A stretch of 64,000 nucleotides of DNA, from the NCBI GenBank assembly GCA_018268085.1, contig JAFDXE010000022.1, positions 1 through 64,000 of the forward strand. Reading direction: 5' to 3'. This document shows positions 1 through 64,000 of this stretch, in pieces. Position numbers and translations under genes: made by a program. Numbering within the stretch: position 1 is the stretch's first letter; each line of letters opens with the position of its first letter. This stretch comes from Bacteroidota bacterium. GTDB lineage: Bacteria > Bacteroidota > Bacteroidia > Chitinophagales > Chitinophagaceae. The notes beneath the pieces are model-generated. The model was not told where the DNA came from and searched no databases. It saw only the letters and a program-made list of their open reading frames with translations.

Positions 1-26
1 GAATGGAATTAAATCCCGAAGGGATG
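1..26 (-). repeat. Inverted copy of REP-like repeat, left of transposase remnant
   Basis: Positions 1-26 are the exact reverse complement of 777-802. The unit contains the core CATCCCTTCGGGATTTAATT, in which ATCCC and GGGAT pair around a TTC loop. Together the two copies bracket the decayed transposase in opposite orientation. The repeat may continue beyond the left edge of the window. Confidence 0.85.
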
Positions 27-201
27 ATACCAACCTTTTTATACTACCAACAGAACATCATATTATTATGAAAATTTAAGAATATTCCCAAAAGCATACA
101 GTAAAATAAAAAGCTATAAATGAAATTTTCAATAAACCACATTAAAGCATATTTCACTTTTTTATTGTACCTTTTAAATCCGTACACTAATAATAAAAAC
201 T

Positions 202-663
202 ATGGCTGGCACATTTTCCCAAATCTACATCCAATATGTATTCGCCGTTAAAGGCAGAGAGAATCTTCTTCATAAAGAATGGCGTAACGAAGTTTTTAAA
301 TACATATCCGGTATCATAAAAGGCAAAAATCAAAAGAGCATTATTGTAAACGGTGTTGCAGATCATGTGCATGTTTTTGTTGGATTAAGACCTGCTATGG
401 CTATTGCAGATCTTGTTCGGGATATTAAAAACAATTCATCAAATTTTATTAATGATAGCAAGTTCTTAAAACAAAAATTTTCATGACAGGAAGGATATGG
501 TGCTTTTTCTTATGCTCATTCACAAATTGATCATGTATATAAATAAATTGCCAACCAGGAAGAACATCATCGTAGTAAAAGTTTTAGAGAAGAATACATA
601 GATTTTCTTGACAAGTTTAATATAGGATTTGAGGAAAAATATTTGTTTGACTGGTTAGATTGA
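202..663 (+). pseudogene. Decayed IS200-like (Y1/RAYT) transposase
   Basis: This reads as a single-domain HUH tyrosine transposase (Y1_Tnp), the family that nicks and rejoins single-stranded DNA and, as RAYTs, acts on REP hairpins. The first 94 codons are intact from ATG 202 and contain the HUH-like DHVHVFV segment (about residues 53-59). The same frame is then broken by TGA at 484-486, where the family usually has Trp (before QEGYGAFSY), and by TAA at 544-546, where Tyr is usual. It resumes through the conserved QEGYGAFSYAHSQID segment with the nucleophile-position Tyr and ends at 661-663. Total length of 153 codons matches the family's usual size of about 150. There are no frameshifts, only two point stops, so decay is recent. 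It is flanked by REP-like repeats (1-26, 727-1345), the expected context for a RAYT. Confidence 0.9.
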
Positions 664-726
664 TTTTTTAAAATTCCATTAAATTTTAATTTATCTGACA
701 ACTCAGTAAAGTAGATGAAACAATTT

Positions 727-1345
727 CATCCTTAGGGATTTGATTTAATGGCTTTGATCTTCATTTAGAATATTTACATCCCTTCGGGATTTAATTCCAT
801 TCCTTTAAGCATTACTTAATAAGCATAGCATCCCTTTGGGAATGAGATCTTTTTAGCCCGCAGTATGTTATAAATTTTACATCCTTTTGAGATTTGATTT
901 ATTGGCTTTGATCTTCATTTAGAATATTTTCATCCCCTTCGGGATTTAATTCTATTCATCTCAGCATTACTTTATAAGCATAGCATACCTTCGGGATTGA
1001 AATCCGTTTAGCCTGGCAGTATGTTATAAATTTTACATCCCTTTGAGATTTGATTTATTGGTATTGATTTTTATTTAGAATATTTTCATCCCTTCGGGAT
1101 TTAATTAAATTCATTTCAGCATTACTTTATAAGCATAGCATCCCTTTGGGGTTGAGATCTTTTTAGCTCGTAGTATGTTATAAATTTTACATCCCTTTGA
1201 GATTTGATTTATTGGTATTGATTTTCATTTAGAATATTTACATCACTTCGGGATTTAATTCGAGCTTTCACTGCAGTGTATTATAAATGTAACATCTCTT
1301 CGGGATTCGAGTCATTTTACATTTCGTTACTGTTATAAATATTGC
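727..1345. repeat. Tandem array of ~155-bp units carrying REP-like hairpins
   Basis: The core CATCCCTTCGGGATTTAATT recurs at 777, about 931 (one extra C), 1087 and 1241 (one mismatch), spacings of 154-156 bp. The segment GTATGTTATAAATTTTACAT recurs at 863, 1019 and 1173, spacings of 156 and 154 bp. Each unit holds three related hairpin cores: one ending GAGATTTG, the sharp TTCGGG one, and one beginning GCATCCCTTTGGG. The fourth copy is truncated and degenerate after about 1261. This accounts for the gene-free stretch 664-1383. No ORF is supported here. Confidence 0.88.
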
Positions 1346-1383
1346 ATCCCTACGGATTAATTTCCAGTTAACTCCGCATAAAA

Positions 1384-1411
1384 AATCCCGTTACCTAACG
1401 ATAACGGGATT
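1384..1411 (-). terminator. Terminator of the M12B metallopeptidase gene
   Basis: A 10-bp perfect stem AATCCCGTTA / TAACGGGATT has an 8-nt loop. On the minus strand it is followed by a run of T (plus-strand A's at 1381-1385). It lies 20 bp after the stop codon of the gene ending at 1431. Confidence 0.85.
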
Positions 1412-1430
1412 CAAAAAATATACAGAATGA

Positions 1431-4400
1431 TTATTTACTAATCAGTAGTTTCTTTGTCACTTTTTGTGCATTCACAACATAACTAACCATATAAATACCA
1501 TTGGCTAATTTATCGGAAAGTTTCAAATCAATCATACCATTGCTGGTTTGATGATTGCCCTGGTAAACAACCTGTCCAAACTGGTTAATTATTTCAACCT
1601 TTGCAGTTGTTGTAACCGTTACATTTCCACCAATATTCAATTTAAAATTACCGTTGGAGGGATTCGGGAATACACTCTCAACATCTGTGTATTCTGTTGA
1701 AGGAATCGTACTTACGTTTCCTTTACAGGTAAATGCTACAGTTAGTGATGCAACGCCTCCTGAAGCACAAGCATTATTTCCCTTCACTCTAACTTGTCCG
1801 GCTGTAGTTCCAAAGTTCACAGTAACATTTGTTGCTGTTGTAGTGAGGTTACTGCTGGCTGAAGTAGTTGTTCCATCAGATATATGAGATCCGCTTGGAC
1901 CATACCATGTGTACGTTGCAGCATTTGGTACCGGTGCAATAGAATAAGGTAAGCCCGACTGGTTTGCACACGCAGTAGTACTACCTGTAATTGTGCCCGG
2001 CACTGCGGGCCTTGCATATACCGTTAATGCCCTTGCTGATGAAGATCCGCAGGCATTAGTAGCAACAACCGATAATTTACCGGTTACAAACGCGCTAAGG
2101 AAATTTGAAGTAATTGCATTTGTTCCCTGGCCCGAAGCAATTGAAGCGTTAGCAACGCTCCATGTCCATGCATAAGACACACCCGATACCGGCGTAACTG
2201 TATAGGCAACATTGCTACTGTTACAAACGCCAAATGCCGAACCTGTGATAGCCGAAGGAGTTGATGCATTTGCATTCCTGTTAATTTTTAAAGCTCTTGC
2301 CACACTGCTGCCGCAGGTATTGTTAGCCGTTACCCTCAATGAATCTCCTGCTGTAAATCCGGTAGTATAAGTTATTGTCGCAGCAGTAGTGCCTTGACCT
2401 CCCGTTACAACAGCTCCCGCAGGGGCCGACCATGTATAAGATGTAGCACCAGAAACAGCCACAATCGTATATGTTTTAACATCACCCGGACAAACTTTAG
2501 CAGAACCACCAACGGTAGTTATTGTTCCTGGCCGTGCTGGTATGGTACAAGTACCAGTAACCGTTGTTTGCTGAGTATTGCTATTCGTACATCCATTTGC
2601 GTTAGTATAGGTATATATAATGTTGTAAGGACCGCCTGCACCTGCTGCTGCGGGGCTGAAAGTATTTCCGCTAATGCCAGGGCCGCTAAAAGTTCCTCCC
2701 GCCGGTGAACCGGTTAAAGTAACACTCGCTGCATTCACTGCATAAGTTGATGCCAGTCCACTGAACGAAACTGTTGGCAATGGATTTACAGTCATTACAA
2801 CACTATTGGATGTTGCCGGGTTATTTACCACACAGCCACCCAGGTTGGATAACATCGAGCAATTAACAACATCTCCATTCACTAATGTTGTACTTCCGAA
2901 TACGGGGTTTGTACCACTTGAAATGGTTGACCCATTTACCGACCATGAATAAATCGGGTTTGCTCCGCCACTAACCGGAGTAGCAGTGAATACAACATTT
3001 GTATTCTGACAAATTGCTCCTGCCGGACTTGCCGCAATACTTACCGATGCGATAGAATTACTCTGTACACTTACAACTGTTGCAAGAGATGTAGCAGAAC
3101 AACCATTGGCATTTGTTACAACTACGGTGTAACTGCCGGCTGTAGTTGCAGTATAAGACGAAGCAGTAGCACCACTGATATTAGAAGTATTCTGTTTCCA
3201 TTGATAAGTAAGTCCGCTTCCTGTATTTGCATTCAATACTACGCTGCCACCTGTACAGAATGTTACAGGGCCTGCTGCTGTTATTGTTGCAGTGGGAAGT
3301 GGATTTACTGTTACACTGATTACGTTAGAATTTGCTGAACATCCGTTAGCATTCGTAACAGTGGCAGAATATGTCCCGGTAGTTACCGCCGGAATACTTG
3401 AAGAAGCGGCACCTGAAATAAGACTGCCATTTACAAACCACTGATAGGTTAATCCTACACCGGTGTTTGCACTTAGCGTTACGCTTCCACCCTGGCAGAA
3501 AGTAGTAGCACCTGATGCAGTAATAACGGCTGCTGGTAAAGAATTTACGGTTACAGCAATATGGTTAGAAGTGATGCTTCCGCATCCGTTGGTAGTTGTA
3601 GTATAATAATCTCCACTAGCCGTAGCCGTTAGAGATGTTGTGGTTCCTCCCCCTACACTCCATGTTCCTCCTGAAGTATTTCCATTGATTACAACGTTTC
3701 CGCCCTGGCAGAATGTTGTGGAACCAATAGCCGTTAATACTGAGGCTACAGGTTGTGCATTGATGGTAATGTTCGCACCGTTATCTGAACCTGTAACTAC
3801 AGGATTTGAACTTACAACCCTGATACGATAGCCCGTTCCTGCAGTTGCATTGGCAGGGATTGTAGCTGAAATCGTTCCGGCTGCGGTAGACGTTAAAGTA
3901 CCGATAGAAACAGGACTTGCAAAAGATCCCGCTGCATTCGACAACTGAGCTGTGAATACATTTCCGGCATTAGCTGCGGCATTTGTGGTAAATGGAACGC
4001 TTACAGCCGTACCCGTACAATAAGTAACTGGCGAAACTGCCGATGTTGTAATTGTAGTTAAACCACTGGCTGCTGCAGTGATGGTAAAATTCGTATTTGA
4101 AATATCGAAGAAAATATTTCCTACCGCTTCAACTTTAATCCTGGCGGTAGTTGTTGGCGTATTTGGAATAGTTACAACTTCTGAACCGTCATTTGTTGTA
4201 CTAGCAATCAATACCGTAGGGAATGTTTGACCTCCATCAGTAGACAAAGATATTTTTACATTCGCACAACTTACAGGTGCTCCTGTTGTACTTGCCACAT
4301 TCCACGTGATTGTTTGTGAAGAATTGCCTGCCCAGGATACTGCCGTATTTGGAGATGTAACCTGGAATGGTCCTGAGGTATTCGTTACCGTTACCACCAT

Positions 4401-6098
4401 ATCTGTAAATTGTGTTTGTCCAACAGAAACTGGTGCCGTTGAACTATATGGAGCATTGTCTCTTACAGTCAGCCTGAAATTCAATGTTCTTGAAACAGAA
4501 CTTAACGCTTCTGTGTTTGCACCTGCATCTCCACCGGTTAAAGGGCCTGAAATCAATCCTCCGGCAAGAATAGTAGCGAGTTTTGGAAAATATCTTGTTG
4601 GGGAAGTTGTTGGACTAAATGAAATCCAGTTCGGACCAGAAGCTTTGGTTGCACTGGCAACGCTGCTTGCACCGGAAACTGATGAGTTATCATTTTGCTC
4701 CCAGCAATACGTTAATACATCTGTAGCATTGGCATCCGTTGCAGATCCTGTTAACGCAAAAGGTGTACTGATAGGAATGGTATAGTTGCTCACTGCGGCA
4801 ACTACCGGTGTTGCGTTAGTTGCACTGATGCTTGTTGTAACCGGGCAACTTTTTGAGGCCAGGTTTGATTGGATCTGTGCGATTGAAGCTTCATGATAAA
4901 TATCGATAGAGTGAGGCGCCACATCCTGTGAAGTAATTCCGGCATATCCCATGATGGTAATTCCTGAACCCACTTCTTTGTTTACACCTGTTCCTTCAAG
5001 ACTAAAAGAAAATGTATGATTAGCCCCTAACTGGTGGCCAACTTCATGTACTACATAGTCGATATCAAAATTATCACCTGATGGTATTCCATCTGCAGGA
5101 GAAGTGAAGCCACTACCTTTCGATCCATTGGTACAAACACATCCGATACATCCTGCATTTCCACCGCCTCCGGATGCCCCGAACAAGTGACCGATATCGT
5201 AGTTTGCATCACCAATAACTGAAGTAAGTGTACTCTGCAATTCGGAATTCCACGCACCATTTGCCCCTGTAGCGGCTGCAGAATATGGATCTGATGAAGC
5301 ATTATAATAGAATACATTGGTAGTAGAGACAATCAGATTGAGATGCAATGCAAGGTCTTTTTCATACACTCCATTGCAACGGGTTAAGGTATTGTTTACC
5401 GCTGCCAGTACCAGGCTAACCTGGGATGCACTCGTTGCACCGAAATAATTGGAATACTCTGCGGTAACGGATTGGGCTAAACGCATTGTTTTCAAATCGC
5501 CACCTGATCTTGCTGTAATTCCCGTTTTACCAATTTCATTATTTAATCCATTGGCCATTTTTGTTTCTACTGTAGAACAGGTCCAGGGCAATTGTCCCGG
5601 ATTTCTATGTGATTTAAAAACTGCGTACGTAAGATGATCGTCGGAATAAACTTCTATGAATTCATTTTCTTTACCTGTTCTGAAGATCATGGTTTGAATA
5701 CCCTCGGGAGAAATACTGAGCTTTAACATCGCCGTTTTGTCGGTTAAACCTCTGCCCGAGAAAGCCCTGATATCCGGGAAACGTTCCTGCAATGCAGGTT
5801 CAAAGTTGGATGCTTCCACTATTTCGAATTCTTCCATTTGTCCATCTACATTAGGAAGTGTAATAACAGTTGTATGCCTTAACCTGTTATCGGCAACAGT
5901 AAACAATTCCTGTTTCATTGCAGCCAGGTTGAGGTTAAACAACTTAAATTCTTTGGGAAAAGAAAGTCTTTCAACAGTCTTGTACTTTTTAATAGCAGAC
6001 GGGCTTTCATAGTTTGCCGTCCAAAATCTGTTTGTTTGAGTAAAACCTGCAATCGAGATCAACACAAACAAATGCGTTAGCAGTAGCGTTTTTTTCAT
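1431..6098 (-). CDS. Secreted reprolysin-like (M12B) metallopeptidase with Ig/PKD-like repeats and T9SS C-terminal domain
   Basis: A secreted zinc peptidase of 1555 residues, with start chosen at the ATG followed by KKTLLLTHLFVLISIAGF, a clear Sec signal peptide; an upstream in-frame ATG at 6167 adds 23 unlikely residues. A propeptide-like region (about 30-190) precedes the catalytic domain (about 205-420). This carries HEVGHQLGANH, a complete HExxHxxGxxH zinc site (His351, Glu352, His355, His361), and a Met-turn MGYAG near 383. After an Ig-like region come several tandem Ig/PKD-like modules from about 785 (repeating CQGG...YQW...NANGCS). The last ~80 residues (from VFPNPSNGNF to LLISK) are a type A T9SS sorting domain, so the protein should cross the outer membrane and be surface-attached or released. 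Substrate is unknown. It is transcribed alone, with its own terminator. Confidence 0.93.
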   Translation of the reverse strand: MKKTLLLTHLFVLISIAGFTQTNRFWTANYESPSAIKKYKTVERLSFPKEFKLFNLNLAAMKQELFTVADNRLRHTTVITLPNVDGQMEEFEIVEASNFEPALQERFPDIRAFSGRGLTDKTAMLKLSISPEGIQTMIFRTGKENEFIEVYSDDHLTYAVFKSHRNPGQLPWTCSTVETKMANGLNNEIGKTGITARSGGDLKTMRLAQSVTAEYSNYFGATSASQVSLVLAAVNNTLTRCNGVYEKDLALHLNLIVSTTNVFYYNASSDPYSAAATGANGAWNSELQSTLTSVIGDANYDIGHLFGASGGGGNAGCIGCVCTNGSKGSGFTSPADGIPSGDNFDIDYVVHEVGHQLGANHTFSFSLEGTGVNKEVGSGITIMGYAGITSQDVAPHSIDIYHEASIAQIQSNLASKSCPVTTSISATNATPVVAAVSNYTIPISTPFALTGSATDANATDVLTYCWEQNDNSSVSGASSVASATKASGPNWISFSPTTSPTRYFPKLATILAGGLISGPLTGGDAGANTEALSSVSRTLNFRLTVRDNAPYSSTAPVSVGQTQFTDMVVTVTNTSGPFQVTSPNTAVSWAGNSSQTITWNVASTTGAPVSCANVKISLSTDGGQTFPTVLIASTTNDGSEVVTIPNTPTTTARIKVEAVGNIFFDISNTNFTITAAASGLTTITTSAVSPVTYCTGTAVSVPFTTNAAANAGNVFTAQLSNAAGSFASPVSIGTLTSTAAGTISATIPANATAGTGYRIRVVSSNPVVTGSDNGANITINAQPVASVLTAIGSTTFCQGGNVVINGNTSGGTWSVGGGTTTSLTATASGDYYTTTTNGCGSITSNHIAVTVNSLPAAVITASGATTFCQGGSVTLSANTGVGLTYQWFVNGSLISGAASSSIPAVTTGTYSATVTNANGCSANSNVISVTVNPLPTATITAAGPVTFCTGGSVVLNANTGSGLTYQWKQNTSNISGATASSYTATTAGSYTVVVTNANGCSATSLATVVSVQSNSIASVSIAASPAGAICQNTNVVFTATPVSGGANPIYSWSVNGSTISSGTNPVFGSTTLVNGDVVNCSMLSNLGGCVVNNPATSNSVVMTVNPLPTVSFSGLASTYAVNAASVTLTGSPAGGTFSGPGISGNTFSPAAAGAGGPYNIIYTYTNANGCTNSNTQQTTVTGTCTIPARPGTITTVGGSAKVCPGDVKTYTIVAVSGATSYTWSAPAGAVVTGGQGTTAATITYTTGFTAGDSLRVTANNTCGSSVARALKINRNANASTPSAITGSAFGVCNSSNVAYTVTPVSGVSYAWTWSVANASIASGQGTNAITSNFLSAFVTGKLSVVATNACGSSSARALTVYARPAVPGTITGSTTACANQSGLPYSIAPVPNAATYTWYGPSGSHISDGTTTSASSNLTTTATNVTVNFGTTAGQVRVKGNNACASGGVASLTVAFTCKGNVSTIPSTEYTDVESVFPNPSNGNFKLNIGGNVTVTTTAKVEIINQFGQVVYQGNHQTSNGMIDLKLSDKLANGIYMVSYVVNAQKVTKKLLISK

Positions 6099-6361
6099 TG
6101 TAAATGTTAGTTGATAAATGTAATAATTGCGAAACATGGTTACCCGGGGAAGGTAGTGTTTTTGCATAGTATATATTGTTTAAGCGGTGCCGAATATAGG
6201 GATGTTTTGCGAATTTCTACTTAAAAAATAGATGAACCAGGCTTTACAATCTGTAGTTTGATATTATCAGGTTTACAGATGATTTCCTCATTAACATCGA
6301 CCAATTGGTATTTACGTTTTACATAAATCAGTATTTTCATTTTCTTAAAACTAACCAATCC

Positions 6362-7831
6362 ATGAGAGTATTTAAAACCACGCTTGCCATCCTTTTCTCC
6401 ATTGCATTTTTTTCCTGTAGCAAAATCAGTCCGGTTGCAGAACCATCACAAAAAGAAACAGCACAATCATTGGATAATTCGTTGCAATCCCGGGCAACAA
6501 CTACCACTTCAGCTATTGCTGCCAATGAAAATTTTGAATCCGGAACAAAAACTTCTTACACAACTGCTAATGTTACGTTAGCTACCGGTGTATGGAATTT
6601 GAACGATGCACTCCTCGGCAACAGTTCATCTGATCGCAAAAACGGAACACAGTCTGCACGGGTGCGCAACAGTGGCAAACTAACCATGCAATTTGATATT
6701 GCCACAGGCGCTTCTGCTGTTTCCATTGCACATGCTTTGTATGGAACCGATGCTGCATGCACCTGGCAATTGTGGTATAGCACTAACGGAGGCTCCTCTT
6801 ATACCCAGGCAGGCGCTACCATTACCACAAATTCTACTTCACTTACTACCTCAGTTTTTACCTTATCAATAACGGGATCTGTACGATTTGAAATCAGAAA
6901 AACAGATGGCAGCACCAACAGGATTAATTTTGATGACATCACCATAACAGACAATACAGGTGGTTCAGGAGGCGGCGGTACCGGCGTAAAAAAATTCCTT
7001 TTTGATGCTTCACAGGGAGAAACTGCCGGAAATGCCGATTGGGTAATTGATGAAGACAACAGCAATCCGCAGCGCATTCCTACTCCACTCCAAACTACCA
7101 TTACTTCCGGAACCAGCAGTAACTATTGGACAGGAGCTTTATCGTCCTGGGGTATTGCATTAGTGAAATCTGGTCATACCGTTGAAACGCTCCCTACTAC
7201 CGGAAGTATTACGTATGGGAATACCTCCAACACACAGGATCTTTCCAAATATGATGTGTTTGTTATTGATGAACCAAATATTCGCTTTACAACAGCAGAA
7301 AAAACAGCTATCCTGAATTTCGTACAAAACGGTGGCGGATTATTTATGGTAGCTGATCATACAATTTCCGACAGGAACAATGATGGATGGGACTCTCCCG
7401 ACATCTGGAATGACCTGATGAATAACAACGGAACAATAAACAATCCTTTTGGATTTACTGTTGACCTTACAGATATCAGCGGCATCAGTACCAATGTACT
7501 TACCGGCAATGTTACCAATAGCATTTTACATGGATCACAGGGAAATGTTGGAAAAATAGAATTCAACAATGGGGCTACCCTAACACTTAACCCCGTTGCA
7601 AATGCGAGTGTACAGGGATTGATATGGCAAAGCGGTTTTACTCAAAACAATACACATGTACTCTCAGCATCATCACAATATGGTACAGGAAGAGTATATA
7701 TGGTAACAGACAGTTCTCCAATGGACGATGGTACCGGCGCACCTAACAATACTTTGTTTGCAAGCTGGGCATTATACAGTCACACTGCATTATTTATGAA
7801 CGCATCTTTGTGGCTGGCCAGACTGCAATAA
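6362..7831 (+). CDS. Lipoprotein with GATase-like (IFT52/ThuA-fold type) domain
   Basis: A 489-residue predicted lipoprotein. The ATG at 6362 gives a signal peptide ending in FFSC (Cys19 lipobox); an earlier in-frame ATG (6305) lengthens it without improving the signal. Residues about 50-195 form a beta-rich module (ENFESG...INFDDITIT) like those placed before enzymatic domains in secreted Bacteroidota proteins. After a Gly-rich linker, about 210-489 resemble the class I glutamine-amidotransferase-like fold: FLFDASQGE, YDVFVIDEPN, FVQNGGGLFMVADH. I see no clear catalytic Cys nucleophile, so it may be a binding domain. It is divergent from the metallopeptidase gene, and no partner is evident. 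Confidence 0.75.
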   Translation: MRVFKTTLAILFSIAFFSCSKISPVAEPSQKETAQSLDNSLQSRATTTTSAIAANENFESGTKTSYTTANVTLATGVWNLNDALLGNSSSDRKNGTQSARVRNSGKLTMQFDIATGASAVSIAHALYGTDAACTWQLWYSTNGGSSYTQAGATITTNSTSLTTSVFTLSITGSVRFEIRKTDGSTNRINFDDITITDNTGGSGGGGTGVKKFLFDASQGETAGNADWVIDEDNSNPQRIPTPLQTTITSGTSSNYWTGALSSWGIALVKSGHTVETLPTTGSITYGNTSNTQDLSKYDVFVIDEPNIRFTTAEKTAILNFVQNGGGLFMVADHTISDRNNDGWDSPDIWNDLMNNNGTINNPFGFTVDLTDISGISTNVLTGNVTNSILHGSQGNVGKIEFNNGATLTLNPVANASVQGLIWQSGFTQNNTHVLSASSQYGTGRVYMVTDSSPMDDGTGAPNNTLFASWALYSHTALFMNASLWLARLQ

Positions 7832-7934
7832 ATCATACAACTGTTTTTACAAAATCTTGTTTCACTGAGATAAGCGCTAAAAGTAAGGAACCTGTTTCTA
7901 ACATGTGAAACCAGAATGCATAGCTGCAATAAAA

Positions 7935-7960
7935 ATCGGGCCGCCGAAAGACAGCCCGGT
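7935..7960. terminator. Bidirectional terminator
   Basis: A 7-bp stem ATCGGGC / GCCCGGT (one T-G pair) with a 12-nt loop sits between two convergent genes. The A-run before it (7931-7935) is a T-run on the minus strand, so it mainly serves the DUF2911 gene; TCTTTGTT follows on the plus strand. Confidence 0.7.
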
Positions 7961-8027
7961 TCTTTGTTAAACCTTAACCCTATGAAACTTACTTATTAAT
8001 AAAACGCATTTTTTTGAAAGCGGTTCT

Positions 8028-9113
8028 TTATAATGCATTCATTTGTTTTAAATATTTTTCAGAATTTGCTTTGGTACCTGCGTTTGGATTCATACTAAGC
8101 GATTTTTTAAAATTGATGATCGCATTCTTTTTATCGCCTTTGGTAAAATAAGCTTCTCCCAAACTATCAAAAGTATTGGCATCTTTAGGATTCTTCTTTG
8201 TGTTCAGAATAAATACCTCGATGGCCTTATCCTGCTGACCGCTATTGAGTAACTGGTAACCATAAGCATTCAGCTCGCTGTTGCTGGCAAGATCATAAGC
8301 CTGGTTCATCATTTTATCCGCTTCTTCATTTTTCCCCATAGCTTTCAGCACATTTGATTTTGTAGAATACGTGGTAAAACCCGGGTTTTGAGCAACTGCC
8401 TGGTTTGCCCATTTCAAACCCTGTTCAAGATTAATTTTATTTTGTAACGAATAATTTGCAGCGCTGTTAAATCCCATCCAGGTAAATCCGGTTGTGCTTT
8501 TTAATTCTTCTGCTGCATTATCCATTACGATTTTATCTACATCAAATTCAATTTTTACAGGGAATTGCTTTTTTTCCCAGTTCAATACCAACTCTGCAGA
8601 ATTTTTATTAAGATTGATAAAATCATACGTAAGTAATTCATAGAAACTATTTTCTCTTATGTTGATTTTACTTCTTTGCTGATCATGTGCTGCATCATAA
8701 AAAAAGCTGCCCCATGAACGGCTGTCTTTCGATAGAATCACTTCCCCACTATTGTCGTTATTAATAACAAAAAACAATCCGTATGTTCCCTTCGGCACAC
8801 GTTGTCCTTCCACCGTAGCGTCATCAGATAACGTGATCGTAGTATTTTCATTTGCACCGGCACGCCAGGGCGCTGAATTTCCCAATCCGAATGCTTGAAC
8901 ATTCCATCCATAAGGCACCAGGCTGCCCCAGATTTTTCTTCCTTTAACTGAAGGTCTGGAATAGCTAACGGTAACAGTTGATATACCTATTTTTTGAGAC
9001 AGTTCGGCGGCAGGGCTTGGGGTTCTGGGTGTAGTGATTCCCTGGCTTTTTGCAGAAAGCGAAACAACGCTTAGCATAAAAATACAAATCCGGGAAAAGT
9101 ATAATTTTCGCAT
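8028..9113 (-). CDS. DUF2911 domain protein with C-terminal TPR repeats
   Basis: A 361-residue exported protein. The N-terminus (RKLYFSRICIFMLSVVSLSAKSQG) is a signal peptide. Residues about 30-195 match the DUF2911 family, with RPSVKGRKIWGSLVPYG, WRAGANENTTI and PKGTYGLFFV. Residues about 225-360 are tetratricopeptide repeats (ending DANTFDSLGEAYFTKGDKKNAIINFKKSL), which usually mediate protein contacts. The biochemical role of DUF2911 is not known; the arrangement suggests a periplasmic or surface scaffold. It stands alone, convergent with the lipoprotein gene and sharing a terminator with it. Confidence 0.9.
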   Translation of the reverse strand: MRKLYFSRICIFMLSVVSLSAKSQGITTPRTPSPAAELSQKIGISTVTVSYSRPSVKGRKIWGSLVPYGWNVQAFGLGNSAPWRAGANENTTITLSDDATVEGQRVPKGTYGLFFVINNDNSGEVILSKDSRSWGSFFYDAAHDQQRSKINIRENSFYELLTYDFINLNKNSAELVLNWEKKQFPVKIEFDVDKIVMDNAAEELKSTTGFTWMGFNSAANYSLQNKINLEQGLKWANQAVAQNPGFTTYSTKSNVLKAMGKNEEADKMMNQAYDLASNSELNAYGYQLLNSGQQDKAIEVFILNTKKNPKDANTFDSLGEAYFTKGDKKNAIINFKKSLSMNPNAGTKANSEKYLKQMNAL

Positions 9114-9322
9114 AAAAGAAACTTTAAGTGATAGGAAATGGTTGGCATCAAAAATTATTTAATTGTTGCTTAACATCGTGCCTGTTTTTGCTGAACACGC
9201 AAATTCTACGGATGAAAGGCTTCCTGGGCTGATTGAAATGAAAAATATTTTTTTACAGGTGATGGTTAAATTGCCTCTGCGGATTAAACCGGTGTTTCTA
9301 TAATAGTTCTTATTTTCACAGG

Positions 9323-11164
9323 ATGCCGGTTACAGATACACACCTGAAGAAATTAATACAATGCATAGACCTGGAAGAAAAAGAACAGGTTAAAAAATAT
9401 AGTCTTGATCAACAGCATAGTTTAAAATCGCTTAAGGCGGAAGGACTTGCCATTCATCCCCTGATTGTAACCCGTAAGAATTTTGGTTATGCAGATTACC
9501 CGGAAATAAGTTTCAGGCTGGCATTTCCGGCAGAAACAACTTTATTCCGGGACGGAGCTGCAATTGAATGTTTCTGTGCTGGCGAATCTGCGATCAAAGG
9601 AACATTATTACATCTTGATGGCAGATCCGGCGAGTTCAGGTTATATGCACCCGATTTTCCCGATTGGATTGAAGACGATGGCGTAGGCATAAAACTGGCA
9701 CCCGACCAGCATACCCACGCTATCATGAAACAGGTGTTAAATGACCTGGAGAACAACAAAAATCTTTTTGAATTATTCAGGCAGTTGCATGGCGAAATTC
9801 CATTTAAAGAAATGGAATCACTAAAAAACAGCGATCTAACGTTTAGTAATACACGATTAAACGAAAGCCAGCGAAAAGCTGTTATTGCCGTTGCGGAAAA
9901 CGAACACCTGGTAGTGCTTCACGGCCCCCCGGGCACCGGCAAAACAACAACACTCATCGAAGCCATTATTCAGTTAATAAAAAAAGGCGAAAAAGTATTG
10001 GTGACTGCACCCAGCAATACAGCAGTAGATAACATCGCATCAGGTCTTGCAAAACAATCCGTTAAAATATTACGAGTAGGAAATACAACAAAGGTGAATG
10101 ATACTATTTTCCCCTTTACTCCCGAAGGCAAACTTCAAAACAGCAGGCAGCAAAAAGAAATAAAACAATTGAAGATACAGGCTGAAGAGTACAGGAAAAT
10201 GGCGTTGAAGTATAAACGTAATTTCGGAAAGGCAGAAAAAGAACAAAGAAATTTATTATTCAAAGAGGTAAAAAATATACGTAGTGAAATAAAAAAATTA
10301 CAGGCTTACAACGAGGAAAAATTATTTGCGGAAGCGGATGTAATAGCAGGAACACCGGTTGGCATTTATGATGCAGGAATTAACAACATTCGTTTTCATA
10401 CGCTCATCATTGATGAAGCCGGGCAATGCCTGGAACCACTCGCCTGGTGTGTAATTCCTTTTGCAGATAAATTTGTATTGGCTGGGGACCATTTACAATT
10501 ACCGCCCACTGTGTTGAGCCAGGAAGCAAAACAAATGAATTTCGACAGATCCATTCTCGAAATCGCCATTGGCAGTTGCAAAAACATTTACCTGCTCGAT
10601 ACGCAATACCGGATGCGTTCAGCCATTGCCGGTTTTTCAGGAAACTATTTTTATAATGGATTATTAAAAACGGCTGCAGGTTTGGATAATAACGGCATTC
10701 ACATCAGCTTCATCGATACTGCAGGTTCAGGTTATAATGAAATGCATGGTAATGACGGCATGAGCTTACAAAACGAAGGAGAATTAAAAATTGCACGTGT
10801 ACTTATAGCAGAAGAAAAACTCCTACCCGAACAAACGGCATTTATTTCGCCATATAACGGACAGGTAACTGCGGCTAAAGAACAATTACAATCATCCATT
10901 CGCATCAGCACCATTGATAGTTTCCAGGGACAGGAACACGGGAATATTTTATTGTCGTTGGTTAGGAGTAATGATGAAGGCGAGATCGGTTTTCTGAAAG
11001 ATTACCGAAGGATGAATGTAGCCATAACCAGGGCAAAAGATAGGTTGTTTGTTATTGGCGACAGTGCTACCATTGGCGCCGATCCTTTTTTTAATGCATT
11101 TCTTACGTATGTAGAACAGCATGGAAACTACAGAACTGTTTGGGAGTTCGACATGAATCAATAA
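9323..11164 (+). CDS. Superfamily 1 DNA/RNA helicase, IGHMBP2/SMUBP-2-like
   Basis: A 613-residue ATP-dependent helicase of the UPF1-like SF1B group. Residues 1-130 are a beta-rich N-terminal region. Then come a Q-like motif (NESQRKAV, about 180-187), Walker A GPPGTGKTT (201-209), motif Ia TAPSNTAVDN, Walker B DEAG (364-367), motif III GDHLQLPPTV, motif IV QYRM, motif V STIDSFQGQE and motif VI VAITRAKDRL. A Lys/Glu-rich helical insertion (about 270-335) lies between Ia and II, as in IGHMBP2-type enzymes. All catalytic motifs are intact. Bacterial members are poorly characterised; a role in nucleic-acid or translation-linked remodelling is inference. It is transcribed alone. Confidence 0.9.
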   Translation: MPVTDTHLKKLIQCIDLEEKEQVKKYSLDQQHSLKSLKAEGLAIHPLIVTRKNFGYADYPEISFRLAFPAETTLFRDGAAIECFCAGESAIKGTLLHLDGRSGEFRLYAPDFPDWIEDDGVGIKLAPDQHTHAIMKQVLNDLENNKNLFELFRQLHGEIPFKEMESLKNSDLTFSNTRLNESQRKAVIAVAENEHLVVLHGPPGTGKTTTLIEAIIQLIKKGEKVLVTAPSNTAVDNIASGLAKQSVKILRVGNTTKVNDTIFPFTPEGKLQNSRQQKEIKQLKIQAEEYRKMALKYKRNFGKAEKEQRNLLFKEVKNIRSEIKKLQAYNEEKLFAEADVIAGTPVGIYDAGINNIRFHTLIIDEAGQCLEPLAWCVIPFADKFVLAGDHLQLPPTVLSQEAKQMNFDRSILEIAIGSCKNIYLLDTQYRMRSAIAGFSGNYFYNGLLKTAAGLDNNGIHISFIDTAGSGYNEMHGNDGMSLQNEGELKIARVLIAEEKLLPEQTAFISPYNGQVTAAKEQLQSSIRISTIDSFQGQEHGNILLSLVRSNDEGEIGFLKDYRRMNVAITRAKDRLFVIGDSATIGADPFFNAFLTYVEQHGNYRTVWEFDMNQ

Positions 11165-11247
11165 TGGAATATTCCTGGCAGTATCCCTTCGGTTGAAGAG
11201 CTGCGGTTATTATTGATCAAAAGATTTTGGAGTTAAATTATTGTAGG

Positions 11248-11318
11248 GAGATGTCATCCTGATGACATCAAGATAACATCAAGATGGAGACTGGATGACA
11301 TCTAGATGTCATCTCCAT
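11248..11318. repeat. 71-bp dispersed palindromic element, copy 1
   Basis: It begins GAGATGTCATC and ends in the perfect 20-bp palindrome GATGACATCTAGATGTCATC (11294-11313) plus TCCAT. A second copy at 52527-52597 has the same start, the identical palindrome at the same offset (46 nt) and the same end. The middle is less conserved but is also made of GATGACATC/ACATCAAGAT-like words. It lies in the gap after the helicase gene. Confidence 0.8.
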
Positions 11319-11353
11319 AATAAATGACAATCAATTAATTACGTATTTTTTTC

Positions 11354-11584
11354 TCACGCAACATATAATTCCTGGTATTCTTCCTCAGAAAAACAAATAA
11401 CACCTGAACGCTTATTTCGGATAAAGTTGCAGAAGTTCTGCAAACTATAATCGGCAGATCTTTTATACCATTCTGCAAAGATTGATTCCAGTGAAAACCC
11501 AAACTGCTCTACATTGGTAAGTACGGCAAATCTTTGAGGCGACTTGTCCACGTCAAACTCCAGTCTGTACAAGGTTAGCTCCAT
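11354..11584 (-). CDS. Small hypothetical protein (76 aa)
   Basis: An unrecognised 76-residue protein. The ATG at 11584 (METLTYRL-like start, MELTLYRLEFDVD) is preferred over an upstream in-frame TTG at 11602. Composition is protein-like: mixed charged and aromatic residues, an FAEWYKRSADYSLQNFCNFIRNK helix-like stretch, and an acidic end (FSEEEYQELYVA). There is no signal peptide or membrane segment. No neighbour suggests a role. It could be a spurious ORF, but codon use looks like the surrounding genes. Confidence 0.5.
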   Translation of the reverse strand: MELTLYRLEFDVDKSPQRFAVLTNVEQFGFSLESIFAEWYKRSADYSLQNFCNFIRNKRSGVICFSEEEYQELYVA

Positions 11585-11895
11585 ACACGATTGATTACAC
11601 AAATGATTACAAAATACAGGAATAGAAATTGGAAATGCCGATTGGCGTAGTGTCTTTGGGGAGACAGAAAAGTAATGGGCAACAAGATAAATAATGTTTT
11701 TTATAAATGCAAACCATCATTCGCAACAAAAGTTTAAAACAAGTTCATTACATAGAACGGGTAATTTCCTAAACTTCTACTACCGAAAAGCAAGTACCAG
11801 AAAATTCCAATGGCAACCCTAACCATATATAACAGAAAATTGCCGCTTTTCTAAATGATTTTGTGTAGCAGTACAGATCATTGTATTATTGAATC

Positions 11896-14568
11896 ATGAA
11901 TAAAACTGTCCTACTCTCTTTGCTATCCCTTCTTTTTATTTCACAAATTACCGCACAAAAACAGGATACGATTATTCAAAAGAAAAAGTATTTCACAAGG
12001 CACCTGCAGGCAGCCGTTACACTGGATGGTATTCCCAACGAAGCTGCATGGAATGATGTTGACTGGGGTGGCGACTTCATTCAATCCCAGCCCTACGAGG
12101 AACGCCTTCCCTCCCATCCTACACAGTTTAAAATTCTGTATGACGACAGGTACCTTTACATTGCTTACAACTGCCTGGACGCATCGCCTGATTCGATCAG
12201 CAGGCGAATGGGCAGAAGAGACGAATTTCCCGGAGATTGGATTGAAGTTAATATCGATAGCTATCACGATCTCCGAACCGCCTTTTCCTTTACTTTATCG
12301 GTTTCAGGTGTGCGTGGCGATGAATTCGTTTCCAACAATGGCAATAACTGGGATGACAACTGGAATCCCATCTGGTTTGCTAAAACACATATCAATAAAA
12401 CCGGCTGGACTGCAGAAGTGAAAATTCCTCTAAGCCAGTTGCGTTACAACAACGATCCTGAAAAAATATGGGGCATCCAGTTTACGAGACGGATTTTCAG
12501 AAAAGAAGAACGTTCCATCTGGCAATTCATTCCACAAGGTTCCGGGGTATGGGTTAGTAGTTTCGGAGAGTTGCATGGATTGAAAAATATTCCACTACAC
12601 CGGCAAATTGAAATTGCTCCTTACCTAACCACCCAGGTTGATGCATACAGAAAAGAACCGGGCAACCCATTTGCTAAAGGAACCGATGCTAAAGTTTCTG
12701 CAGGATTGGATGGAAAAGTAGCCATTACAAATGACCTGATTATGGACTTCACGATTAACCCGGATTTCGGACAGGTAGAAGCCGATCCTTCACAGGTACG
12801 CATCGATGGTTTCCAGACTTATCTTGATGAAAAACGACCTTTCTTTATCGAAAGCAATAATATTTTTGAATACCAGCTTACCGGTTCAGAAGCCGGAGGT
12901 GATTATGATGCAGACTTATTGTTCTACTCCAGGAGAATTGGCAGCTCTCCTCACGGTTACCCACACACGAATTCGGGTGAATATGTAAAATATCCCCAGA
13001 ATACATCTATCCTGGGCGCCGCAAAATTCAGTGGTAAAACACGAAAAGGCTGGAGCATCGGAATCCTGGAATCTTTAACCGGCAGGGAAAATGCCACTAT
13101 CGACAACAATGGAAAACGTAGAAAAGAACTCGTTGAACCATTAACCAATTATGCCATTGCCCGAATTCAAAAAGATATTAATGGCGGTAACACAATTATC
13201 GGAGGTATATTCACTGCAGTAAACCGCGATAAAGGATTGGATGATATCCTTCACAAAAGTGCTTATTCGGGGGGACTGGATTTTATTCATTTCTGGAAGA
13301 ACCGCTCCTGGTTTATAAAAGCAAACGCTGTATTCAGCAATGTGAATGGTACCAAAGCTGCCATCTTAAACACACAAACATCATTCGAACATTTGTTTCA
13401 AAGAATTGGAGCGAAAGAGGTATCCGTTGATACAAATCGTACTTCGTTATCCGGTACCGGGGGCACTTTCAAATTTGGTAAAATTGGCGGGAAGACCGGT
13501 AAGTATGGCCAGATCTTCAAATTTGAAACCGGTATCACCTTCCGTAGTCCTGAACTGGAGATGAATGACATCGGCTTCATGCTCACGGCAAATGAAATCA
13601 ACCATTTTACCTGGGCCGCTATTCAATGGCAAAAGGCATTTTCAATTTTCCGAAATGCAAGGATCAACTACAATCACTGGTTCAGGTGGGATTTCAGCGG
13701 ACAACTCTTATACCAGCAATTTAACGTTAACGCACACACGACATTTAAAAATAACTGGCAAACTGGTTCCGGAGTAACCTGGAACCCCTACGATGTTTCC
13801 AACACTTCATTAAGGGGCGATGGTTCGGTAAGACGTCCGGCAGGCATCGGCTGGAACTGGTATGTAAATACAGATTCAAGGAAAAAAGTATCTGCCAGTT
13901 TCAATATATTTAAATTCTGGGGAGAAGACCATACACTCAATTTTTTCAGTCCTGCGATCGGGATCTACTACGTGCCAGTCAATACATTCAATATCAACCT
14001 TAGCTTTTCTTATGATAAATACTGGAGAAAACAAGACCAGTTTGTGGAAAGCGTTATGTATAATAATACGGTGCGAACAATTGTTGCAAGGGTAAATCAA
14101 AATACCTTACGCTTTACCGGTAGATTAACGTATAATATTACTCCTGATCTGACAATACAATACTATGGTCAACCATTCATCACCAGGCCTGTATATTCAA
14201 ATTTCGGATATGTTGTAAATGGACTGGCCAAAAATTTTGCCGACAGGTTTACTGCATTCAAACCGAACCAGGTTGAATATAACAATCTGAACGGAACCTA
14301 TTCTATTGATGAAAACAATGATGGAATAACAGATTATAGTTTCAGCAGTCCGGATTTTAACTTTGTACAATTTCGCTCAAACCTCATCGTACGATGGGAA
14401 TATAAACCCGGCTCCGAACTTTATTTTGTATGGTCTGATGGAAATACACCGGATGTTGCCAGCGATTTGCAATCAAATATTTTCAACAGTTTACTTAACA
14501 ATGCTTTTTCCGGTGGCAAAGCAAGAAATATTTTCCTGGTGAAATGGACCTATCGCTTCGTTCGTTAA
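11896..14568 (+). CDS. DUF5916 outer-membrane protein with CBM9-like N-terminal domain
   Basis: An 890-residue envelope protein. A signal peptide (NKTVLLSLLSLLFISQITAQ) is followed by a CBM9-like sandwich (about 32-215), with LDGIPNEAAWNDVDW, ILYDDRYLYIAYNCLD and WTAEVKIPLSQLRY. The DUF5916 region then begins (about 225 onward), with the characteristic INPDFGQVEADPSQV and DEKRPFFIESNNIF. The remainder is rich in alternating aromatic strands and ends VKWTYRFVR, as expected for an outer-membrane beta-barrel. The family is widespread in Bacteroidota and its function is not established; carbohydrate or substrate binding is inferred from the CBM9 fold. It is a monocistronic gene. Confidence 0.9.
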   Translation: MNKTVLLSLLSLLFISQITAQKQDTIIQKKKYFTRHLQAAVTLDGIPNEAAWNDVDWGGDFIQSQPYEERLPSHPTQFKILYDDRYLYIAYNCLDASPDSISRRMGRRDEFPGDWIEVNIDSYHDLRTAFSFTLSVSGVRGDEFVSNNGNNWDDNWNPIWFAKTHINKTGWTAEVKIPLSQLRYNNDPEKIWGIQFTRRIFRKEERSIWQFIPQGSGVWVSSFGELHGLKNIPLHRQIEIAPYLTTQVDAYRKEPGNPFAKGTDAKVSAGLDGKVAITNDLIMDFTINPDFGQVEADPSQVRIDGFQTYLDEKRPFFIESNNIFEYQLTGSEAGGDYDADLLFYSRRIGSSPHGYPHTNSGEYVKYPQNTSILGAAKFSGKTRKGWSIGILESLTGRENATIDNNGKRRKELVEPLTNYAIARIQKDINGGNTIIGGIFTAVNRDKGLDDILHKSAYSGGLDFIHFWKNRSWFIKANAVFSNVNGTKAAILNTQTSFEHLFQRIGAKEVSVDTNRTSLSGTGGTFKFGKIGGKTGKYGQIFKFETGITFRSPELEMNDIGFMLTANEINHFTWAAIQWQKAFSIFRNARINYNHWFRWDFSGQLLYQQFNVNAHTTFKNNWQTGSGVTWNPYDVSNTSLRGDGSVRRPAGIGWNWYVNTDSRKKVSASFNIFKFWGEDHTLNFFSPAIGIYYVPVNTFNINLSFSYDKYWRKQDQFVESVMYNNTVRTIVARVNQNTLRFTGRLTYNITPDLTIQYYGQPFITRPVYSNFGYVVNGLAKNFADRFTAFKPNQVEYNNLNGTYSIDENNDGITDYSFSSPDFNFVQFRSNLIVRWEYKPGSELYFVWSDGNTPDVASDLQSNIFNSLLNNAFSGGKARNIFLVKWTYRFVR

Positions 14569-14592
14569 CAGCGATAATGATTAACAATAAAA

Positions 14593-14639
14593 ATCCGGGA
14601 ATAGTTAAATAGTGCTCTGCCCTTTAACCATTCCCGGAT
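14593..14639. terminator. Bidirectional terminator between DUF5916 and SYLF genes
   Basis: The 10-bp stem ATCCGGGAAT / ATTCCCGGAT, with an inner partly paired loop (TTAAA / TTTAA), lies between convergent stops. The minus-strand side is followed by TTTTTATTG, a good U-tract for the SYLF gene. Confidence 0.75.
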
Positions 14640-14656
14640 CTCAACTTTAATCAGTA

Positions 14657-15205
14657 CTAATAAGCATTATAGGTGAATTTTTGTCCGCCTAAAGATGCCT
14701 CATACATCAAACCCCCTTTTTCCTGTGTAAACACCATCACCCCATCACGATATTTGATGTTAGCAGACACACCTGCTTTTACCGCCACTGCAGAAACCTG
14801 GCCGGTAAATTCAAACTTACCGTCTTTTAAACTTTTCAACGCATCATTATTTTCAAAAAAAATCACTTCACTGTACACTTTACCTCCTGCCTGAGCACCG
14901 ATTGTAACCTGCGTCATATTTGCCTTACCAACCGCCTTTCCTTTTTCAAACAAAATACCATTACCGGTAGCACCGCCTACGCCCATTGCACCTTTACCAA
15001 TATTTGGAAATATCACATAGGCAGTGGCATTCTCAAATAAACTCTTCATCATCGGATCTTTCCGGAGAAAATCTCTTTTTGCTTCAAGGCAATTTTCTAT
15101 ATCCTTATCTTTTTTTTCAGCCTGGGCAAATACCGAAGAACCTAGAAAAAAAGAAAGTAAGAAAAGAGAAAGTGTGGCAATAAAAATTTTTGTGATCTTT
15201 TTCAT
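14657..15205 (-). CDS. SYLF (Ysc84-like) lipid-binding domain protein
   Basis: A 182-residue exported protein. A signal peptide (to about residue 28, SSVFAQA) precedes a single SYLF/Ysc84 domain: VIFPNIGKGAMGVGGATGNGILFEKG, VTIGAQAGGKVYSEVIFF, and near the C-terminus AGVSANIKYRDGVMVFTQEKGGLMYEASLGGQKFTY. SYLF domains bind phosphoinositides in eukaryotes; bacterial members are periplasmic or lipid-associated with unknown role. Length is typical. It is transcribed alone and ends at the terminator at 14593-14639. Confidence 0.92.
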   Translation of the reverse strand: MKKITKIFIATLSLFLLSFFLGSSVFAQAEKKDKDIENCLEAKRDFLRKDPMMKSLFENATAYVIFPNIGKGAMGVGGATGNGILFEKGKAVGKANMTQVTIGAQAGGKVYSEVIFFENNDALKSLKDGKFEFTGQVSAVAVKAGVSANIKYRDGVMVFTQEKGGLMYEASLGGQKFTYNAY

Positions 15206-15344
15206 ATAAATTATTTTAAGTGATTAAACCTTCTTTAGTAAGAATATATTCCGATTAAGTGTTTACAAAGATGTTGCCAATGCATTAATTCTTTGAATCA
15301 ATTCTTACAAAACGCTTCCCTGAGGAAAATTCTGCACAAATAAT

Positions 15345-15785
15345 TTACCGGGCCTCTTTTTGCAAAGTCATTTCTTTATCAGCCGAGGTTGATGACAGGA
15401 TTAGTGCATTTTGCTCCAGCTTGATAACCTTCCAATGATCACTGATATTTCTCCACGCGTCTATGGAAACATTGTCCATATTCAAATCAAATTGAAGAAA
15501 TAGTGTACGATCTTCGGCCTGTTCAAAATTCCAGGTGCCATTTGTAGCCATTACATCATTAGAAACAGAGAGCGTATTGTTTGGATTAATAACCAGCAGA
15601 ACATTTAAATAATTAGCTGTTTCATCGTTTCCATTATTTCTGAAATCAGCTACTTTCCAGTTTCCTGTAGTTGTAAACGGATTAATGAATGAATCGTTCC
15701 CCTGAGGATTTTCCGTTTTATCTTTTTTGCAGGAAACAAAAAACATACTACTCAAAACAATAACAGATAAAATAAACTTTTTCAT
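15345..15785 (-). CDS. Putative lipoprotein (lipocalin-like)
   Basis: A 146-residue lipoprotein with signal KKFILSVIVLSSMFFVSC (Cys19) followed by KKDK, a typical Bacteroidota lipoprotein export signal. The mature part reads as a small beta-barrel: WKVADFRNNGNDETANY, LVINPNNTLSVS, GTWNFEQAEDRTLFLQFD, HWKVIKLEQNALILSS. This resembles the lipocalin-like families of this phylum, though I cannot assign one firmly. Function is unknown. It is expressed separately from the SYLF gene downstream (139-bp gap). Confidence 0.75.
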   Translation of the reverse strand: MKKFILSVIVLSSMFFVSCKKDKTENPQGNDSFINPFTTTGNWKVADFRNNGNDETANYLNVLLVINPNNTLSVSNDVMATNGTWNFEQAEDRTLFLQFDLNMDNVSIDAWRNISDHWKVIKLEQNALILSSTSADKEMTLQKEAR

Positions 15786-15982
15786 AACAAATAATTTTAA
15801 GGTTAATAAAACTTTTGCCGGCCGGGTAAATGCGAATTAATTCATGATAATATCTGTCTTATAAAAACAAACATTATTCCAGTTAAGCCGGGGAACTGAT
15901 GTGTAAATATTTGCGCAGTTGTTGAGAAAACAATCGAATTAGATAAGTACCTTTAACCTATTCATTAAATAAATCAATTACG

Positions 15983-16171
15983 ATGGAACAACATAAAGAT
16001 TTTTCAGAAATCCATAAGCAAACCCTGGAGAAAGTTGAAAAATACATCAAAGACAAAGACAAAGCTCCGGCTGGAGAATACGAGAAAATACATGCTGCAA
16101 AAGACAAATGGCAAACGGCCTGGAATGAATTTCTTGAAACATTAATGGTTTTGGAGAAACTGGAAATTTGA
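15983..16171 (+). CDS. Small charged helical protein (62 aa), hypothetical
   Basis: A 62-residue soluble protein with no signal. It is highly charged and helix-forming (KQTLEKVEKYIKDKDKAPAGEYEKIHAAKDKWQTAWNEFLETLMVLEKLEI), with heptad-like leucine/isoleucine spacing near the end. ATG 15983 follows an A/T-rich leader without Shine-Dalgarno, like neighbouring genes. I do not recognise the family. Composition supports a real gene, but it is short. Confidence 0.6.
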   Translation: MEQHKDFSEIHKQTLEKVEKYIKDKDKAPAGEYEKIHAAKDKWQTAWNEFLETLMVLEKLEI

Positions 16172-16293
16172 GGATGATTACAGATCGATTGCAGCCTTAC
16201 AAAATTTCTGTAGATACAGAAGTTTCCAGTAAATATCTACCGATAACCAAACAGATTTTTTCCACCAACTAAACATCGTTGCCGGTCGATTTC

Positions 16294-17274
16294 ATGCATG
16301 CTATTTTGAAATATATCGCGGTATTCCTGCTGATGATTTTTTCAATTCAATGTACTGCACAACAAACAGATGTTGATTCTGCTTATGTTTCCAGGTTTCA
16401 ACAAAGGAACGTAATTGAAATCTATCCGGGTATTTCCAGCACTAAGTTTAATTTCAGAGACCGTGGAGCGTTTAAAAACAATTACAGGCTTGTTGCCAAC
16501 AGCAGTGGATATGTTGGTATATACGGTTCGTACAAATGGGTGTCTTTGAAATATTCATGGACTATTCCCGGTACATATTTAGATAAAAACGTAAAGCTGC
16601 AATACACTTCACTGAACCTGAATTTCAGTTTAAGGAAATGGGCAATCCGTCCATTCTACAATGCCTATAACGGCTTACTCATTCCTGAAAATCCGCGGCA
16701 AAGAGATTTCAGACCTGTAAGAGATATCCTTTTTAAAGATGCCGGGATAGATGTATACTATTTTATACATACCCGGCGTTTTTCCATTAAAGCAGCAAAT
16801 AGTTTTACTGAGATGCAGGTAAAAACAGCCGGATCTCTATTTATTAAATGCTCTCCCATGTGGCAAAAGATCAGTTGGCGTGATCCATCACGTGATGTAA
16901 TTATAGATTCTACAACCTTTAAGCTTCTTTCTTATAACCCCGAATGGTTTTCTTTTATTGTCAGAACCGGTTACACGTACAGCATAAGCCTGAAAAAAGG
17001 TAAGTGGATTATTGCACCAACCGTTATATTAGGCGCCGGCGCTTTAAAGGAGATCAACACTGGCATTAACCACCTGCAACTCGTTACAGATATGCAGGCT
17101 TCATTGAGAGCAGGGCGTAATGGAAAAACTTATTATTATTATATCAATGCCCGTTGGGGTAATTTATTAACCAACCTGTTTATTAAAAACATGTCACAGG
17201 AGAATTCGAATATCTCCATAACCTTTGGCCGTCGTTTCGGTAACCTGAAAAATAAAATTTTCGGAATACTCTGA
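16294..17274 (+). CDS. DUF4421 family outer-membrane/exported protein
   Basis: A 326-residue protein matching the DUF4421 pattern: VIEIYPGISSTKFNF, WVSLKYSWTIPGT, FNLSLRKWAIRPFYNAYNG-like core, FKDAGIDVYYF, PEWFSFIVRTGYTYSI, GAGALKEIN. I chose ATG 16294, which yields a clean signal peptide (HAILKYIAVFLLMIFSIQCTAQ), over the TTG at 16279. Alternating hydrophobic strands and the final FGRRFGNLKNKIFGIL suggest a beta-barrel in the outer membrane. Function of the family is unknown. It has no operon partner. Confidence 0.8.
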   Translation: MHAILKYIAVFLLMIFSIQCTAQQTDVDSAYVSRFQQRNVIEIYPGISSTKFNFRDRGAFKNNYRLVANSSGYVGIYGSYKWVSLKYSWTIPGTYLDKNVKLQYTSLNLNFSLRKWAIRPFYNAYNGLLIPENPRQRDFRPVRDILFKDAGIDVYYFIHTRRFSIKAANSFTEMQVKTAGSLFIKCSPMWQKISWRDPSRDVIIDSTTFKLLSYNPEWFSFIVRTGYTYSISLKKGKWIIAPTVILGAGALKEINTGINHLQLVTDMQASLRAGRNGKTYYYYINARWGNLLTNLFIKNMSQENSNISITFGRRFGNLKNKIFGIL

Positions 17275-17290
17275 TTCTTTACTTCTTGAT

Positions 17291-17725
17291 TCATTTGCTG
17301 TTCTTTCCTTCTGTGTACTTACAAAAATTATCCAGTATCGCCTGCCAACCGGAGCGTTGCAAATCCGTAGAATGTATTGTTTCTGCTTCGAAGCTTTCGG
17401 TTACGGTTGTACGCTCTCCATCTGCTTCAAAATTTACGGTTACTTTTCTGCCGTCATCAATTGTATAAGACAGTTGCTTATGTTCAAGTACCTGCTGGTA
17501 TGTTCCGCCAAAATCAAATCCCATGCTTCCATCCCTTGCTTCCATCCTTGAAGTAAATCTACCCCCCACCCGGAGATCATTCGTTGCATAAGGCGTATGC
17601 CAATCGGCTGATGCATGGTTCCATTGAACAATGTGATCGGGATTCGTCCAGCATTCCCACACCAATTCAACTGGTGCGTTTACTTTTCCTGAAACTGTGA
17701 TAATAATACTGCTATGGGTTTCCAT
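17291..17725 (-). CDS. SRPBCC / AHSA1-like (START fold) protein
   Basis: A 144-residue cytoplasmic protein of the Activator-of-Hsp90-ATPase-like (AHSA1, SRPBCC) family. It shows the standard pattern: APVELVWECWTNPDHIVQWN at the N-terminus, then DLRVGGRFTSRMEARDG, FDFGGTYQQV, YTIDDGRKVTVNFE, and the C-terminal helix GWQAILDNFCKYTE. ATG 17725 gives the family's normal start; the longer frame to 17806 adds a cysteine-rich tail not seen in the family. These proteins bind hydrophobic ligands; no specific ligand can be inferred. It is convergent with the DUF4421 gene, 16 bp apart. Confidence 0.9.
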   Translation of the reverse strand: METHSSIIITVSGKVNAPVELVWECWTNPDHIVQWNHASADWHTPYATNDLRVGGRFTSRMEARDGSMGFDFGGTYQQVLEHKQLSYTIDDGRKVTVNFEADGERTTVTESFEAETIHSTDLQRSGWQAILDNFCKYTEGKNSK

Positions 17726-17958
17726 TTTTGTTTTTTTAATTGAACAATGATATGCAATGCAAACATCGCAACAGATAAGTGGTGTGCAACTGGGTAAATA
17801 CGACAATCTACGGGGCGATTCCGTCAGTTACTCCATCAAAATAGCAATCAAATTTAATTGCATATTAAACTCATTCATTTTTTTAAGGTAATAAATGAAT
17901 TCATTGCAATCTCGTTTGCTGCGAATCCGGGAAGTTGTATCTATCCTGCTGTAATGGC

Positions 17959-18435
17959 TCAACGCCTGATTTCAGTTTTAAAGATCCGGTATTGGTTGCC
18001 GTTTCTTTCTAAATCAAGTCCGATCTTAATTACCTGGTTGGCCGACCTGATTTTACTGAGTTTAACATACACATGCTTTTTATTGATGTATTCCACTTCC
18101 GTAAAACGTACGATTATCTTGTCTAACACACGAGAACGGCTTAAACTATTATTTGCAAGAACAATCAATGAATCTTCATAAGCTTTATTTAATCCATTAT
18201 TTTTTAAAAAGAAAAAACTATCCACTGCGGTTTCTTTTAGTTCAGGTATTTTTTTCAAATCCAGCAGGTATTTATCTGTATTGAATTCCGCATGAATGTC
18301 AAGTGTTTTATTCACACAGGTTTCAATCAGGTTATAAGCCAGTGCATCCGAAGTAGAATAGTCTGCTTCCGGATCATGTACAGTACATTGAGAAAAATTT
18401 ACCACTATAACTAAAAGTGATAATAAGCTACGCAT
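17959..18435 (-). CDS. Putative lipoprotein, second gene of a two-gene unit
   Basis: A 158-residue unrecognised protein. ATG 18435 gives RSLLSLLVIVVNFSQC, a lipoprotein signal with Cys17; the upstream in-frame start at 18483 would overlap the preceding gene and bury the signal. The mature part is mixed alpha/beta with FNTDKYLLDLKKIPELKETAVDSFFFLKN and basic ends. Its start lies 10 bp after the stop of the other lipoprotein gene (18446), so the two are probably co-transcribed and may act together. Confidence 0.7.
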   Translation of the reverse strand: MRSLLSLLVIVVNFSQCTVHDPEADYSTSDALAYNLIETCVNKTLDIHAEFNTDKYLLDLKKIPELKETAVDSFFFLKNNGLNKAYEDSLIVLANNSLSRSRVLDKIIVRFTEVEYINKKHVYVKLSKIRSANQVIKIGLDLERNGNQYRIFKTEIRR

Positions 18436-18445
18436 CCTTTTTCTA

Positions 18446-18835
18446 TTATTGAATTTCTGACTCCCGGAGTTCGATGGTATCATGTGTTCCGTTTAATGGT
18501 ATCAGCAGATTTTTTTTACCTGATGAATGAAATATGAAATTACGCTTGTTGCTGATCGCCAATGTATCTGAGTTCAATTCCCATTTTTCATCTGCAGCAA
18601 TCAGCAATCGTTCAACAATGCCCTTTTCATTTTTTTTGCAGGTATATTTTTTTAATGTTCCATCTACACCAAAATACCAGGCTTCTTTGCTTTCGGCAAA
18701 ACTGTGTTGATTTATCTTTACCACATCCCAATACGTTCCTTTATTGCTTTTAATCCTGTTGCTGTACTTATCATAGTTACACGAAAACTGTGCAACGCAT
18801 ATTAACAGTAATATCGGTAGCTTAAAATACTTCAT
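18446..18835 (-). CDS. Putative lipoprotein, first gene of a two-gene unit
   Basis: A 129-residue unrecognised protein. ATG 18835 gives KYFKLPILLLICVAQFSC, a lipoprotein signal (Cys19); the longer frame to 18925 has no signal. The mature part resembles small lipocalin-like barrels: GTYWDVVKINQHSFAESKEAWYFGVDGTLKKYTC, KWELNSDTLAISNKRNFIF. Function is unknown. It is followed 10 bp later by another lipoprotein gene. Confidence 0.7.
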   Translation of the reverse strand: MKYFKLPILLLICVAQFSCNYDKYSNRIKSNKGTYWDVVKINQHSFAESKEAWYFGVDGTLKKYTCKKNEKGIVERLLIAADEKWELNSDTLAISNKRNFIFHSSGKKNLLIPLNGTHDTIELRESEIQ

Positions 18836-19057
18836 CTTTAAGATTGCATTTTCAAATTGTAATTTATTGCTGCATGAAATTTTCTTTATTGATAGCTCTT
18901 TATAAAAGTACCCCATATTCCACAAATAAAATTTTCAAATTAACTCCACTCTCCCTTTCATTAAGCCATTAGCATAAACATTTTCCCGTTCATAGTACTA
19001 TAATACAGTAATAACATTGTAATATATAGGTTGCAGTCCTAAATTAATTTTTAAGCC

Positions 19058-19480
19058 ATGAAAAAAATTATCTTATCACTGCTGTTAGGCAGTACAATTG
19101 GCATGCACAGCTATGCCCAATGCAACCAACGGGTTACATTCAACTCTTCTAAAACAGATTACATCGATGCCAAAGGAAGTGTTCAGCAATCGAAGGATGA
19201 ACAAACTGTTGTTAACTACGACAATGAAGATCTCAGCATCCTGAACAATGGTGAACAATGGACAGGTACGATTGTTTCATCTTCCTGCGACTGGAAGAAA
19301 AATTATGCCGAAGGAAAAACGGTATTAAGAGCAAATCTTTCTGCTAATAAAGGAGATGCGCATAATGCTGTTGTTACAGTAGAAGGAAAAGACGGAAACG
19401 TAAGTGTTGTTCTTGAAATGGACAATATGCCCTTACGTAAATTTCAGATGACTGCTGATGCGTTCAGGGAAATTCAGTAG
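19058..19480 (+). CDS. Exported hypothetical protein (140 aa)
   Basis: A small secreted protein with signal peptide KKIILSLLLGSTIGMHSYAQ and a mature domain of about 120 residues with two cysteines near the ends of its first half (QCNQRVTFNSSK, SSSCDWKKNY) that may form a disulfide. The pattern (VVNYDNEDLSIL, GKTVLRANLSANKGD, VTVEGKDGNVSVVLEMD) is a beta-sandwich type. I do not recognise the family. It is followed by a strong terminator shared with hutU. Confidence 0.75.
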   Translation: MKKIILSLLLGSTIGMHSYAQCNQRVTFNSSKTDYIDAKGSVQQSKDEQTVVNYDNEDLSILNNGEQWTGTIVSSSCDWKKNYAEGKTVLRANLSANKGDAHNAVVTVEGKDGNVSVVLEMDNMPLRKFQMTADAFREIQ

Positions 19481-19509
19481 AACTATTCCCTGTTACATTA
19501 TTTACATTA

Positions 19510-19557
19510 AAAAAGATCAAAAGTACAGATGTTGTGAACTGTACTTTTGATCTTTTT
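19510..19557. terminator. Strong bidirectional terminator
   Basis: A perfect 19-bp stem (19510-19528 with 19539-19557) contains GATCAAAAGTACAG / CTGTACTTTTGATC around a 10-nt loop, with A-run and T-run ends. It sits between convergent stops and so ends transcription of both the plus-strand secreted protein gene and the hut operon. Confidence 0.92.
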
Positions 19558-19577
19558 AACTATAGGTCTTATAAAAA

Positions 19578-21251
19578 CTATTTCAATCTTTCTTTTATAT
19601 CCAGCCTGAATTTTCTTGCATAGTCTTTAGCAATATCGTAGCCTGCATCTGCATGCCTGATCACGCCCATGCCCGGGTCATTGCGCAATACACGGCTTAA
19701 TCTGGCAGCCGCATCTGAGGTACCATCTGCAACGATTACCATACCTGCATGGATACTATATCCCATTCCAACGCCACCGCCATGGTGCAAAGAAACCCAA
19801 CTGGCGCCTCCCGCTGTGTTTACCAATGCATTTAAAATCGGCCAGTCGGCCACAGCATCACTTCCGTCCAGCATCGATTCTGTTTCCCGGTTTGGTGACG
19901 CAACAGATCCGGTATCCAGGTGATCCCTACCAATCACGATAGGCGCTTTTACCTTTCCGGTACGAACCAGTTCATTAAACGCAAGACCTGCTTTTTCCCT
20001 GTCGCCCTGACCAATCCAGCAAATTCTGGCCGGCAAACCCTGGAACGCAATTTTCTCCTGCGCCATTTTCATCCAACGCAACATACCGGTATTTTCAGGA
20101 AACAATTCCATCATAACCTGGTCGGTTACACGAATATCTTCCGGATCACCACTCAATGCAGCCCAACGGAATGGCCCTTTTCCTTCACAAAACAACGGAC
20201 GAATATAAGCCGGAACAAATCCCGGGAAATCAAAAGCATTTTTTAACCCCCATTCGAAAGCACGGGCACGAATATTATTTCCATAATCAAAAGTGATCGC
20301 TCCTTTTTTCTGCAATTGCAACATGTACTCTACATGCATTTTCATCGTGTCATAACTGTGTTTGATGTATTCTTCGGGATTGGATTCACGCAAAACATTT
20401 GCTTGTTGCAGCGTCATGTTATAAGGTATATAACCAATTAACGGATCATGTGCTGAAGTCTGGTCTGTTAATGTATCCGGAATAATATTGAGAGAGATCA
20501 GTCTTTCCAATAATGCTACCGCATTACATTCAACGCCTATACTTTTTGAGATCCCCTGCTTTTTGTATTCGAGGGCTTTCTCAATGGCAAGGTCAATGCT
20601 GGTATATTTTTCATCAAGGTATTTTGTCTCTAAACGTTTGTCGATACGCCAGCCTTCCACTTCCGCAATCAATGCCACACCTTCATTCATGGTAATGGCC
20701 AGAGGCTGAGCGCCACCCATGCCGCCCAAACCTGCAGTAACATTTAATGTACCTCTTAATGAACCGCCAAAATGTTTATTGGCAATAGCAGCATACGTTT
20801 CATAAGTTCCCTGCACAATTCCCTGTGAACCGATATAAATCCATGAACCAGCAGTCATCTGGCCATACATCATCAGTCCCTTTTTTTCCAGTTCATCAAA
20901 GTGTTCCCAGGTTGCCCATTTAGGAACAAGTTGTGAGTTAGACAATAACACCCGTGGTGCATCCTTATGCGTTTTCAACATCGCCACAGGTTTACCACTC
21001 TGTATGAGCAGCGTTTCATCTTCTTCCAGGTCTTTCAATGCTTTTATGATCAGATCGAGCGACTCAATATTACGTGCTGCTTTTCCCCTGCCGCCATATA
21101 CAATAAGCTCTTCCGGGCGTTCAGCCACTGCAGGATCAAGGTTGTTTAACAACATGCGCAATGCGGCTTCCTGTATCCATCCTTTGCAGGAAAGTTTGTT
21201 GCCGGTTGGTGTTTTGTATTTTGCAAAATCGTAGTTGGTTACTGTTGACAT
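19578..21251 (-). CDS. hutU: Urocanate hydratase
   Basis: A 557-residue cytoplasmic enzyme of histidine degradation. It adds water to urocanate to give imidazolonepropionate, using tightly bound NAD+ as electrophile. Length and sequence match HutU throughout: [18 protein letters not shown] near the start, [11 protein letters not shown], the [17 protein letters not shown] nucleotide-binding segment, [22 protein letters not shown], and the C-terminal [21 protein letters not shown]. It is the last gene of hutH-cupin-hutU, 55 bp after the cupin gene. hutI and a hutG/hutF-type gene, needed to finish the pathway, are not in the window. Confidence 0.97.
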
Positions 21252-21306
21252 AGTTAATTTTTTCTGTTACAAATTTACCCTGAAAATCGCTTATATAACA
21301 AACGAT

Positions 21307-21807
21307 TTACCGGGTTAGTTCATGAATAACGGATGAATATTGTGGATAGCGTGCAGTAAGTTTTGCGCTGTCGGCCAGTTCGAAATCGGCAAAATCAAAC
21401 CCCGGGGAAACGGTACAACCAACAAAACTGAATTCAGTTCCATTTGCAGGCCTGCTGGCAAACCATCTTCCTGCTTTTACCACGTATTGAAAAATGGAAC
21501 CGTTCTTCAGATCAGCGCCCAAGGGGGTAATTATTAACTGGCCCGACTCTGTAAATTCATATATATCTAAAGGCCCGCCTGCGTAAAAATGCCAGCATTC
21601 ATCAGACCTGATTCGGTGGAATGCGGAAAAATTACCGCTCTCCAGGAGAAAATAAATAGCGGTTGAACAATTTCGTTCAGCGTTGCTTCCATGTTCAGAT
21701 GATACAACAGGTATCCTTAGATCACTCCGGTAGGTTTCTGCATACCAGCCCCCTTCAGGATGCGGCTGCAATGAATACCTATCAATCAGTTGCTGTACTG
21801 TAATCAT
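21307..21807 (-). CDS. Cupin family protein (DUF985 / cupin_5)
   Basis: A 166-residue cupin of the DUF985 family. Diagnostic parts are LIDRYSLQPHPEGGWYAETYRS at the N-terminus, TAIYFLLESGNFSAFHRIRSDECWHFYAGGPLDIY with potential metal-ligand His residues, and the end VSPGFDFADFELADSAKL. No reaction is established for the family; sugar- or acid-binding enzymes share the fold. It lies between hutH and hutU (16 bp and 55 bp gaps, same strand), so it is co-expressed with histidine degradation, which may hint at a stabilising or side-product role. That link is inference. Confidence 0.88.
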   Translation of the reverse strand: MITVQQLIDRYSLQPHPEGGWYAETYRSDLRIPVVSSEHGSNAERNCSTAIYFLLESGNFSAFHRIRSDECWHFYAGGPLDIYEFTESGQLIITPLGADLKNGSIFQYVVKAGRWFASRPANGTEFSFVGCTVSPGFDFADFELADSAKLTARYPQYSSVIHELTR

Positions 21808-21823
21808 CGTTTACACGTTATTG

Positions 21824-23320
21824 TTATTTCAAATCATATTGTTGGATGAATTCAATAGCTTTGATCATATCGGTATGCAACACCCTGTCGGCATCATTGA
21901 AACTTACTTTCTCCCTGAAAGCAGTTACTACAGCTTCCAGTTTCGGAGATGATTTTAATGGCCGCCTGAAATCAATTGCCTGTGCAGCATTGATCAGTTC
22001 AATAGCCAGTATTTTTTCTACATTATCAACAACTCGCTTACATTTTGTTGCCGCATTGGCTCCCATACTTACGTGATCTTCCTGGTTGTTACTGGATGGA
22101 ATTGAATCTACAGATGATGGCGTACACAATTGTTTATTTTCACTGGCTATACCGGCTGCGGTATATTGAGGGATCATCATTCCCGAATGAAGCCCGGGAT
22201 TTTTTACCAGGAACAACGGCAGCCCCCGCTGGCCGCTGATGAGTTGATACGCCCTTCGTTCAGAAATATTCCCCAGTTCACTCATAGCTATGGAAAGAAA
22301 ATCCAATCCTAACGCTAACGGCTGGCCGTGGAAATTACCACCGCTTACAATAATATCTTCATCAGGAAAAACATTCGGATTGTCGGTAACAGAATTAATT
22401 TCCTTTATAAAAATTTCCTGCACATAGCGCATCGTATCCAGCGTTGCCCCATGAACCTGTGGTATACACCTGAATGAATAGGCATCCTGCACCTGCGATT
22501 TTTTTTGAATAGCAATTTCACTTCCACTCAATAATGTTCGCATTGTTTCCGCAACGGTTACCTGCCCTGCATGTGGCCGAACCCTGTGAATATGTTCATT
22601 GAAAGGATCCAGTACACAGTCAAATCCGTCGAAGCTGATCGCTGCAATGGTATTGGCCCAATTCATTAATCTTTCTGCTTTCACCAAACAATATAATCCG
22701 TACGAACTCATGAATTGTGTTCCGTTAATCAACGCCAACCCTTCTTTACTTTGTAGCGAGATGGGTTGCCAGTTCATTTTCTGAAGTGCCGTTGCTGCGT
22801 CCATTTTTTGTCCTTCAAAATATACTTCTCCGATACCAATCAATGGCAGGCAAAGATGACTGAGCGGCGCAAGGTCGCCGGAAGCACCTAACGAACCCTG
22901 CGTGTACACAACCGGTATCATATCATTATTGTGCATGTCCATCAACCGGTTCACCGTATCTACCTGCACACCTGAATGACCATAGCTCAATGATTTTATT
23001 TTCAAGGCCATCATCAGCTTTACTATATCACGGGGCACTTCTTCACCCAGTCCACAGGCATGCGACTTTAAAAGATTTACCTGTAATTCCTCCAATTGTT
23101 CTTTGTTAACCCGTACGTTTTGCAAAAAACCAAAGCCAGTGTTGATCCCGTAAATCAATGAATCTGATTCCTGCATTTTTTTATCGAGGTAATTGCGGCA
23201 TTTCAGGATACGATCGTGTGCATCAAAACTGATAGACACCATTTGTTTGTACCCAAGCAGGTTTTTTATTTGTTGAAAATCTGTAAAGTTTCTGTCTAAT
23301 GGCAGATAGTTATAACTCAT
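21824..23320 (-). CDS. hutH: Histidine ammonia-lyase
   Basis: A 498-residue enzyme that removes ammonia from L-histidine to give urocanate, the first step of histidine degradation. It has the active-site triad that cyclises into the MIO cofactor (Ala-Ser-Gly in GSLGASGDLAPLSH, about residues 140-153), the conserved INSVTDNPNVF and SGGNFHGQPLA segments, and the EDHVSMGANAA region near the C-terminus. Length matches HutH (about 500). It leads the hutH-cupin-hutU operon; a TACTTTTG promoter box lies 22 bp upstream. Confidence 0.97.
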   Translation of the reverse strand: MSYNYLPLDRNFTDFQQIKNLLGYKQMVSISFDAHDRILKCRNYLDKKMQESDSLIYGINTGFGFLQNVRVNKEQLEELQVNLLKSHACGLGEEVPRDIVKLMMALKIKSLSYGHSGVQVDTVNRLMDMHNNDMIPVVYTQGSLGASGDLAPLSHLCLPLIGIGEVYFEGQKMDAATALQKMNWQPISLQSKEGLALINGTQFMSSYGLYCLVKAERLMNWANTIAAISFDGFDCVLDPFNEHIHRVRPHAGQVTVAETMRTLLSGSEIAIQKKSQVQDAYSFRCIPQVHGATLDTMRYVQEIFIKEINSVTDNPNVFPDEDIIVSGGNFHGQPLALGLDFLSIAMSELGNISERRAYQLISGQRGLPLFLVKNPGLHSGMMIPQYTAAGIASENKQLCTPSSVDSIPSSNNQEDHVSMGANAATKCKRVVDNVEKILAIELINAAQAIDFRRPLKSSPKLEAVVTAFREKVSFNDADRVLHTDMIKAIEFIQQYDLK

Positions 23321-23341
23321 GCAATCTTATTTTTTCAGGGC

Positions 23342-23349
23342 CAAAAGTA
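23342..23349 (-). promoter_or_regulatory. -7 promoter element upstream of hutH
   Basis: The minus strand reads TACTTTTG, an exact match to the Bacteroidota -7 consensus TAnnTTTG, 22 bp before the hutH start codon. I see no clear -33 TTTG at normal spacing. Confidence 0.5.
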
Positions 23350-23402
23350 AGGGAAATCACTTGAGTAGCTGCGTATAAAACCCGGAAATTGCATAGGGCT
23401 TA

Positions 23403-23436
23403 TTGAAGAACAAGGCTATCTTTAATGCTAACTTTG
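23403..23436 (+). promoter_or_regulatory. Promoter of the YCF48-like gene
   Basis: TTG at 23403-23405 and TAACTTTG at 23429-23436 are separated by 23 bp, fitting the Bacteroidota TTG / TAnnTTTG arrangement. The box is 41 bp before ATG 23478 and diverges from the hutH promoter about 80 bp away. Confidence 0.6.
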
Positions 23437-23477
23437 AGATAGTAACTTTTCATGAATGCTTATTAAATCAGAACAGT

Positions 23478-24473
23478 ATGAAAAAGCACTTAGCTGTTGT
23501 TTCGCTCATGATCTTTTGCCTGCAGGCCCAGACACAAACGGTGAAAATGCTCACCTCCGGTACGAAAACATCCATGCGTGGTTTGAGCGTGGTTGATGAC
23601 AAAACAGTGTGGGTTAGCGGTAGCAACGGTATGGTGGGATTATCAGTAGACAGTGGTAATACCTGGAAATGGATGACAGTAAAGGGATTTGAAAAGACAG
23701 AGTTCAGGGACATAGAAGCATTTGATGAGAAAACGGCCATCATCATGGCAATAGATTCACCTGCATACCTGCTGAAAACAGTTGATGCCGGAGAAAACTG
23801 GAAGATCATTTTTGAAGATCATACGAAAGGAATGTTTTTGGATGCGATGGAATTCTGGAATGAACAAAGCGGTATTGTAATAGGCGACCCTATCGATGGG
23901 AAATTTTTCATTGCACGAACATTTAATGAAGGTAAAGGCTGGAGAACGGTGCCGGAAGCAAACAGGCCTGTTGCTGATTCAGGCGAAGCATGTTTTGCCA
24001 GCAGCGGTACCAACGTAAGAAAACTGAATAAGACTGAAGCCATATTTATAAGCGGAGGCAGATCCTCTAACCTGTTTATAAGAGATAAAAAGATCAACAT
24101 ACCTGTGATACAGGGAACTGAATCTACCGGGGCAAATTCAATAGCCGTAAAAAACAATAAAATGATGATGATCGTGGGAGGCGATTTTAATACGAAAGAC
24201 GCAACAGAAAAAAACTGTGTGTACACAACCAATGGAGGTTTATCCTGGAATTATCCCGAGATTCCGCCACATGGTTACCGGAGTTGTGTTGAATGGATTG
24301 GCAAAAGCACGTGGATAACCTGCGGCCTCAATGGCACAGACATTACTAACGACAACGGTAAAACGTTTTCATGGATCAGCAAAGACGGTTATCATGTATG
24401 CAGGAAAGCAAAAAAAGGAAAAGCAGTTTTTTTCGCCGGCGGTGGTGGCAGAATCGGGAAACTGAGTTTGTAG
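23478..24473 (+). CDS. Exported YCF48-like beta-propeller protein
   Basis: A 331-residue secreted protein. ATG 23478 gives KKHLAVVSLMIFCLQAQTQT, a signal peptide; the longer frame to 23403 overlaps the likely promoter. The body is a WD/BNR-like propeller of the YCF48 (photosystem stability factor-like) type, with repeated SVDSGNTWKWM, KTVDAGENWKI, GKGWRTV, YTTNGGLSWNY and NDNGKTFSWI. Bacterial non-photosynthetic members are usually annotated as oxidoreductases or BNR proteins without real evidence. The role is unknown; surface or periplasmic binding is likely. Confidence 0.85.
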   Translation: MKKHLAVVSLMIFCLQAQTQTVKMLTSGTKTSMRGLSVVDDKTVWVSGSNGMVGLSVDSGNTWKWMTVKGFEKTEFRDIEAFDEKTAIIMAIDSPAYLLKTVDAGENWKIIFEDHTKGMFLDAMEFWNEQSGIVIGDPIDGKFFIARTFNEGKGWRTVPEANRPVADSGEACFASSGTNVRKLNKTEAIFISGGRSSNLFIRDKKINIPVIQGTESTGANSIAVKNNKMMMIVGGDFNTKDATEKNCVYTTNGGLSWNYPEIPPHGYRSCVEWIGKSTWITCGLNGTDITNDNGKTFSWISKDGYHVCRKAKKGKAVFFAGGGGRIGKLSL

Positions 24474-24534
24474 TGCAAGAAATTATCCGATAAAAATTTT
24501 AATGGCAAAGAATAAAGTCGCAATCAGATTAACC

Positions 24535-24570
24535 AATCCGTATAATCCCTTAAATCCTTTAAATCCGTGT
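24535..24570. repeat. Four tandem 9-bp units AATCCNNNN
   Basis: AATCC occurs at 24535, 24544, 24553 and 24562, exact 9-bp steps (AATCCGTAT, AATCCCTTA, AATCCTTTA, AATCCGTGT), between two convergent genes. There is no hairpin. Confidence 0.7.
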
Positions 24571-24602
24571 TCCTATAACTATAGCCATTCTTACATTGCT
24601 AC

Positions 24603-24935
24603 CTATTTCCTGAACATCACATACACCGCACCTAACAATAACCCGAAACTCACCAGGTATTTCCACTGAAACGGCTCCTTCAGATACAACACGGCAAATA
24701 AACTAAACACTACCAGTGTAATTACTTCCTGAGTTATTTTCAACTGGAATCCATTCATACCACTCTGGTAACCTACCCTGTTCGCAGGAATCATAAAACA
24801 ATATTCTAAAAACGCAATCAGCCAACTGATCAAAATAGCCTTCCACAATGGCATCGAAGTATCTTTTAAATTACCGTACCAGGCGAAAGTCATAAACGTA
24901 TTAGAGATCGTAAGGAGAAGGATGGTTCGAAACAT
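24603..24935 (-). CDS. DUF486 / DMT-like small membrane protein
   Basis: A 110-residue integral membrane protein with four predicted helices (about 3-20, 30-48, 66-84, 90-108). It matches the DUF486 family, related to the small multidrug-resistance/DMT fold: NTFMTFAWYGNLK, WLIAFLEYCFMIPANRVG, LKITQEVITLVVFSLFAVLYLKE. Length is typical. A transport or efflux role is inferred from the fold only; no substrate is known. It is monocistronic. Confidence 0.92.
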   Translation of the reverse strand: MFRTILLLTISNTFMTFAWYGNLKDTSMPLWKAILISWLIAFLEYCFMIPANRVGYQSGMNGFQLKITQEVITLVVFSLFAVLYLKEPFQWKYLVSFGLLLGAVYVMFRK

Positions 24936-25091
24936 ACAGGTATTTTGAAATCTACATTATGAATTATGAATAGCTGCTGTTACGGTTAACAATTCATGGA
25001 TCTACCAACATTTGTAACCGTTTACATTTCCAGCTATGAGCATACAATTAATCTTCCAAAATTAAAACAGATCAGTAAACATAAAAAAAAA

Positions 25092-25108
25092 GCCCGGGAA
25101 TGCCGGGC
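25092..25108 (-). terminator. Terminator of smc
   Basis: The stem GCCCGG / CCGGGC with a 5-nt loop is followed on the minus strand by nine T's (plus A's at 25083-25091). It lies 25 bp after the smc stop codon. Confidence 0.9.
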
Positions 25109-25132
25109 AATTATTTATTTATTGAGAAATGA

Positions 25133-28100
25133 TTAGTTGCTTAGACTTCTGAAATCTACAGGTACCAGTTTACTTACACCTGCTTCCTGCATGGTAACAC
25201 CATAGATCACATCCACTGCACTCATCGTCATTTTGTTGTGAGTAACAATGATGAACTGTGAATTCTCACTGAACTGTTTGATCATATTTGTAAACTTACC
25301 CACGTTAGCATCATCCAAAGGAGCATCCACCTCATCGAGGATACAGAATGGAGCTGGCTTTATCAGGTAGATAGCAAACAGCAATGCAGTTGCCGTTAAC
25401 GTTTTTTCTCCCCCGCTTAACTGCCCGATGCTGCTAGGTCTTTTTCCTTTTGGCTTCGCAATGATATCGATTCCTGTTTCTGCAAGGTTTTCGGGATCTA
25501 CCAATACCATATCGGCCGTATCTTCTTCCGTAAACAACGCTTTAAATACACGCTGGAAATTCTCACGGGTACGGTTAAACGTATCCAGGAATTGCTGGTT
25601 GGCCGTTGCTTCCACTTCCTGTATGGTTTGCATGAGGCTATCCTTTGCCGTTACCAGGTCGTTTTTCTGTTCCAGGATAAACTCGTAGCGTTTCTTCATT
25701 TCAGTAAATGCCTCAATGGCTGTTGGATTTACTTCTCCCATATTTTCCAAACGCTTGCGCATGCGTTCATTCTTCTCCTGCAATTCTTCCAGCGGTGTTT
25801 CTGAAGTTCTGGGTTCGTCAATGATGGCATCAAGATCAACTTTAAACTCCACGCTCAGTCTTTCTTTCATTCCTGCAAGCTGCAGTTTCAGATCAGTGAG
25901 TTTATCTTTAATTTCATTAAGTAAATGGTCGATACCTTCTTTGGAACGCTGCTTCAAACGTAAGGCACTTTCTTTTTCCTGCAACTGGTTACGAATATTA
26001 TAATATTCCTGGTCGGCTTCGTTCAGTTTCTTTTCTTCATCTTCTTTACCATGCAACATTTCCACCAGTAATGCTTCTACTTCTGTAAGTATCGTGGCCG
26101 TTTGCTCCAGGTTTTCCAATACATCCTTTTGCTGAACACTGCTTGCTTCTATTTGTGTTCTGAGATCGGTTATCTGGTTCGATTTAAATTCCAATTCCTG
26201 TTTAATGGAAGCAATTTTACTTTGCTGCCGTGTAAACTGAAGGTTACCTTCATTATACAGTTTATTCGCCGTATTGTATTCCAGTTCTGCCGAAGTATAA
26301 TCCATTTCACTTAACTGCAACCTGTTGGCCAGTTCTTCCATTTGTGCATTGCACTGCTCCAGTTCAATTCTTGTTGCGGCAATGGCATCGTGGTTGGTTT
26401 GGAGTTGTATTTGCAGATCTTCCAGCCTGTTGCTGCTGGTAGATTCGAGATGGTGCAGGTTTTCAATTTTATTTCTCAGTGAAAAAACAAGATTCGTAAG
26501 CTGGTTAATCTCCTGTTGTGTTTGCCTGATCGCATTTTCTTTCAACTGGTTGTTATAAGCGATCACTTCGTTATGGCGTTCCTGGATTTCCTGTTTTAAA
26601 GCAGTTACAATTTTATCCTGCGCCGCAATTTCTTTACTCAACTTTTCCAGGTTCTTTGCCCTTCCGATTTTCTTTCCTTCAAACAATCCCACACTTCCAC
26701 CGGTAAGTGAATATTTTCCTTTAACGTATTTACCTGTTTTCTCCAGGATTACAGAACCGTTACTGTCTTTCAACGCTTCTTCATCTTCTGCGATAAAAAC
26801 ATTGCCCAATAAATGCTGGGCCAGTTTTGCATATTGCGGATCTATTTCCACCACTTCCAGAGCAGGCAATGTGCCTGTTGGCTGGTGCTGCGTTTCTACA
26901 CCGTTGAATTTATCGAGCAGGAAAAAATTAGCTTTTCCTTTCTTATTATTATCGAGCAAATGCACTGCCTGTAAACCTTCTTCGAGGTTGTTTACCACAT
27001 AGTAATTCAGGTAAGGTTCCAACACATTTTCTACTGCTGCCCGGTATTGCTCTTTTACGTAGATGATATCTGAAAGCAATGGTGCCGCGTGGTTCCAGCC
27101 GGTATTCTTATGCAGGAATTTTACACTCTCCGGATACCCTTCCATAGAATCAACAAGACTCTTTAACAGATCGTGTTCATTCTTTTTTGCATCCAGCTTC
27201 CTGTTTTCCTCTGCCAGTTTATTGCGCAATCCTTCCATCATATTCTGCGTCTGGAGAATTTGTTCTTTGGCAAATTCATGTTCCTGCTGCAATTGTTCAA
27301 TATCAGCCTGCTTTTGCGCCAGTTCTGTTTCTTTCAGTTTCTTCTCTTCTTCCAGTTTTAATAGTTGTTCCTGGCGTTGCGCCTTTTCTTCCTGTATCTG
27401 GTGAATGGTGCGTTGCAGGTTCATGATCGATGTATCTGCAACCGCTACTTTTTTCTCTGCCTCAAACTGGTTGCGTTGTATGGCCTGGTTTTCTTTCCGG
27501 AGGGTATCGATACTGCTTCTTTTGTCATCGAATATTTTGCGTTTATCCTCTACCGTATGTTGCAGTTCCAGGAGTTTGGCCTCCAGTTGCACGAGTTTCT
27601 GTTCCTCATCTGTTATTTGTGAACCTGTAAATTCAATGCTTTCTTCCAACCCTTTTAACTGGCCCGATGATTTCTGTAAAAAATCCTGCAGGTTTTGCTG
27701 GCGTTCTTTCAGGTGTTGTAATTTCTGAGCCGTTAAGCTTTTTTCATTCTCCTTACTGCGTACACGGTCGAGCATTTCGTTGTATGCATGTTGCATTTGT
27801 TGCAACGCTTTCTCTTTTTCCACGAAAGATAATTTCTCCTGTTCCAGTGCGGCGTCTTCTTTCGCTATTTCCGTTTCAAGTTCAATCCGCTTATCTACTT
27901 CCTGTTGCTGTTGCTGGTTCAGATCCCGGTAGGTAATATTAAAACCTTCCAGAGCGGCCTTTGCCAGTTCAATGCTCACTTCCTTGTAATCTTTTTTTAT
28001 CTCGAAATACTTCTCTGCTTTTTTCGCCTGGCTTTCGAGGCTTTTTACCTGGTTGTTGATCTCGAATAACAGATCTTCTATACGGGCAAGATCCTGTTCG

Positions 28101-28651
28101 GTAGCATCCAGTTTTAATTTAGCTTCTTTCTTACGGGTTTTGTAAATGGTGATACCGGCTGCCTGTTCCAGCATTTTACGCCTGCTGTTTTCCTTGTCTT
28201 TGATGATATCATCTACCATTCCCAATTCAATGATCGCATAACTGTCGGTACTTACACCTGTATCCATGAAGAGGTTATGAATATCCTTTAACCTGCAGGC
28301 CACATCATTGAGGCGGTATTCGCTTTCGCCGCTCTTATAATATTTTCGGGTAACCGTTACCGTATTAAATTCTGTCGGTAACAGGTTCTTGGTATTTTCA
28401 AAAGTGAGGCTAACTTCAGCCAGTCCGCTTGCACTGCGTGTTTTGCTACCGTTAAACACCAGGCTTTCCAGGTTCTCACTGCGGAGGTTGCTGATCTTGT
28501 GTTCACCGATCACCCAACGAATACTGTCGATGATATTGCTTTTTCCACAGCCGTTAGGCCCGATCACACCTGTGATGCCTTCATCGAAGTTCAACACAGT
28601 TTTATCAGCAAAACTCTTAAATCCTTTAATTTCTAAACTCTTTAAACGCAC
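25133..28651 (-). CDS. smc: Chromosome segregation ATPase SMC
   Basis: A 1172-residue structural-maintenance-of-chromosomes protein, which forms a ring that folds and segregates DNA. Walker A GPNGCGKSN lies at about 32-40. Two long coiled-coil arms (about 165-500 and 680-1010) flank the hinge (about 510-660, LVDSMEGYPESVKFLHKN through GGSVGLFEGKKIGR). The C-terminal head has the signature LSGGEKTLTATALLFA and Walker B CILDEVDAPLDDANV. The start is GTG at 28651 (RLKSLEIKGFKSF is the canonical SMC N-terminus); no better ATG is present. scpA and scpB are not adjacent. Confidence 0.97.
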   Translation of the reverse strand: MRLKSLEIKGFKSFADKTVLNFDEGITGVIGPNGCGKSNIIDSIRWVIGEHKISNLRSENLESLVFNGSKTRSASGLAEVSLTFENTKNLLPTEFNTVTVTRKYYKSGESEYRLNDVACRLKDIHNLFMDTGVSTDSYAIIELGMVDDIIKDKENSRRKMLEQAAGITIYKTRKKEAKLKLDATEQDLARIEDLLFEINNQVKSLESQAKKAEKYFEIKKDYKEVSIELAKAALEGFNITYRDLNQQQQQEVDKRIELETEIAKEDAALEQEKLSFVEKEKALQQMQHAYNEMLDRVRSKENEKSLTAQKLQHLKERQQNLQDFLQKSSGQLKGLEESIEFTGSQITDEEQKLVQLEAKLLELQHTVEDKRKIFDDKRSSIDTLRKENQAIQRNQFEAEKKVAVADTSIMNLQRTIHQIQEEKAQRQEQLLKLEEEKKLKETELAQKQADIEQLQQEHEFAKEQILQTQNMMEGLRNKLAEENRKLDAKKNEHDLLKSLVDSMEGYPESVKFLHKNTGWNHAAPLLSDIIYVKEQYRAAVENVLEPYLNYYVVNNLEEGLQAVHLLDNNKKGKANFFLLDKFNGVETQHQPTGTLPALEVVEIDPQYAKLAQHLLGNVFIAEDEEALKDSNGSVILEKTGKYVKGKYSLTGGSVGLFEGKKIGRAKNLEKLSKEIAAQDKIVTALKQEIQERHNEVIAYNNQLKENAIRQTQQEINQLTNLVFSLRNKIENLHHLESTSSNRLEDLQIQLQTNHDAIAATRIELEQCNAQMEELANRLQLSEMDYTSAELEYNTANKLYNEGNLQFTRQQSKIASIKQELEFKSNQITDLRTQIEASSVQQKDVLENLEQTATILTEVEALLVEMLHGKEDEEKKLNEADQEYYNIRNQLQEKESALRLKQRSKEGIDHLLNEIKDKLTDLKLQLAGMKERLSVEFKVDLDAIIDEPRTSETPLEELQEKNERMRKRLENMGEVNPTAIEAFTEMKKRYEFILEQKNDLVTAKDSLMQTIQEVEATANQQFLDTFNRTRENFQRVFKALFTEEDTADMVLVDPENLAETGIDIIAKPKGKRPSSIGQLSGGEKTLTATALLFAIYLIKPAPFCILDEVDAPLDDANVGKFTNMIKQFSENSQFIIVTHNKMTMSAVDVIYGVTMQEAGVSKLVPVDFRSLSN

Positions 28652-28884
28652 GGTAATTAAATTTTAATAAGGCGGCAAACCTACGTTAAATTGATTGATT
28701 ATAATAGCTTGTTGAAAATCCGGTGTTATCCCCATATTCAAGAAAATATGCATGTAAGAAATAATGGGACTATTGCGATTTTTCCGAACAGTAAAAATAA
28801 CGGAATCCCTGCTAAGAAGCAGGTTCACCTGAATGACGATAACCTAAATTATACACAGTTTTTTCACAGTTTTTCTATGGCTTT

Positions 28885-28892
28885 TATATTTG
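28885..28892 (+). promoter_or_regulatory. -7 promoter element upstream of the YceI gene
   Basis: TATATTTG matches the Bacteroidota -7 consensus exactly, 41 bp before ATG 28934. No convincing -33 box is seen. Confidence 0.45.
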
Positions 28893-28933
28893 GATACCTT
28901 TAAAAAAAAGCTTTCACAAAAAATATTAAACAG

Positions 28934-29470
28934 ATGGAAAAAGAAAAATGGATCATTGATACGGCACATAGCGAAATTGGATTTAAAGTAAAACACCTGA
29001 TGATCAGCAATATCAAGGGCAGATTTACGCAATACGATGCCAGTATTTATACAACAGGAGACGACTTTATGACGGCGGAAATTGATTGCTGGATTGATGT
29101 TTCGTCTGTTGACACTAACGACCAGGGAAGGGATAAACACCTTCGCAGCGCCGATTTTTTTGATGCAGACAACTTTCCGCAAATTTCGTTTGTTAAGAAT
29201 TCGGTAGAAAATGTAGATGGTGATGGCAGTTATGAATTGTGGGGCGATCTCACCATCAAAGGCATCAGTAAAAAAATTAAACTGGATGTTGAATTCGGAG
29301 GCATCGTAAAAGACCCCTGGGGAAATGAGAAAGCCGTTTTTACCATAAATGGAAAAGTGAACAGGAAAGACTGGGGACTAAACTGGAACGCTGCCCTTGA
29401 AACCGGCGGTATTCTCGTTGGCGAAGAAGTAAGGATCAATTGTGAATTGCAGTTGATGAGAAGTTTGTAA
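28934..29470 (+). CDS. YceI family protein
   Basis: A 178-residue YceI-type lipocalin-like protein. The family binds polyisoprenoids in a beta-barrel (the known example is a Thermus TT1927b-type protein). Features are KWIIDTAHSEIGFKVKHLMISNIKGRF at the N-terminus, RDKHLRSADFFDADNFPQISF, LTIKGISKKIKLDVEF, and FTINGKVNRKDWGLNWN near the end. There is no signal peptide, so this member is probably cytoplasmic. It is monocistronic and divergent from smc. Confidence 0.95.
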   Translation: MEKEKWIIDTAHSEIGFKVKHLMISNIKGRFTQYDASIYTTGDDFMTAEIDCWIDVSSVDTNDQGRDKHLRSADFFDADNFPQISFVKNSVENVDGDGSYELWGDLTIKGISKKIKLDVEFGGIVKDPWGNEKAVFTINGKVNRKDWGLNWNAALETGGILVGEEVRINCELQLMRSL

Positions 29471-29563
29471 GCGGAAGCTGATGGTATGATGAATCCCTCT
29501 CCTGCCTTGGAACAAATGATTTTAGTACACACGAATTATACGAACTTAGCCAACTAAAAACCT

Positions 29564-29598
29564 TAACAACTAACAACTAACAACTAACAACTAACAAC
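29564..29598. repeat. Five perfect tandem copies of TAACAAC
   Basis: TAACAAC is repeated five times without error (35 bp), ending 22 bp before ATG 29621. It would be inside the leader or promoter of the DUF4412-like gene. Confidence 0.9.
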
Positions 29599-29620
29599 TC
29601 CCCGCTCAACCCTCTCCAAT

Positions 29621-30439
29621 ATGAAAATTTCCATTTTAACGATCGCATTGCTCACCGGCACTTTGAGTTATGCCCAGCCAAAACTCATTGAGCAGGCGGT
29701 GATTTCTACCACAACAAATGTAATTGCCCCGGAAGATGAAGAACAAAGCAATGATGGACGAATGAATTTCAGGAATATGATGGATGGTGAAACAAAATCC
29801 ACTACTTATGTAAAAAACGATCTTGTTAAAACCATGCTTCGATCAGAAGTGGGCAAATCAACCATCATTCGTAATAACACTTCTAAAATTACCACAACGC
29901 TGATCGAAATGATGGGTATGAAACGCGGCTTTTTCGTTTCAGATTCTGAACAAGTGGCCATGCGTGACAGTATGATGAAGCAAAGAAGAAAAGATACCAG
30001 TGCTTCAACCGTTGAAAGAAAAGAACCACAAACAGAAATCAGTTATTCCGACGAAACAAAAAAAATTGCCGGATACCAATGTAAAAAAGCATTTATCATC
30101 AGCACAAGCATTTTTGGCTCAAGAGACAGTATAACGGTATGGTACACCCCCGAAATTAAATTCCGGTATTTTACTTCAACCGGTGGACTGAGTGCCATTG
30201 GAAATATGGGCGCCGTAAACGGTTTGGATAAAATAGATGGCTTTGTACTCCGCTATGAAATGAACATGCGCCGCAACAGGCGAATGGAAGTAGAAGTTAC
30301 TAAGATCGACACGGGGATAGAAATAGCCGATAAAGAATTTGACATTCCCAAAGACTTCGACGTTCAACCCATGAAAGACATGCAGAAAATGTTTGGCGGA
30401 ATGGGCGGACCTCCACCGATGATGAGGGGAAATCAGTAG
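29621..30439 (+). CDS. Exported DUF4412/GLPGLI-like protein
   Basis: A 272-residue secreted protein with signal KISILTIALLTGTLSYAQ. It carries the pattern shared by DUF4412 and GLPGLI-type Bacteroidota proteins: TYVKNDLVKTML, EISYSDETKKIAGYQCKKAFI with its Cys, then VWYTPEIKFRYFTSTGGLSAIG and GFVLRYEMNMRRNRRMEVEVTKID. The C-terminus is Met/Gly/Pro-rich (DMQKMFGGMGGPPPMMRG). Family function is unknown. Heptameric DNA repeats lie on both sides of the gene (29564-29598 and 30445-30507). Confidence 0.75.
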   Translation: MKISILTIALLTGTLSYAQPKLIEQAVISTTTNVIAPEDEEQSNDGRMNFRNMMDGETKSTTYVKNDLVKTMLRSEVGKSTIIRNNTSKITTTLIEMMGMKRGFFVSDSEQVAMRDSMMKQRRKDTSASTVERKEPQTEISYSDETKKIAGYQCKKAFIISTSIFGSRDSITVWYTPEIKFRYFTSTGGLSAIGNMGAVNGLDKIDGFVLRYEMNMRRNRRMEVEVTKIDTGIEIADKEFDIPKDFDVQPMKDMQKMFGGMGGPPPMMRGNQ

Positions 30440-30444
30440 GTATT

Positions 30445-30507
30445 AGCGGTGAGATATGAGCTATGAGCTATGAGCTATGAGCGGTGAGCGGTGAGCTTTG
30501 AGCGGTG
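30445..30507. repeat. Nine heptamer units AGCNNTG
   Basis: Nine consecutive 7-bp units begin 5 bp after a stop codon: AGCGGTG, AGATATG, AGCTATG three times, AGCGGTG twice, AGCTTTG, AGCGGTG. A related, more degenerate heptad run lies between sdhA and sdhB (57081-57136). Confidence 0.88.
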
Positions 30508-30651
30508 AAAAGGGATTTGGTACATTGATGGAGCTGCCACTAAAACACTACAACAGAAAGCAACACACAATTTTCAGCTTTTGAATTTTTACTGCTACAC
30601 ATAGTGCTCTTCATTCGCTCATTTTATTAATTAAAACATCCTTACATAAAA

Positions 30652-30676
30652 AATCCCGGTAAATTATACCGGGATT
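30652..30676. terminator. Terminator of the TPR protein gene
   Basis: A 10-bp perfect stem AATCCCGGTA / TACCGGGATT has a 5-nt loop. The minus strand continues into TTTTTTATG; the plus strand has AATTTTTAT, so it may work both ways. It lies 24 bp after the TPR gene. Confidence 0.9.
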
Positions 30677-30700
30677 AATTTTTATACGAATAAAGTAGTC

Positions 30701-31963
30701 TTACATTTTATCTGCCGCCTTGTCTTTTGCATTGTACTCTGCTGCCTTCTTCGCATCATTCTTTACGCCGTACATTTCAGCCAGGTGGCTCAGCATGATT
30801 TTATAGTTGGCTTTATTAAATGGAGTGAGCTTAGGCAAACCTTCATAATATTTTACTGCTGCTTCTGCATAAGGTATGGTTTTATCCATAAGCTGAATTG
30901 ATTGTGCTTTCAATTCATTTTTCTTTTTTACATCTTCAGGTTTGTTTCCTTTTGTAAGGTTTGATGCATTTAAAAGATCTGCAGCTTTATTAAACAAATG
31001 ATTCACCATTAACAACGTTGCATCAATACCGGTATCCGCAGCAATAGCCATTTTTAACAGCTCCTGTAATTTTTCACTCTTCACCAATACATCTGCATCT
31101 CTTGAATCACGCTTCAGAATGCTGTTATAAATTTCAGCAGCATAACCGTATGCCAAATCAAAATTCTTAGGATTTTTTGCCAGCATCTCATCATACTTCG
31201 CATACAAAGCAACCGTATCTTTTTTATCTGCCAGTTCTTTTAACTGAATGTTTGTCCAGTACGCATTATCAGGATATAATTTTTTCCCTTTCTCCAGCAT
31301 CAAATCCATATTCACCTTGTCGTTTTTCTTGCTGTAATATTCAACCAGGTATTCATAAATAGATTCGTAGTCTTTTCCGGCAACATTCGCATCGGCCAGC
31401 TTCCTGTAATAAGTAACGCCTTCATCAATTTTATTGGCCTGCGTAGCTGAAATGGCTGTGTTCAGTGTTAACGCAGTATCCAACGGATAAAAAGTGATTT
31501 GTTCGTACGTGTATTTTTTTGCGAGGCAATAATCTTTTACATCGATGGCTTTTTTAAAAGCATTATAAGCGCCTTCAAAATTTTTAGCATTGAATTGTTT
31601 AGCGCCTAAATCGTAAAATCCTGCATACAAATCGAGGTAAGATCCATAGGCTTCCAGTTTTAACCAAAGGTCTTTTGAATCGAGCGACTGATTTTTCCTG
31701 AATGCATCATACGCCTGCATCTTCAAACTATAGGCGCTATCCGCTACTGCTGAATTTCCCGATAAGCCATTGTAAATTCTTCCTTTATAATACCAGGCTT
31801 CTGCATCATTTGAATTACGGGAAGAAGACAGGAACTTATCTATTGCTGTTCTGGCTTCGGTAAACTGCGACTTATTAATCATCTCTTTTATATCATCCAG
31901 ACTTTGAGCACGCATCATCAGGCTACTGAAAACCAGGAAAGCCATCAAAAAGAATCTTTTCAT
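30701..31963 (-). CDS. Exported TPR-repeat protein
   Basis: A 420-residue periplasmic protein with signal KRFFLMAFLVFSSLMMRAQ. The rest is helical tetratricopeptide-like repeats: FTEARTAIDKFL, AEAWYYKGRIYNGLSG, AKNFEGAYNAFKKAI, DEGVTYYRKLADANV, KNFDLAYGYAAEIYN, and a terminal AYGVKNDAKKAAEY-type repeat. No enzymatic motif is seen. TPR proteins act as scaffolds; partner unknown. A TATATTTG box precedes it. It is divergent from dnaG. Confidence 0.85.
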   Translation of the reverse strand: MKRFFLMAFLVFSSLMMRAQSLDDIKEMINKSQFTEARTAIDKFLSSSRNSNDAEAWYYKGRIYNGLSGNSAVADSAYSLKMQAYDAFRKNQSLDSKDLWLKLEAYGSYLDLYAGFYDLGAKQFNAKNFEGAYNAFKKAIDVKDYCLAKKYTYEQITFYPLDTALTLNTAISATQANKIDEGVTYYRKLADANVAGKDYESIYEYLVEYYSKKNDKVNMDLMLEKGKKLYPDNAYWTNIQLKELADKKDTVALYAKYDEMLAKNPKNFDLAYGYAAEIYNSILKRDSRDADVLVKSEKLQELLKMAIAADTGIDATLLMVNHLFNKAADLLNASNLTKGNKPEDVKKKNELKAQSIQLMDKTIPYAEAAVKYYEGLPKLTPFNKANYKIMLSHLAEMYGVKNDAKKAAEYNAKDKAADKM

Positions 31964-31984
31964 ATTATATCAATTTTAAGGGGG

Positions 31985-31992
31985 CAAATATA
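31985..31992 (-). promoter_or_regulatory. -7 promoter element upstream of the TPR gene
   Basis: TATATTTG on the minus strand, 22 bp before ATG 31963, matches TAnnTTTG exactly. An inverted repeat (GCCCACTTA 32002-32010 / TAAGTGGGC 32033-32041) lies just upstream. Confidence 0.5.
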
Positions 31993-32069
31993 TCTGATTC
32001 CGCCCACTTATCTTCCATTTCAGGTTGGTTTTTAAGTGGGCAGCATCGTATTTAGTGTATCATTTACTG

Positions 32070-32077
32070 TAAATTTG
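32070..32077 (+). promoter_or_regulatory. -7 promoter element of dnaG
   Basis: TAAATTTG matches the Bacteroidota -7 consensus exactly and is 24 bp before the TTG start at 32102. It lies inside the longer possible reading frame (GTG 32036), which argues for the shorter start. Confidence 0.5.
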
Positions 32078-32101
32078 GCGTCCGCAATTCGGAACACAAA
32101 T

Positions 32102-34042
32102 TTGATCAGCCAGCATTCCATACAACAAATTCAAAGCAGGATCGATATTATCGAAATCATCGGTTCGTATGTGAAATTAAAAAAGAGAGGCGCCAACTAC
32201 CTGGGGCTTTGTCCGTTTCACAACGAGAAGTCACCTTCTTTCACCGTTTCGCCCGTAAAAGAAATATACAAGTGTTTCGGGTGCGGCAAGAGTGGGAATA
32301 CCATCGGATTTTTAATGGATCACGATAAACTGAGTTATACGGAAGCACTGCGCTGGCTGGCCAATAAATACAATATTGAACTGGAAGAAACGGAAACGAG
32401 CCCCGAATTTAAAGCGCAGCAGCAGGTTTCCGACAGCCTCTATATTATTAATAATTTCGCCCGTGATTTTTTCAGCAATGCTTTATTTAATACAGAAGAA
32501 GGAACCGATGTTGGGTTAAGTTACCTGAAGGAACGGGGCTTCAGGGAAGAAATTATAAAGAAATTTCAATTGGGTTATAACCCTTCTGCAAGAGATGAAT
32601 TTACCAAAGCTGCCCTTAATGCGCAATACAATAAAGAATTGCTATTGAAAACAGGACTGGTGGTTCAGCGGGATGATAGAATGGCTGATAATTACCGGGG
32701 CCGTATCATTTTCCCGATCCACAACCAGAGTGGTAAGGTGTTGGGTTTTGGCGCAAGAATTATCCAGTCGAATAACAAAGCGCCGAAATACATCAATACG
32801 CCGGAAAATGAAATTTATGTAAAAAGTAAAATCCTTTATGGTTCCTATTTTGCCCGGCTGGCCATTGATAAAGCAGATGAGTGTTTACTGGTAGAAGGTT
32901 ATACTGATGTGGTAAGCCTGCACCAGGCGGGAATTGAAAATGTGGTGGCGAGTGGAGGAACATCACTTACAACAGATCAACTCAGGCTGATAAAAAAATA
33001 CACCAACAACCTTACGATCATTTACGATGGCGATAATGCCGGTATAAAAGCCGCATTGCGTGGGTTGGATCTGGCGCTGGAAGAAAGCCTGAATGTACGT
33101 TTGGTATTGATTCCTGATAAAGAAGATCCAGACAGTTATGTGAATAAGATTGGCGCTGAAGCATTCAGGCAGTTTATACAATCAGAAAAGAAGGACTTTA
33201 TCCTTTTTCAACTGGAGATTGCATTGAAAGATGCCGGCACCGACAGTACCAAAAAGGCGGCGATAGTAAACCAGGTGGCGGAAACAATTTCTAAAATCAA
33301 TAAAACAACTGAATTCACCCGCAGGCAGGATTATGTGAAACAGGTAGCCGAAATTTTAAGGATAGAAGAATCGGGCATGAATGCGCTGGTAAATAAGTTT
33401 ATCAGGGAAAGAATTGCGAAAGACGTTCCTCCATCTCCGGTAAATGAAAATATTGCACAAAGCGAAGGACAGCAAACAACGCCTGCAACAGACGAGGCAT
33501 TTAACCTTTTCAACCAGGATGAATTGCATGAGCAGGCATTTGTAAGAAGCCTGGTAGAATTCGGACTTAAAAGATGGGATGATGAACATTCGGTGGCGCA
33601 ATTTCTTTTTTCGCAGGTAGATGAAAATGACCTGGAAAATATGATAGACAATAAGATGCTGGTAAAGATCATTGAAACGTACCGTACATGGTTTAAGGAA
33701 GGATTGGAACCTACAGCTAAAAGTTTTTTATATGGAGAAGACCAGCAGATGAATTCAACCATCATACAATTGATGGATGTGAATGCAGAGATCAGTCCGA
33801 ACTGGAATCAACACTACGATGGACATATCCCAACCCGTGAGGAATTGTTCCGGGAGGAAGTAATATCAACGCTCAATTACCTCAAACTACGTAAAATTAA
33901 AAGGCTCATTATCGAAAACCAGGCCGACCTGGAAAAGGCTACAGACCCGGAAGAACAACTCATCTTTATGCAAACCCATCAGCATTTAAAAGAAATGGAA
34001 ATTGCCATTACAAAAAAAGTGGGAACAGTGATCTATAAATAA
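32102..34042 (+). CDS. dnaG: DNA primase
   Basis: A 646-residue primase that synthesises RNA primers at the replication fork. The zinc-binding domain has Cys37, His40, Cys58, Cys61 (CPFH ... CFGC). Then come the DnaG catalytic core (FLMDHDKLSYTEALRWLANKYNI, GRIIFPIHNQSGKVLGFGAR) and the TOPRIM domain with LLVEGYTDVVSL and IYDGDNAG acidic residues. The C-terminal region (about 430-646) would bind the helicase DnaB. Start: TTG at 32102, giving ISQHSIQQIQSRIDI, aligns with the usual DnaG N-terminus. The GTG at 32036 adds 22 residues and overlaps the putative promoter. Confidence 0.95.
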   Translation: MISQHSIQQIQSRIDIIEIIGSYVKLKKRGANYLGLCPFHNEKSPSFTVSPVKEIYKCFGCGKSGNTIGFLMDHDKLSYTEALRWLANKYNIELEETETSPEFKAQQQVSDSLYIINNFARDFFSNALFNTEEGTDVGLSYLKERGFREEIIKKFQLGYNPSARDEFTKAALNAQYNKELLLKTGLVVQRDDRMADNYRGRIIFPIHNQSGKVLGFGARIIQSNNKAPKYINTPENEIYVKSKILYGSYFARLAIDKADECLLVEGYTDVVSLHQAGIENVVASGGTSLTTDQLRLIKKYTNNLTIIYDGDNAGIKAALRGLDLALEESLNVRLVLIPDKEDPDSYVNKIGAEAFRQFIQSEKKDFILFQLEIALKDAGTDSTKKAAIVNQVAETISKINKTTEFTRRQDYVKQVAEILRIEESGMNALVNKFIRERIAKDVPPSPVNENIAQSEGQQTTPATDEAFNLFNQDELHEQAFVRSLVEFGLKRWDDEHSVAQFLFSQVDENDLENMIDNKMLVKIIETYRTWFKEGLEPTAKSFLYGEDQQMNSTIIQLMDVNAEISPNWNQHYDGHIPTREELFREEVISTLNYLKLRKIKRLIIENQADLEKATDPEEQLIFMQTHQHLKEMEIAITKKVGTVIYK

Positions 34043-34159
34043 ACCAGTAAGCCCGGGATATACGCTAAACACTATTTAATGCTGCAGTAAGAAAAAGCTG
34101 ATGAGAGAATATATCGGTTTAAAAAAGGTGATTCCCGGAACACCAGGTGTTTGCCTTCT

Positions 34160-35065
34160 TTACATTTCAACAGGAATATAAAAGTCAACCATATATTTTT
34201 TTTCAGGATGATCCGATGGATTGTTCAGGTAAATTTCAAACGGATTTTGTTCCGCCTTTTTATAACCATTTGTATTCATCCAGATAAACAAACTATTCCA
34301 GGCTGTTTCAAACGCTGAAAGATCAATGATAAAATGGCCAACAATACACTTTAAAGGAGAAATTACACTCAACTGAACTTCGCTATCGTCGGGAAGTGCT
34401 GCTGTTGAAATAATGCCGATACTCATGCGTACTTTTTCAGCATCGGTTATTTTAAAACTATCATGAAATATCCTGCAAACATGAGTATCCGGCCGATTCA
34501 ACAATCCTTTAGGTGTGGCCCACCTGATCATTTTAAGAAAAGCGTCTTCCACTTTGCTGACCCCTATTGTTGAAACGGAAGCAACATACATGGAAGTTGT
34601 GTTAACGATCTCAATTTTTGCATTCATACTAATCCATTGTTTAAGGTGATTAATATTGCAAAAATATTCTTCGGCTATTACCGGTTGTTGATCATTATTG
34701 CTATCTGTTTTACCAATCTTGCTTAATGTGTTGTTATGATTTTTGCGGAAAGTAGTAGGACTTTGACCGTAAATTTTTCTGAATGTCCGTGAAAAAACAG
34801 CATCCGATTTAAATCCATACTTTGCTGCTATTTGAGAAATGGTTAATGCTCTATTGTTAGCGAGGTTTATAGCGGAGCGTTCTATTCGTTTCCTGGTAAC
34901 ATACACATTAAGGGTTTCGTTGGTAAGCGCCTTAAACAACCGGTGAAAATGAAAAGGAGAATAACAGGCAATGCCGGCAACAGTTTCCAGCGACAGATCA
35001 TTGTCAAGATTTTCTTCTATAAATGTTAGCGCATCACTTAACCTGCCGATATAATCATCTTCCAT
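34160..35065 (-). CDS. AraC-family regulator with GyrI-like effector domain
   Basis: A 301-residue transcription factor. Residues 1-110 are an AraC-type double helix-turn-helix (ACYSPFHFHRLFKALTNETLNVYVTRKRIERSA, AAKYGFKSDAVFSRTFRKIYGQSPTTFRK). Residues about 142-300 are a GyrI-like/Rob-type effector-binding domain (VASVSTIGVSKVEDAFLKMIRWA, CRIFHDSF, GHFIIDLSAFETAWNSLFIWMNTNGY, EIYLNNPSDHPEKKYMVDFYIPVE), which binds small hydrophobic or cationic compounds. It is 16 bp after a membrane-protein gene on the same strand, so a two-gene operon is likely. Effector is unknown. Confidence 0.93.
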   Translation of the reverse strand: MEDDYIGRLSDALTFIEENLDNDLSLETVAGIACYSPFHFHRLFKALTNETLNVYVTRKRIERSAINLANNRALTISQIAAKYGFKSDAVFSRTFRKIYGQSPTTFRKNHNNTLSKIGKTDSNNDQQPVIAEEYFCNINHLKQWISMNAKIEIVNTTSMYVASVSTIGVSKVEDAFLKMIRWATPKGLLNRPDTHVCRIFHDSFKITDAEKVRMSIGIISTAALPDDSEVQLSVISPLKCIVGHFIIDLSAFETAWNSLFIWMNTNGYKKAEQNPFEIYLNNPSDHPEKKYMVDFYIPVEM

Positions 35066-35081
35066 AAACCAGGTTCGTAAT

Positions 35082-35579
35082 TTATTTTTTGTTAGGTAAC
35101 TGGCTTTTATCGATTACCATGTAAATTGTATCAATGATTCTTCCCTGCCTTTGCTCTTCAGCTTTTTGCTCCGGCATTACCGGGCTTTTGGATAAAATCT
35201 CAATTTTATTTATAAAGTAATCCGTTTCTCCCCTGTTTTTAAACCAGTTTTTACCGAAGGTTTCGTGGTACGTTAATTTCACTTTCCATCCATTTGTAAC
35301 GGCGGAATCTATCAAAGCGATCAGTTTCGGATCTTCGCTATCGTTATCAACAGAAAATTCAAACAAAGAACTCGTGTTCATTCCGGTTTGGGTTAAATTC
35401 AGCTCCCCCTCCCATGATTTCCAGAATCTTCCCTTTTTTGAAAACTTTGTAAGGAATCCAATTCTTTCCCCTTCAGAATAATTTTCTGTAGCAAATACAC
35501 CTACCAGTCCGGCTATAGCCGCAAAAAGAACGATCATGGAAATGATACCAAACTTTGCCCGTCTTTTAGAAAATTTCAT
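35082..35579 (-). CDS. Membrane-anchored hypothetical protein
   Basis: A 165-residue protein with a basic N-terminus (KFSKRRAK) and one transmembrane helix (about 9-27, GIISMIVLFAAIAGLVGVFA). A soluble outer domain of unknown fold follows: GFLTKFSKKGRFWKSWEGELNL, VTNGWKVKLTYHETFGKNWFKNRGETDYFINKIEIL. ATG 35579 was chosen over 35603, since it puts the basic residues directly before the helix. Similar Bacteroidota proteins have been mislabelled as 6-phosphogluconate dehydrogenase; nothing here supports that. Likely co-transcribed with the AraC regulator downstream. Confidence 0.75.
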   Translation of the reverse strand: MKFSKRRAKFGIISMIVLFAAIAGLVGVFATENYSEGERIGFLTKFSKKGRFWKSWEGELNLTQTGMNTSSLFEFSVDNDSEDPKLIALIDSAVTNGWKVKLTYHETFGKNWFKNRGETDYFINKIEILSKSPVMPEQKAEEQRQGRIIDTIYMVIDKSQLPNKK

Positions 35580-35791
35580 TTGTTGTTGATGTTGCGAATA
35601 CATACGTATAAGATTTACCAGTGTTTTGCAATATTAGCAGTTATTTATTTTCCGTTGATGTAATGTGTTACTCAAAATTTGTAAGATTGGTTCTGATGCG
35701 CAAGCCATTTAAAAAAGCCAATCTTAAGAATTCCGTTAATAATCTGCAGACCGATAGCGTAATTGCAATTTGCCGATTCCCCATAACAAAA

Positions 35792-35811
35792 ATGCCCTCT
35801 GAAAAGGGCAT
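35792..35811 (-). terminator. Terminator of the OmdA-domain gene
   Basis: The stem ATGCCCT / AGGGCAT with a 6-nt loop is followed on the minus strand by TTTTTGTTATGG. It lies 26 bp after the stop of the gene ending at 35837. Confidence 0.85.
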
Positions 35812-35836
35812 CATTGATTGTATTTTTAAGCGGTTG

Positions 35837-36502
35837 TTACCTGGCTGTTGGCGTGCGTTTACCTGTTGACAGTTTTTCAACTACAGCATCAAGTCGCTTC
35901 GATTTTGTATCCGATCTTTTGGCGCCGATTACCCATTCAACATATTCTTTACGATTGTTCATCGGGAGGCTTTCAAAAAATGTTTCAGCCGGTTTGTTCT
36001 TTTTAAACAATACTTTCAATTCCTCCGGCACATCAATATCAAGGCTACGACCATTGTAATCTGTACTTGCGAGTACGGTAGCTGAATTAAAATTTGTTTT
36101 TTTAACCGGTGCTGATTGTTGTTTTTTAAACATCACTGCAGTCCAGGTATTATCGATTGCTATCTGTTCATCCGCTACAAATCCATACTTATCCAGTACT
36201 TCCCAATGGCAATCGCGGTTCAGGTCACTTGCAATTTTTGATGTTATTTTCGGATAAGCAATCCATACTTTTGCCCCGGGCTGCAATATGGGAAAAACTT
36301 CCGTGATGATATCGCACAATTGCTTTTTACTTACTGCAAATACGAGGGCAAATTCAATCTTCTTTATTTTAAGCAGCGGCGTTACACATTTTGCGAACGA
36401 AAGCTTAATGAACTGCTTTTCTATTGTTGAAGGAATCCCCTGGATTAGTAAATTTTTTTCGTCTTTTAACTGGAGTTTCTCGAATAAAGTTTGATCAGAC
36501 AT
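35837..36502 (-). CDS. YdeI/OmpD-associated (OmdA) family protein with DUF3052-like N-terminal part
   Basis: A 221-residue soluble protein. The N-terminal half (LQLKDEKNLLIQGIPSTIEKQF ... FPILQPGAKVWIAYPKITSKIASDLNRD) resembles DUF3052-like proteins. The C-terminal ~65 residues carry the OmdA motif (VPEELKVLFKKNKPAETFFESLPMNNRKEYVEWVIGAK.SDTKSKRL). The family has been linked to bacteriocin or peptide resistance in Salmonella; that role here is inference. ATG 36502 is preferred to the TTG at 36511. It is transcribed alone. Confidence 0.85.
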   Translation of the reverse strand: MSDQTLFEKLQLKDEKNLLIQGIPSTIEKQFIKLSFAKCVTPLLKIKKIEFALVFAVSKKQLCDIITEVFPILQPGAKVWIAYPKITSKIASDLNRDCHWEVLDKYGFVADEQIAIDNTWTAVMFKKQQSAPVKKTNFNSATVLASTDYNGRSLDIDVPEELKVLFKKNKPAETFFESLPMNNRKEYVEWVIGAKRSDTKSKRLDAVVEKLSTGKRTPTAR

Positions 36503-36654
36503 GTTGGACAAATAAAGGTTAATGATAGATTCATTAAATTGTTTATAAGAAAATCAAAACTTCAGGAAACATCATGATTTTTTTACAAGCAACTCACCTT
36601 GGGGACACGAATTTACCATTTTTTTCCCGCAGTTTCAAGTTTTTTCTAATAAAA

Positions 36655-36676
36655 AACCCCATTCAATAATGGGGTT
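36655..36676 (-). terminator. Terminator of the M48 peptidase gene
   Basis: A 9-bp perfect stem AACCCCATT / AATGGGGTT with a 4-nt loop is followed on the minus strand by TTTTTATTAG. It lies 24 bp after the M48 gene stop. Confidence 0.9.
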
Positions 36677-36700
36677 AATGTTATAAACTACTCATTTATA

Positions 36701-37507
36701 TTATTTTACCGGCTGATAATAACTTAAAGCTTCATCCATATAACTCTCTAATTGCTGGATCCTGTTTTCATCAGAAGGGTGAGTTGCCAGGAATTCCGGT
36801 GGCTTATTGGAACCTGCTGCGGCCGACATTCTTTGCCAGAAGGGAACAGCCTCCCTGGGATTGTATCCGGCCATAGCACAGAACAGTAAACCGTAATGAT
36901 CTGCTTCATATTCCTGTTTACGTGAGTTTGGTAACAACACTCCTACCTGGGCAGCCGGTGCAAAAACATTATTGAAAATGCTATTCGCCTGTTGCTTATT
37001 TTTTGTAAAAAAATCTCCGGCAACCTGGAGCCCCTGTGCCAAAGCAACCTGGCTCATTCTTTCATTACCATGATGGGCTATTGCATGCGTGATCTCATGA
37101 CCAAGAACAACAGCCAACGCTGCTTCATTTTGCGTAATGGGCAACAAGCCGGTATATACAACAACCTTACCTCCGGGCATACACCATGCATTCACCTCTT
37201 TACTGTCTACCAGGTTAAATTCCCATTTATAGGTTTTCAAATCTGCACTTACAGACGGGTTATTCGCATAATAAGTATTAATGGCAGCAGCAATTCTTGA
37301 TCCTACTCTTTTCACCATTTCAGCATCTTTGTTGCCATTGGCATTTACAACTTTGTTCTGACTGAGAAATGACTGGTATTGACTAACGGCTTCCTGTTGC
37401 AGGGTTGATTCAGGAAACAGGATAAATTGCTGGCGATTGGTTACCGCATTTCGGGTGCAGGCTATAACGATTGATACAACGGTTATAACCGCAATGATTT
37501 TTTTCAT
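36701..37507 (-). CDS. M48 family metallopeptidase, lipoprotein
   Basis: A 268-residue periplasmic zinc peptidase of the BepA/LoiP type. ATG 37507 gives a lipoprotein signal (KKIIAVITVVSIVIAC, Cys17). The active site HEITH (about 137-141) follows EAALAVVLG; the third zinc ligand is Glu in KQEYEADHYGL. Also conserved are NAWCMPGGKVVVYTGLL and LATHPSDENRIQQL, typical of the subgroup. These enzymes degrade misfolded outer-membrane proteins, so envelope quality control is likely. It is transcribed alone, 64 bp downstream of plsY. Confidence 0.93.
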   Translation of the reverse strand: MKKIIAVITVVSIVIACTRNAVTNRQQFILFPESTLQQEAVSQYQSFLSQNKVVNANGNKDAEMVKRVGSRIAAAINTYYANNPSVSADLKTYKWEFNLVDSKEVNAWCMPGGKVVVYTGLLPITQNEAALAVVLGHEITHAIAHHGNERMSQVALAQGLQVAGDFFTKNKQQANSIFNNVFAPAAQVGVLLPNSRKQEYEADHYGLLFCAMAGYNPREAVPFWQRMSAAAGSNKPPEFLATHPSDENRIQQLESYMDEALSYYQPVK

Positions 37508-37571
37508 GATAAATAGTTTAAAAGAAAGCACCTGAACAATTGCTATACCAATATTGAAGGAGCAAAACAGA

Positions 37572-38225
37572 TTAGTCGATACGCTTGCGTGTTTTACGCC
37601 TGTCGCGGTATTTTAAAATTGGAATACGTGTTTCAACACCTCTGAGAATACGACCGATATTTTTCTGGTGTGTTAGTATAACCATAAAGGCTACCAGAAG
37701 CGCAAACACCCTGTACATTGTTTCATGTTCATTCCAAATCCATAATACGGAAACAGGCAACATGATGGCACCAAGAATAGAACTTAAGGATACATAACGA
37801 GTAAGATATAATACGATCACAAAAACACCAACGCAACTAACCGCTACTACCGGTTGAACCGCCAGTATCATTCCAAATAACGTAGCAACACCTTTACCAC
37901 CTTTGAATCCTGCGAATATCGGGAACACATGCCCAAGCACTGCAGCTAGGCCAAGGCCGATCATAAAATTTGTGCGATCTACTTCATTGTGTAAATAATA
38001 AGGAAGAAAATAAAACAACCCAACAGCGGCCATTCCTTTCAGTATATCCACTATCATAACAATGGTTCCGTATTTTGAACCCAAAACCCTGAAAGTATTG
38101 GTAGCGCCCATATTGCCACTACCATAATCACGAATATCTATTCCGAAAAATTTTTTACTGATGATAAGTGCTGTAGGAATCGAACCCAATAAATAAGCAA
38201 CAATGATAAGAAGCAATTCTTTCAT
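37572..38225 (-). CDS. plsY: Glycerol-3-phosphate acyltransferase
   Basis: A 217-residue inner-membrane enzyme that uses acyl-phosphate to acylate glycerol-3-phosphate, the first step of phospholipid synthesis. Motifs are SIPTALIISKKFFGIDIRDYGSGNMGATNTFRVLG at the N-terminus, the GHVFPIFAGFKGGKGVATLFG segment and the late THQKNIGRILRGVETRI. Several hydrophobic helices and a basic end (RDRRKTRKRID) fit the family. Length is normal. The acyl-phosphate-making enzyme (PlsX) is not in the window. Confidence 0.96.
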   Translation of the reverse strand: MKELLLIIVAYLLGSIPTALIISKKFFGIDIRDYGSGNMGATNTFRVLGSKYGTIVMIVDILKGMAAVGLFYFLPYYLHNEVDRTNFMIGLGLAAVLGHVFPIFAGFKGGKGVATLFGMILAVQPVVAVSCVGVFVIVLYLTRYVSLSSILGAIMLPVSVLWIWNEHETMYRVFALLVAFMVILTHQKNIGRILRGVETRIPILKYRDRRKTRKRID

Positions 38226-38315
38226 CTATGTTTCTTTAGTTGTTTGAAGATCACAAAGATAGCTAAAAAAACTGATTGAATTAATCGTAAATTAATATTG
38301 TGGAAAAATGCAATC

Positions 38316-39161
38316 TTAGCCGGCTATACGTTTAAGCTGCGTACCTATTACCAGCCAATTGTCTTTCTCCAAACAGGAATCAATGGTGAAGCCTGCACTT
38401 TCAAGCTCACTGGTGATTTTATTTTTATCCTGCCCCATGATGCCGCTGAACAAAACCCTGCATCCGGGTTTGCAGGCTGCAATAATTGCTTCCAGGTTGC
38501 CAAGAATAATATTCAGGTTAATATTGGCAAGTATAATATCAGCTTGATAACCCATCTCAATCGTTTCTGCTTTCACAAGTGTAATGGCAGAACAATGATT
38601 TGCTTCTGTATTTTCAAGTGCATTGCTGATGCTCCAGTCGTCGTAATCAATAGCAACTATATGTTTAGCGCCCATTTTTTCGGCCAGGATAGCCAATACT
38701 GCGGTGCCTGTTCCAAAATCAATCACATCTTTTCCGGAAAAGTCCAACAGGCTCATTTGCTGGATCATTTGATAGGTTGTGGCATGATGCCCCGTACCGA
38801 AACTCATCTTCGGGGTAATTACCAGTTCCAGGTCAACACCCGCTACAGGTTCATGAAATCCGGCACGAAGTAACACAAATGGCTGTTGCGTATCCGGCTT
38901 TAATACCACTACCGGTTCAAAATTCGACTCCCAATCGCTATTCCAATTTCTTTCCTTTATAATTGATTTTGAATACTTAATATGATTATTTGAAAATAAA
39001 TTATCAAACATGTCAGGTTGAAATTTATCCACCTCAACAAAAGCTTTCAACACCATACCCTCTTCCTCATAACCTTCGAAACCAATTGCATCTAGCTGCG
39101 CAATTAACACAGCTCGCTGCGCTTCATTTACCTGTTCAAATAAGAATTGATAATGTTCCAT
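38316..39161 (-). CDS. prmA: Ribosomal protein L11 methyltransferase
   Basis: A 281-residue S-adenosylmethionine-dependent enzyme that trimethylates ribosomal protein L11. The substrate-recognition domain occupies about 1-95; the methyltransferase core has LVITPKMSFGTGHHATTYQMIQ, motif I DFGTGTAVLAILAEKMGA, and DIILANINLNII with the NP/NxN-type site. It directly follows pnp (56-bp gap with a terminator between). Length matches PrmA. Confidence 0.93.
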   Translation of the reverse strand: MEHYQFLFEQVNEAQRAVLIAQLDAIGFEGYEEEGMVLKAFVEVDKFQPDMFDNLFSNNHIKYSKSIIKERNWNSDWESNFEPVVVLKPDTQQPFVLLRAGFHEPVAGVDLELVITPKMSFGTGHHATTYQMIQQMSLLDFSGKDVIDFGTGTAVLAILAEKMGAKHIVAIDYDDWSISNALENTEANHCSAITLVKAETIEMGYQADIILANINLNIILGNLEAIIAACKPGCRVLFSGIMGQDKNKITSELESAGFTIDSCLEKDNWLVIGTQLKRIAG

Positions 39162-39171
39162 TGTATAAAAA

Positions 39172-39198
39172 AAGCTGCAAGTTGATTACCTGCAGCTT
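39172..39198 (-). terminator. Terminator of pnp
   Basis: The stem AAGCTGCA / TGCAGCTT is followed on the minus strand by TTTTTTTATAC. It lies 20 bp after the pnp stop codon and just before the prmA start. Confidence 0.85.
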
Positions 39199-39217
39199 AT
39201 AATTTTTGTAGAAAATA

Positions 39218-41386
39218 TTATTGATTTGACTCAGGTGATTGCTGAGGCTGTTGCTTTGCAGCTTCAGGCTTTTCCGGTTTGGGCATCAGCACTTTGCGGC
39301 TAAGCTTAAATTTACCGGTACGCGGATCTATTTCCAGCAATTTCACTTTCACCTTATCTCCTTCCTTAAAAATTCCATCCATTGTTTCAAGGCGCTTCCA
39401 GCTAATTTCACTGATATGCAATAAACCCTCTTTTTTTGGCAGGAATTCAACAAAAGCTCCGAATTCTTTAATGCTTTTCACTGTTCCTTCATAGGTTTCA
39501 CCTACTACCGGTACGGCTACAAGACCATTAACCCAGGCAACAGCCCGATCCAATCCTGCTTTTTCTTTAGAGAATATACTTACCTCACCCCTGTTTTCAA
39601 CTTCTTCAATATTGATGGTAGTTCCTGTTTCACGCTGAATTTCCTGGATCACTTTTCCACCCGGCCCGATTACCGCCCCGATGAATTCTTTATCGATCAT
39701 CAGTTTTACCATCCTTGGTGCATGAGGCTTAACTTCCGGCCTTGCTGCAGGTGTACAGGCATACATCGCATCTAAAATATGCAGACGTCCTTTTTTGGCC
39801 TGTGCCAGCGCCTGGCGCATTACATCCATACTCAAGCCATCTACTTTAATATCCATCTGTACGCCACAAATTCCATCACGGGTACCAGTAACTTTAAAAT
39901 CCATATCTCCCAGGTGATCTTCATCACCTAAAATATCAGTTAAAACAGCGTACTTATCTCCCTTGGTAATCAAGCCCATAGCAACTCCGCTAACATGCTT
40001 TGGAACAGGTACACCTGCATCCATCAACGCCAAAGAACCGGCGCAAACAGTAGCCATTGATGATGACCCGTTACTTTCCAGGATATCACTTACCACCCTT
40101 ACGGTGTATGGATATTCAGAACCAGGCATCATCTTTTTAAGCGAACGCATGGCAAGGTTTCCGTGACCAACTTCGCGGCGACCAACACCACGCATCATTT
40201 TAACTTCACCGGTTGAAAAAGGAGGAAAATTATAGTGGAGGATGAACTTAGCGTAATGAGATTCAAAAGCATCTTCTGTTAATAATTCGTCTAAAGGAGT
40301 TCCTAAAGTAACAGTTGTAAGTGACTGTGTTTCACCTCTTGTAAATAAAGCTGAACCGTGAGGGGTTGGTAGCGGACTGATTTCCATAGCGAGTGGCCGA
40401 ATGTCTTCTGTTCCCCTGCCATCGAGACGCTTGCGATCATTCAGGATCATGTCTCTAACCACATGATACTGCAATTCACCAAAATAATGACCGATAAGTG
40501 CTTTATCTTCATCCGGTAATTCTTCACCCAAATGAGCGACAACTTCTTCTTTCAATGCAGCATAGGCATCGCTTCTTTCATGTTTAGCAGAAGCCGATGA
40601 AGAAATCGCATACATTTTATCTTTCGCAAACGCTATAATCTTTTCGTTCAGTTCCTCATTGCGATACGGTTTCGTATAGTCTCTTTTTGGCTGATTCCCG
40701 AGCAATGCTCTCAACTCCTCCTGTGCTTTTACCTGTATGCGTATTGCATCATGCGCAATTTCCAGTGCTTTTACAAGGTCTTCTTCCTGGCATTCGTTAC
40801 TCTCACCTTCCACCATCATAATATTTTTGCTGGTAGCGGCAACCACAAATTCAAGATCGGATTGCTCCATTTGTTTACGGGTAGGATTAACGATGAATTC
40901 GCCTTCGATCCTTCCGATACGAACTTCAGAAATGATCTCCTGGATAGGAATATCGGAAACGGCAAGTGCTGCAGAGGCTGCAAGACAAGCAAGTGAATCC
41001 GGAAGCACATTTTCGTCTGAAGAAATCAACGACACCAAAACCTGCACATCGCAGAGATAATCTTCAGGGAACAACGGACGAAGCGCCCTGTCGATCAACC
41101 TGGAAGTTAGAATTTCATAATCATTTAAGCGGGCTTCTCTTTTGAAGAATGAACCTGGTATACGTCCGGCAGATGCAAATTTTTCCTGGTAATCTACTGA
41201 TAATGGAAAAAAGTTTTGTCCGGCTTTAGGTTCTTTATTAGCCACAACGGTTGCCAAAAGGATGCAATCGCCCTGGCGAACGGTTACAGCGCCATCAGCC
41301 TGGCGGGCAAGTTTACCGGTTTCGATGGTAACCATACGGCCACCACCCATATCGAAGGTTACTGATTTAGGGTTGAAAAGTGACAT
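39218..41386 (-). CDS. pnp: Polyribonucleotide nucleotidyltransferase (PNPase)
   Basis: A 722-residue phosphorolytic 3'-5' exoribonuclease of the RNA degradosome. Two RNase PH-like domains (about 10-230 and 310-560) flank a helical linker; the second has LFTRGETQSLTTVTLG and KFILHYNFPPFSTGEV. A KH domain (MIDKEFIGAVIGPGGKVIQEIQRETG, about 565-625) and an S1 domain (GETYEGTVKSIKEFGAFVEFLPKKEGLLHISEI, about 640-705) follow, with a short Gln/Pro-rich tail. Gene order rpsO-pnp is the common bacterial arrangement; a terminator sits between them here (41448-41474) along with a 17-bp palindrome. Confidence 0.97.
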   Translation of the reverse strand: MSLFNPKSVTFDMGGGRMVTIETGKLARQADGAVTVRQGDCILLATVVANKEPKAGQNFFPLSVDYQEKFASAGRIPGSFFKREARLNDYEILTSRLIDRALRPLFPEDYLCDVQVLVSLISSDENVLPDSLACLAASAALAVSDIPIQEIISEVRIGRIEGEFIVNPTRKQMEQSDLEFVVAATSKNIMMVEGESNECQEEDLVKALEIAHDAIRIQVKAQEELRALLGNQPKRDYTKPYRNEELNEKIIAFAKDKMYAISSSASAKHERSDAYAALKEEVVAHLGEELPDEDKALIGHYFGELQYHVVRDMILNDRKRLDGRGTEDIRPLAMEISPLPTPHGSALFTRGETQSLTTVTLGTPLDELLTEDAFESHYAKFILHYNFPPFSTGEVKMMRGVGRREVGHGNLAMRSLKKMMPGSEYPYTVRVVSDILESNGSSSMATVCAGSLALMDAGVPVPKHVSGVAMGLITKGDKYAVLTDILGDEDHLGDMDFKVTGTRDGICGVQMDIKVDGLSMDVMRQALAQAKKGRLHILDAMYACTPAARPEVKPHAPRMVKLMIDKEFIGAVIGPGGKVIQEIQRETGTTINIEEVENRGEVSIFSKEKAGLDRAVAWVNGLVAVPVVGETYEGTVKSIKEFGAFVEFLPKKEGLLHISEISWKRLETMDGIFKEGDKVKVKLLEIDPRTGKFKLSRKVLMPKPEKPEAAKQQPQQSPESNQ

Positions 41387-41401
41387 GTAGTTTGAATTTG
41401 C

Positions 41402-41418
41402 GAAAACAAATTGTTTTC
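41402..41418. promoter_or_regulatory. 17-bp palindrome between rpsO and pnp
   Basis: GAAAACAA-A-TTGTTTTC is a perfect inverted repeat 16 bp before the pnp start codon. It could be an operator or an RNA-processing/leader hairpin; which one cannot be told. Confidence 0.4.
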
Positions 41419-41447
41419 TTTTTAAAGTAGGTATGTAAAAAGAAATA

Positions 41448-41474
41448 TTCCCAACGGCAGTTTACTGTTGGGAA
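41448..41474 (-). terminator. Terminator/attenuator of rpsO
   Basis: The stem TTCCCAAC / GTTGGGAA has an 11-nt loop; the minus strand continues TATTTCTTTTT. It lies between rpsO and pnp, so pnp may need its own promoter or read-through. Confidence 0.8.
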
Positions 41475-41503
41475 TAAATCAATATTGCATACATTGATAT
41501 TTT

Positions 41504-41776
41504 TTATTTACGGAGACCTAATTTTTCGATCAACGCCCTGTATCCTGTTAGATCATGTTTGCTCAGGTAAGTCAATAAACGCTTACGCTGACCAACCATC
41601 ATCATCAGTCCACGTTGTGATGAAAAATCTTTTTTGTTACCTCTCAGGTGATTAGAGATGTGATTGATACGCTCTGTCAGCAGTGCAATCTGACCTTCGA
41701 TAGAACCGGTGTTAGTAGCTTTACCACCATAAGTTTGGAAGATAGTGGCTTTTTTTTCTGTTGTTAAATGCGACAT
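41504..41776 (-). CDS. rpsO: 30S ribosomal protein S15
   Basis: A 90-residue ribosomal protein that binds 16S rRNA early in 30S assembly. It shows the four-helix S15 pattern: TGSIEGQIALLTERINHISNHLRGNKKDFSSQRGLMMMVGQRKRLLTYL, ending YRALIEKLGLRK. Length is as usual (89 residues in E. coli). A TAATTTTG box is upstream (41827-41834). Confidence 0.98.
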   Translation of the reverse strand: MSHLTTEKKATIFQTYGGKATNTGSIEGQIALLTERINHISNHLRGNKKDFSSQRGLMMMVGQRKRLLTYLSKHDLTGYRALIEKLGLRK

Positions 41777-41826
41777 TTCTTTGTTTTTTTAAAACGGTAT
41801 GTTTTACTTCTTGTTATAATCGGCTG

Positions 41827-41834
41827 CAAAATTA
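41827..41834 (-). promoter_or_regulatory. -7 promoter element of rpsO
   Basis: TAATTTTG on the minus strand, 51 bp before ATG 41776, matches TAnnTTTG. No -33 TTG is at standard spacing. Confidence 0.5.
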
Positions 41835-42004
41835 AAGGAAATAAATGAATAAAAGTGAAGATTTGGCAAGTTTTATGGGAAATAAAAGCTATTAAACCGG
41901 GAACCTGCCCCATAGAAATTGTTTTTAGCGAAAATGGATTTTCAATTCCATATTCGCAGCCGCAAAGATCCCAAACATTGTATTTAAAACCTCAACTTTG
42001 CAAC

Positions 42005-43009
42005 ATGAAACCAAATTTTGCCATAATTGGGTGTGGCCGGATTGCCCGCAGGCATGCCGAACAAATCACTAAAGCAGGCTATCTGCTGGCTGTTTGTGAT
42101 ATTATTCCCGAGCGGGCTTCAGAACTGGCACAGGAATTCGGTGCAAGGGCGTATTTTTCATTGGATGAATTGTTGCAAAAAGAACCGGCAGTAGATACAA
42201 TGGTAATTTGTACACCCAATGGCTTACACGCCCAACATTCTATACTATCATTGAAGTATGGAAAACAGGTACTCTGTGAAAAACCACTTTGCATTAACAG
42301 CAAAGACGCAAAAAAAATGCTGGATACTGCGGCAAATGCTGCCAAACAATTATTCGTGGTGAAACAAAACCGGTATAATCCGCCGGTGGAAGCTGTGAAG
42401 AAATTACTTGAGGAGGACAAGCTGGGAAAGATTTTTTCCTTCCAGGTAAATTGTTTCTGGAACAGACCCCCACAGTATTACTCCAATAGCTGGAAGGGAA
42501 CCAAAGACATGGATGGCGGTACTTTGTACACCCAGTTCAGTCATTTTATTGACCTCCTGTACTGGTTGCTGGGAGATGTAAAAGATGTAAAGGCAATTGT
42601 GAAGAATGTTGATCATCCTTTAAATGAAATTGATGACAGCGGCGTTGTATTGATTGAAATGCTGAACGGTTCAATTGGCACAATGAATTATACCGTTAAC
42701 AGCTATGGAAAAAATATGGAAGGCTCCTTTACCATTTTTGGTGAAAAAGGAACAGTAAAGATTGGTGGACAATACCTCAATACGATCGAATATCAATGCA
42801 TCGAAACTGAAGAACTACAAAACATACCGCCGGGGAATACGGCAAATAACTATGGCTTTTACCAGGGAAGCATGAGTAACCACGGCAAAGTATATGAGCA
42901 TTTGATCAAGGCTTTGGAAGATCCGGCTTACGAATTTGCCAGCGCATTAGATGGAATGAAAACGGTTGAAATTATCGAGAAAATTTATACTGCCGCTGCC
43001 TTCCGGTAA
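42005..43009 (+). CDS. Gfo/Idh/MocA oxidoreductase, WlbA/WbpB-like sugar dehydrogenase
   Basis: A 334-residue NAD(P)-dependent oxidoreductase. The Rossmann motif GCGRIARRHAEQI follows the start; CEKPLCINSKDAKKML holds the conserved EKP of the family. The C-terminal half has NCFWNRPPQYYSNSWKGTKDMDGGTLYTQFSHFIDLLYWL, resembling UDP-sugar 3-dehydrogenases (WlbA/WbpB) that work in surface-polysaccharide synthesis. ATG 42005 starts right at the Rossmann strand; the frame upstream to 41855 is non-coding in character. It is followed by two glycosyltransferase genes on the same strand, so a small glycan-building operon is likely. Confidence 0.88.
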   Translation: MKPNFAIIGCGRIARRHAEQITKAGYLLAVCDIIPERASELAQEFGARAYFSLDELLQKEPAVDTMVICTPNGLHAQHSILSLKYGKQVLCEKPLCINSKDAKKMLDTAANAAKQLFVVKQNRYNPPVEAVKKLLEEDKLGKIFSFQVNCFWNRPPQYYSNSWKGTKDMDGGTLYTQFSHFIDLLYWLLGDVKDVKAIVKNVDHPLNEIDDSGVVLIEMLNGSIGTMNYTVNSYGKNMEGSFTIFGEKGTVKIGGQYLNTIEYQCIETEELQNIPPGNTANNYGFYQGSMSNHGKVYEHLIKALEDPAYEFASALDGMKTVEIIEKIYTAAAFR

Positions 43010-43041
43010 AAAGCATTTTATTTGCGTTAAATAATAAGCAT

Positions 43042-44130
43042 TTGCCCCGGATATATTTTACCGTTACAACCGATCTCAGTTACGACCAGCGCATGATTCG
43101 CATCTGCACTTCGCTTGCCCGTTCGGGTTATGATGTAATTCTGGTGGGCAGAAAATTACCAGACTCCAAACCATTACTGAAACAACCATTCCGTCAAAAA
43201 AGGATACGGTGTTTTTTTGATAAAGGGAAACTGTTTTATGCAGAATACAACATCCGGCTATTTATTTACCTGCTATTTAAAAAAATGGATGGTATTTGTG
43301 CTATAGACCTGGATACCATTCTCCCCTGCTTTTATATATCCTCTATAAAAAAAATTAAAAGAATTTACGATGCACATGAATTGTTTTGTGAAATGAAAGA
43401 AATTGTTACCCGACCAGGTATTTACAAATTCTGGAAAAAAACAGAACAGAAAACAGTACCGCATTTCCCCCTTGGTTATACGGTAAACCAACCCATTGCG
43501 GATGAATTTTTTAACATGTATGGTGTGAAGTATGAAGTAATCAGGAGCATTGCCCTATACAACGAATCACTGCAACAACATAACAGGGAAAAATTTATCC
43601 TCTACCAGGGAGCGGTAAACGAAGGGCGATGTTTTGAACAACTGATCCCTGCCATGCAACAGGTAAATGCAGCATTGATCATATGCGGAGACGGTAATTT
43701 TATGCAGCAGGCAAAACAACTGGTACACACTTATTCACTCGAAAATAAAGTGATATTTAAAGGGATGATTGAACCATCTGAATTGAAAAAAATTACATCA
43801 AAGGCTTACATAGGCGTTACCCTTTTTGAAAAAGAAAGCAGGAGTAATTATTATTCACTGGCAAACCGCTTTTTTGATTATATACATGCAGCTACTCCTC
43901 AATTGTGCGTTAATTACCCCGTGTATGCAGAAATCAATGATCAATTCGAGATTGGCGTTTTAATTAACGAACCAACCGTAAACATGATTGCATCTTCGTT
44001 AAACAGGATGTTGAACGATGCTGAATTATGGAATAAGTTACATCATAATTGTATTGAAGCCGCGAGGCACCTGAACTGGCAAAACGAAGAAAAGAAACTC
44101 ATCGCTTTTTATAAAAATATTTTTGGATAA
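43042..44130 (+). CDS. Glycosyltransferase (GT-B, family 4-like)
   Basis: A 362-residue GT-B fold glycosyltransferase. The N-terminal Rossmann half has TTDLSYDQRMIRICTSLARSGYDVILVGRK and CAIDLDTILPCFY; the C-terminal half has ILYQGAVNEGRCFEQLIPAM, LIICGDGNFMQQAKQL and KVIFKGMIEPSELKKITSKAYIGVTLFEKESRSNYYSLANRFFDYIHA, as in GT4 enzymes. The start is TTG 43042 (PRIYFTVTTD); I see no in-frame ATG that preserves the first beta-strand. The next gene overlaps its stop by 8 bp. Donor and acceptor sugars are unknown. Confidence 0.88.
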   Translation: MPRIYFTVTTDLSYDQRMIRICTSLARSGYDVILVGRKLPDSKPLLKQPFRQKRIRCFFDKGKLFYAEYNIRLFIYLLFKKMDGICAIDLDTILPCFYISSIKKIKRIYDAHELFCEMKEIVTRPGIYKFWKKTEQKTVPHFPLGYTVNQPIADEFFNMYGVKYEVIRSIALYNESLQQHNREKFILYQGAVNEGRCFEQLIPAMQQVNAALIICGDGNFMQQAKQLVHTYSLENKVIFKGMIEPSELKKITSKAYIGVTLFEKESRSNYYSLANRFFDYIHAATPQLCVNYPVYAEINDQFEIGVLINEPTVNMIASSLNRMLNDAELWNKLHHNCIEAARHLNWQNEEKKLIAFYKNIFG

Positions 44131-45244
44131 ACAACTTCATATTGTAACCCATGATGTTCCGTGGCCGGTTGATTTCGGCGGCGTGGTAGACCTGTTTTAT
44201 AAAATAAAAGCGTTACACGGTTATGGAATAAAAATACATCTACATTGTTTCACGGCAGGAAAACCCCGGCAAAAAGTTCTTGAAAAATATTGCGAAGCCG
44301 TTCACTATTATCATCGCAAAACAGGATTAAAAGGCATCGCTTACGGTATTCCTTATATCGTACAAAGCAGATCCGATTCCAGGCTTTTAGAGAATTTAAA
44401 CAAAGACAATTATCCTGTTTTGCTTGAAGGCATTCATTGCACGTATTTTTTACAACAAAATAAATTGCAGCACAGAAAAGTTTTTGTTCGCCTGCACAAT
44501 GTTGAATTTAAATACTATCATCAGCTTGCAGTTCATGAAACCAACCTGTTAAGGAAATTTTATTTTAAAAGAGAAAGCAGGTTATTAAAAAAATATGAAG
44601 CGCAACTGGCAGCGAAAGCAAAATTCCTGGCGGTTAGCAAAGAAGATGAAGCCTGTTATAAAAATGAATTGCAGGCGAAAGATGTACAGTTCCTTCCCGT
44701 ATTTCTTCCCTGGGATGAATCTGATTGCAAAACGGGCCGTGGAGAATATTGTCTCTACCATGGCAATCTATCCATCAATGAGAATGAAAATGCAGTACAC
44801 TGGTTGTTAACGGAAGTATTTAATCAGTCGGCGGTTCCATTGATCATAGCCGGCAAAGATCCTTCGCCTGCACTTACTGCCGTTATTGCAAAAGCCAGAA
44901 ACGCAAAACTTATTGCCAATCCATCTGAAGCAGTAATACAGCAACTGATCCGGGAGGCGCACATTAATGTATTGCCCTCTTTCAATATTACCGGTGTAAA
45001 ACTAAAATTATTAAATGCATTGTTTAATGGAAGACATTGCCTGGTAAATAACAAAGCTGCCGAGGGTTCTGAAGTAGAACAGCTTTGTACAATAGCCGAA
45101 ACCTCCGCTGAGTGGAAGCATGCAATTACAAACTTGTTTAATGAAGCATTCACAGAAGAAAAAATCCGGCAACGAATCACCGGATTAAAAGAGATATATA
45201 ACACAGATAAAAATACACAGAAGCTTATTGCATGGATATACTAA
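44123..45244 (+). CDS. Glycosyltransferase (GT-B)
   Basis: A 373-residue glycosyltransferase-like protein. It starts at TTG 44123, overlapping the preceding gene by 8 bp (DKQLHIVTHDVPWPVDFGGVVDLFYKIKALHGYG is a typical GT-B start with a Gly-rich turn). The C-terminal half has YCLYHGNLSINENENAVHWLL, PLIIAGKDPS, and the nucleotide-sugar-binding NVLPSFNITGVKLKLLNALFNGRHCLVNN. The 3' end overlaps the convergent ftsE-like gene by 20 bp. Probably the last step gene of the small glycan operon. Confidence 0.83.
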   Translation: MDKQLHIVTHDVPWPVDFGGVVDLFYKIKALHGYGIKIHLHCFTAGKPRQKVLEKYCEAVHYYHRKTGLKGIAYGIPYIVQSRSDSRLLENLNKDNYPVLLEGIHCTYFLQQNKLQHRKVFVRLHNVEFKYYHQLAVHETNLLRKFYFKRESRLLKKYEAQLAAKAKFLAVSKEDEACYKNELQAKDVQFLPVFLPWDESDCKTGRGEYCLYHGNLSINENENAVHWLLTEVFNQSAVPLIIAGKDPSPALTAVIAKARNAKLIANPSEAVIQQLIREAHINVLPSFNITGVKLKLLNALFNGRHCLVNNKAAEGSEVEQLCTIAETSAEWKHAITNLFNEAFTEEKIRQRITGLKEIYNTDKNTQKLIAWIY

Positions 45245-45914
45245 CGTTATCCCACACCTTGCCACTCTCTGTTTTAATCGTTCGGGCAGGAAATTTATTG
45301 ATCACCATATAGTCATGCGTAGCCATTACAATAGATGTGTTGTAATCCTTACTGATGTGAAATAACAGTTGCATAATCTCATCACTTGTTTCAGGATCGA
45401 GGTTACCTGTAGGTTCATCTGCTAAAATCAGTTTGGGAGAATTAAGTAAAGCCCTTGCAATATCCACACGCTGCTGTTCTCCCCCGCTTAATTCAAACGG
45501 CATTTTAAATCCTTTTGTTTTTAAACCCACTTTATCCAAAACATCAGCAATTTTTTCGTCCATTAGTTTTTCATCTTTCCACCCGGTTGCTTTTAAAACA
45601 AATTTCAGGTTATCATTCACATTCCTGTCTGTCAGCAATTGAAATTCCTGGAACACAACGCCAAGGTTACGGCGCAGGAAAGGAACAGATTTCCAGGTGA
45701 GTTCCCTGAGATTGTGCCCTGCAACCCAACCTTCACCATCTTTTAATTCAAGATCGCCATATAAAGTTTTTAAAAGGCTGCTCTTACCCGTACCGGTTTT
45801 TCCTACGAGGTACACAAACTCCCCTTTATCAACTGATATATCTACATTACTCAAAATGAGATTACCGCTCTGGTAAATATTTACATTCTTTAATTCTATG
45901 ATGGATTGCGACAT
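45225..45914 (-). CDS. ftsE: ABC transporter ATP-binding protein, FtsE-like
   Basis: A 229-residue ATPase. Walker [10 protein letters not shown] (about 38-46), Q-loop VFQEFQLL, signature [15 protein letters not shown], Walker [13 protein letters not shown] and switch His in ATHDYMV are all intact. FtsE with FtsX controls wall hydrolases at division; the sequence ([37 protein letters not shown]) fits FtsE, but FtsX is not adjacent, so it could also belong to a LolD/MacB-like group. A TATTTTTG box is upstream. Confidence 0.85.
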
Positions 45915-45952
45915 AATTTTTTGATTCTTGAACTGTTGTTATATCAACCCGG

Positions 45953-45960
45953 CAAAAATA
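45953..45960 (-). promoter_or_regulatory. -7 promoter element of the ftsE-like gene
   Basis: TATTTTTG on the minus strand, 39 bp before ATG 45914, matches TAnnTTTG. Confidence 0.45.
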
Positions 45961-46069
45961 AATAATTGAATAAGAGTGGAGCAAAGTTTTTTTTACAGCT
46001 ATGTTAAAATCAGCAGGAAAATAGTTTTTATGCATTTCATCCGAAGATCAGAAAAAACCTCAAAAAAAT

Positions 46070-46108
46070 AAAACTAAATTTTTAGTTTTAAAACTAATTT
46101 TATAGTTT
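46070..46108 (+). promoter_or_regulatory. Two BlaI-type operators
   Basis: AAAACTAAA-TT-TTTAGTTTT (46070-46089) is a perfect 9-bp inverted repeat. A second, looser repeat, AAACTA-N6-TAGTTT (46091-46096 / 46103-46108), follows. Their centres (46079.5 and 46099.5) are 20 bp apart, about two helical turns. They lie 20 bp before the BlaI start codon. BlaI/MecI dimers bind such palindromes, so this is a probable autoregulatory site. Confidence 0.75.
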
Positions 46109-46127
46109 AGCGTTAAAATCAAATAGT

Positions 46128-46487
46128 ATGGCAAAGAATTTAACGAGGGCTGAAGAACAGATCATGCAGGTGATATGGAAATTACACAAGGCTTTTTTAC
46201 GGGAAATCATTGATGCGCTGCCCAATCCAAAACCACATAGCAACACCGTTGCCACAATTTTGAAAATACTCACAGAGAAAGAATTTATCGGCATAGAAGT
46301 TTTTGGAAGAATGCACCGGTATTTCCCGTTAATTTCAAAAGAAGCATATAGTAAATCTTCCATGAAAAATTTTGTAAAAGGTTATTTCGATGGGAGTTTC
46401 AGCAACGCCGTTTCATTTATGGTAAAGGAAAATAACCTGAGCATTGAAGATCTTGAATTATTGCTAAAACAATTAAAGAAAAAATAA
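46128..46487 (+). CDS. BlaI/MecI/CopY family transcriptional repressor
   Basis: A 119-residue winged-helix repressor. The DNA-binding part is at about 1-75 (LTRAEEQIMQVIWKLHKAFLREIIDALP, HSNTVATILKILTEKEFIGIEVFGRMHRYFP), and a dimerisation helix region follows (FVKGYFDGSFSNAVSFMVKENNLSIEDLELLLKQLKKK), as in BlaI. In the classic system a BlaR1 sensor protease triggers cleavage of BlaI; here the next gene, 9 bp downstream, is a BlaR1/M56-like protein, so the two form a sensor-repressor pair. Two palindromes just upstream suggest autoregulation. Confidence 0.95.
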   Translation: MAKNLTRAEEQIMQVIWKLHKAFLREIIDALPNPKPHSNTVATILKILTEKEFIGIEVFGRMHRYFPLISKEAYSKSSMKNFVKGYFDGSFSNAVSFMVKENNLSIEDLELLLKQLKKK

Positions 46488-46496
46488 GTATCCACT

Positions 46497-47993
46497 ATGA
46501 TTACTTTTGCCAGTTATTTATTTAAGGTATCAATATGCAGTGCGCTATTGATGTTATATTATTTTATTTTCCTCCGGAATAAAACGTATCACCAGTACAA
46601 CCGTGCATATCTTTTATTTACAACAATCCTGTCGGCTATACTTCCCTTAATAACGATCAATCTGGTTCAATATCCGGAAAGCCAATCGCAGGTACTGACA
46701 AAGGCACTGCAAACCATTTCTGTGGGCGACCGTTACTTCGATCAAATTGCCCCGGTAGAAAGAACAGCTTTTTTCACTACGAACCATATTATTTTGTTTG
46801 CATTTTGTGTGATTTCATTTGTGATGTTGTTAAAAACAGTCGCTGGCCTTTTCCGAATTTATGCGATAAAAAAAACTTCAGAGGTTTTGATAGTAAAGGG
46901 TGTAAAAATTAATTTGACACATGACGAAAGGGCGCCCTTCTCATTTTTAAACAGTATTTTCTGGAATAAAAGAATAAACATTCATTCTGAAGAAGGACAA
47001 AGGATACTGAATCATGAACTTACCCATGTTCAACAAAATCATTCAGTGGATAAACTTTATATAGAGCTCCTGATTGTATTGTTTTGGATAAACCCCGTAA
47101 TGTGGTTTATCAAAAAAGAATTGGCTATGATTCATGAATTCATAGCTGATGGCAAATCAACAGGCGACGCAGGTAAGGCTGCATTTGCCCGTATGATCCT
47201 GCAATCTTACTTCCCCGGAAAATCATTTACACTCACAAATAATTTCTTTCATTCATCCATAAAAAGACGATTAACTATGATTACAAAATCAAAAAAGAAC
47301 AGCGGATACATTGCCCGGCTGTTTGTACTACCCCTTTTCATTTTAGTAATGGCAGCATTTTCTATTAAAACGATTTCAGTAAATAAAAAGAAATGGGCAG
47401 GTTTACACTCCGATAAGAAAATAACCGTTGTAATTGATGCTGGTCATGGCGGTTCCGACAATGGCGCTTATGATGCACTGGGACTTCCGGAAAAAGAACT
47501 TACTATTGCTTATGCGCATTCAATAAAAGCAGCTAACAGTGATAAAAATATTAATATAGTATTTACCAGGGAAGCTGATGAATTTAAGAGTCCCCAGGAG
47601 CGATCAGCCTTCATCAACAATATTTCTCCAGACCTTTTGATCTCTATTCATTTCAATAATTCTCCTGACGAAAACATGTTCACGAAAAGGGGCATGGAAG
47701 TGATAATTGCCCGGGACGAATTCCAAAATGCTGCACAAAGTAAACTTCTTGCTTCTTCTGTAATCCAAACTTTTACCGGGAATTTTGGATTGCCTGTTAA
47801 CAGTAATCCAATGCAACAACAAGGAAATATAAAAATATTACAGGAGAGTAAATGTGCGGCTGTTTTAATTGAGGCCGGGTATATGTCGAACAAGGATGAT
47901 ATTACCTTTCTTCGTTCCGACAAGGCTAAAGAACTATTTGCAGATAATATCCTGAAATCAATTACACAATTTATATATAGCCGAAAGAACTAA
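46497..47993 (+). CDS. BlaR1-like M56 metallopeptidase fused to N-acetylmuramoyl-L-alanine amidase
   Basis: A 498-residue membrane protein. Residues 1-295 are M56/BlaR1-like: hydrophobic helices at about 6-26, 37-57 and 96-118, then the zinc motif HELTH (173-177) and the downstream EFIAD Glu214, a helix near 187-205, and a last helix 273-291. Residues 307-495 are an Amidase_3 domain with the four expected residues: His317 (DAGHGGSDNGA), Glu332 (LPEKELT), His384 (SIHFN) and Glu459 (LIEAGYMSN). The amidase comes after the final helix, so it should lie in the periplasm, where it could cut the peptide stem from muramic acid. BlaR1 usually ends in a penicillin-sensing domain; here an enzyme replaces it. 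The gene is co-transcribed with blaI-like 46128. A hairpin terminator follows. Confidence 0.93.
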   Translation: MITFASYLFKVSICSALLMLYYFIFLRNKTYHQYNRAYLLFTTILSAILPLITINLVQYPESQSQVLTKALQTISVGDRYFDQIAPVERTAFFTTNHIILFAFCVISFVMLLKTVAGLFRIYAIKKTSEVLIVKGVKINLTHDERAPFSFLNSIFWNKRINIHSEEGQRILNHELTHVQQNHSVDKLYIELLIVLFWINPVMWFIKKELAMIHEFIADGKSTGDAGKAAFARMILQSYFPGKSFTLTNNFFHSSIKRRLTMITKSKKNSGYIARLFVLPLFILVMAAFSIKTISVNKKKWAGLHSDKKITVVIDAGHGGSDNGAYDALGLPEKELTIAYAHSIKAANSDKNINIVFTREADEFKSPQERSAFINNISPDLLISIHFNNSPDENMFTKRGMEVIIARDEFQNAAQSKLLASSVIQTFTGNFGLPVNSNPMQQQGNIKILQESKCAAVLIEAGYMSNKDDITFLRSDKAKELFADNILKSITQFIYSRKN

Positions 47994-48027
47994 TTTTTAA
48001 AGTGTAAATATTTAGTTGCAGGTTATC

Positions 48028-48060
48028 GCCTTACTTCCTTTTTATTTATGGAAGTAAGGC
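48028..48060 (+). terminator. Terminator of the M56-amidase gene
   Basis: An 11-bp stem GCCTTACTTCC / GGAAGTAAGGC has an 11-nt loop and is followed by TTTCTTCTTAAT on the plus strand. It also separates this gene from the convergent purM. Confidence 0.85.
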
Positions 48061-48067
48061 TTTCTTC

Positions 48068-49237
48068 TTAATACAAAATTTCTTCGTTCCCGGTTTTGAT
48101 GATCAGTTGCTTTTTATCAGACGCTTCTACCCTTCCTGTAATTTGAGCCGGAATATCGAAAGAGGCGGCGGTTTCTATCATCTCCATTGCATCTCCGGGA
48201 TCGCAAAAAATTTCGAGGCGACAACCCATGTTAAACACTTCATACATTTCTCTTAGGGAACTGCCGCTGTTCTGTTGAATGATATCAAATATAACCGGGG
48301 GTTCAAAAAGATTGTCTTTCACTATCCGGAAATTACCCGGCAGGTATTTCATACACTTCGTTTGTCCGCCACCGCTACAATGCACCAGCCCATGAATTTT
48401 CTCAAAGCGATGCTGCAATAGATTACGAAGAACAGGGGCATAAGTACGGGTTGGACTTAACAATAATTCTCCAATGGAAATTTCTTCGTCACCTAAGAAA
48501 ATTTTATCTGTTAACCGGTGTTTGCCGATATACACCACGTCATCATCCAATTGGTTATTAAAACTCTCTTTATAATTTTCTGCATAAAACTTTCCGAGTA
48601 CATCATGACGGGCAGAGGTTAACCCGTTGCTGCCAATTCCGCTATTGTATTTTTTTTCATAGCTCGATTTCCCGAATGAAGCCAGCCCTACAATCACATC
48701 TCCCGGGCGAATCTGGTCATTGCTGATAATTTTATTCTTCGGCCAGCGACAGGTCATAGTGCCATTTACTGCAATGGTTCTAACCACATCTCCAACATCG
48801 GCAGTTTCGCCTCCGAGATAATGAATGTTTACATTAAATTCTTTTAACTGGTTAAACAATTCCTGTGAACCATTGATCACCGCTTCCAGTATTTCTGAAG
48901 GAATTATTGTTTTATTCCGATCGATAGTAGAATTGAATACGATGTTGTCATAAATTCCAACGCATAATAAATCATCGAGGTTCATAACGATGGCATCCTG
49001 CGCTATGCCTTTCCATACAGATGTATCTCCGGTTTCTTTCCAGTATAAATAAGCGAGAATACTTTTTGTACCGGCGCCATCGGCATGCATCACATTCACC
49101 ATGTGCTCCTCTCCTCCTAAATAATCCGGATAGATTTTACAAAATGCATTGGGATACAATCCCTGGTCGAGATGCCTCGTTGCATGATGCACTTCCTGTT
49201 TTTGGGCAGAAACGCCTCTTTTATCGTATAAACTCAT
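48068..49237 (-). CDS. purM: Phosphoribosylformylglycinamidine cyclo-ligase (AIR synthase)
   Basis: A 389-residue purine-biosynthesis enzyme that closes FGAM to aminoimidazole ribotide using ATP. The PurM-type N-terminal domain has MHADGAGTKSILAYLYW, the KGIAQDAIVMNLDDLLCVG metal/phosphate loop, HYLGGETADVGDVV and PGDVIVGLASFGKSSYE; the AIRS_C domain ends with VHCSGGGQTKCM and FNMGCRLEIFCDP. ATG 49237 fits; an upstream in-frame start at 49270 has no homologous extension. It is somewhat longer than the E. coli enzyme (345). A TAGTTTTG box is at 49255-49262. Confidence 0.93.
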   Translation of the reverse strand: MSLYDKRGVSAQKQEVHHATRHLDQGLYPNAFCKIYPDYLGGEEHMVNVMHADGAGTKSILAYLYWKETGDTSVWKGIAQDAIVMNLDDLLCVGIYDNIVFNSTIDRNKTIIPSEILEAVINGSQELFNQLKEFNVNIHYLGGETADVGDVVRTIAVNGTMTCRWPKNKIISNDQIRPGDVIVGLASFGKSSYEKKYNSGIGSNGLTSARHDVLGKFYAENYKESFNNQLDDDVVYIGKHRLTDKIFLGDEEISIGELLLSPTRTYAPVLRNLLQHRFEKIHGLVHCSGGGQTKCMKYLPGNFRIVKDNLFEPPVIFDIIQQNSGSSLREMYEVFNMGCRLEIFCDPGDAMEMIETAASFDIPAQITGRVEASDKKQLIIKTGNEEILY

Positions 49238-49254
49238 GTGAAAAACTTGAGTTG

Positions 49255-49262
49255 CAAAACTA
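49255..49262 (-). promoter_or_regulatory. -7 promoter element of purM
   Basis: TAGTTTTG on the minus strand, 18 bp before ATG 49237. The same word occurs on the plus strand at 49301-49308 for ribF, making a mirrored divergent promoter pair. Confidence 0.5.
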
Positions 49263-49300
49263 TATTTCAATCATCAATAATCCATTAATAAATTATCATT

Positions 49301-49308
49301 TAGTTTTG
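49301..49308 (+). promoter_or_regulatory. -7 promoter element of ribF
   Basis: TAGTTTTG, 10 bp before ATG 49319. With usual spacing the transcript would begin a few bases before the start codon, so ribF mRNA may be nearly leaderless. Confidence 0.45.
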
Positions 49309-49318
49309 CACCGATTTT

Positions 49319-50242
49319 ATGAAAGTGTACAGAAATACAGATGCCTTACCGGTCTTTACGAATGCGGTTATTACCATCGGAACTTTTGATGGTGTGCATG
49401 TTGGGCACATGCAGATCATCCGGCAATTAAAGGAAGAAGCGGCTAAAGTAAATGGCACACCGGTAGTGATCACTTTTTACCCGCATCCCAAACAAGTGGT
49501 GGCCTTACAGAAGAAACCCATTTTTATCCTCAACAGCCCTGAAGAAAAATATGAACTGATGCATAGGGCGGGTATTGAGCATATTGTTGTTGTTCCGTTC
49601 GATGAAGCATTCGCCAGCCAGCCTGCATTAAGCTATATTAAAGATTTTCTCGTAGAAAAATTTCACCCGCATACGGTTATCATTGGTTACGACCACCGCT
49701 TCGGTAAAAACCGGGAGGGCGATTATCAACTCCTTGAACAGGAAGCAACAAAGTACGGTTTCCGGGTAAAAGAAATACCGGAGAAAATTTTACAGGATAT
49801 CACCATCAGCAGTACCAGGATCCGGGAAGCTTTGCTTTCGGGCAATATAGATACTGCCAACGAATTCCTCGGTTATCAGTATTTTTTTACCGGATTGGTT
49901 GTGGAAGGAAATAAGCTTGGAAGAACTATCGGTTACCCCACTGCCAATCTTGAGATTAAAGACAATGAAAAACTGGTTCCCGGCAATGGCGTGTATGCAG
50001 TTGATGTTGAAGTAGAAAATTTTGCCGGCAGGTTTAAGGGAATGATGAACATCGGTACTAGGCCAACTGTAGACGGAAGCAAGCGGGTAATTGAAGTAAA
50101 TATTTTTGAGTTCGATAATGAAATTTACGGATCTAACGTTAAAGTGTACCTGAAAAGAAGGCTAAGGGGTGAAGTGAAATTCAATGGCATCAATGAATTG
50201 AAGCAACAATTGGGAAAAGATAAATTGAATGCAGCATTCTGA
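49319..50242 (+). CDS. ribF: Bifunctional riboflavin kinase/FAD synthetase
   Basis: A 307-residue enzyme that phosphorylates riboflavin to FMN and adenylates FMN to FAD. The N-terminal adenylyltransferase domain (about 15-180) has ITIGTFDGVHVGHMQII, VVITFYPHPKQVV and FLVEKFHPHTVIIGYDHRFGKNREGD, and the SSTRIREAL motif near 162. The C-terminal flavokinase domain (about 185-303) has FFTGLVVEGNKLGRTIGYPTANLEI and FKGMMNIGTRPTVDG. Complete and typical length. Divergent from purM. Confidence 0.97.
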   Translation: MKVYRNTDALPVFTNAVITIGTFDGVHVGHMQIIRQLKEEAAKVNGTPVVITFYPHPKQVVALQKKPIFILNSPEEKYELMHRAGIEHIVVVPFDEAFASQPALSYIKDFLVEKFHPHTVIIGYDHRFGKNREGDYQLLEQEATKYGFRVKEIPEKILQDITISSTRIREALLSGNIDTANEFLGYQYFFTGLVVEGNKLGRTIGYPTANLEIKDNEKLVPGNGVYAVDVEVENFAGRFKGMMNIGTRPTVDGSKRVIEVNIFEFDNEIYGSNVKVYLKRRLRGEVKFNGINELKQQLGKDKLNAAF

Positions 50243-50275
50243 ATGCACCATACAATTTTACCTGCATCGTTTTTT

Positions 50276-51277
50276 TTACCCCACGATCATCTTCACTACC
50301 ATTTCTTTCATCAGCGAAGCTCCGGGTGTGCCACTGTCTCCCACGCCAATTCCTTTCAGGTTGTACTGGTGCAATAACATAATAAGTTTTTCAATTCCCG
50401 GATATCCATAGTTACGCATCATATCATGTGCCTGTTTCAAAGAATTGGGATTATAGTAAAACAAGGGTTTTAAGGCCTGGTCGCTCTTATCTGTCATTCC
50501 ATACACAGCATACACCTTACTGAAATGTGCATATAAGGCGGGCAATGCCAGTTGAATGGGTGCAGCTTTAGGATTGCTTTCAAAATAGTTGAGTATCTGG
50601 ATGGCTTTTGCCAGGTCTTTTTTTGTTATCGCTGCCAGTAGTTCAAATACATTGTATTCTTTGCTGATGCCAATGTACTTTTCAATATCGTCTTCGTCGA
50701 TGTCGTTTTTCCCTTTGAGATTTACAGAAAGTTTGTCGATCTCATTTGCAATTCTGCTCAAATCGTTCCCGATATGTTCTTCCAGTAAACTCACTGCTTT
50801 CGGACGAATATCGTACCCCTTCGATTTTACGAGTTCTGCTATCCAGTCGTGTACCTTATCGTCTTTTATTTTCGCAAACGAAACCATCTCGGCCTGTTTG
50901 CTTAATACCTTATACAGTTTGGTTCGTTTATCGAGTGTTTTTGATTTATAACCAACCACAAAAATCGTAGAAGATAGCGGATGTTCAACGTAGGATTCCA
51001 GTTTGTCGATATCCTTCATGTGCTGCGCTTCCTTCAGCAAAACCACCTGCCTTTCAGCAAACATGGGGTATCTTTTGCAGGCGTTGGTCACGGAAGCCCA
51101 GTCGGCATCACGTCCATAAAAAATCGTGAGGTTAAAAGAAGCTTCCGATTCAGAGAGGATCTGGTGCTCGGCATAATGAATGAGTTGATCAATGTAAAAA
51201 TCTTCTTCCCCATCAAACCAGTAAACCGGCTTAAAGTTCTTTTTTTTCCAGTTGTCCAGTATTTTTTCCACACTCAT
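50276..51277 (-). CDS. holA: DNA polymerase III subunit delta
   Basis: A 333-residue clamp-loader subunit that opens the sliding clamp. The delta pattern is clear: PVYWFDGEEDFYIDQLIHYAE, NLTIFYGRDADWASVTNACKRYPMFAERQVVLLKEAQHM, LLEEHIGNDLSRIANEIDKLSV and the C-terminal collar region ending with LLMLLHQYNLKGIG-type helices. Length matches HolA. Convergent with ribF (33-bp gap). Confidence 0.93.
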   Translation of the reverse strand: MSVEKILDNWKKKNFKPVYWFDGEEDFYIDQLIHYAEHQILSESEASFNLTIFYGRDADWASVTNACKRYPMFAERQVVLLKEAQHMKDIDKLESYVEHPLSSTIFVVGYKSKTLDKRTKLYKVLSKQAEMVSFAKIKDDKVHDWIAELVKSKGYDIRPKAVSLLEEHIGNDLSRIANEIDKLSVNLKGKNDIDEDDIEKYIGISKEYNVFELLAAITKKDLAKAIQILNYFESNPKAAPIQLALPALYAHFSKVYAVYGMTDKSDQALKPLFYYNPNSLKQAHDMMRNYGYPGIEKLIMLLHQYNLKGIGVGDSGTPGASLMKEMVVKMIVG

Positions 51278-51359
51278 TTTAAAAAAGAATTTAATTTTGC
51301 AATATTAATCAGTTTACTTTAATGTTCGCCGTGGAATGATATTCTTATCTCCTTTGGCA

Positions 51360-51367
51360 TAATTTTG
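51360..51367 (+). promoter_or_regulatory. -7 promoter element of the coiled-coil protein gene
   Basis: TAATTTTG, 80 bp before ATG 51448, matches TAnnTTTG. Confidence 0.4.
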
Positions 51368-51447
51368 GAAACAATACCCGATTTCAGCAATACCATTCTG
51401 TACTATTCAGAATTTGAATCGTTCACTTAAAAGAAAAACCAATTATC

Positions 51448-52449
51448 ATGGCTTTCGAAAACTTTCCGGAATCAGAAAAACCTTACCAGGAAATTGTAAT
51501 GCCTCCGAATAATTCCCGTGGCAATCTTCGTGGAATTCTCACTGTTACCCTGGTAGTTGCGTTGCTGGGTACCTGGGGATATATCATTTGGGATAAGAAC
51601 AATGTAAAAGAAACCATTCAGCAAAAAGATAGTGTTATCGCATCAACCACCAACCAGCGGGATGAATTGCAAAAAGACCTGGAAGATGCAACGATGCGTT
51701 ATGACATGTTAAAGACTTCCAATTCAAAAAAGGATAGTACCATTTCTGCCCGTGACAGGGAAATTGAAGAAAAAAAATCGAGGATACAAACATTATTAGC
51801 GAAGGTAAATGCTACTGCTGCTGAGCTTTCAGAAGCCAGAACGCTTATCGCTTCTTTAAATGGTGATATTGAAGGATACAAAACACAGGTAGAAATTCTG
51901 CAGGGACAAAAAATACAACTTGCCCAGGAAAAAGCGGTAGTTACCCGTGAACGCGACCGGATCCAGAAAGATCTTGATTCAACCAATGTGGTTGTAAAAC
52001 AAAAGGAAAATGTGATTGATATTGGATCAACATTGCACGCTTCTAATTTCAATATTATTGGTGTGAATGAAAAGAGCAACGGTAAAGAAAAAATTACCAG
52101 CACTGCAAAGCGGGTTGATAAACTGAGAATTTCATTCGACCTTGATGAGAATATGATTACTCAATCCGGCGTAAAGGAGTTATATATTATTATTACCGGG
52201 CCGGATGGAAATGCGATGGCTGGTGAAGAGCAGGGTTCCGGAAAATTCACAACCCGTGAAGGTGAAGAAAAAACTTTTACGCAAAAGCTAGACATAAATT
52301 ATACCCAGAATAAACGCCAGACTGTTAGCTTCGACTGGAAACAGAATTCCAACTTCGGCACAGGAAATTATAAAATAGAAGTGTACAACAATGGTTTCAA
52401 AGTTGGTGAAGGAGTAAAACCACTGAAGAAAGGCGGATTGTTTAGTTAA
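51448..52449 (+). CDS. Single-pass membrane coiled-coil protein, hypothetical
   Basis: A 333-residue protein with a short cytoplasmic N-terminus, one transmembrane helix (about 29-47, GILTVTLVVALLGTWGYIIW), a long coiled coil (about 50-185, e.g. QQKDSVIASTTNQRDELQKDLEDATMRYDML, SRIQTLLAKVNATAAELSEARTL) and a C-terminal beta-sandwich-like domain (about 200-330, LRISFDLDENMITQSGVKELYIIITGPDG, VSFDWKQNSNFGTGNYKIEVYNNGFKVGEG). It probably spans the periplasm. Similar architectures are common in Bacteroidota with no assigned role. A strong terminator follows. Confidence 0.83.
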   Translation: MAFENFPESEKPYQEIVMPPNNSRGNLRGILTVTLVVALLGTWGYIIWDKNNVKETIQQKDSVIASTTNQRDELQKDLEDATMRYDMLKTSNSKKDSTISARDREIEEKKSRIQTLLAKVNATAAELSEARTLIASLNGDIEGYKTQVEILQGQKIQLAQEKAVVTRERDRIQKDLDSTNVVVKQKENVIDIGSTLHASNFNIIGVNEKSNGKEKITSTAKRVDKLRISFDLDENMITQSGVKELYIIITGPDGNAMAGEEQGSGKFTTREGEEKTFTQKLDINYTQNKRQTVSFDWKQNSNFGTGNYKIEVYNNGFKVGEGVKPLKKGGLFS

Positions 52450-52469
52450 AATGCGGTAAACGAATTGTA

Positions 52470-52498
52470 AAAAAGGCGGCAGTGGATGTCGCCTTTTT
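52470..52498 (+). terminator. Terminator of the coiled-coil protein gene
   Basis: The stem AAAAAGGCG / CGCCTTTTT with an 11-nt loop is followed by more T's. It lies 20 bp after the stop. Confidence 0.92.
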
Positions 52499-52526
52499 TT
52501 ATGGGCACAACCAGGGGGTAATTAGT

Positions 52527-52597
52527 GAGATGCCATCGTGAATACATTCAGAAGACGTCTTGACTACATCTTGATGACATCTAGATGTCATCTCCAT
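52527..52597. repeat. 71-bp dispersed palindromic element, copy 2
   Basis: It begins GAGATGCCATC and contains the perfect palindrome GATGACATCTAGATGTCATC (52573-52592), followed by TCCAT, at the same offset as copy 1 (11248-11318). The 3' 25 bp are identical between copies. It is 21 bp from the stop of the convergent outer-membrane protein gene. Confidence 0.8.
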
Positions 52598-52617
52598 ATC
52601 CCCTAGCAACCAACTCA

Positions 52618-55600
52618 TTAGAACAAAGCACGCACCGAAGCCCTGCCGATATGTACCATCCTTGATGTGCCCGGTTTCCTTCCTTCATATTGAATATTCA
52701 CTTCAATATTACCGGCCAAACGCTTGGTAAAATCAAGGTTCCATAAATAGTTCTTTCCCGGAACCAGTCCATCTAAAAGTATATAGCCGGCAGTGGTATT
52801 CGCTGCACCGGGATAGGCTTTGAACTTAATATCACTTAAAGTGAACCGGGCATTGATGGAACTGTTTGAAAGGATATTATACTTAATATCTGCTGTTACC
52901 GAATTGCTGGTAGCACGCTCCAGTGAATCTATGGTATTATGCTTGTTAGAATAAACGTACCCAATTGTTGCCCTTATATTGGCCTTATACACATAGGTAA
53001 GATTGGGCTCAATGATATCTTGCAGGATCCGGTAATTCCTGTTATTAAATTTGGCGCCTGAAGTAGAGAGTTCGTTCTTAATATTTTTGTAGGTAAAATT
53101 GGAGACAAAATTTTTGTTGAGGCTGATCCGTAAACGGTTACTCACATTGCGTTGGTTCCTGCTTTCAAAACCATAAGCCAGCAATGATTTACCCGATGAT
53201 TTACTATGTGTAATTTCAAACCCCCATTTAGAACTGGTACGGTTATAATAAAATGTATTGGAGAAAAATGAATTTAAAGTAACGAGGTTTGTATCAACTA
53301 AGGTTTTATTAAAAGGATTGAACAAAAATTTCTTATTCACTGCAATTTGCTTTTTACCTATTTGTAAAGCTGATGAAGTAGATATCCTTGTAATAATTTT
53401 GCGGATTCCTTTTGGTTGTTGCTCCCGGATGAAATTTTTAGGATATAATTCGATGTTGTAATTGAACTGCAGAAAATTTGCTTTTACGTATGCATTTCCC
53501 GGCGTGTACACCCGAATAAATTTCTTCTGATCCTGGAAAACAGCTACTTCAAATTCATTCAATTCCTGGATGCCGTTGTTATTGTAATCTATCCAGGTGT
53601 ATTCTCCCTGCCCGGCAGGCACTTCAGCATAAGAATATTCCCGCTTTTGCTCCTGCCCCGATCCAATTTCATACAGGAAATTTCCATTTATAAATCCGTT
53701 GAATTCATTTAATGCATATTCTATCCTGCCGATTAAACTTTTATCTTCTTTTTGTTTGCTTACCAGTGAATCGATGATATGCAGTTTTCTATAGGTTGCA
53801 TTGAATTTTACCTGGTGTTTTTCATTAGACAATAATTCTGTAAAGAAACTAACATTATTACTTTTATCAGCCCTTTTCAGTTTAGATTTAACCGGTAGTT
53901 TATCTGTACGGGTGAAATAACTGAGCCCCCACTTGTTCAATTTTTCTTCATCCGATTTTATATAGGCCTCATACACATCAAATGCAAAGCTGATGGGTGT
54001 AAGTGTGTCGAATGCTTTATTGTAAAACCGATTGTGTTCGCTGCTGTATTTTACGCCGGCAAGTATTGAATATAATTTGGGAATGATCTTTTTTACATCA
54101 ACAGAGGGCCTGAAAAAATCTCCTTTTTGCAGTGCATTATTAAAGGTAACCAGGCTTGCATTGGTAGTAATTTTAAAGTCATGGAATGCCGCATATTGGG
54201 AGAGTATATTTTTAAAACCGTTGTAACCATCACTACGGTTATAATTAATGATCTCGTATTTAAGATAGTTGCTTTTATTGTCGGCGATCTTAAATGATAC
54301 ATTGGATATTTTTTCTGTTGCTTTGGGCGCATCATACAGCAAACTCCAGTCACGCAAAAATTCTACATTCCTTATTCTTTCAATAGGGGTAAATCTTTTT
54401 TGCGCAAATTCAAAACCTGCAACGGATTGTAACAGCCATTGCCTGGAGAACAGGCGAATCTTTTTATCATCGTTCTGTAAAGAGAATTTCCCGGCAAAAC
54501 CAATATCATCGTTCTGATCTTTTTTTGAAAAAAGATTTATATCATTATTACTGAGTGCCATTTCTGTACTCAGCTTTGTTCCTTTTGAAAAAATATACTC
54601 AATGCCTGCAGAATATACCTGCAATTTTTTTGGTGTAACATATAAAGTAACCGGCTGCCAGTCGCCCTGGTGTACACCATTAACAGGAGCAACCCACATA
54701 AACACTTTTCCGTTGGTTGCATTAAGCACCTGCACATAGTCTGCTTTGCCCGGCCCGAGATAAGTAAAAGATAAATTGTACAGCGTGAAGGTTCTGTCAA
54801 TAGATTGAACAAAAACGGAATCGTACACAATCCCATTTACCAATGAATCAACTTTACGATATAATATTTTTCCTACAGAAAATGTATCAATAACCGCGTT
54901 GGATAAGTAGGCATTGTTTATACTGTCACCGATGCCTGAAAGAAATTGCTTTTGTGCCGTTGTTAGCGGCTGATCAATGGTTGTATTTTTTGCATCGGTA
55001 TTGGAATACACGGCAAGATTTAAAAACAATTTATTTTTATAGTTCGTTTCGTTACTTACATACAATTGTGAGTTGAGATAGTTCCTGTCGGCATATTCAA
55101 ATTCAATTTGTATCCTACTGTCTTTCGTAATCAATCGTTTGGGGGTAAACGTTAGTTCGGCTGTATTGTAGTTGATCACATAATCCTGGTCCTCTCCTCT
55201 TTGCATTAATTGTCCATCAATAAAAACACGTTCAGTACCTGCCAGCACCACAAAATACAATTCATTGTTTGCACCCTGGAGGCGGTAAGGTCCCTGGTTT
55301 CCTTCCAAAGCTGTAATGATATTCCGGTTAAATTTCCCTTTGGCAATGGCTCCGCTCATCAGTAAAGAATTAAAAAGATTGTTATTGATCTTATTTTCGG
55401 TACTGAATGAAACGCCCTGTAACCTCTTGTAAAAGTTTACAAAGTAATTTTTACGTTGTTTAAGATCAATGTCACCAAAACTTACCTGCCAGTTTTTTTT
55501 CCTCACCTGCAGGAATATGCGATCAAAATCACGTAGATCCTGTGTATTACCATCGGGTTGTATCGGAACAGAATTGTCGGTTATAGCGGCAACCAATTCA

Positions 55601-56115
55601 AGACTATCAGCAATAAATCCACTTAACTGGAGGTTCATACTGGAATTCACAACTGCATCCTGGCTATTGCCAAATGAAATGGCTCGCCCAATGCTGCCTT
55701 CCGATTGCAGACCGCCAAAATCAATCAAAGGATTTTCCTGTTTTGCAGCGGTGCGCACTCTTAGTGGTGCTTCGGCCAGGAAATTATTTCTTACACTATC
55801 ATAATTAAACCGCTGCTTCACTGCATTTAATCTAATGGGAAACACCCGGTACACAACCGTTACACTATCTGCACCGGGTTTTATTTTCCAGGTGATGGAA
55901 GCATTTACTTCATCAATAGTGTACAAAGATTGAGGAACATCCAATACATCAAAAGTGCCAGGTGCAATACTTACTGAATCAATTTTTTGAAATGCCGGTG
56001 ATGTTGGAATCCGTTTTTTCCGGAGGTTGGATAAGTTAGCCGGTGTAACCTGTGCGGAAATGGTATGCATCAGTATCGATGCCAGCACAAACAGGTATAT
56101 CCTTTTTTTGGTCAA
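52618..56115 (-). CDS. Large outer-membrane beta-barrel-like protein, function unknown
   Basis: A 1165-residue exported protein. It starts with TTG 56115, giving signal peptide [21 protein letters not shown]; no better ATG exists. Early on, an Ig-like region ([49 protein letters not shown]) is followed by a plug-like [31 protein letters not shown]. The remaining ~700 residues are alternating aromatic strands, ending GRASVRALF with a terminal Phe as in outer-membrane barrels. There is no TonB box or SusC signature. Large proteins with this layout are common in Bacteroidota and uncharacterised. It is transcribed alone. Confidence 0.8.
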
Positions 56116-56256
56116 ACGGTGATCAGGGAAGTTTAGTGATTAAGTTCACATTTAATAAAAATGCTTTCATTCTTTTAAATGCAACGTAAAGCTACCGGCA
56201 ATAAAATTAGTATTTATTATTAAAGACGCTGCAGGACACGTATTTGCTGCAAAAAA

Positions 56257-56280
56257 ATACCTTCCCGGGCAGGAAGGTAT
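56257..56280 (-). terminator. Terminator of the sdhCAB operon
   Basis: A 9-bp perfect stem ATACCTTCC / GGAAGGTAT with a 6-nt loop is followed on the minus strand by TTTTTTT (plus A's 56251-56257). It lies 21 bp after sdhB. Confidence 0.92.
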
Positions 56281-56301
56281 TATATACATAATTTGAAAAT
56301 A

Positions 56302-57069
56302 CTATTTTGTATCGGCGTTCAATCCTGCGCTGAGGTATTCCCTGTTCATACGGGCAATGTTTGCAACGGAAATTCCTTTAGGACATTCGGCTTCACATGC
56401 ATACACATTGGTACAATTCCCGAAACCTTCTTTATCCATTTGAGCGATCATATTCAGCGCCCTTGTTTCTCTTTCCGGTTCACCCTGTGGCAATAGCGCA
56501 AGTTGAGAAATTTTAGCACCTACAAATAACATGGCACTTCCATTAGGGCAGGTTGCTACACATGCACCGCAACCAATGCAGGCTGCAGCCATGAATGCAT
56601 CATCCGCATCTTTTTTATCAATGGGAATAGCATTCGCATCCACAGCATTTCCTGTATTTACGCTGATGTAACCACCGGCCTGGATAATACGATCAAAAGC
56701 AGAGCGGTCAACTACAAGGTCTTTCAATACCGGGAAGGCCTGGCTGCGCCATGGTTCTACTACGATGGTATCTCCGTCTTTGAATGCACGCATGTGTAAC
56801 TGGCAGGTCGTGTTTTTCGACCAGGGGCCGTGTGCCTCTCCGTTAATATACATACTGCATGCACCGCAAATACCTTCGCGGCAATCATGATCAAATGCAA
56901 TTGGTTCCTTTCCTTCTGCAATCAATTGTTCATTGAGTACATCAAACAATTCAAGAAAACTCATTTCCGAAGAAATATTGCTCACTTTGTATGTTTCAAA
57001 ATTTCCTTTTGCATTGCTGTTTTTCTGGCGCCAGATTTTCAGCGTGAGGTTCATGTGATAATGTTCCAT
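56302..57069 (-). CDS. sdhB: Succinate dehydrogenase iron-sulfur subunit
   Basis: A 255-residue electron-transfer subunit of complex II. Cluster ligands are complete: 2Fe-2S in [19 protein letters not shown] plus a later Cys, 4Fe-4S in [12 protein letters not shown], 3Fe-4S in [14 protein letters not shown]. The last gene of sdhCAB; its start is 78 bp after sdhA, a gap filled by degenerate 7-bp repeats. A second in-frame ATG at 57054 is also possible. Confidence 0.96.
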
Positions 57070-57080
57070 ATTCTACCTAT

Positions 57081-57136
57081 TAGCTTTGAGTTACGAGCTA
57101 CCAGCTACAGTTCACCGCTCGTAGCCTGCAGCTTTT
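57081..57136. repeat. Degenerate heptad repeat between sdhA and sdhB
   Basis: Eight 7-bp units can be read: TAGCTTT, GAGTTAC, GAGCTAC, CAGCTAC, AGTTCAC, CGCTCGT, AGCCTGC, AGCTTTT. They are related to GAGCTAT/GAGCGGT units at 30445-30507; on the minus strand this region also contains AGCGGTG. It fills most of the sdhA-sdhB gap and would be transcribed within the operon mRNA. Confidence 0.6.
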
Positions 57137-57147
57137 GGCTTGATTAA

Positions 57148-59121
57148 TTATTTATAACTTCTTTGTGTTGGTTTTACAATTTCAAAAGTCAGCGGTTCTT
57201 TGTGCATTTCCCAGCCTTCTCCTTTTGATTCCCATGCAGCTACATAACTGAAATTTGCATCGTCTCTTTTTGCTTCTCCATCTTCTGTCTGGCTTTCTTC
57301 ACGGAAGTGACCACCGCAGCTTTCGTTCCTGTTCAATGCATCCATACACATCAATTCACCCAATTCAAGGAAATCTGCCACTCTTCCGGCCTTATCCAGT
57401 TCAGGATTAAATTCATTGATATCTCCAGGCACTCTTACATCACTCCAGAATTCGTTTCGCAAATTTCTGATTTCATTGATGGCAGATTGTAGCCCCTTTG
57501 CATTCCTGGCCATACCGCATTTATCCCACATAATTTTTCCTAACCGTTTGTGGAAGCTTTCTACAGATTGTTTACCTTTTATGCTCATCAGTTTATTAAT
57601 ACGATCGTTAACTGCTTTTTCAGTTTCCACGAATGCGGGATGATCGGTAGAGATTGCTGTAGTACGAATTTCATCTGCCAGGTAATTACCAAGCGTATAA
57701 GGAATTACAAAATACCCGTCGGCCAATCCCTGCATCAGCGCAGATGCACCTAACCTGTTTGCGCCATGATCGCTGAAGTTTGCTTCTCCCAGCGCATACA
57801 AACCGGGAACTGTTGTCTGCAATTCGTAATCTACCCATAAACCACCCATGGTGTAATGAACTGCAGGGTAAATACGCATCGGCATTTCATACGGGTTTTC
57901 GCCTGTTATCTTTTCATACATTTCAAACAGGTTACCATATTTTTCCTCTACTACTTTTTTACCTAGTTCGAATATGGTTTTATCGTCGGCAGATTCATGA
58001 CCAGTTTTACCTGCTTCTGTTTTTCCATAACGCATAATTGCGTCTTTGAAATCGAGGTAAACAGCCATTTTCGTTGTACCCACGCCATACCCTTCATCGC
58101 ATCTTTCTTTTGCTGCACGGGAGGCCACGTCTCTCGGAACAAGGTTACCAAAAGCCGGGTATCTTCTTTCCAGATAATAATCTCTTTCATTTTCAGGGAT
58201 ATCACTTGCTTTCCTTGTATCGCCTTTTTGTTTTGGAACCCATATCCTTCCATCATTTCTTAAGCTCTCACTCATCAACGTTAGTTTGCTCTGGTGATCG
58301 CCGCTAACCGGTATACAGGTTGGGTGAATTTGAGTAAAACACGGGTTACCGAAATAGGCGCCCCTCTTATGCGCTTTCCATGCAGCCGTTACATTACTGC
58401 CCATGGCGTTTGTACTCAGGTAAAAAACGTTTCCGTAGCCACCGCTGCATAACAGTACCGCATGTCCGAAATGACGTTCAAGTTTTCCACTTACCAGGTC
58501 ACGCACAATAACGCCCCTGGCTTTCCCGTCGATCACTACCACATCCAGCATTTCGTGGCGGGAATACATTTTAACGGTTCCGAGTGCTACCTGTCTTTCC
58601 AATGCACTGTAAGCGCCGAGTAACAACTGTTGCCCGGTTTGTCCTGCAGCATAAAAAGTACGTTGCACCTGGGTTCCGCCGAATGAACGGTTGCTCAATA
58701 AACCACCGTATTCTCTTGCGAAAGGAACGCCCTGCGCCACGCATTGATCTATGATCGCTGCACTAACTTCTGCCAGGCGATGCACATTGCCTTCTCTTGC
58801 ACGATAGTCGCCTCCTTTTACTGTATCATAAAACAAACGGAAAACCGAATCCCCGTCGTTCTGGTAATTTTTTGCAGCATTGATTCCACCCTGTGCGGCA
58901 ATACTGTGCGCTCTTCTCGGACTGTCCTGGAAACAAAATGCTTTCACTTTGTATCCCATCTCACCTAATGAAGCTGCTGCGGATGCACCGGCAAGACCAG
59001 TACCGATAACGATTACTTCAAGTTTGCGTTTGTTGGCAGGGTTTACCAGTTTTACATGCCCTTTATAATCTTCCCACTTATCTTTCATTTCACCATGTGG
59101 GATCTTTGAATCTAAAGCCAT
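57148..59121 (-). CDS. sdhA: Succinate dehydrogenase flavoprotein subunit
   Basis: A 657-residue catalytic subunit that oxidises succinate to fumarate (or the reverse) with covalent FAD. The FAD-binding [20 protein letters not shown] near the start, the FAD-linking [14 protein letters not shown] His, the substrate-binding HPTCIP region and the C-terminal [12 protein letters not shown] are all present. It is longer than the E. coli SdhA and fits the Bacteroidota/epsilon type that pairs with a single cytochrome b subunit. Middle gene of sdhCAB. Confidence 0.97.
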
Positions 59122-59169
59122 ATAACAAGATTAATTTTTCGTTTGTTTAATTATGATCTGCTATTGCGG

Positions 59170-59883
59170 TCAGCTAACCCAGTTCATATACATTGCAACA
59201 GGCATCGATGCAAAAGCAATACATATAATGGTAGAATAGGCAACGCCCAGTCCTTTGATTAGGGGTGTATATCTTTTGTGATTCAGGCCAAATGTTTGAA
59301 AAGCACTTTGAAACCCATGCAACAAATGCCAGAATAAAGAAAATACGCCTAACACATATACAATCACCACCCATAAATTTTCACGGAATACCATCAGCAT
59401 TTCATTATAAAGATTGTGAACTTCCTGCCCTGAGTAAGTAGATAATGATGCCGGTTCCAATTCATGAATACTTCCAATTCCACCCATCCTGGATGGAACC
59501 CAGAAATGATACAGGTGTAAAATGAGGAATAATAAAATAAGCGTTCCCAGCAATCCCATGCTGCGGCTATACCATTTACTGTTTTTTTCCGGGCGATTTA
59601 CGGCATACCTAACAGGACGGGCTGAACGATTTTGCGACCAGAGCATCAATCCCTGGAAGATATGCAGCAGCAGGAAAGCAAACAAACCAATCTCCATGGT
59701 ACGGATGATCAGGTTACTTCCCATGAAATGTGCCCAGTGATTAAAAGTTTCTCCTCCATCATTGAAGAAAATCATTGAATTGATCAGGCAATGCACAATC
59801 AGAAACGTTATCAGGAAAAATCCGGTGAGGCCCATTGTAAATTTTTTCCCGATAGAAGAAGTGAAGAAATGCTTCCAGGTCAT
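59170..59883 (-). CDS. sdhC: Succinate dehydrogenase cytochrome b subunit
   Basis: A 237-residue membrane anchor with five predicted helices, the single-subunit (type B) di-heme form. Candidate heme His residues lie in FLIVHCLIN, LLLHIFQGLMLW, LILHLYHFW and FWHLLHGFQSAF. It starts with TWKHFFTSSIGKKFTMGLTGFFLI, typical of the family. First gene of sdhCAB, 48 bp before sdhA; a TAATTTTG box is upstream. Confidence 0.93.
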   Translation of the reverse strand: MTWKHFFTSSIGKKFTMGLTGFFLITFLIVHCLINSMIFFNDGGETFNHWAHFMGSNLIIRTMEIGLFAFLLLHIFQGLMLWSQNRSARPVRYAVNRPEKNSKWYSRSMGLLGTLILLFLILHLYHFWVPSRMGGIGSIHELEPASLSTYSGQEVHNLYNEMLMVFRENLWVVIVYVLGVFSLFWHLLHGFQSAFQTFGLNHKRYTPLIKGLGVAYSTIICIAFASMPVAMYMNWVS

Positions 59884-59913
59884 ATAGCGATAGTTGAGAT
59901 ATTAAATTATTTG

Positions 59914-59921
59914 CAAAATTA
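59914..59921 (-). promoter_or_regulatory. -7 promoter element of the sdh operon
   Basis: TAATTTTG on the minus strand, 31 bp before ATG 59883, matches TAnnTTTG. Confidence 0.5.
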
Positions 59922-60123
59922 CGATAAGGGGCACTAAAAAAACACTTTATTTAAATTTTAGTTGAAACAAGGGCTGATTTTTTTTGTTTCATTTAATTTT
60001 TGGAATTGTAAATCAATACATGTTTCCCTGCAATTGAAGGATTATAGTTAGGGAAAGAAAAATAAAATGATTGATGTGCGTTGATTCCGGGGCCCGAATT
60101 TAGTATAGAAATAAACAAAGCGG

Positions 60124-60687
60124 CTATTCCAGTGTTCTTCCAATTTCGGAATCGATACTCTGGAAAAGTACTTCAGGCTTCAACGTTCTCCATTGCGGAT
60201 AATCCATCATCCACACATAATTGGTAAGGCGTGCTCTTTTGAAATCGTATTTGCTTTGTTCGGGCATATCGAGTATGGTAACCCAACCACGTTCTTCTTC
60301 CAGTTGCTCCCGCCATTCTTCATAATAACTGTCATCGCTGCTATGAAAATTCAAAACATTTTCAGCTATTAATATAAATTTCGTGATCCCGTTCCTGAAT
60401 AACTGGTCGGTTATTTCTCTTCGAAGGGTCATGATATCATTTTCAATGGCATCATTCCATTCGCCCAGCAATTCAATTACGGCAAAATGCTGATCGTAAT
60501 CTACAAAGAGCAATTTCATGTAGAGCGTACGGGAACCAAATTCGTCCCATTGAGGATGAATATAAAAATTATAAAGGGTTTGGGAATACTCAAATTCGCT
60601 ATAGGTACGCTGATAAAAAGGAGATAGCTCATCTTCTTCGGCGGTGTACAAATGACGCCAGTTGTAAAATGGTTCTATATCCTGCAT
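60124..60687 (-). CDS. Conserved-looking hypothetical protein (187 aa)
   Basis: A 187-residue soluble acidic protein with no signal peptide and unusually many aromatics: IEPFYNWRHLYTAEEDELSPFYQRTYSEFEYSQTLYNFYIHPQWDEFGSRTLYMKLL. It appears to be a single alpha/beta domain, with a central FILIAENVLNFHSSDDSYYEEW stretch. I do not recognise the family. It may be confined to Chitinophagaceae-like bacteria. It is transcribed alone, divergent from nothing obvious. Confidence 0.8.
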   Translation of the reverse strand: MQDIEPFYNWRHLYTAEEDELSPFYQRTYSEFEYSQTLYNFYIHPQWDEFGSRTLYMKLLFVDYDQHFAVIELLGEWNDAIENDIMTLRREITDQLFRNGITKFILIAENVLNFHSSDDSYYEEWREQLEEERGWVTILDMPEQSKYDFKRARLTNYVWMMDYPQWRTLKPEVLFQSIDSEIGRTLE

Positions 60688-60816
60688 GATGCCTGTTTAA
60701 GTAAAGTACAAAATTGAGGTAATTCAGGTGAAAGGAAAAACTAAATTACCGTTGCATTCCTCACCAGTAAGAAAATAATATTTGGTAAGTACTTATAAAT
60801 ATTGACTAAAAAAAAA

Positions 60817-60839
60817 GAGGCTACCGTAATGGCAGCCTC
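60817..60839 (-). terminator. Terminator of the T9SS secreted protein gene
   Basis: The stem GAGGCT(A)CC / GG(C)AGCCTC with one internal mismatch is followed on the minus strand by TTTTTTTT. It lies 22 bp after the stop. Confidence 0.85.
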
Positions 60840-60861
60840 ACACTTATTAACCCTAATATGA

Positions 60862-62109
60862 TTATTGAACTACAATTTTTTCTTTGATTACTACTTCATT
60901 GCTTTCGCTGATCACTTTAACCATGTACACTCCTTTCGCAGTATTGGCGTTCAATCTAACCTGTTCAACCTGTGTTCCTTTGCTGATACCTACTGTTTTT
61001 GTAAGCACTGTACGTCCGGCAAGGTCGGTTAACACGATGCTGTATTTTCCTTCTTTCTTACCATCAAACAATACATTAAAAGATGAATTGGTTACCGGGT
61101 TTGGATACACTTTGGAATCGCCAATGGCCAGGTCTGTTGTAGGTAATTTTGAATTTTCCATAGAGAACCTGTTGGCAGCGTCTGCTTCTTTTTGTAACAA
61201 AAGGTTTCCGTTGGCAAAATCAGAAGCATTGTATTTTACATCTGAACCTTCAATTTTTACAGCGGCGAGATCAGCCAGTTTCAATTTGTAATATCCATCA
61301 AACCTGTTGGCGCTTGCAACTACAATATCACCGTCGGTGTTTACTGCTGCAGCATTGGTTGTATAACCGGCTGGCAGACCTGTGATCGCACCTTTATACG
61401 TAGCAACACGCGTTTTAGGATCTATTACAAACACGTTGTGATTTGCAGAAATTACGTACAGCTTTCCAAATGCATCTGCAATCATATCTCCGCCCCAGCT
61501 ACTACATTTATTGTGAATGGAAGTGCCGTTATTGTTATCTGCATCAATGATGTTACCCAAATTGGTGATTACCGGCTTTTTGCCTGTAGTGAACATGATA
61601 AAATTATTCCCATCATTACTCATCGCATAACCGTTACCGTCAGCACCAATCACCATACGGGTAATATTGGTTGCTTCGTCGTTTGGATTAACGCCCAGTT
61701 CTGCAGAATGAATGGTATAAAATTGTGCTGTTTCTTTTCCGTTTAAATCCATCCAGCGTAATTCACCGGATCTCATTGGCGTAAAGAAAAGTTTATTGCT
61801 GTTTCCGTCGTATGCTGCGGCTGCTACATAAGTGCCGGTTGGATAATCTGTGGATTGAAAAATATTTCCGTTAGTAATAGGATTGGCATTTTTCTTTGTT
61901 GCAGCATCTGTAAGTACATAAGTTGTTTTGCTGCGTTCGAACAATGTTTTAGTTACCTGGCCTGTACCGAGGTCTACCTGGCGGATGTTCATCCAGATAT
62001 AATCGTTGTTGCCATCCCCGGTAATGGCGAATGCTTTGTTGCTGTTTTGGGCAAAACCGGCGAAAGAAGTAGTGAATAAGGCGGCTGTGAGTAAAATTTT
62101 GTTGTTCAT
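60862..62109 (-). CDS. T9SS-exported propeller-like protein
   Basis: A 415-residue secreted protein. Signal NNKILLTAALFTTSFAGFAQ is followed by a propeller-like domain (about 25-315) with repeated AITGDGNNDYIWMNIRQVDLGTG, DGNGYAMSNDGNNFIMFT, GDMIADAFGKLYVISANHNVFVIDP and GDIVVASANRFDGYYKL. The C-terminal ~80 residues (SKVYPNPVTNSSFNVLFDG to VVIKEKIVVQ) are a T9SS type A sorting domain. No catalytic motif is visible; surface binding is the likely role. Transcribed alone. Confidence 0.88.
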   Translation of the reverse strand: MNNKILLTAALFTTSFAGFAQNSNKAFAITGDGNNDYIWMNIRQVDLGTGQVTKTLFERSKTTYVLTDAATKKNANPITNGNIFQSTDYPTGTYVAAAAYDGNSNKLFFTPMRSGELRWMDLNGKETAQFYTIHSAELGVNPNDEATNITRMVIGADGNGYAMSNDGNNFIMFTTGKKPVITNLGNIIDADNNNGTSIHNKCSSWGGDMIADAFGKLYVISANHNVFVIDPKTRVATYKGAITGLPAGYTTNAAAVNTDGDIVVASANRFDGYYKLKLADLAAVKIEGSDVKYNASDFANGNLLLQKEADAANRFSMENSKLPTTDLAIGDSKVYPNPVTNSSFNVLFDGKKEGKYSIVLTDLAGRTVLTKTVGISKGTQVEQVRLNANTAKGVYMVKVISESNEVVIKEKIVVQ

Positions 62110-62222
62110 AAGTTCGATTATTTGGTTAGTGTTGAAAAATTTAAATTAAGTAATGGTTAATGTTGAGTTTTGATCAGACAACTAATTTACTACAAACTGT
62201 TTACGGCTCCAAGATTTTTTTA

Positions 62223-63035
62223 TCAATGGTAACTTTGCAACGATTTTTTAACACTCCCCTTTTCCAGGAGCAGTTTTTTGGCAGATGCATAATCGCTGAT
62301 ATTGAGCTTTTCCATGATTATTTTCACCCCCCGGTCGATCAGCTTTTCGTTGGTTAACTGCATATTCACCATTTTATTGCCTTCCACCCTTCCCAGCTTT
62401 ATCATTACCGCAGTGGAAATCATATTGAGTACCAGTTTCTGTGCTGTTCCTGCTTTCATCCTTGTACTGCCCGTGATAAATTCCGGTCCGGTTACTACCT
62501 CAACCGGGTATGTTGCCAAATCGGTAACAGGCGAGCCGGGATTGCAACTTATACTCCCGGTAAGCACACCATATTCCTTACACTTTTGGAGGGCAGCTAC
62601 CACATAAGGAGCGCTGCCACCGGCGCTTAGCCCAATGACAATATCCGATTCGGTTATCCCGTGTTTCTTTAAATCTTTCCACCCCTGCTCTCTGTCATCT
62701 TCGGCAAATTCCACTGCCCGGGTGAATGCGGTTTCTCCGCCGGCAATAACGCCCACCACCAATCCGTCTTCCACCCCAAACGTAGGCACACATTCGCTCG
62801 CATCCACGATCGCCAGCCGTCCGCTGGTTCCGGCACCAATATAAAACAACCGGCCGCCGGCAAGCATTTTGTCAACGATGGCCTGAACCAGCAATTCAAT
62901 TTGTGGTATCGCCTTTTCTATAATAAAGGGAACTTTTTTGTCTTCGGCATTAATATTAATGAGCAACTCCGTAATGCTCATTTGTTCCAGGTGATCATAG
63001 AGTGATGAAGATTCTGTAATTTTCTCAAAAGCCAT
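62223..63035 (-). CDS. murQ: N-acetylmuramic acid 6-phosphate etherase
   Basis: A 270-residue SIS-domain lyase that cleaves the lactyl ether of MurNAc-6-phosphate to give GlcNAc-6-phosphate and lactate, in cell-wall recycling. Motifs are LFYIGAGTSGRLAIVDASECVPTFG (with a catalytic Glu), GGETAFTRAVEFAEDD (second Glu), GLSAGGSAPYVVAAL and STRMKAGTAQKLVLNMIS. Slightly shorter than the E. coli enzyme (298). 10 bp after the sugar-kinase gene on the same strand, so co-transcribed. Confidence 0.96.
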   Translation of the reverse strand: MAFEKITESSSLYDHLEQMSITELLININAEDKKVPFIIEKAIPQIELLVQAIVDKMLAGGRLFYIGAGTSGRLAIVDASECVPTFGVEDGLVVGVIAGGETAFTRAVEFAEDDREQGWKDLKKHGITESDIVIGLSAGGSAPYVVAALQKCKEYGVLTGSISCNPGSPVTDLATYPVEVVTGPEFITGSTRMKAGTAQKLVLNMISTAVMIKLGRVEGNKMVNMQLTNEKLIDRGVKIIMEKLNISDYASAKKLLLEKGSVKKSLQSYH

Positions 63036-63045
63036 GGAGTTGTTT

Positions 63046-63885
63046 TTACCGGTGGAATTTTATCAATCCTTCCATTGGATTTTTGAGTACGCTGCCCAAT
63101 TGAAGTTCGTAAGATGAACACATTTCTTTCAGTACATCTTTAAACCCGTAAGCCACACTTCCAACAAAGTGTATGGGTAAGGTCCAGCTTTCTTTGTATT
63201 TATAAATATGGTTGTAGATAAAATCGTTGAAACTGTCTTCAATGATATTTTCGATCATAAAGTGCCCGCGGTTCTCTATTAAAAATCCTACAAAGCCGGC
63301 AAGATACCTGTTGGGTAATGGCTTTTTATATACAGCATCCAGGATCTCATTTGCATTGGTATTGTACTTCTGGTCGAAACGATCCATCAGGTCAGGATCA
63401 AATGTGTTATAGAGATAATACTGCAGAACTTTACGACCCAGGTGCGTTCCGGCACCTTCATCACCCAGTACATACCCCAAACCCGGACTGTTCTTTACAA
63501 TTTTTTTACCGTTGTAATAACAGGAATTTGAACCGGTGCCAAGAATGCAGGCGATTCCCTTTTCATTACCGCACAAAGATTTTGCAGCGCCCATCAGGTC
63601 ATGATCAACAGATACCTTGGCATTATTAAATACCGCGTTGATCGCACGCTTCACCATTTTCACATTTACCGGGTTGCTGCAGCCGGTACCATAAAAAAAT
63701 ACTTCAGCAGGTTCCTGCTTTTTAAGCTTTGGCAGCAATTCTGTTTTAAGAATATCTGTAACCTGGGTTTCAGTAAGAAAGTAAGGACTTAAACCCTGTG
63801 TGTTTACCGTAATTTTTTTATTCCCGTTTAGCAGGCACCATTCTGTTTTCGTAGAACCACTGTCTGCGATTAGTTTAACAGCCAT
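63046..63885 (-). CDS. BadF/BadG-type sugar kinase, N-acetylglucosamine kinase-like
   Basis: A 279-residue ASKHA-fold ATPase. The phosphate-1 motif is ADSGSTKTEWCLL, and the phosphate-2/adenosine regions are GIACILGTGSNSCYYNG and LGDEGAGTHLGRKVL. Family members phosphorylate N-acetylglucosamine or N-acetylmuramate (MurK-like). Located directly before murQ, it would supply MurNAc-6-phosphate for that enzyme; the exact substrate is inference from context. Confidence 0.88.
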   Translation of the reverse strand: MAVKLIADSGSTKTEWCLLNGNKKITVNTQGLSPYFLTETQVTDILKTELLPKLKKQEPAEVFFYGTGCSNPVNVKMVKRAINAVFNNAKVSVDHDLMGAAKSLCGNEKGIACILGTGSNSCYYNGKKIVKNSPGLGYVLGDEGAGTHLGRKVLQYYLYNTFDPDLMDRFDQKYNTNANEILDAVYKKPLPNRYLAGFVGFLIENRGHFMIENIIEDSFNDFIYNHIYKYKESWTLPIHFVGSVAYGFKDVLKEMCSSYELQLGSVLKNPMEGLIKFHR

Positions 63886-64000
63886 TATGTATTAAATTAT
63901 TTTGTGGAGTAAGGTAATTCATTCATATCAAAATTGGTATAAAAAACAAAAGCATCAAACAAAAAATTAACTTCGTGCCCTTAATTGATAATCGTAGTTT

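Follow-up and report, generated by a model that had tools for sequence, protein, structure and literature searches.

A BlaR1-like M56 protease carrying a zinc amidase domain in blaI operons of the Chitinophagaceae

A BlaI/MecI-family repressor and, directly behind it, one protein that joins a BlaR1-like M56 zinc protease to a complete Amidase_3 domain are encoded in a 64,000-nucleotide stretch of DNA (here the window) from a Bacteroidota bacterium of the family Chitinophagaceae. An earlier note on this DNA, made from its sequence, had described such a chain, and the open reading frames, the Pfam domains and their order proved to be as it stated. The architecture recurs in relatives of the window genome. 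Our favoured reading, to which we give an even chance, is a BlaR1-type self-regulating switch that has a peptidoglycan-binding amidase as its ectodomain, which in the window protein probably also cuts. The features of the locus are collected in Table 1.

Table 1 Features of the blaI-M56-amidase locus (positions in the window; residues of the encoded proteins)
Feature	Position	Strand	Basis
Operator 1, AAACTAAATTTTTAGTTT, BlaI-type palindrome	46071..46088	.	2 matches in window, 0.06 expected
Operator 2, AAACTAATTTTATAGTTT, BlaI-type palindrome	46091..46108	.	Centre 20 bp downstream of operator 1
blaI, BlaI/MecI-family repressor, 119 aa	46128..46487	+	PF03965 100.9 bits; matches MecI structures
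Putative BlaI cleavage site S96-F97	46413..46418	+	Conservation and MecI alignment; cleavage inferred
M56-Amidase_3 fusion protein, 498 aa	46497..47993	+	Pfam domains, AlphaFold2 model, fold matches
BlaR1-like transmembrane and M56 zinc-protease part, residues 1-292	46497..47372	+	BlaR1 alignment, fold match
HELTH, M56 HExxH zinc motif, residues 173-177	47013..47027	+	H173, E174, H177 invariant in 64/64 fusions
E214xxxD218, gluzincin third zinc ligand motif	47136..47150	+	Invariant in 64/64; matches BlaR1 E242xxxD
N249-F250, at BlaR1 autocleavage position Ser283-Phe284	47241..47246	+	8EXP alignment; Phe in 62/64; cleavage inferred
Amidase_3 ectodomain (predicted), residues 305-493	47409..47975	+	PF01520 132 bits; fold match 4RN7
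H317, amidase zinc ligand	47445..47447	+	64/64 fusions
E332, amidase zinc ligand	47490..47492	+	64/64 fusions
H385, amidase zinc ligand	47649..47651	+	64/64 fusions
E459, catalytic Glu, present in window protein	47871..47873	+	56/63 fusions; replaced in 7
Hairpin terminator between convergent genes	48028..48060	+	-20.8 kcal/mol for 86-base stretch, z -4.0

The operon and its operators

Only nine bases separate the end of blaI from the start of the fusion gene. The Penicillinase_R profile (PF03965) matches BlaI over its full length (100.9 bits, profile positions 1-114 of 115), and in the fusion protein Pfam places Peptidase_M56 at residues 163-262 (40.9 bits) and Amidase_3 (PF01520) at residues 311-490 (132.1 bits, profile positions 1-173 of 174). 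An eCIS_core Pfam match in the same protein was treated as spurious since it overlaps the HExxH motif, and PADLOC gave no match to anti-phage defence. Within the putative BlaI cleavage site, Ser is found in 47 of 47 relatives and Phe in 41 of 47. In the MecI alignment the site is offset by one residue from N101-F102, the cleavage site used for that comparison (PMC9834060). The terminator that the earlier note had assigned to the operon is there, as a hairpin with an 11-bp stem followed by a T-rich run (48028-48060, z -4.0), but the hairpin lies between convergent genes and may serve both.

Two palindromes 20 bp apart had also been proposed, and they were confirmed at 46071-46088 and 46091-46108 with a centre spacing of 20 bp; shuffled windows held 0.06 matches to the operator pattern on average, and none held two. 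Paired operators were present at all 31 fusion operons inspected. At 30 of these loci at least two CTA-N6-TAG-centred sites, nearly all of the form AACTA-N6-TAGTT, lie within 170 bp of blaI, and at the remaining one (L105) the pair precedes a permease gene upstream of blaI, as it does in its sister L250. In these two sister genomes a gene for an ADOP/MacB-type permease stands between the operator pair and blaI (L250 3042-5435, L105 3320-5713), giving the operon order permease-blaI-M56-amidase. The strict operator-pair pattern was found in 129 of the 296 family genomes and the reversed-pattern control in 3; when operator-pair loci were fetched, 29 of 30 had a blaI-M56 operon adjoining.

The strict site occurs four times in the window genome, twice at the locus and twice inside coding sequences, a count of exact sites that degenerate operators elsewhere would escape. 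Further regulon members in that genome were rejected, as the other two exact matches are the ones within coding sequences. Since the only non-coding operators here are those of the locus, and 29 of 30 pairs adjoin blaI-M56 operons, the main regulated product would be the operon itself; to judge from these site counts, it seems to regulate chiefly itself in the window genome. A second blaI-M56 pair of that genome (G000 contig C13, L087 6717-8613) has no amidase, and no AACTA-N6-TAGTT operator was seen there.

That the operon is essentially the sole target found speaks for the main rival of our reading, under which the ectodomain would be the output. The amidase would be a regulated effector and not a sensor: BlaI and the M56 part would read an envelope signal through the membrane helices or through the loop EL1, and the switch would carry the fused amidase and set its dose, so that it trims membrane-near peptidoglycan as S. 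aureus LytH does with its membrane partner ActH. We regard this account as rather unlikely, one point against it being that the ectodomain of BlaR1 is a sensor.

The protease and amidase halves

A profile of the M56 part aligned with residues 15-316 of BlaR1 (8EXP, E 6e-10), and the alignment pairs the HExxH and ExxxD motifs of the two proteins as well as the BlaR1 autocleavage residue Phe284 with F250. The BlaR1 counterpart of E214xxxD218 is the E242xxxD motif (PMC9834060). An AlphaFold2 model of the fusion protein (14 rows, mean pLDDT 79, pTM 0.52) matched S. aureus BlaR1 (8EXS) over residues 4-253 (Z 14.9, 216 residues, rmsd 4.3); its pTM is low and hence the relative placement of the M56 and amidase halves is not given by the model. 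From homology to BlaR1 the M56 protein would be expected to cleave both itself and BlaI, and the BlaI S96-F97 site and loop residue F250 look consistent with BlaR1 specificity (PMC9834060).

Hydrophobic segments of the fusion protein were located at residues 8-26, 39-57, 98-116 and 272-290, plus 184-205, and immediately ahead of the last helix there are seven Lys or Arg and no acidic residues. BlaR1 has both termini outside and its protease site toward the cytoplasm (PMC9834060). Because the hydrophobic segments and the charge distribution agree with that topology, the amidase is placed outside. On the BlaR1 model it would lie some 12-15 residues past the last helix, outside the inner membrane. 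The earlier note had put it there, and the BlaR1 alignment, the fold match and the charge distribution all support this predicted placement.

In another rival reading, proteolysis past the last helix, by signal peptidase, would free the amidase into the periplasm and make the receptor a regulated storage form of the enzyme. A putative signal-peptidase site follows the last helix of BlaR1, which is considered to be clipped there (PMC9834060). However, autocleavage at F250 precedes the last helix and would not alone free the amidase, and many relatives have further domains behind the amidase, so that we consider shedding distinctly improbable.

The C-terminus of the fusion protein is Amidase_3 and not a penicillin-binding sensor, and the NCBIfam model blaR1_generic scored only 24.8 bits against a cut-off of 400. 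As the penicillin sensor is one defining feature of BlaR1, the protein is to be named BlaR1-like. The earlier note was right to remark on this absence, but the weight of the remark is reduced since it is common among M56 proteins of the phylum; those scanned often end in TonB_C or Plug-like domains.

Residues 306-497 of the model matched the zinc amidase 4RN7 closely (Z 28.0, rmsd 1.5, 184 residues), and PDB entries 7TJ4 and 7RAG, from the LytH-ActH and CwlD-GerS systems, were among the fold matches. The match to LytH, which depends on a transmembrane partner (PMC8496864), is a further point for the amidase as effector. Three of the four active-site residues named in the earlier note (H317, E332 and E459) are present as given, whereas its His384 was off by one, the actual residue being H385. 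The zinc site is retained, with H317, E332 and H385 invariant in 64 fusions. The corresponding residues of the C. difficile amidase CwlD are His49, Glu65 and His133, which bind zinc, and Glu199, which is catalytic (PMC8496864). Judged by these residues, the amidase of the window protein is probably still catalytic.

Conservation and an exchangeable outer part

The protease residues H173, E174, H177, E214 and D218 and the three amidase zinc ligands do not vary across the 64 fusions. The catalytic Glu is replaced in seven of the 63 fusions in which that region is present (by Q, Q, H, G, N, N and A), and these proteins keep their zinc ligands. The two Asn cases are sisters, which reduces the losses to at most six events. 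By comparison, 73 of 73 free-standing amidases, drawn from the loci examined, retain all four residues (Fisher p 0.004, a guide only as the sequences are related). Values of dN/dS were about 0.06-0.27 in both the M56 and the amidase parts wherever computable, several dS values being near saturation, and the amidase of the sister pair having Asn at the Glu position gave 0.09, indicative of purifying selection. Since Glu was lost in 7 of 63 fusions and in none of 73 free-standing enzymes, the comparison indicates that in some lineages the amidase domain is maintained for more than catalysis. The proposal of the earlier note that the amidase serves as a ligand-binding domain gains support from these relatives, and a link to peptidoglycan, as that note implied, is likely. 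That the window protein detects wall damage, or that its cutting of the wall produces the inducing signal, are further proposals of the note.

An enzyme that is effector only should not lose its Glu yet stay under purifying selection, as the sister pair tested does, with the zinc ligands kept in all seven Glu-less fusions. Conversely, retention of the Glu in most fusions (56 of 63) is what is expected of an enzyme; it favours the effector account and counts against the sensor reading that we prefer.

A link between Glu loss and operators at other genes was considered and dropped: it was seen in two related genomes, which are too few, and the other Glu-loss genomes with listed operator pairs had no operators at other genes. 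One of the two (G299, His at the Glu position) has a second operator pair without blaI nearby (L247 2984-3019); this pair lies 12 bp ahead of a gene for an outer-membrane beta-barrel protein, a candidate target in trans. In the other (G088, Gln at that position) the only strict pair (L252 3039-3074) lies upstream of a thioredoxin/AhpC-TSA gene and on a different contig from the blaI-M56 locus.

The fusion, or a piece spanning both parts, was found in 15 of the 36 genomes of the genus group. Among the matches listed for the 296 family genomes, an even draw, a hand count gave at least 82 rows spanning both parts, from about 80 genomes. The search for M56 with Amidase_3 that the earlier note had called for thus returned a recurrent architecture, and this recurrence in at least about 80 family genomes rules out a chance fusion or assembly error. 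Outside the genus the fusion occurs, for example, in Longitalea arenae and, at 29% identity, in Flavobacterium denitrificans. In a phylum-wide draw of 345 genomes nearly all M56 relatives matched only about residues 1-300; full fusions were few and came mainly from the family of the window genome.

At about 570-1120 aa, most fusion relatives exceed the window protein in length, and in those scanned the amidase is followed by Plug-like, GldM_3rd or TonB_C segments. Truncation by mutation in the window genome was rejected, G094 of the same genus and at least eight other genomes having compact proteins of about 482-492 aa. Given these compact relatives and the terminator directly after the gene, the short form looks genuine, and it may have descended by loss of a Plug/TonB_C tail. 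In all complete fusion loci examined on that side, blaI is directly upstream, except in L104, where a second M56 gene lies between blaI and the fusion. In L104 (5105-8308) and L146 (4992-8255) a single blaI is followed by two M56 genes in tandem, of which one has the amidase and the other TonB_C.

Other relatives lack the amidase but have segments of the Plug-like, GldM_3rd or TonB_C kinds after the M56 part. Proteins with and without the amidase occupy one conserved chromosomal slot, which has glycosyltransferase and FtsE-like genes to one side of it and purM-like and ribF genes to the other. In the window the FtsE-like ABC ATPase gene of this slot (45225-45914) is divergent from blaI; its best NCBIfam match is FtsE, at 229.8 bits under the cut-off of 264.85. 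In E. coli, FtsEX controls amidases. One M56 protein in the same slot (L253 3362-5311) ends in Por_Secre_tail, a type IX secretion sorting domain that is odd for a membrane receptor.

Close sisters differ by the amidase. From the protein of L143 about 200 residues, the amidase, are cleanly absent; it is otherwise 70% identical to that of L037 over residues 1-293 and 48% identical in the segment that follows the amidase. A second such sister pair, L052 and L142, shares 76% identity in the M56 part. A tree built from the M56 part calls for 18 changes of the amidase label, at least 10 of them on well-supported branches; it was made by a quick method and has some long branches, and gain is indistinguishable from loss on it. 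Read from these alignments and this tree, the amidase is a cassette that has been repeatedly gained or lost. The EL1 loop, which blocks the sensor in BlaR1, was considered as an amidase-specific plug; this was unsupported, as EL1 is still recognizable in amidase-free sisters, even if it is less conserved there than the remainder of the M56 part. Its retention in these sisters also counts against the sensor reading.

Such turnover bears on two alternatives. The fusion might have arisen passively, as domains shuffle promiscuously behind M56, and its two parts might do nothing together; both the variability of M56 C-termini in the phylum (TonB_C, Plug, GldM_3rd, a sorting tail) and the ten or more well-supported changes of the amidase label are in keeping with this. 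Its maintenance in at least about 80 of 296 family genomes, the purifying selection on both domains and the unvarying zinc ligands argue otherwise, and we find a mere by-product very improbable indeed. The effector account has its best support here, since the M56 part and the slot are unchanged where the amidase cassette is missing. Sisters that lack the amidase and share the M56 part, the operators and the slot complicate the sensor idea. As they are 70-76% identical in the M56 part and sit in the same slot, the switch may work without the amidase, and the stimulus may be read elsewhere.

A proposed switch and related systems

In the self-regulating switch that we favour, BlaI would occupy the two operators and repress its own operon. 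The protease site of the M56 part would face the cytoplasm, and a short tether would hold the amidase outside the inner membrane, where it would engage a peptidoglycan ligand, either nascent uncrosslinked strands or released muropeptides. Movement induced by the ligand would be transmitted via the membrane helices and would release the protease site from its own autocleavage loop. The freed protease would cut BlaI, and expression of the operon would yield more of the amidase-bearing receptor. As all catalytic residues are kept in the window protein, its amidase probably acts as sensor and effector at once. For the ligand, for the direction of signalling and for the amidase activity we can offer proposals only. 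A BlaI repressor responsive to a peptidoglycan dipeptide is known (PMC3305447), a precedent by which the repressor itself might receive a further input. More broadly, and only tentatively given that we think it doubtful, the amidase may have been repeatedly recruited as a BlaR1-type ectodomain, several lineages having become pure peptidoglycan receptors, with the zinc site but no longer the catalytic Glu, and the catalytic members, the window protein among them, sensing their own substrate and controlling their own synthesis by repressor proteolysis.

The system resembles BlaR1/BlaI and MecR1/MecI of Staphylococcus and Bacillus in its repressor family, M56 gluzincin motifs, autocleavage-loop Phe, predicted N-out/C-out topology and ectodomain tethered behind the last helix (PMC9834060). 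It differs in having a zinc amidase in place of the penicillin sensor and in an operon that lacks a beta-lactamase or PBP2a gene and appears mainly self-controlling. Those M56 proteins of the Bacteroidota that end in TonB_C or Plug-like domains share the M56 part, the kind of operator and often the slot, and are up to 76% identical to amidase-bearing sisters but lack the amidase; no functional report on them was found in the literature searched. LytH-ActH of S. aureus and CwlD-GerS of C. difficile likewise tie an Amidase_3 enzyme to a membrane or membrane-anchored partner (PMC8496864), but as separate chains and without an M56 protease or BlaI repressor. Nearest to the fusion among the papers searched is a database survey (PMC9662197) noting proteins in which M56 is combined with a peptidoglycan hydrolase domain of type M23. 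Those proteins have M23 instead of Amidase_3, the role of M56 in them is unstudied, and proteins with a second catalytic domain make up under 1% of M23 entries (PMC9662197). No paper on M56 or BlaR1 fused to Amidase_3 was found in a search that covered few subscription papers.

The known role of BlaR1 and MecR1 is that of a beta-lactam alarm. Here the layout of the staphylococcal penicillin alarm recurs in many relatives with a wall-cutting enzyme domain at its predicted outer end, which points to a protease-repressor core that serves generally as a platform for envelope sensing and whose outer parts can be exchanged. The fusions offer a testable natural case of an enzyme turned receptor, and could give a Gram-negative phylum a route from the state of the wall to gene expression that needs neither a two-component system nor a sigma factor.
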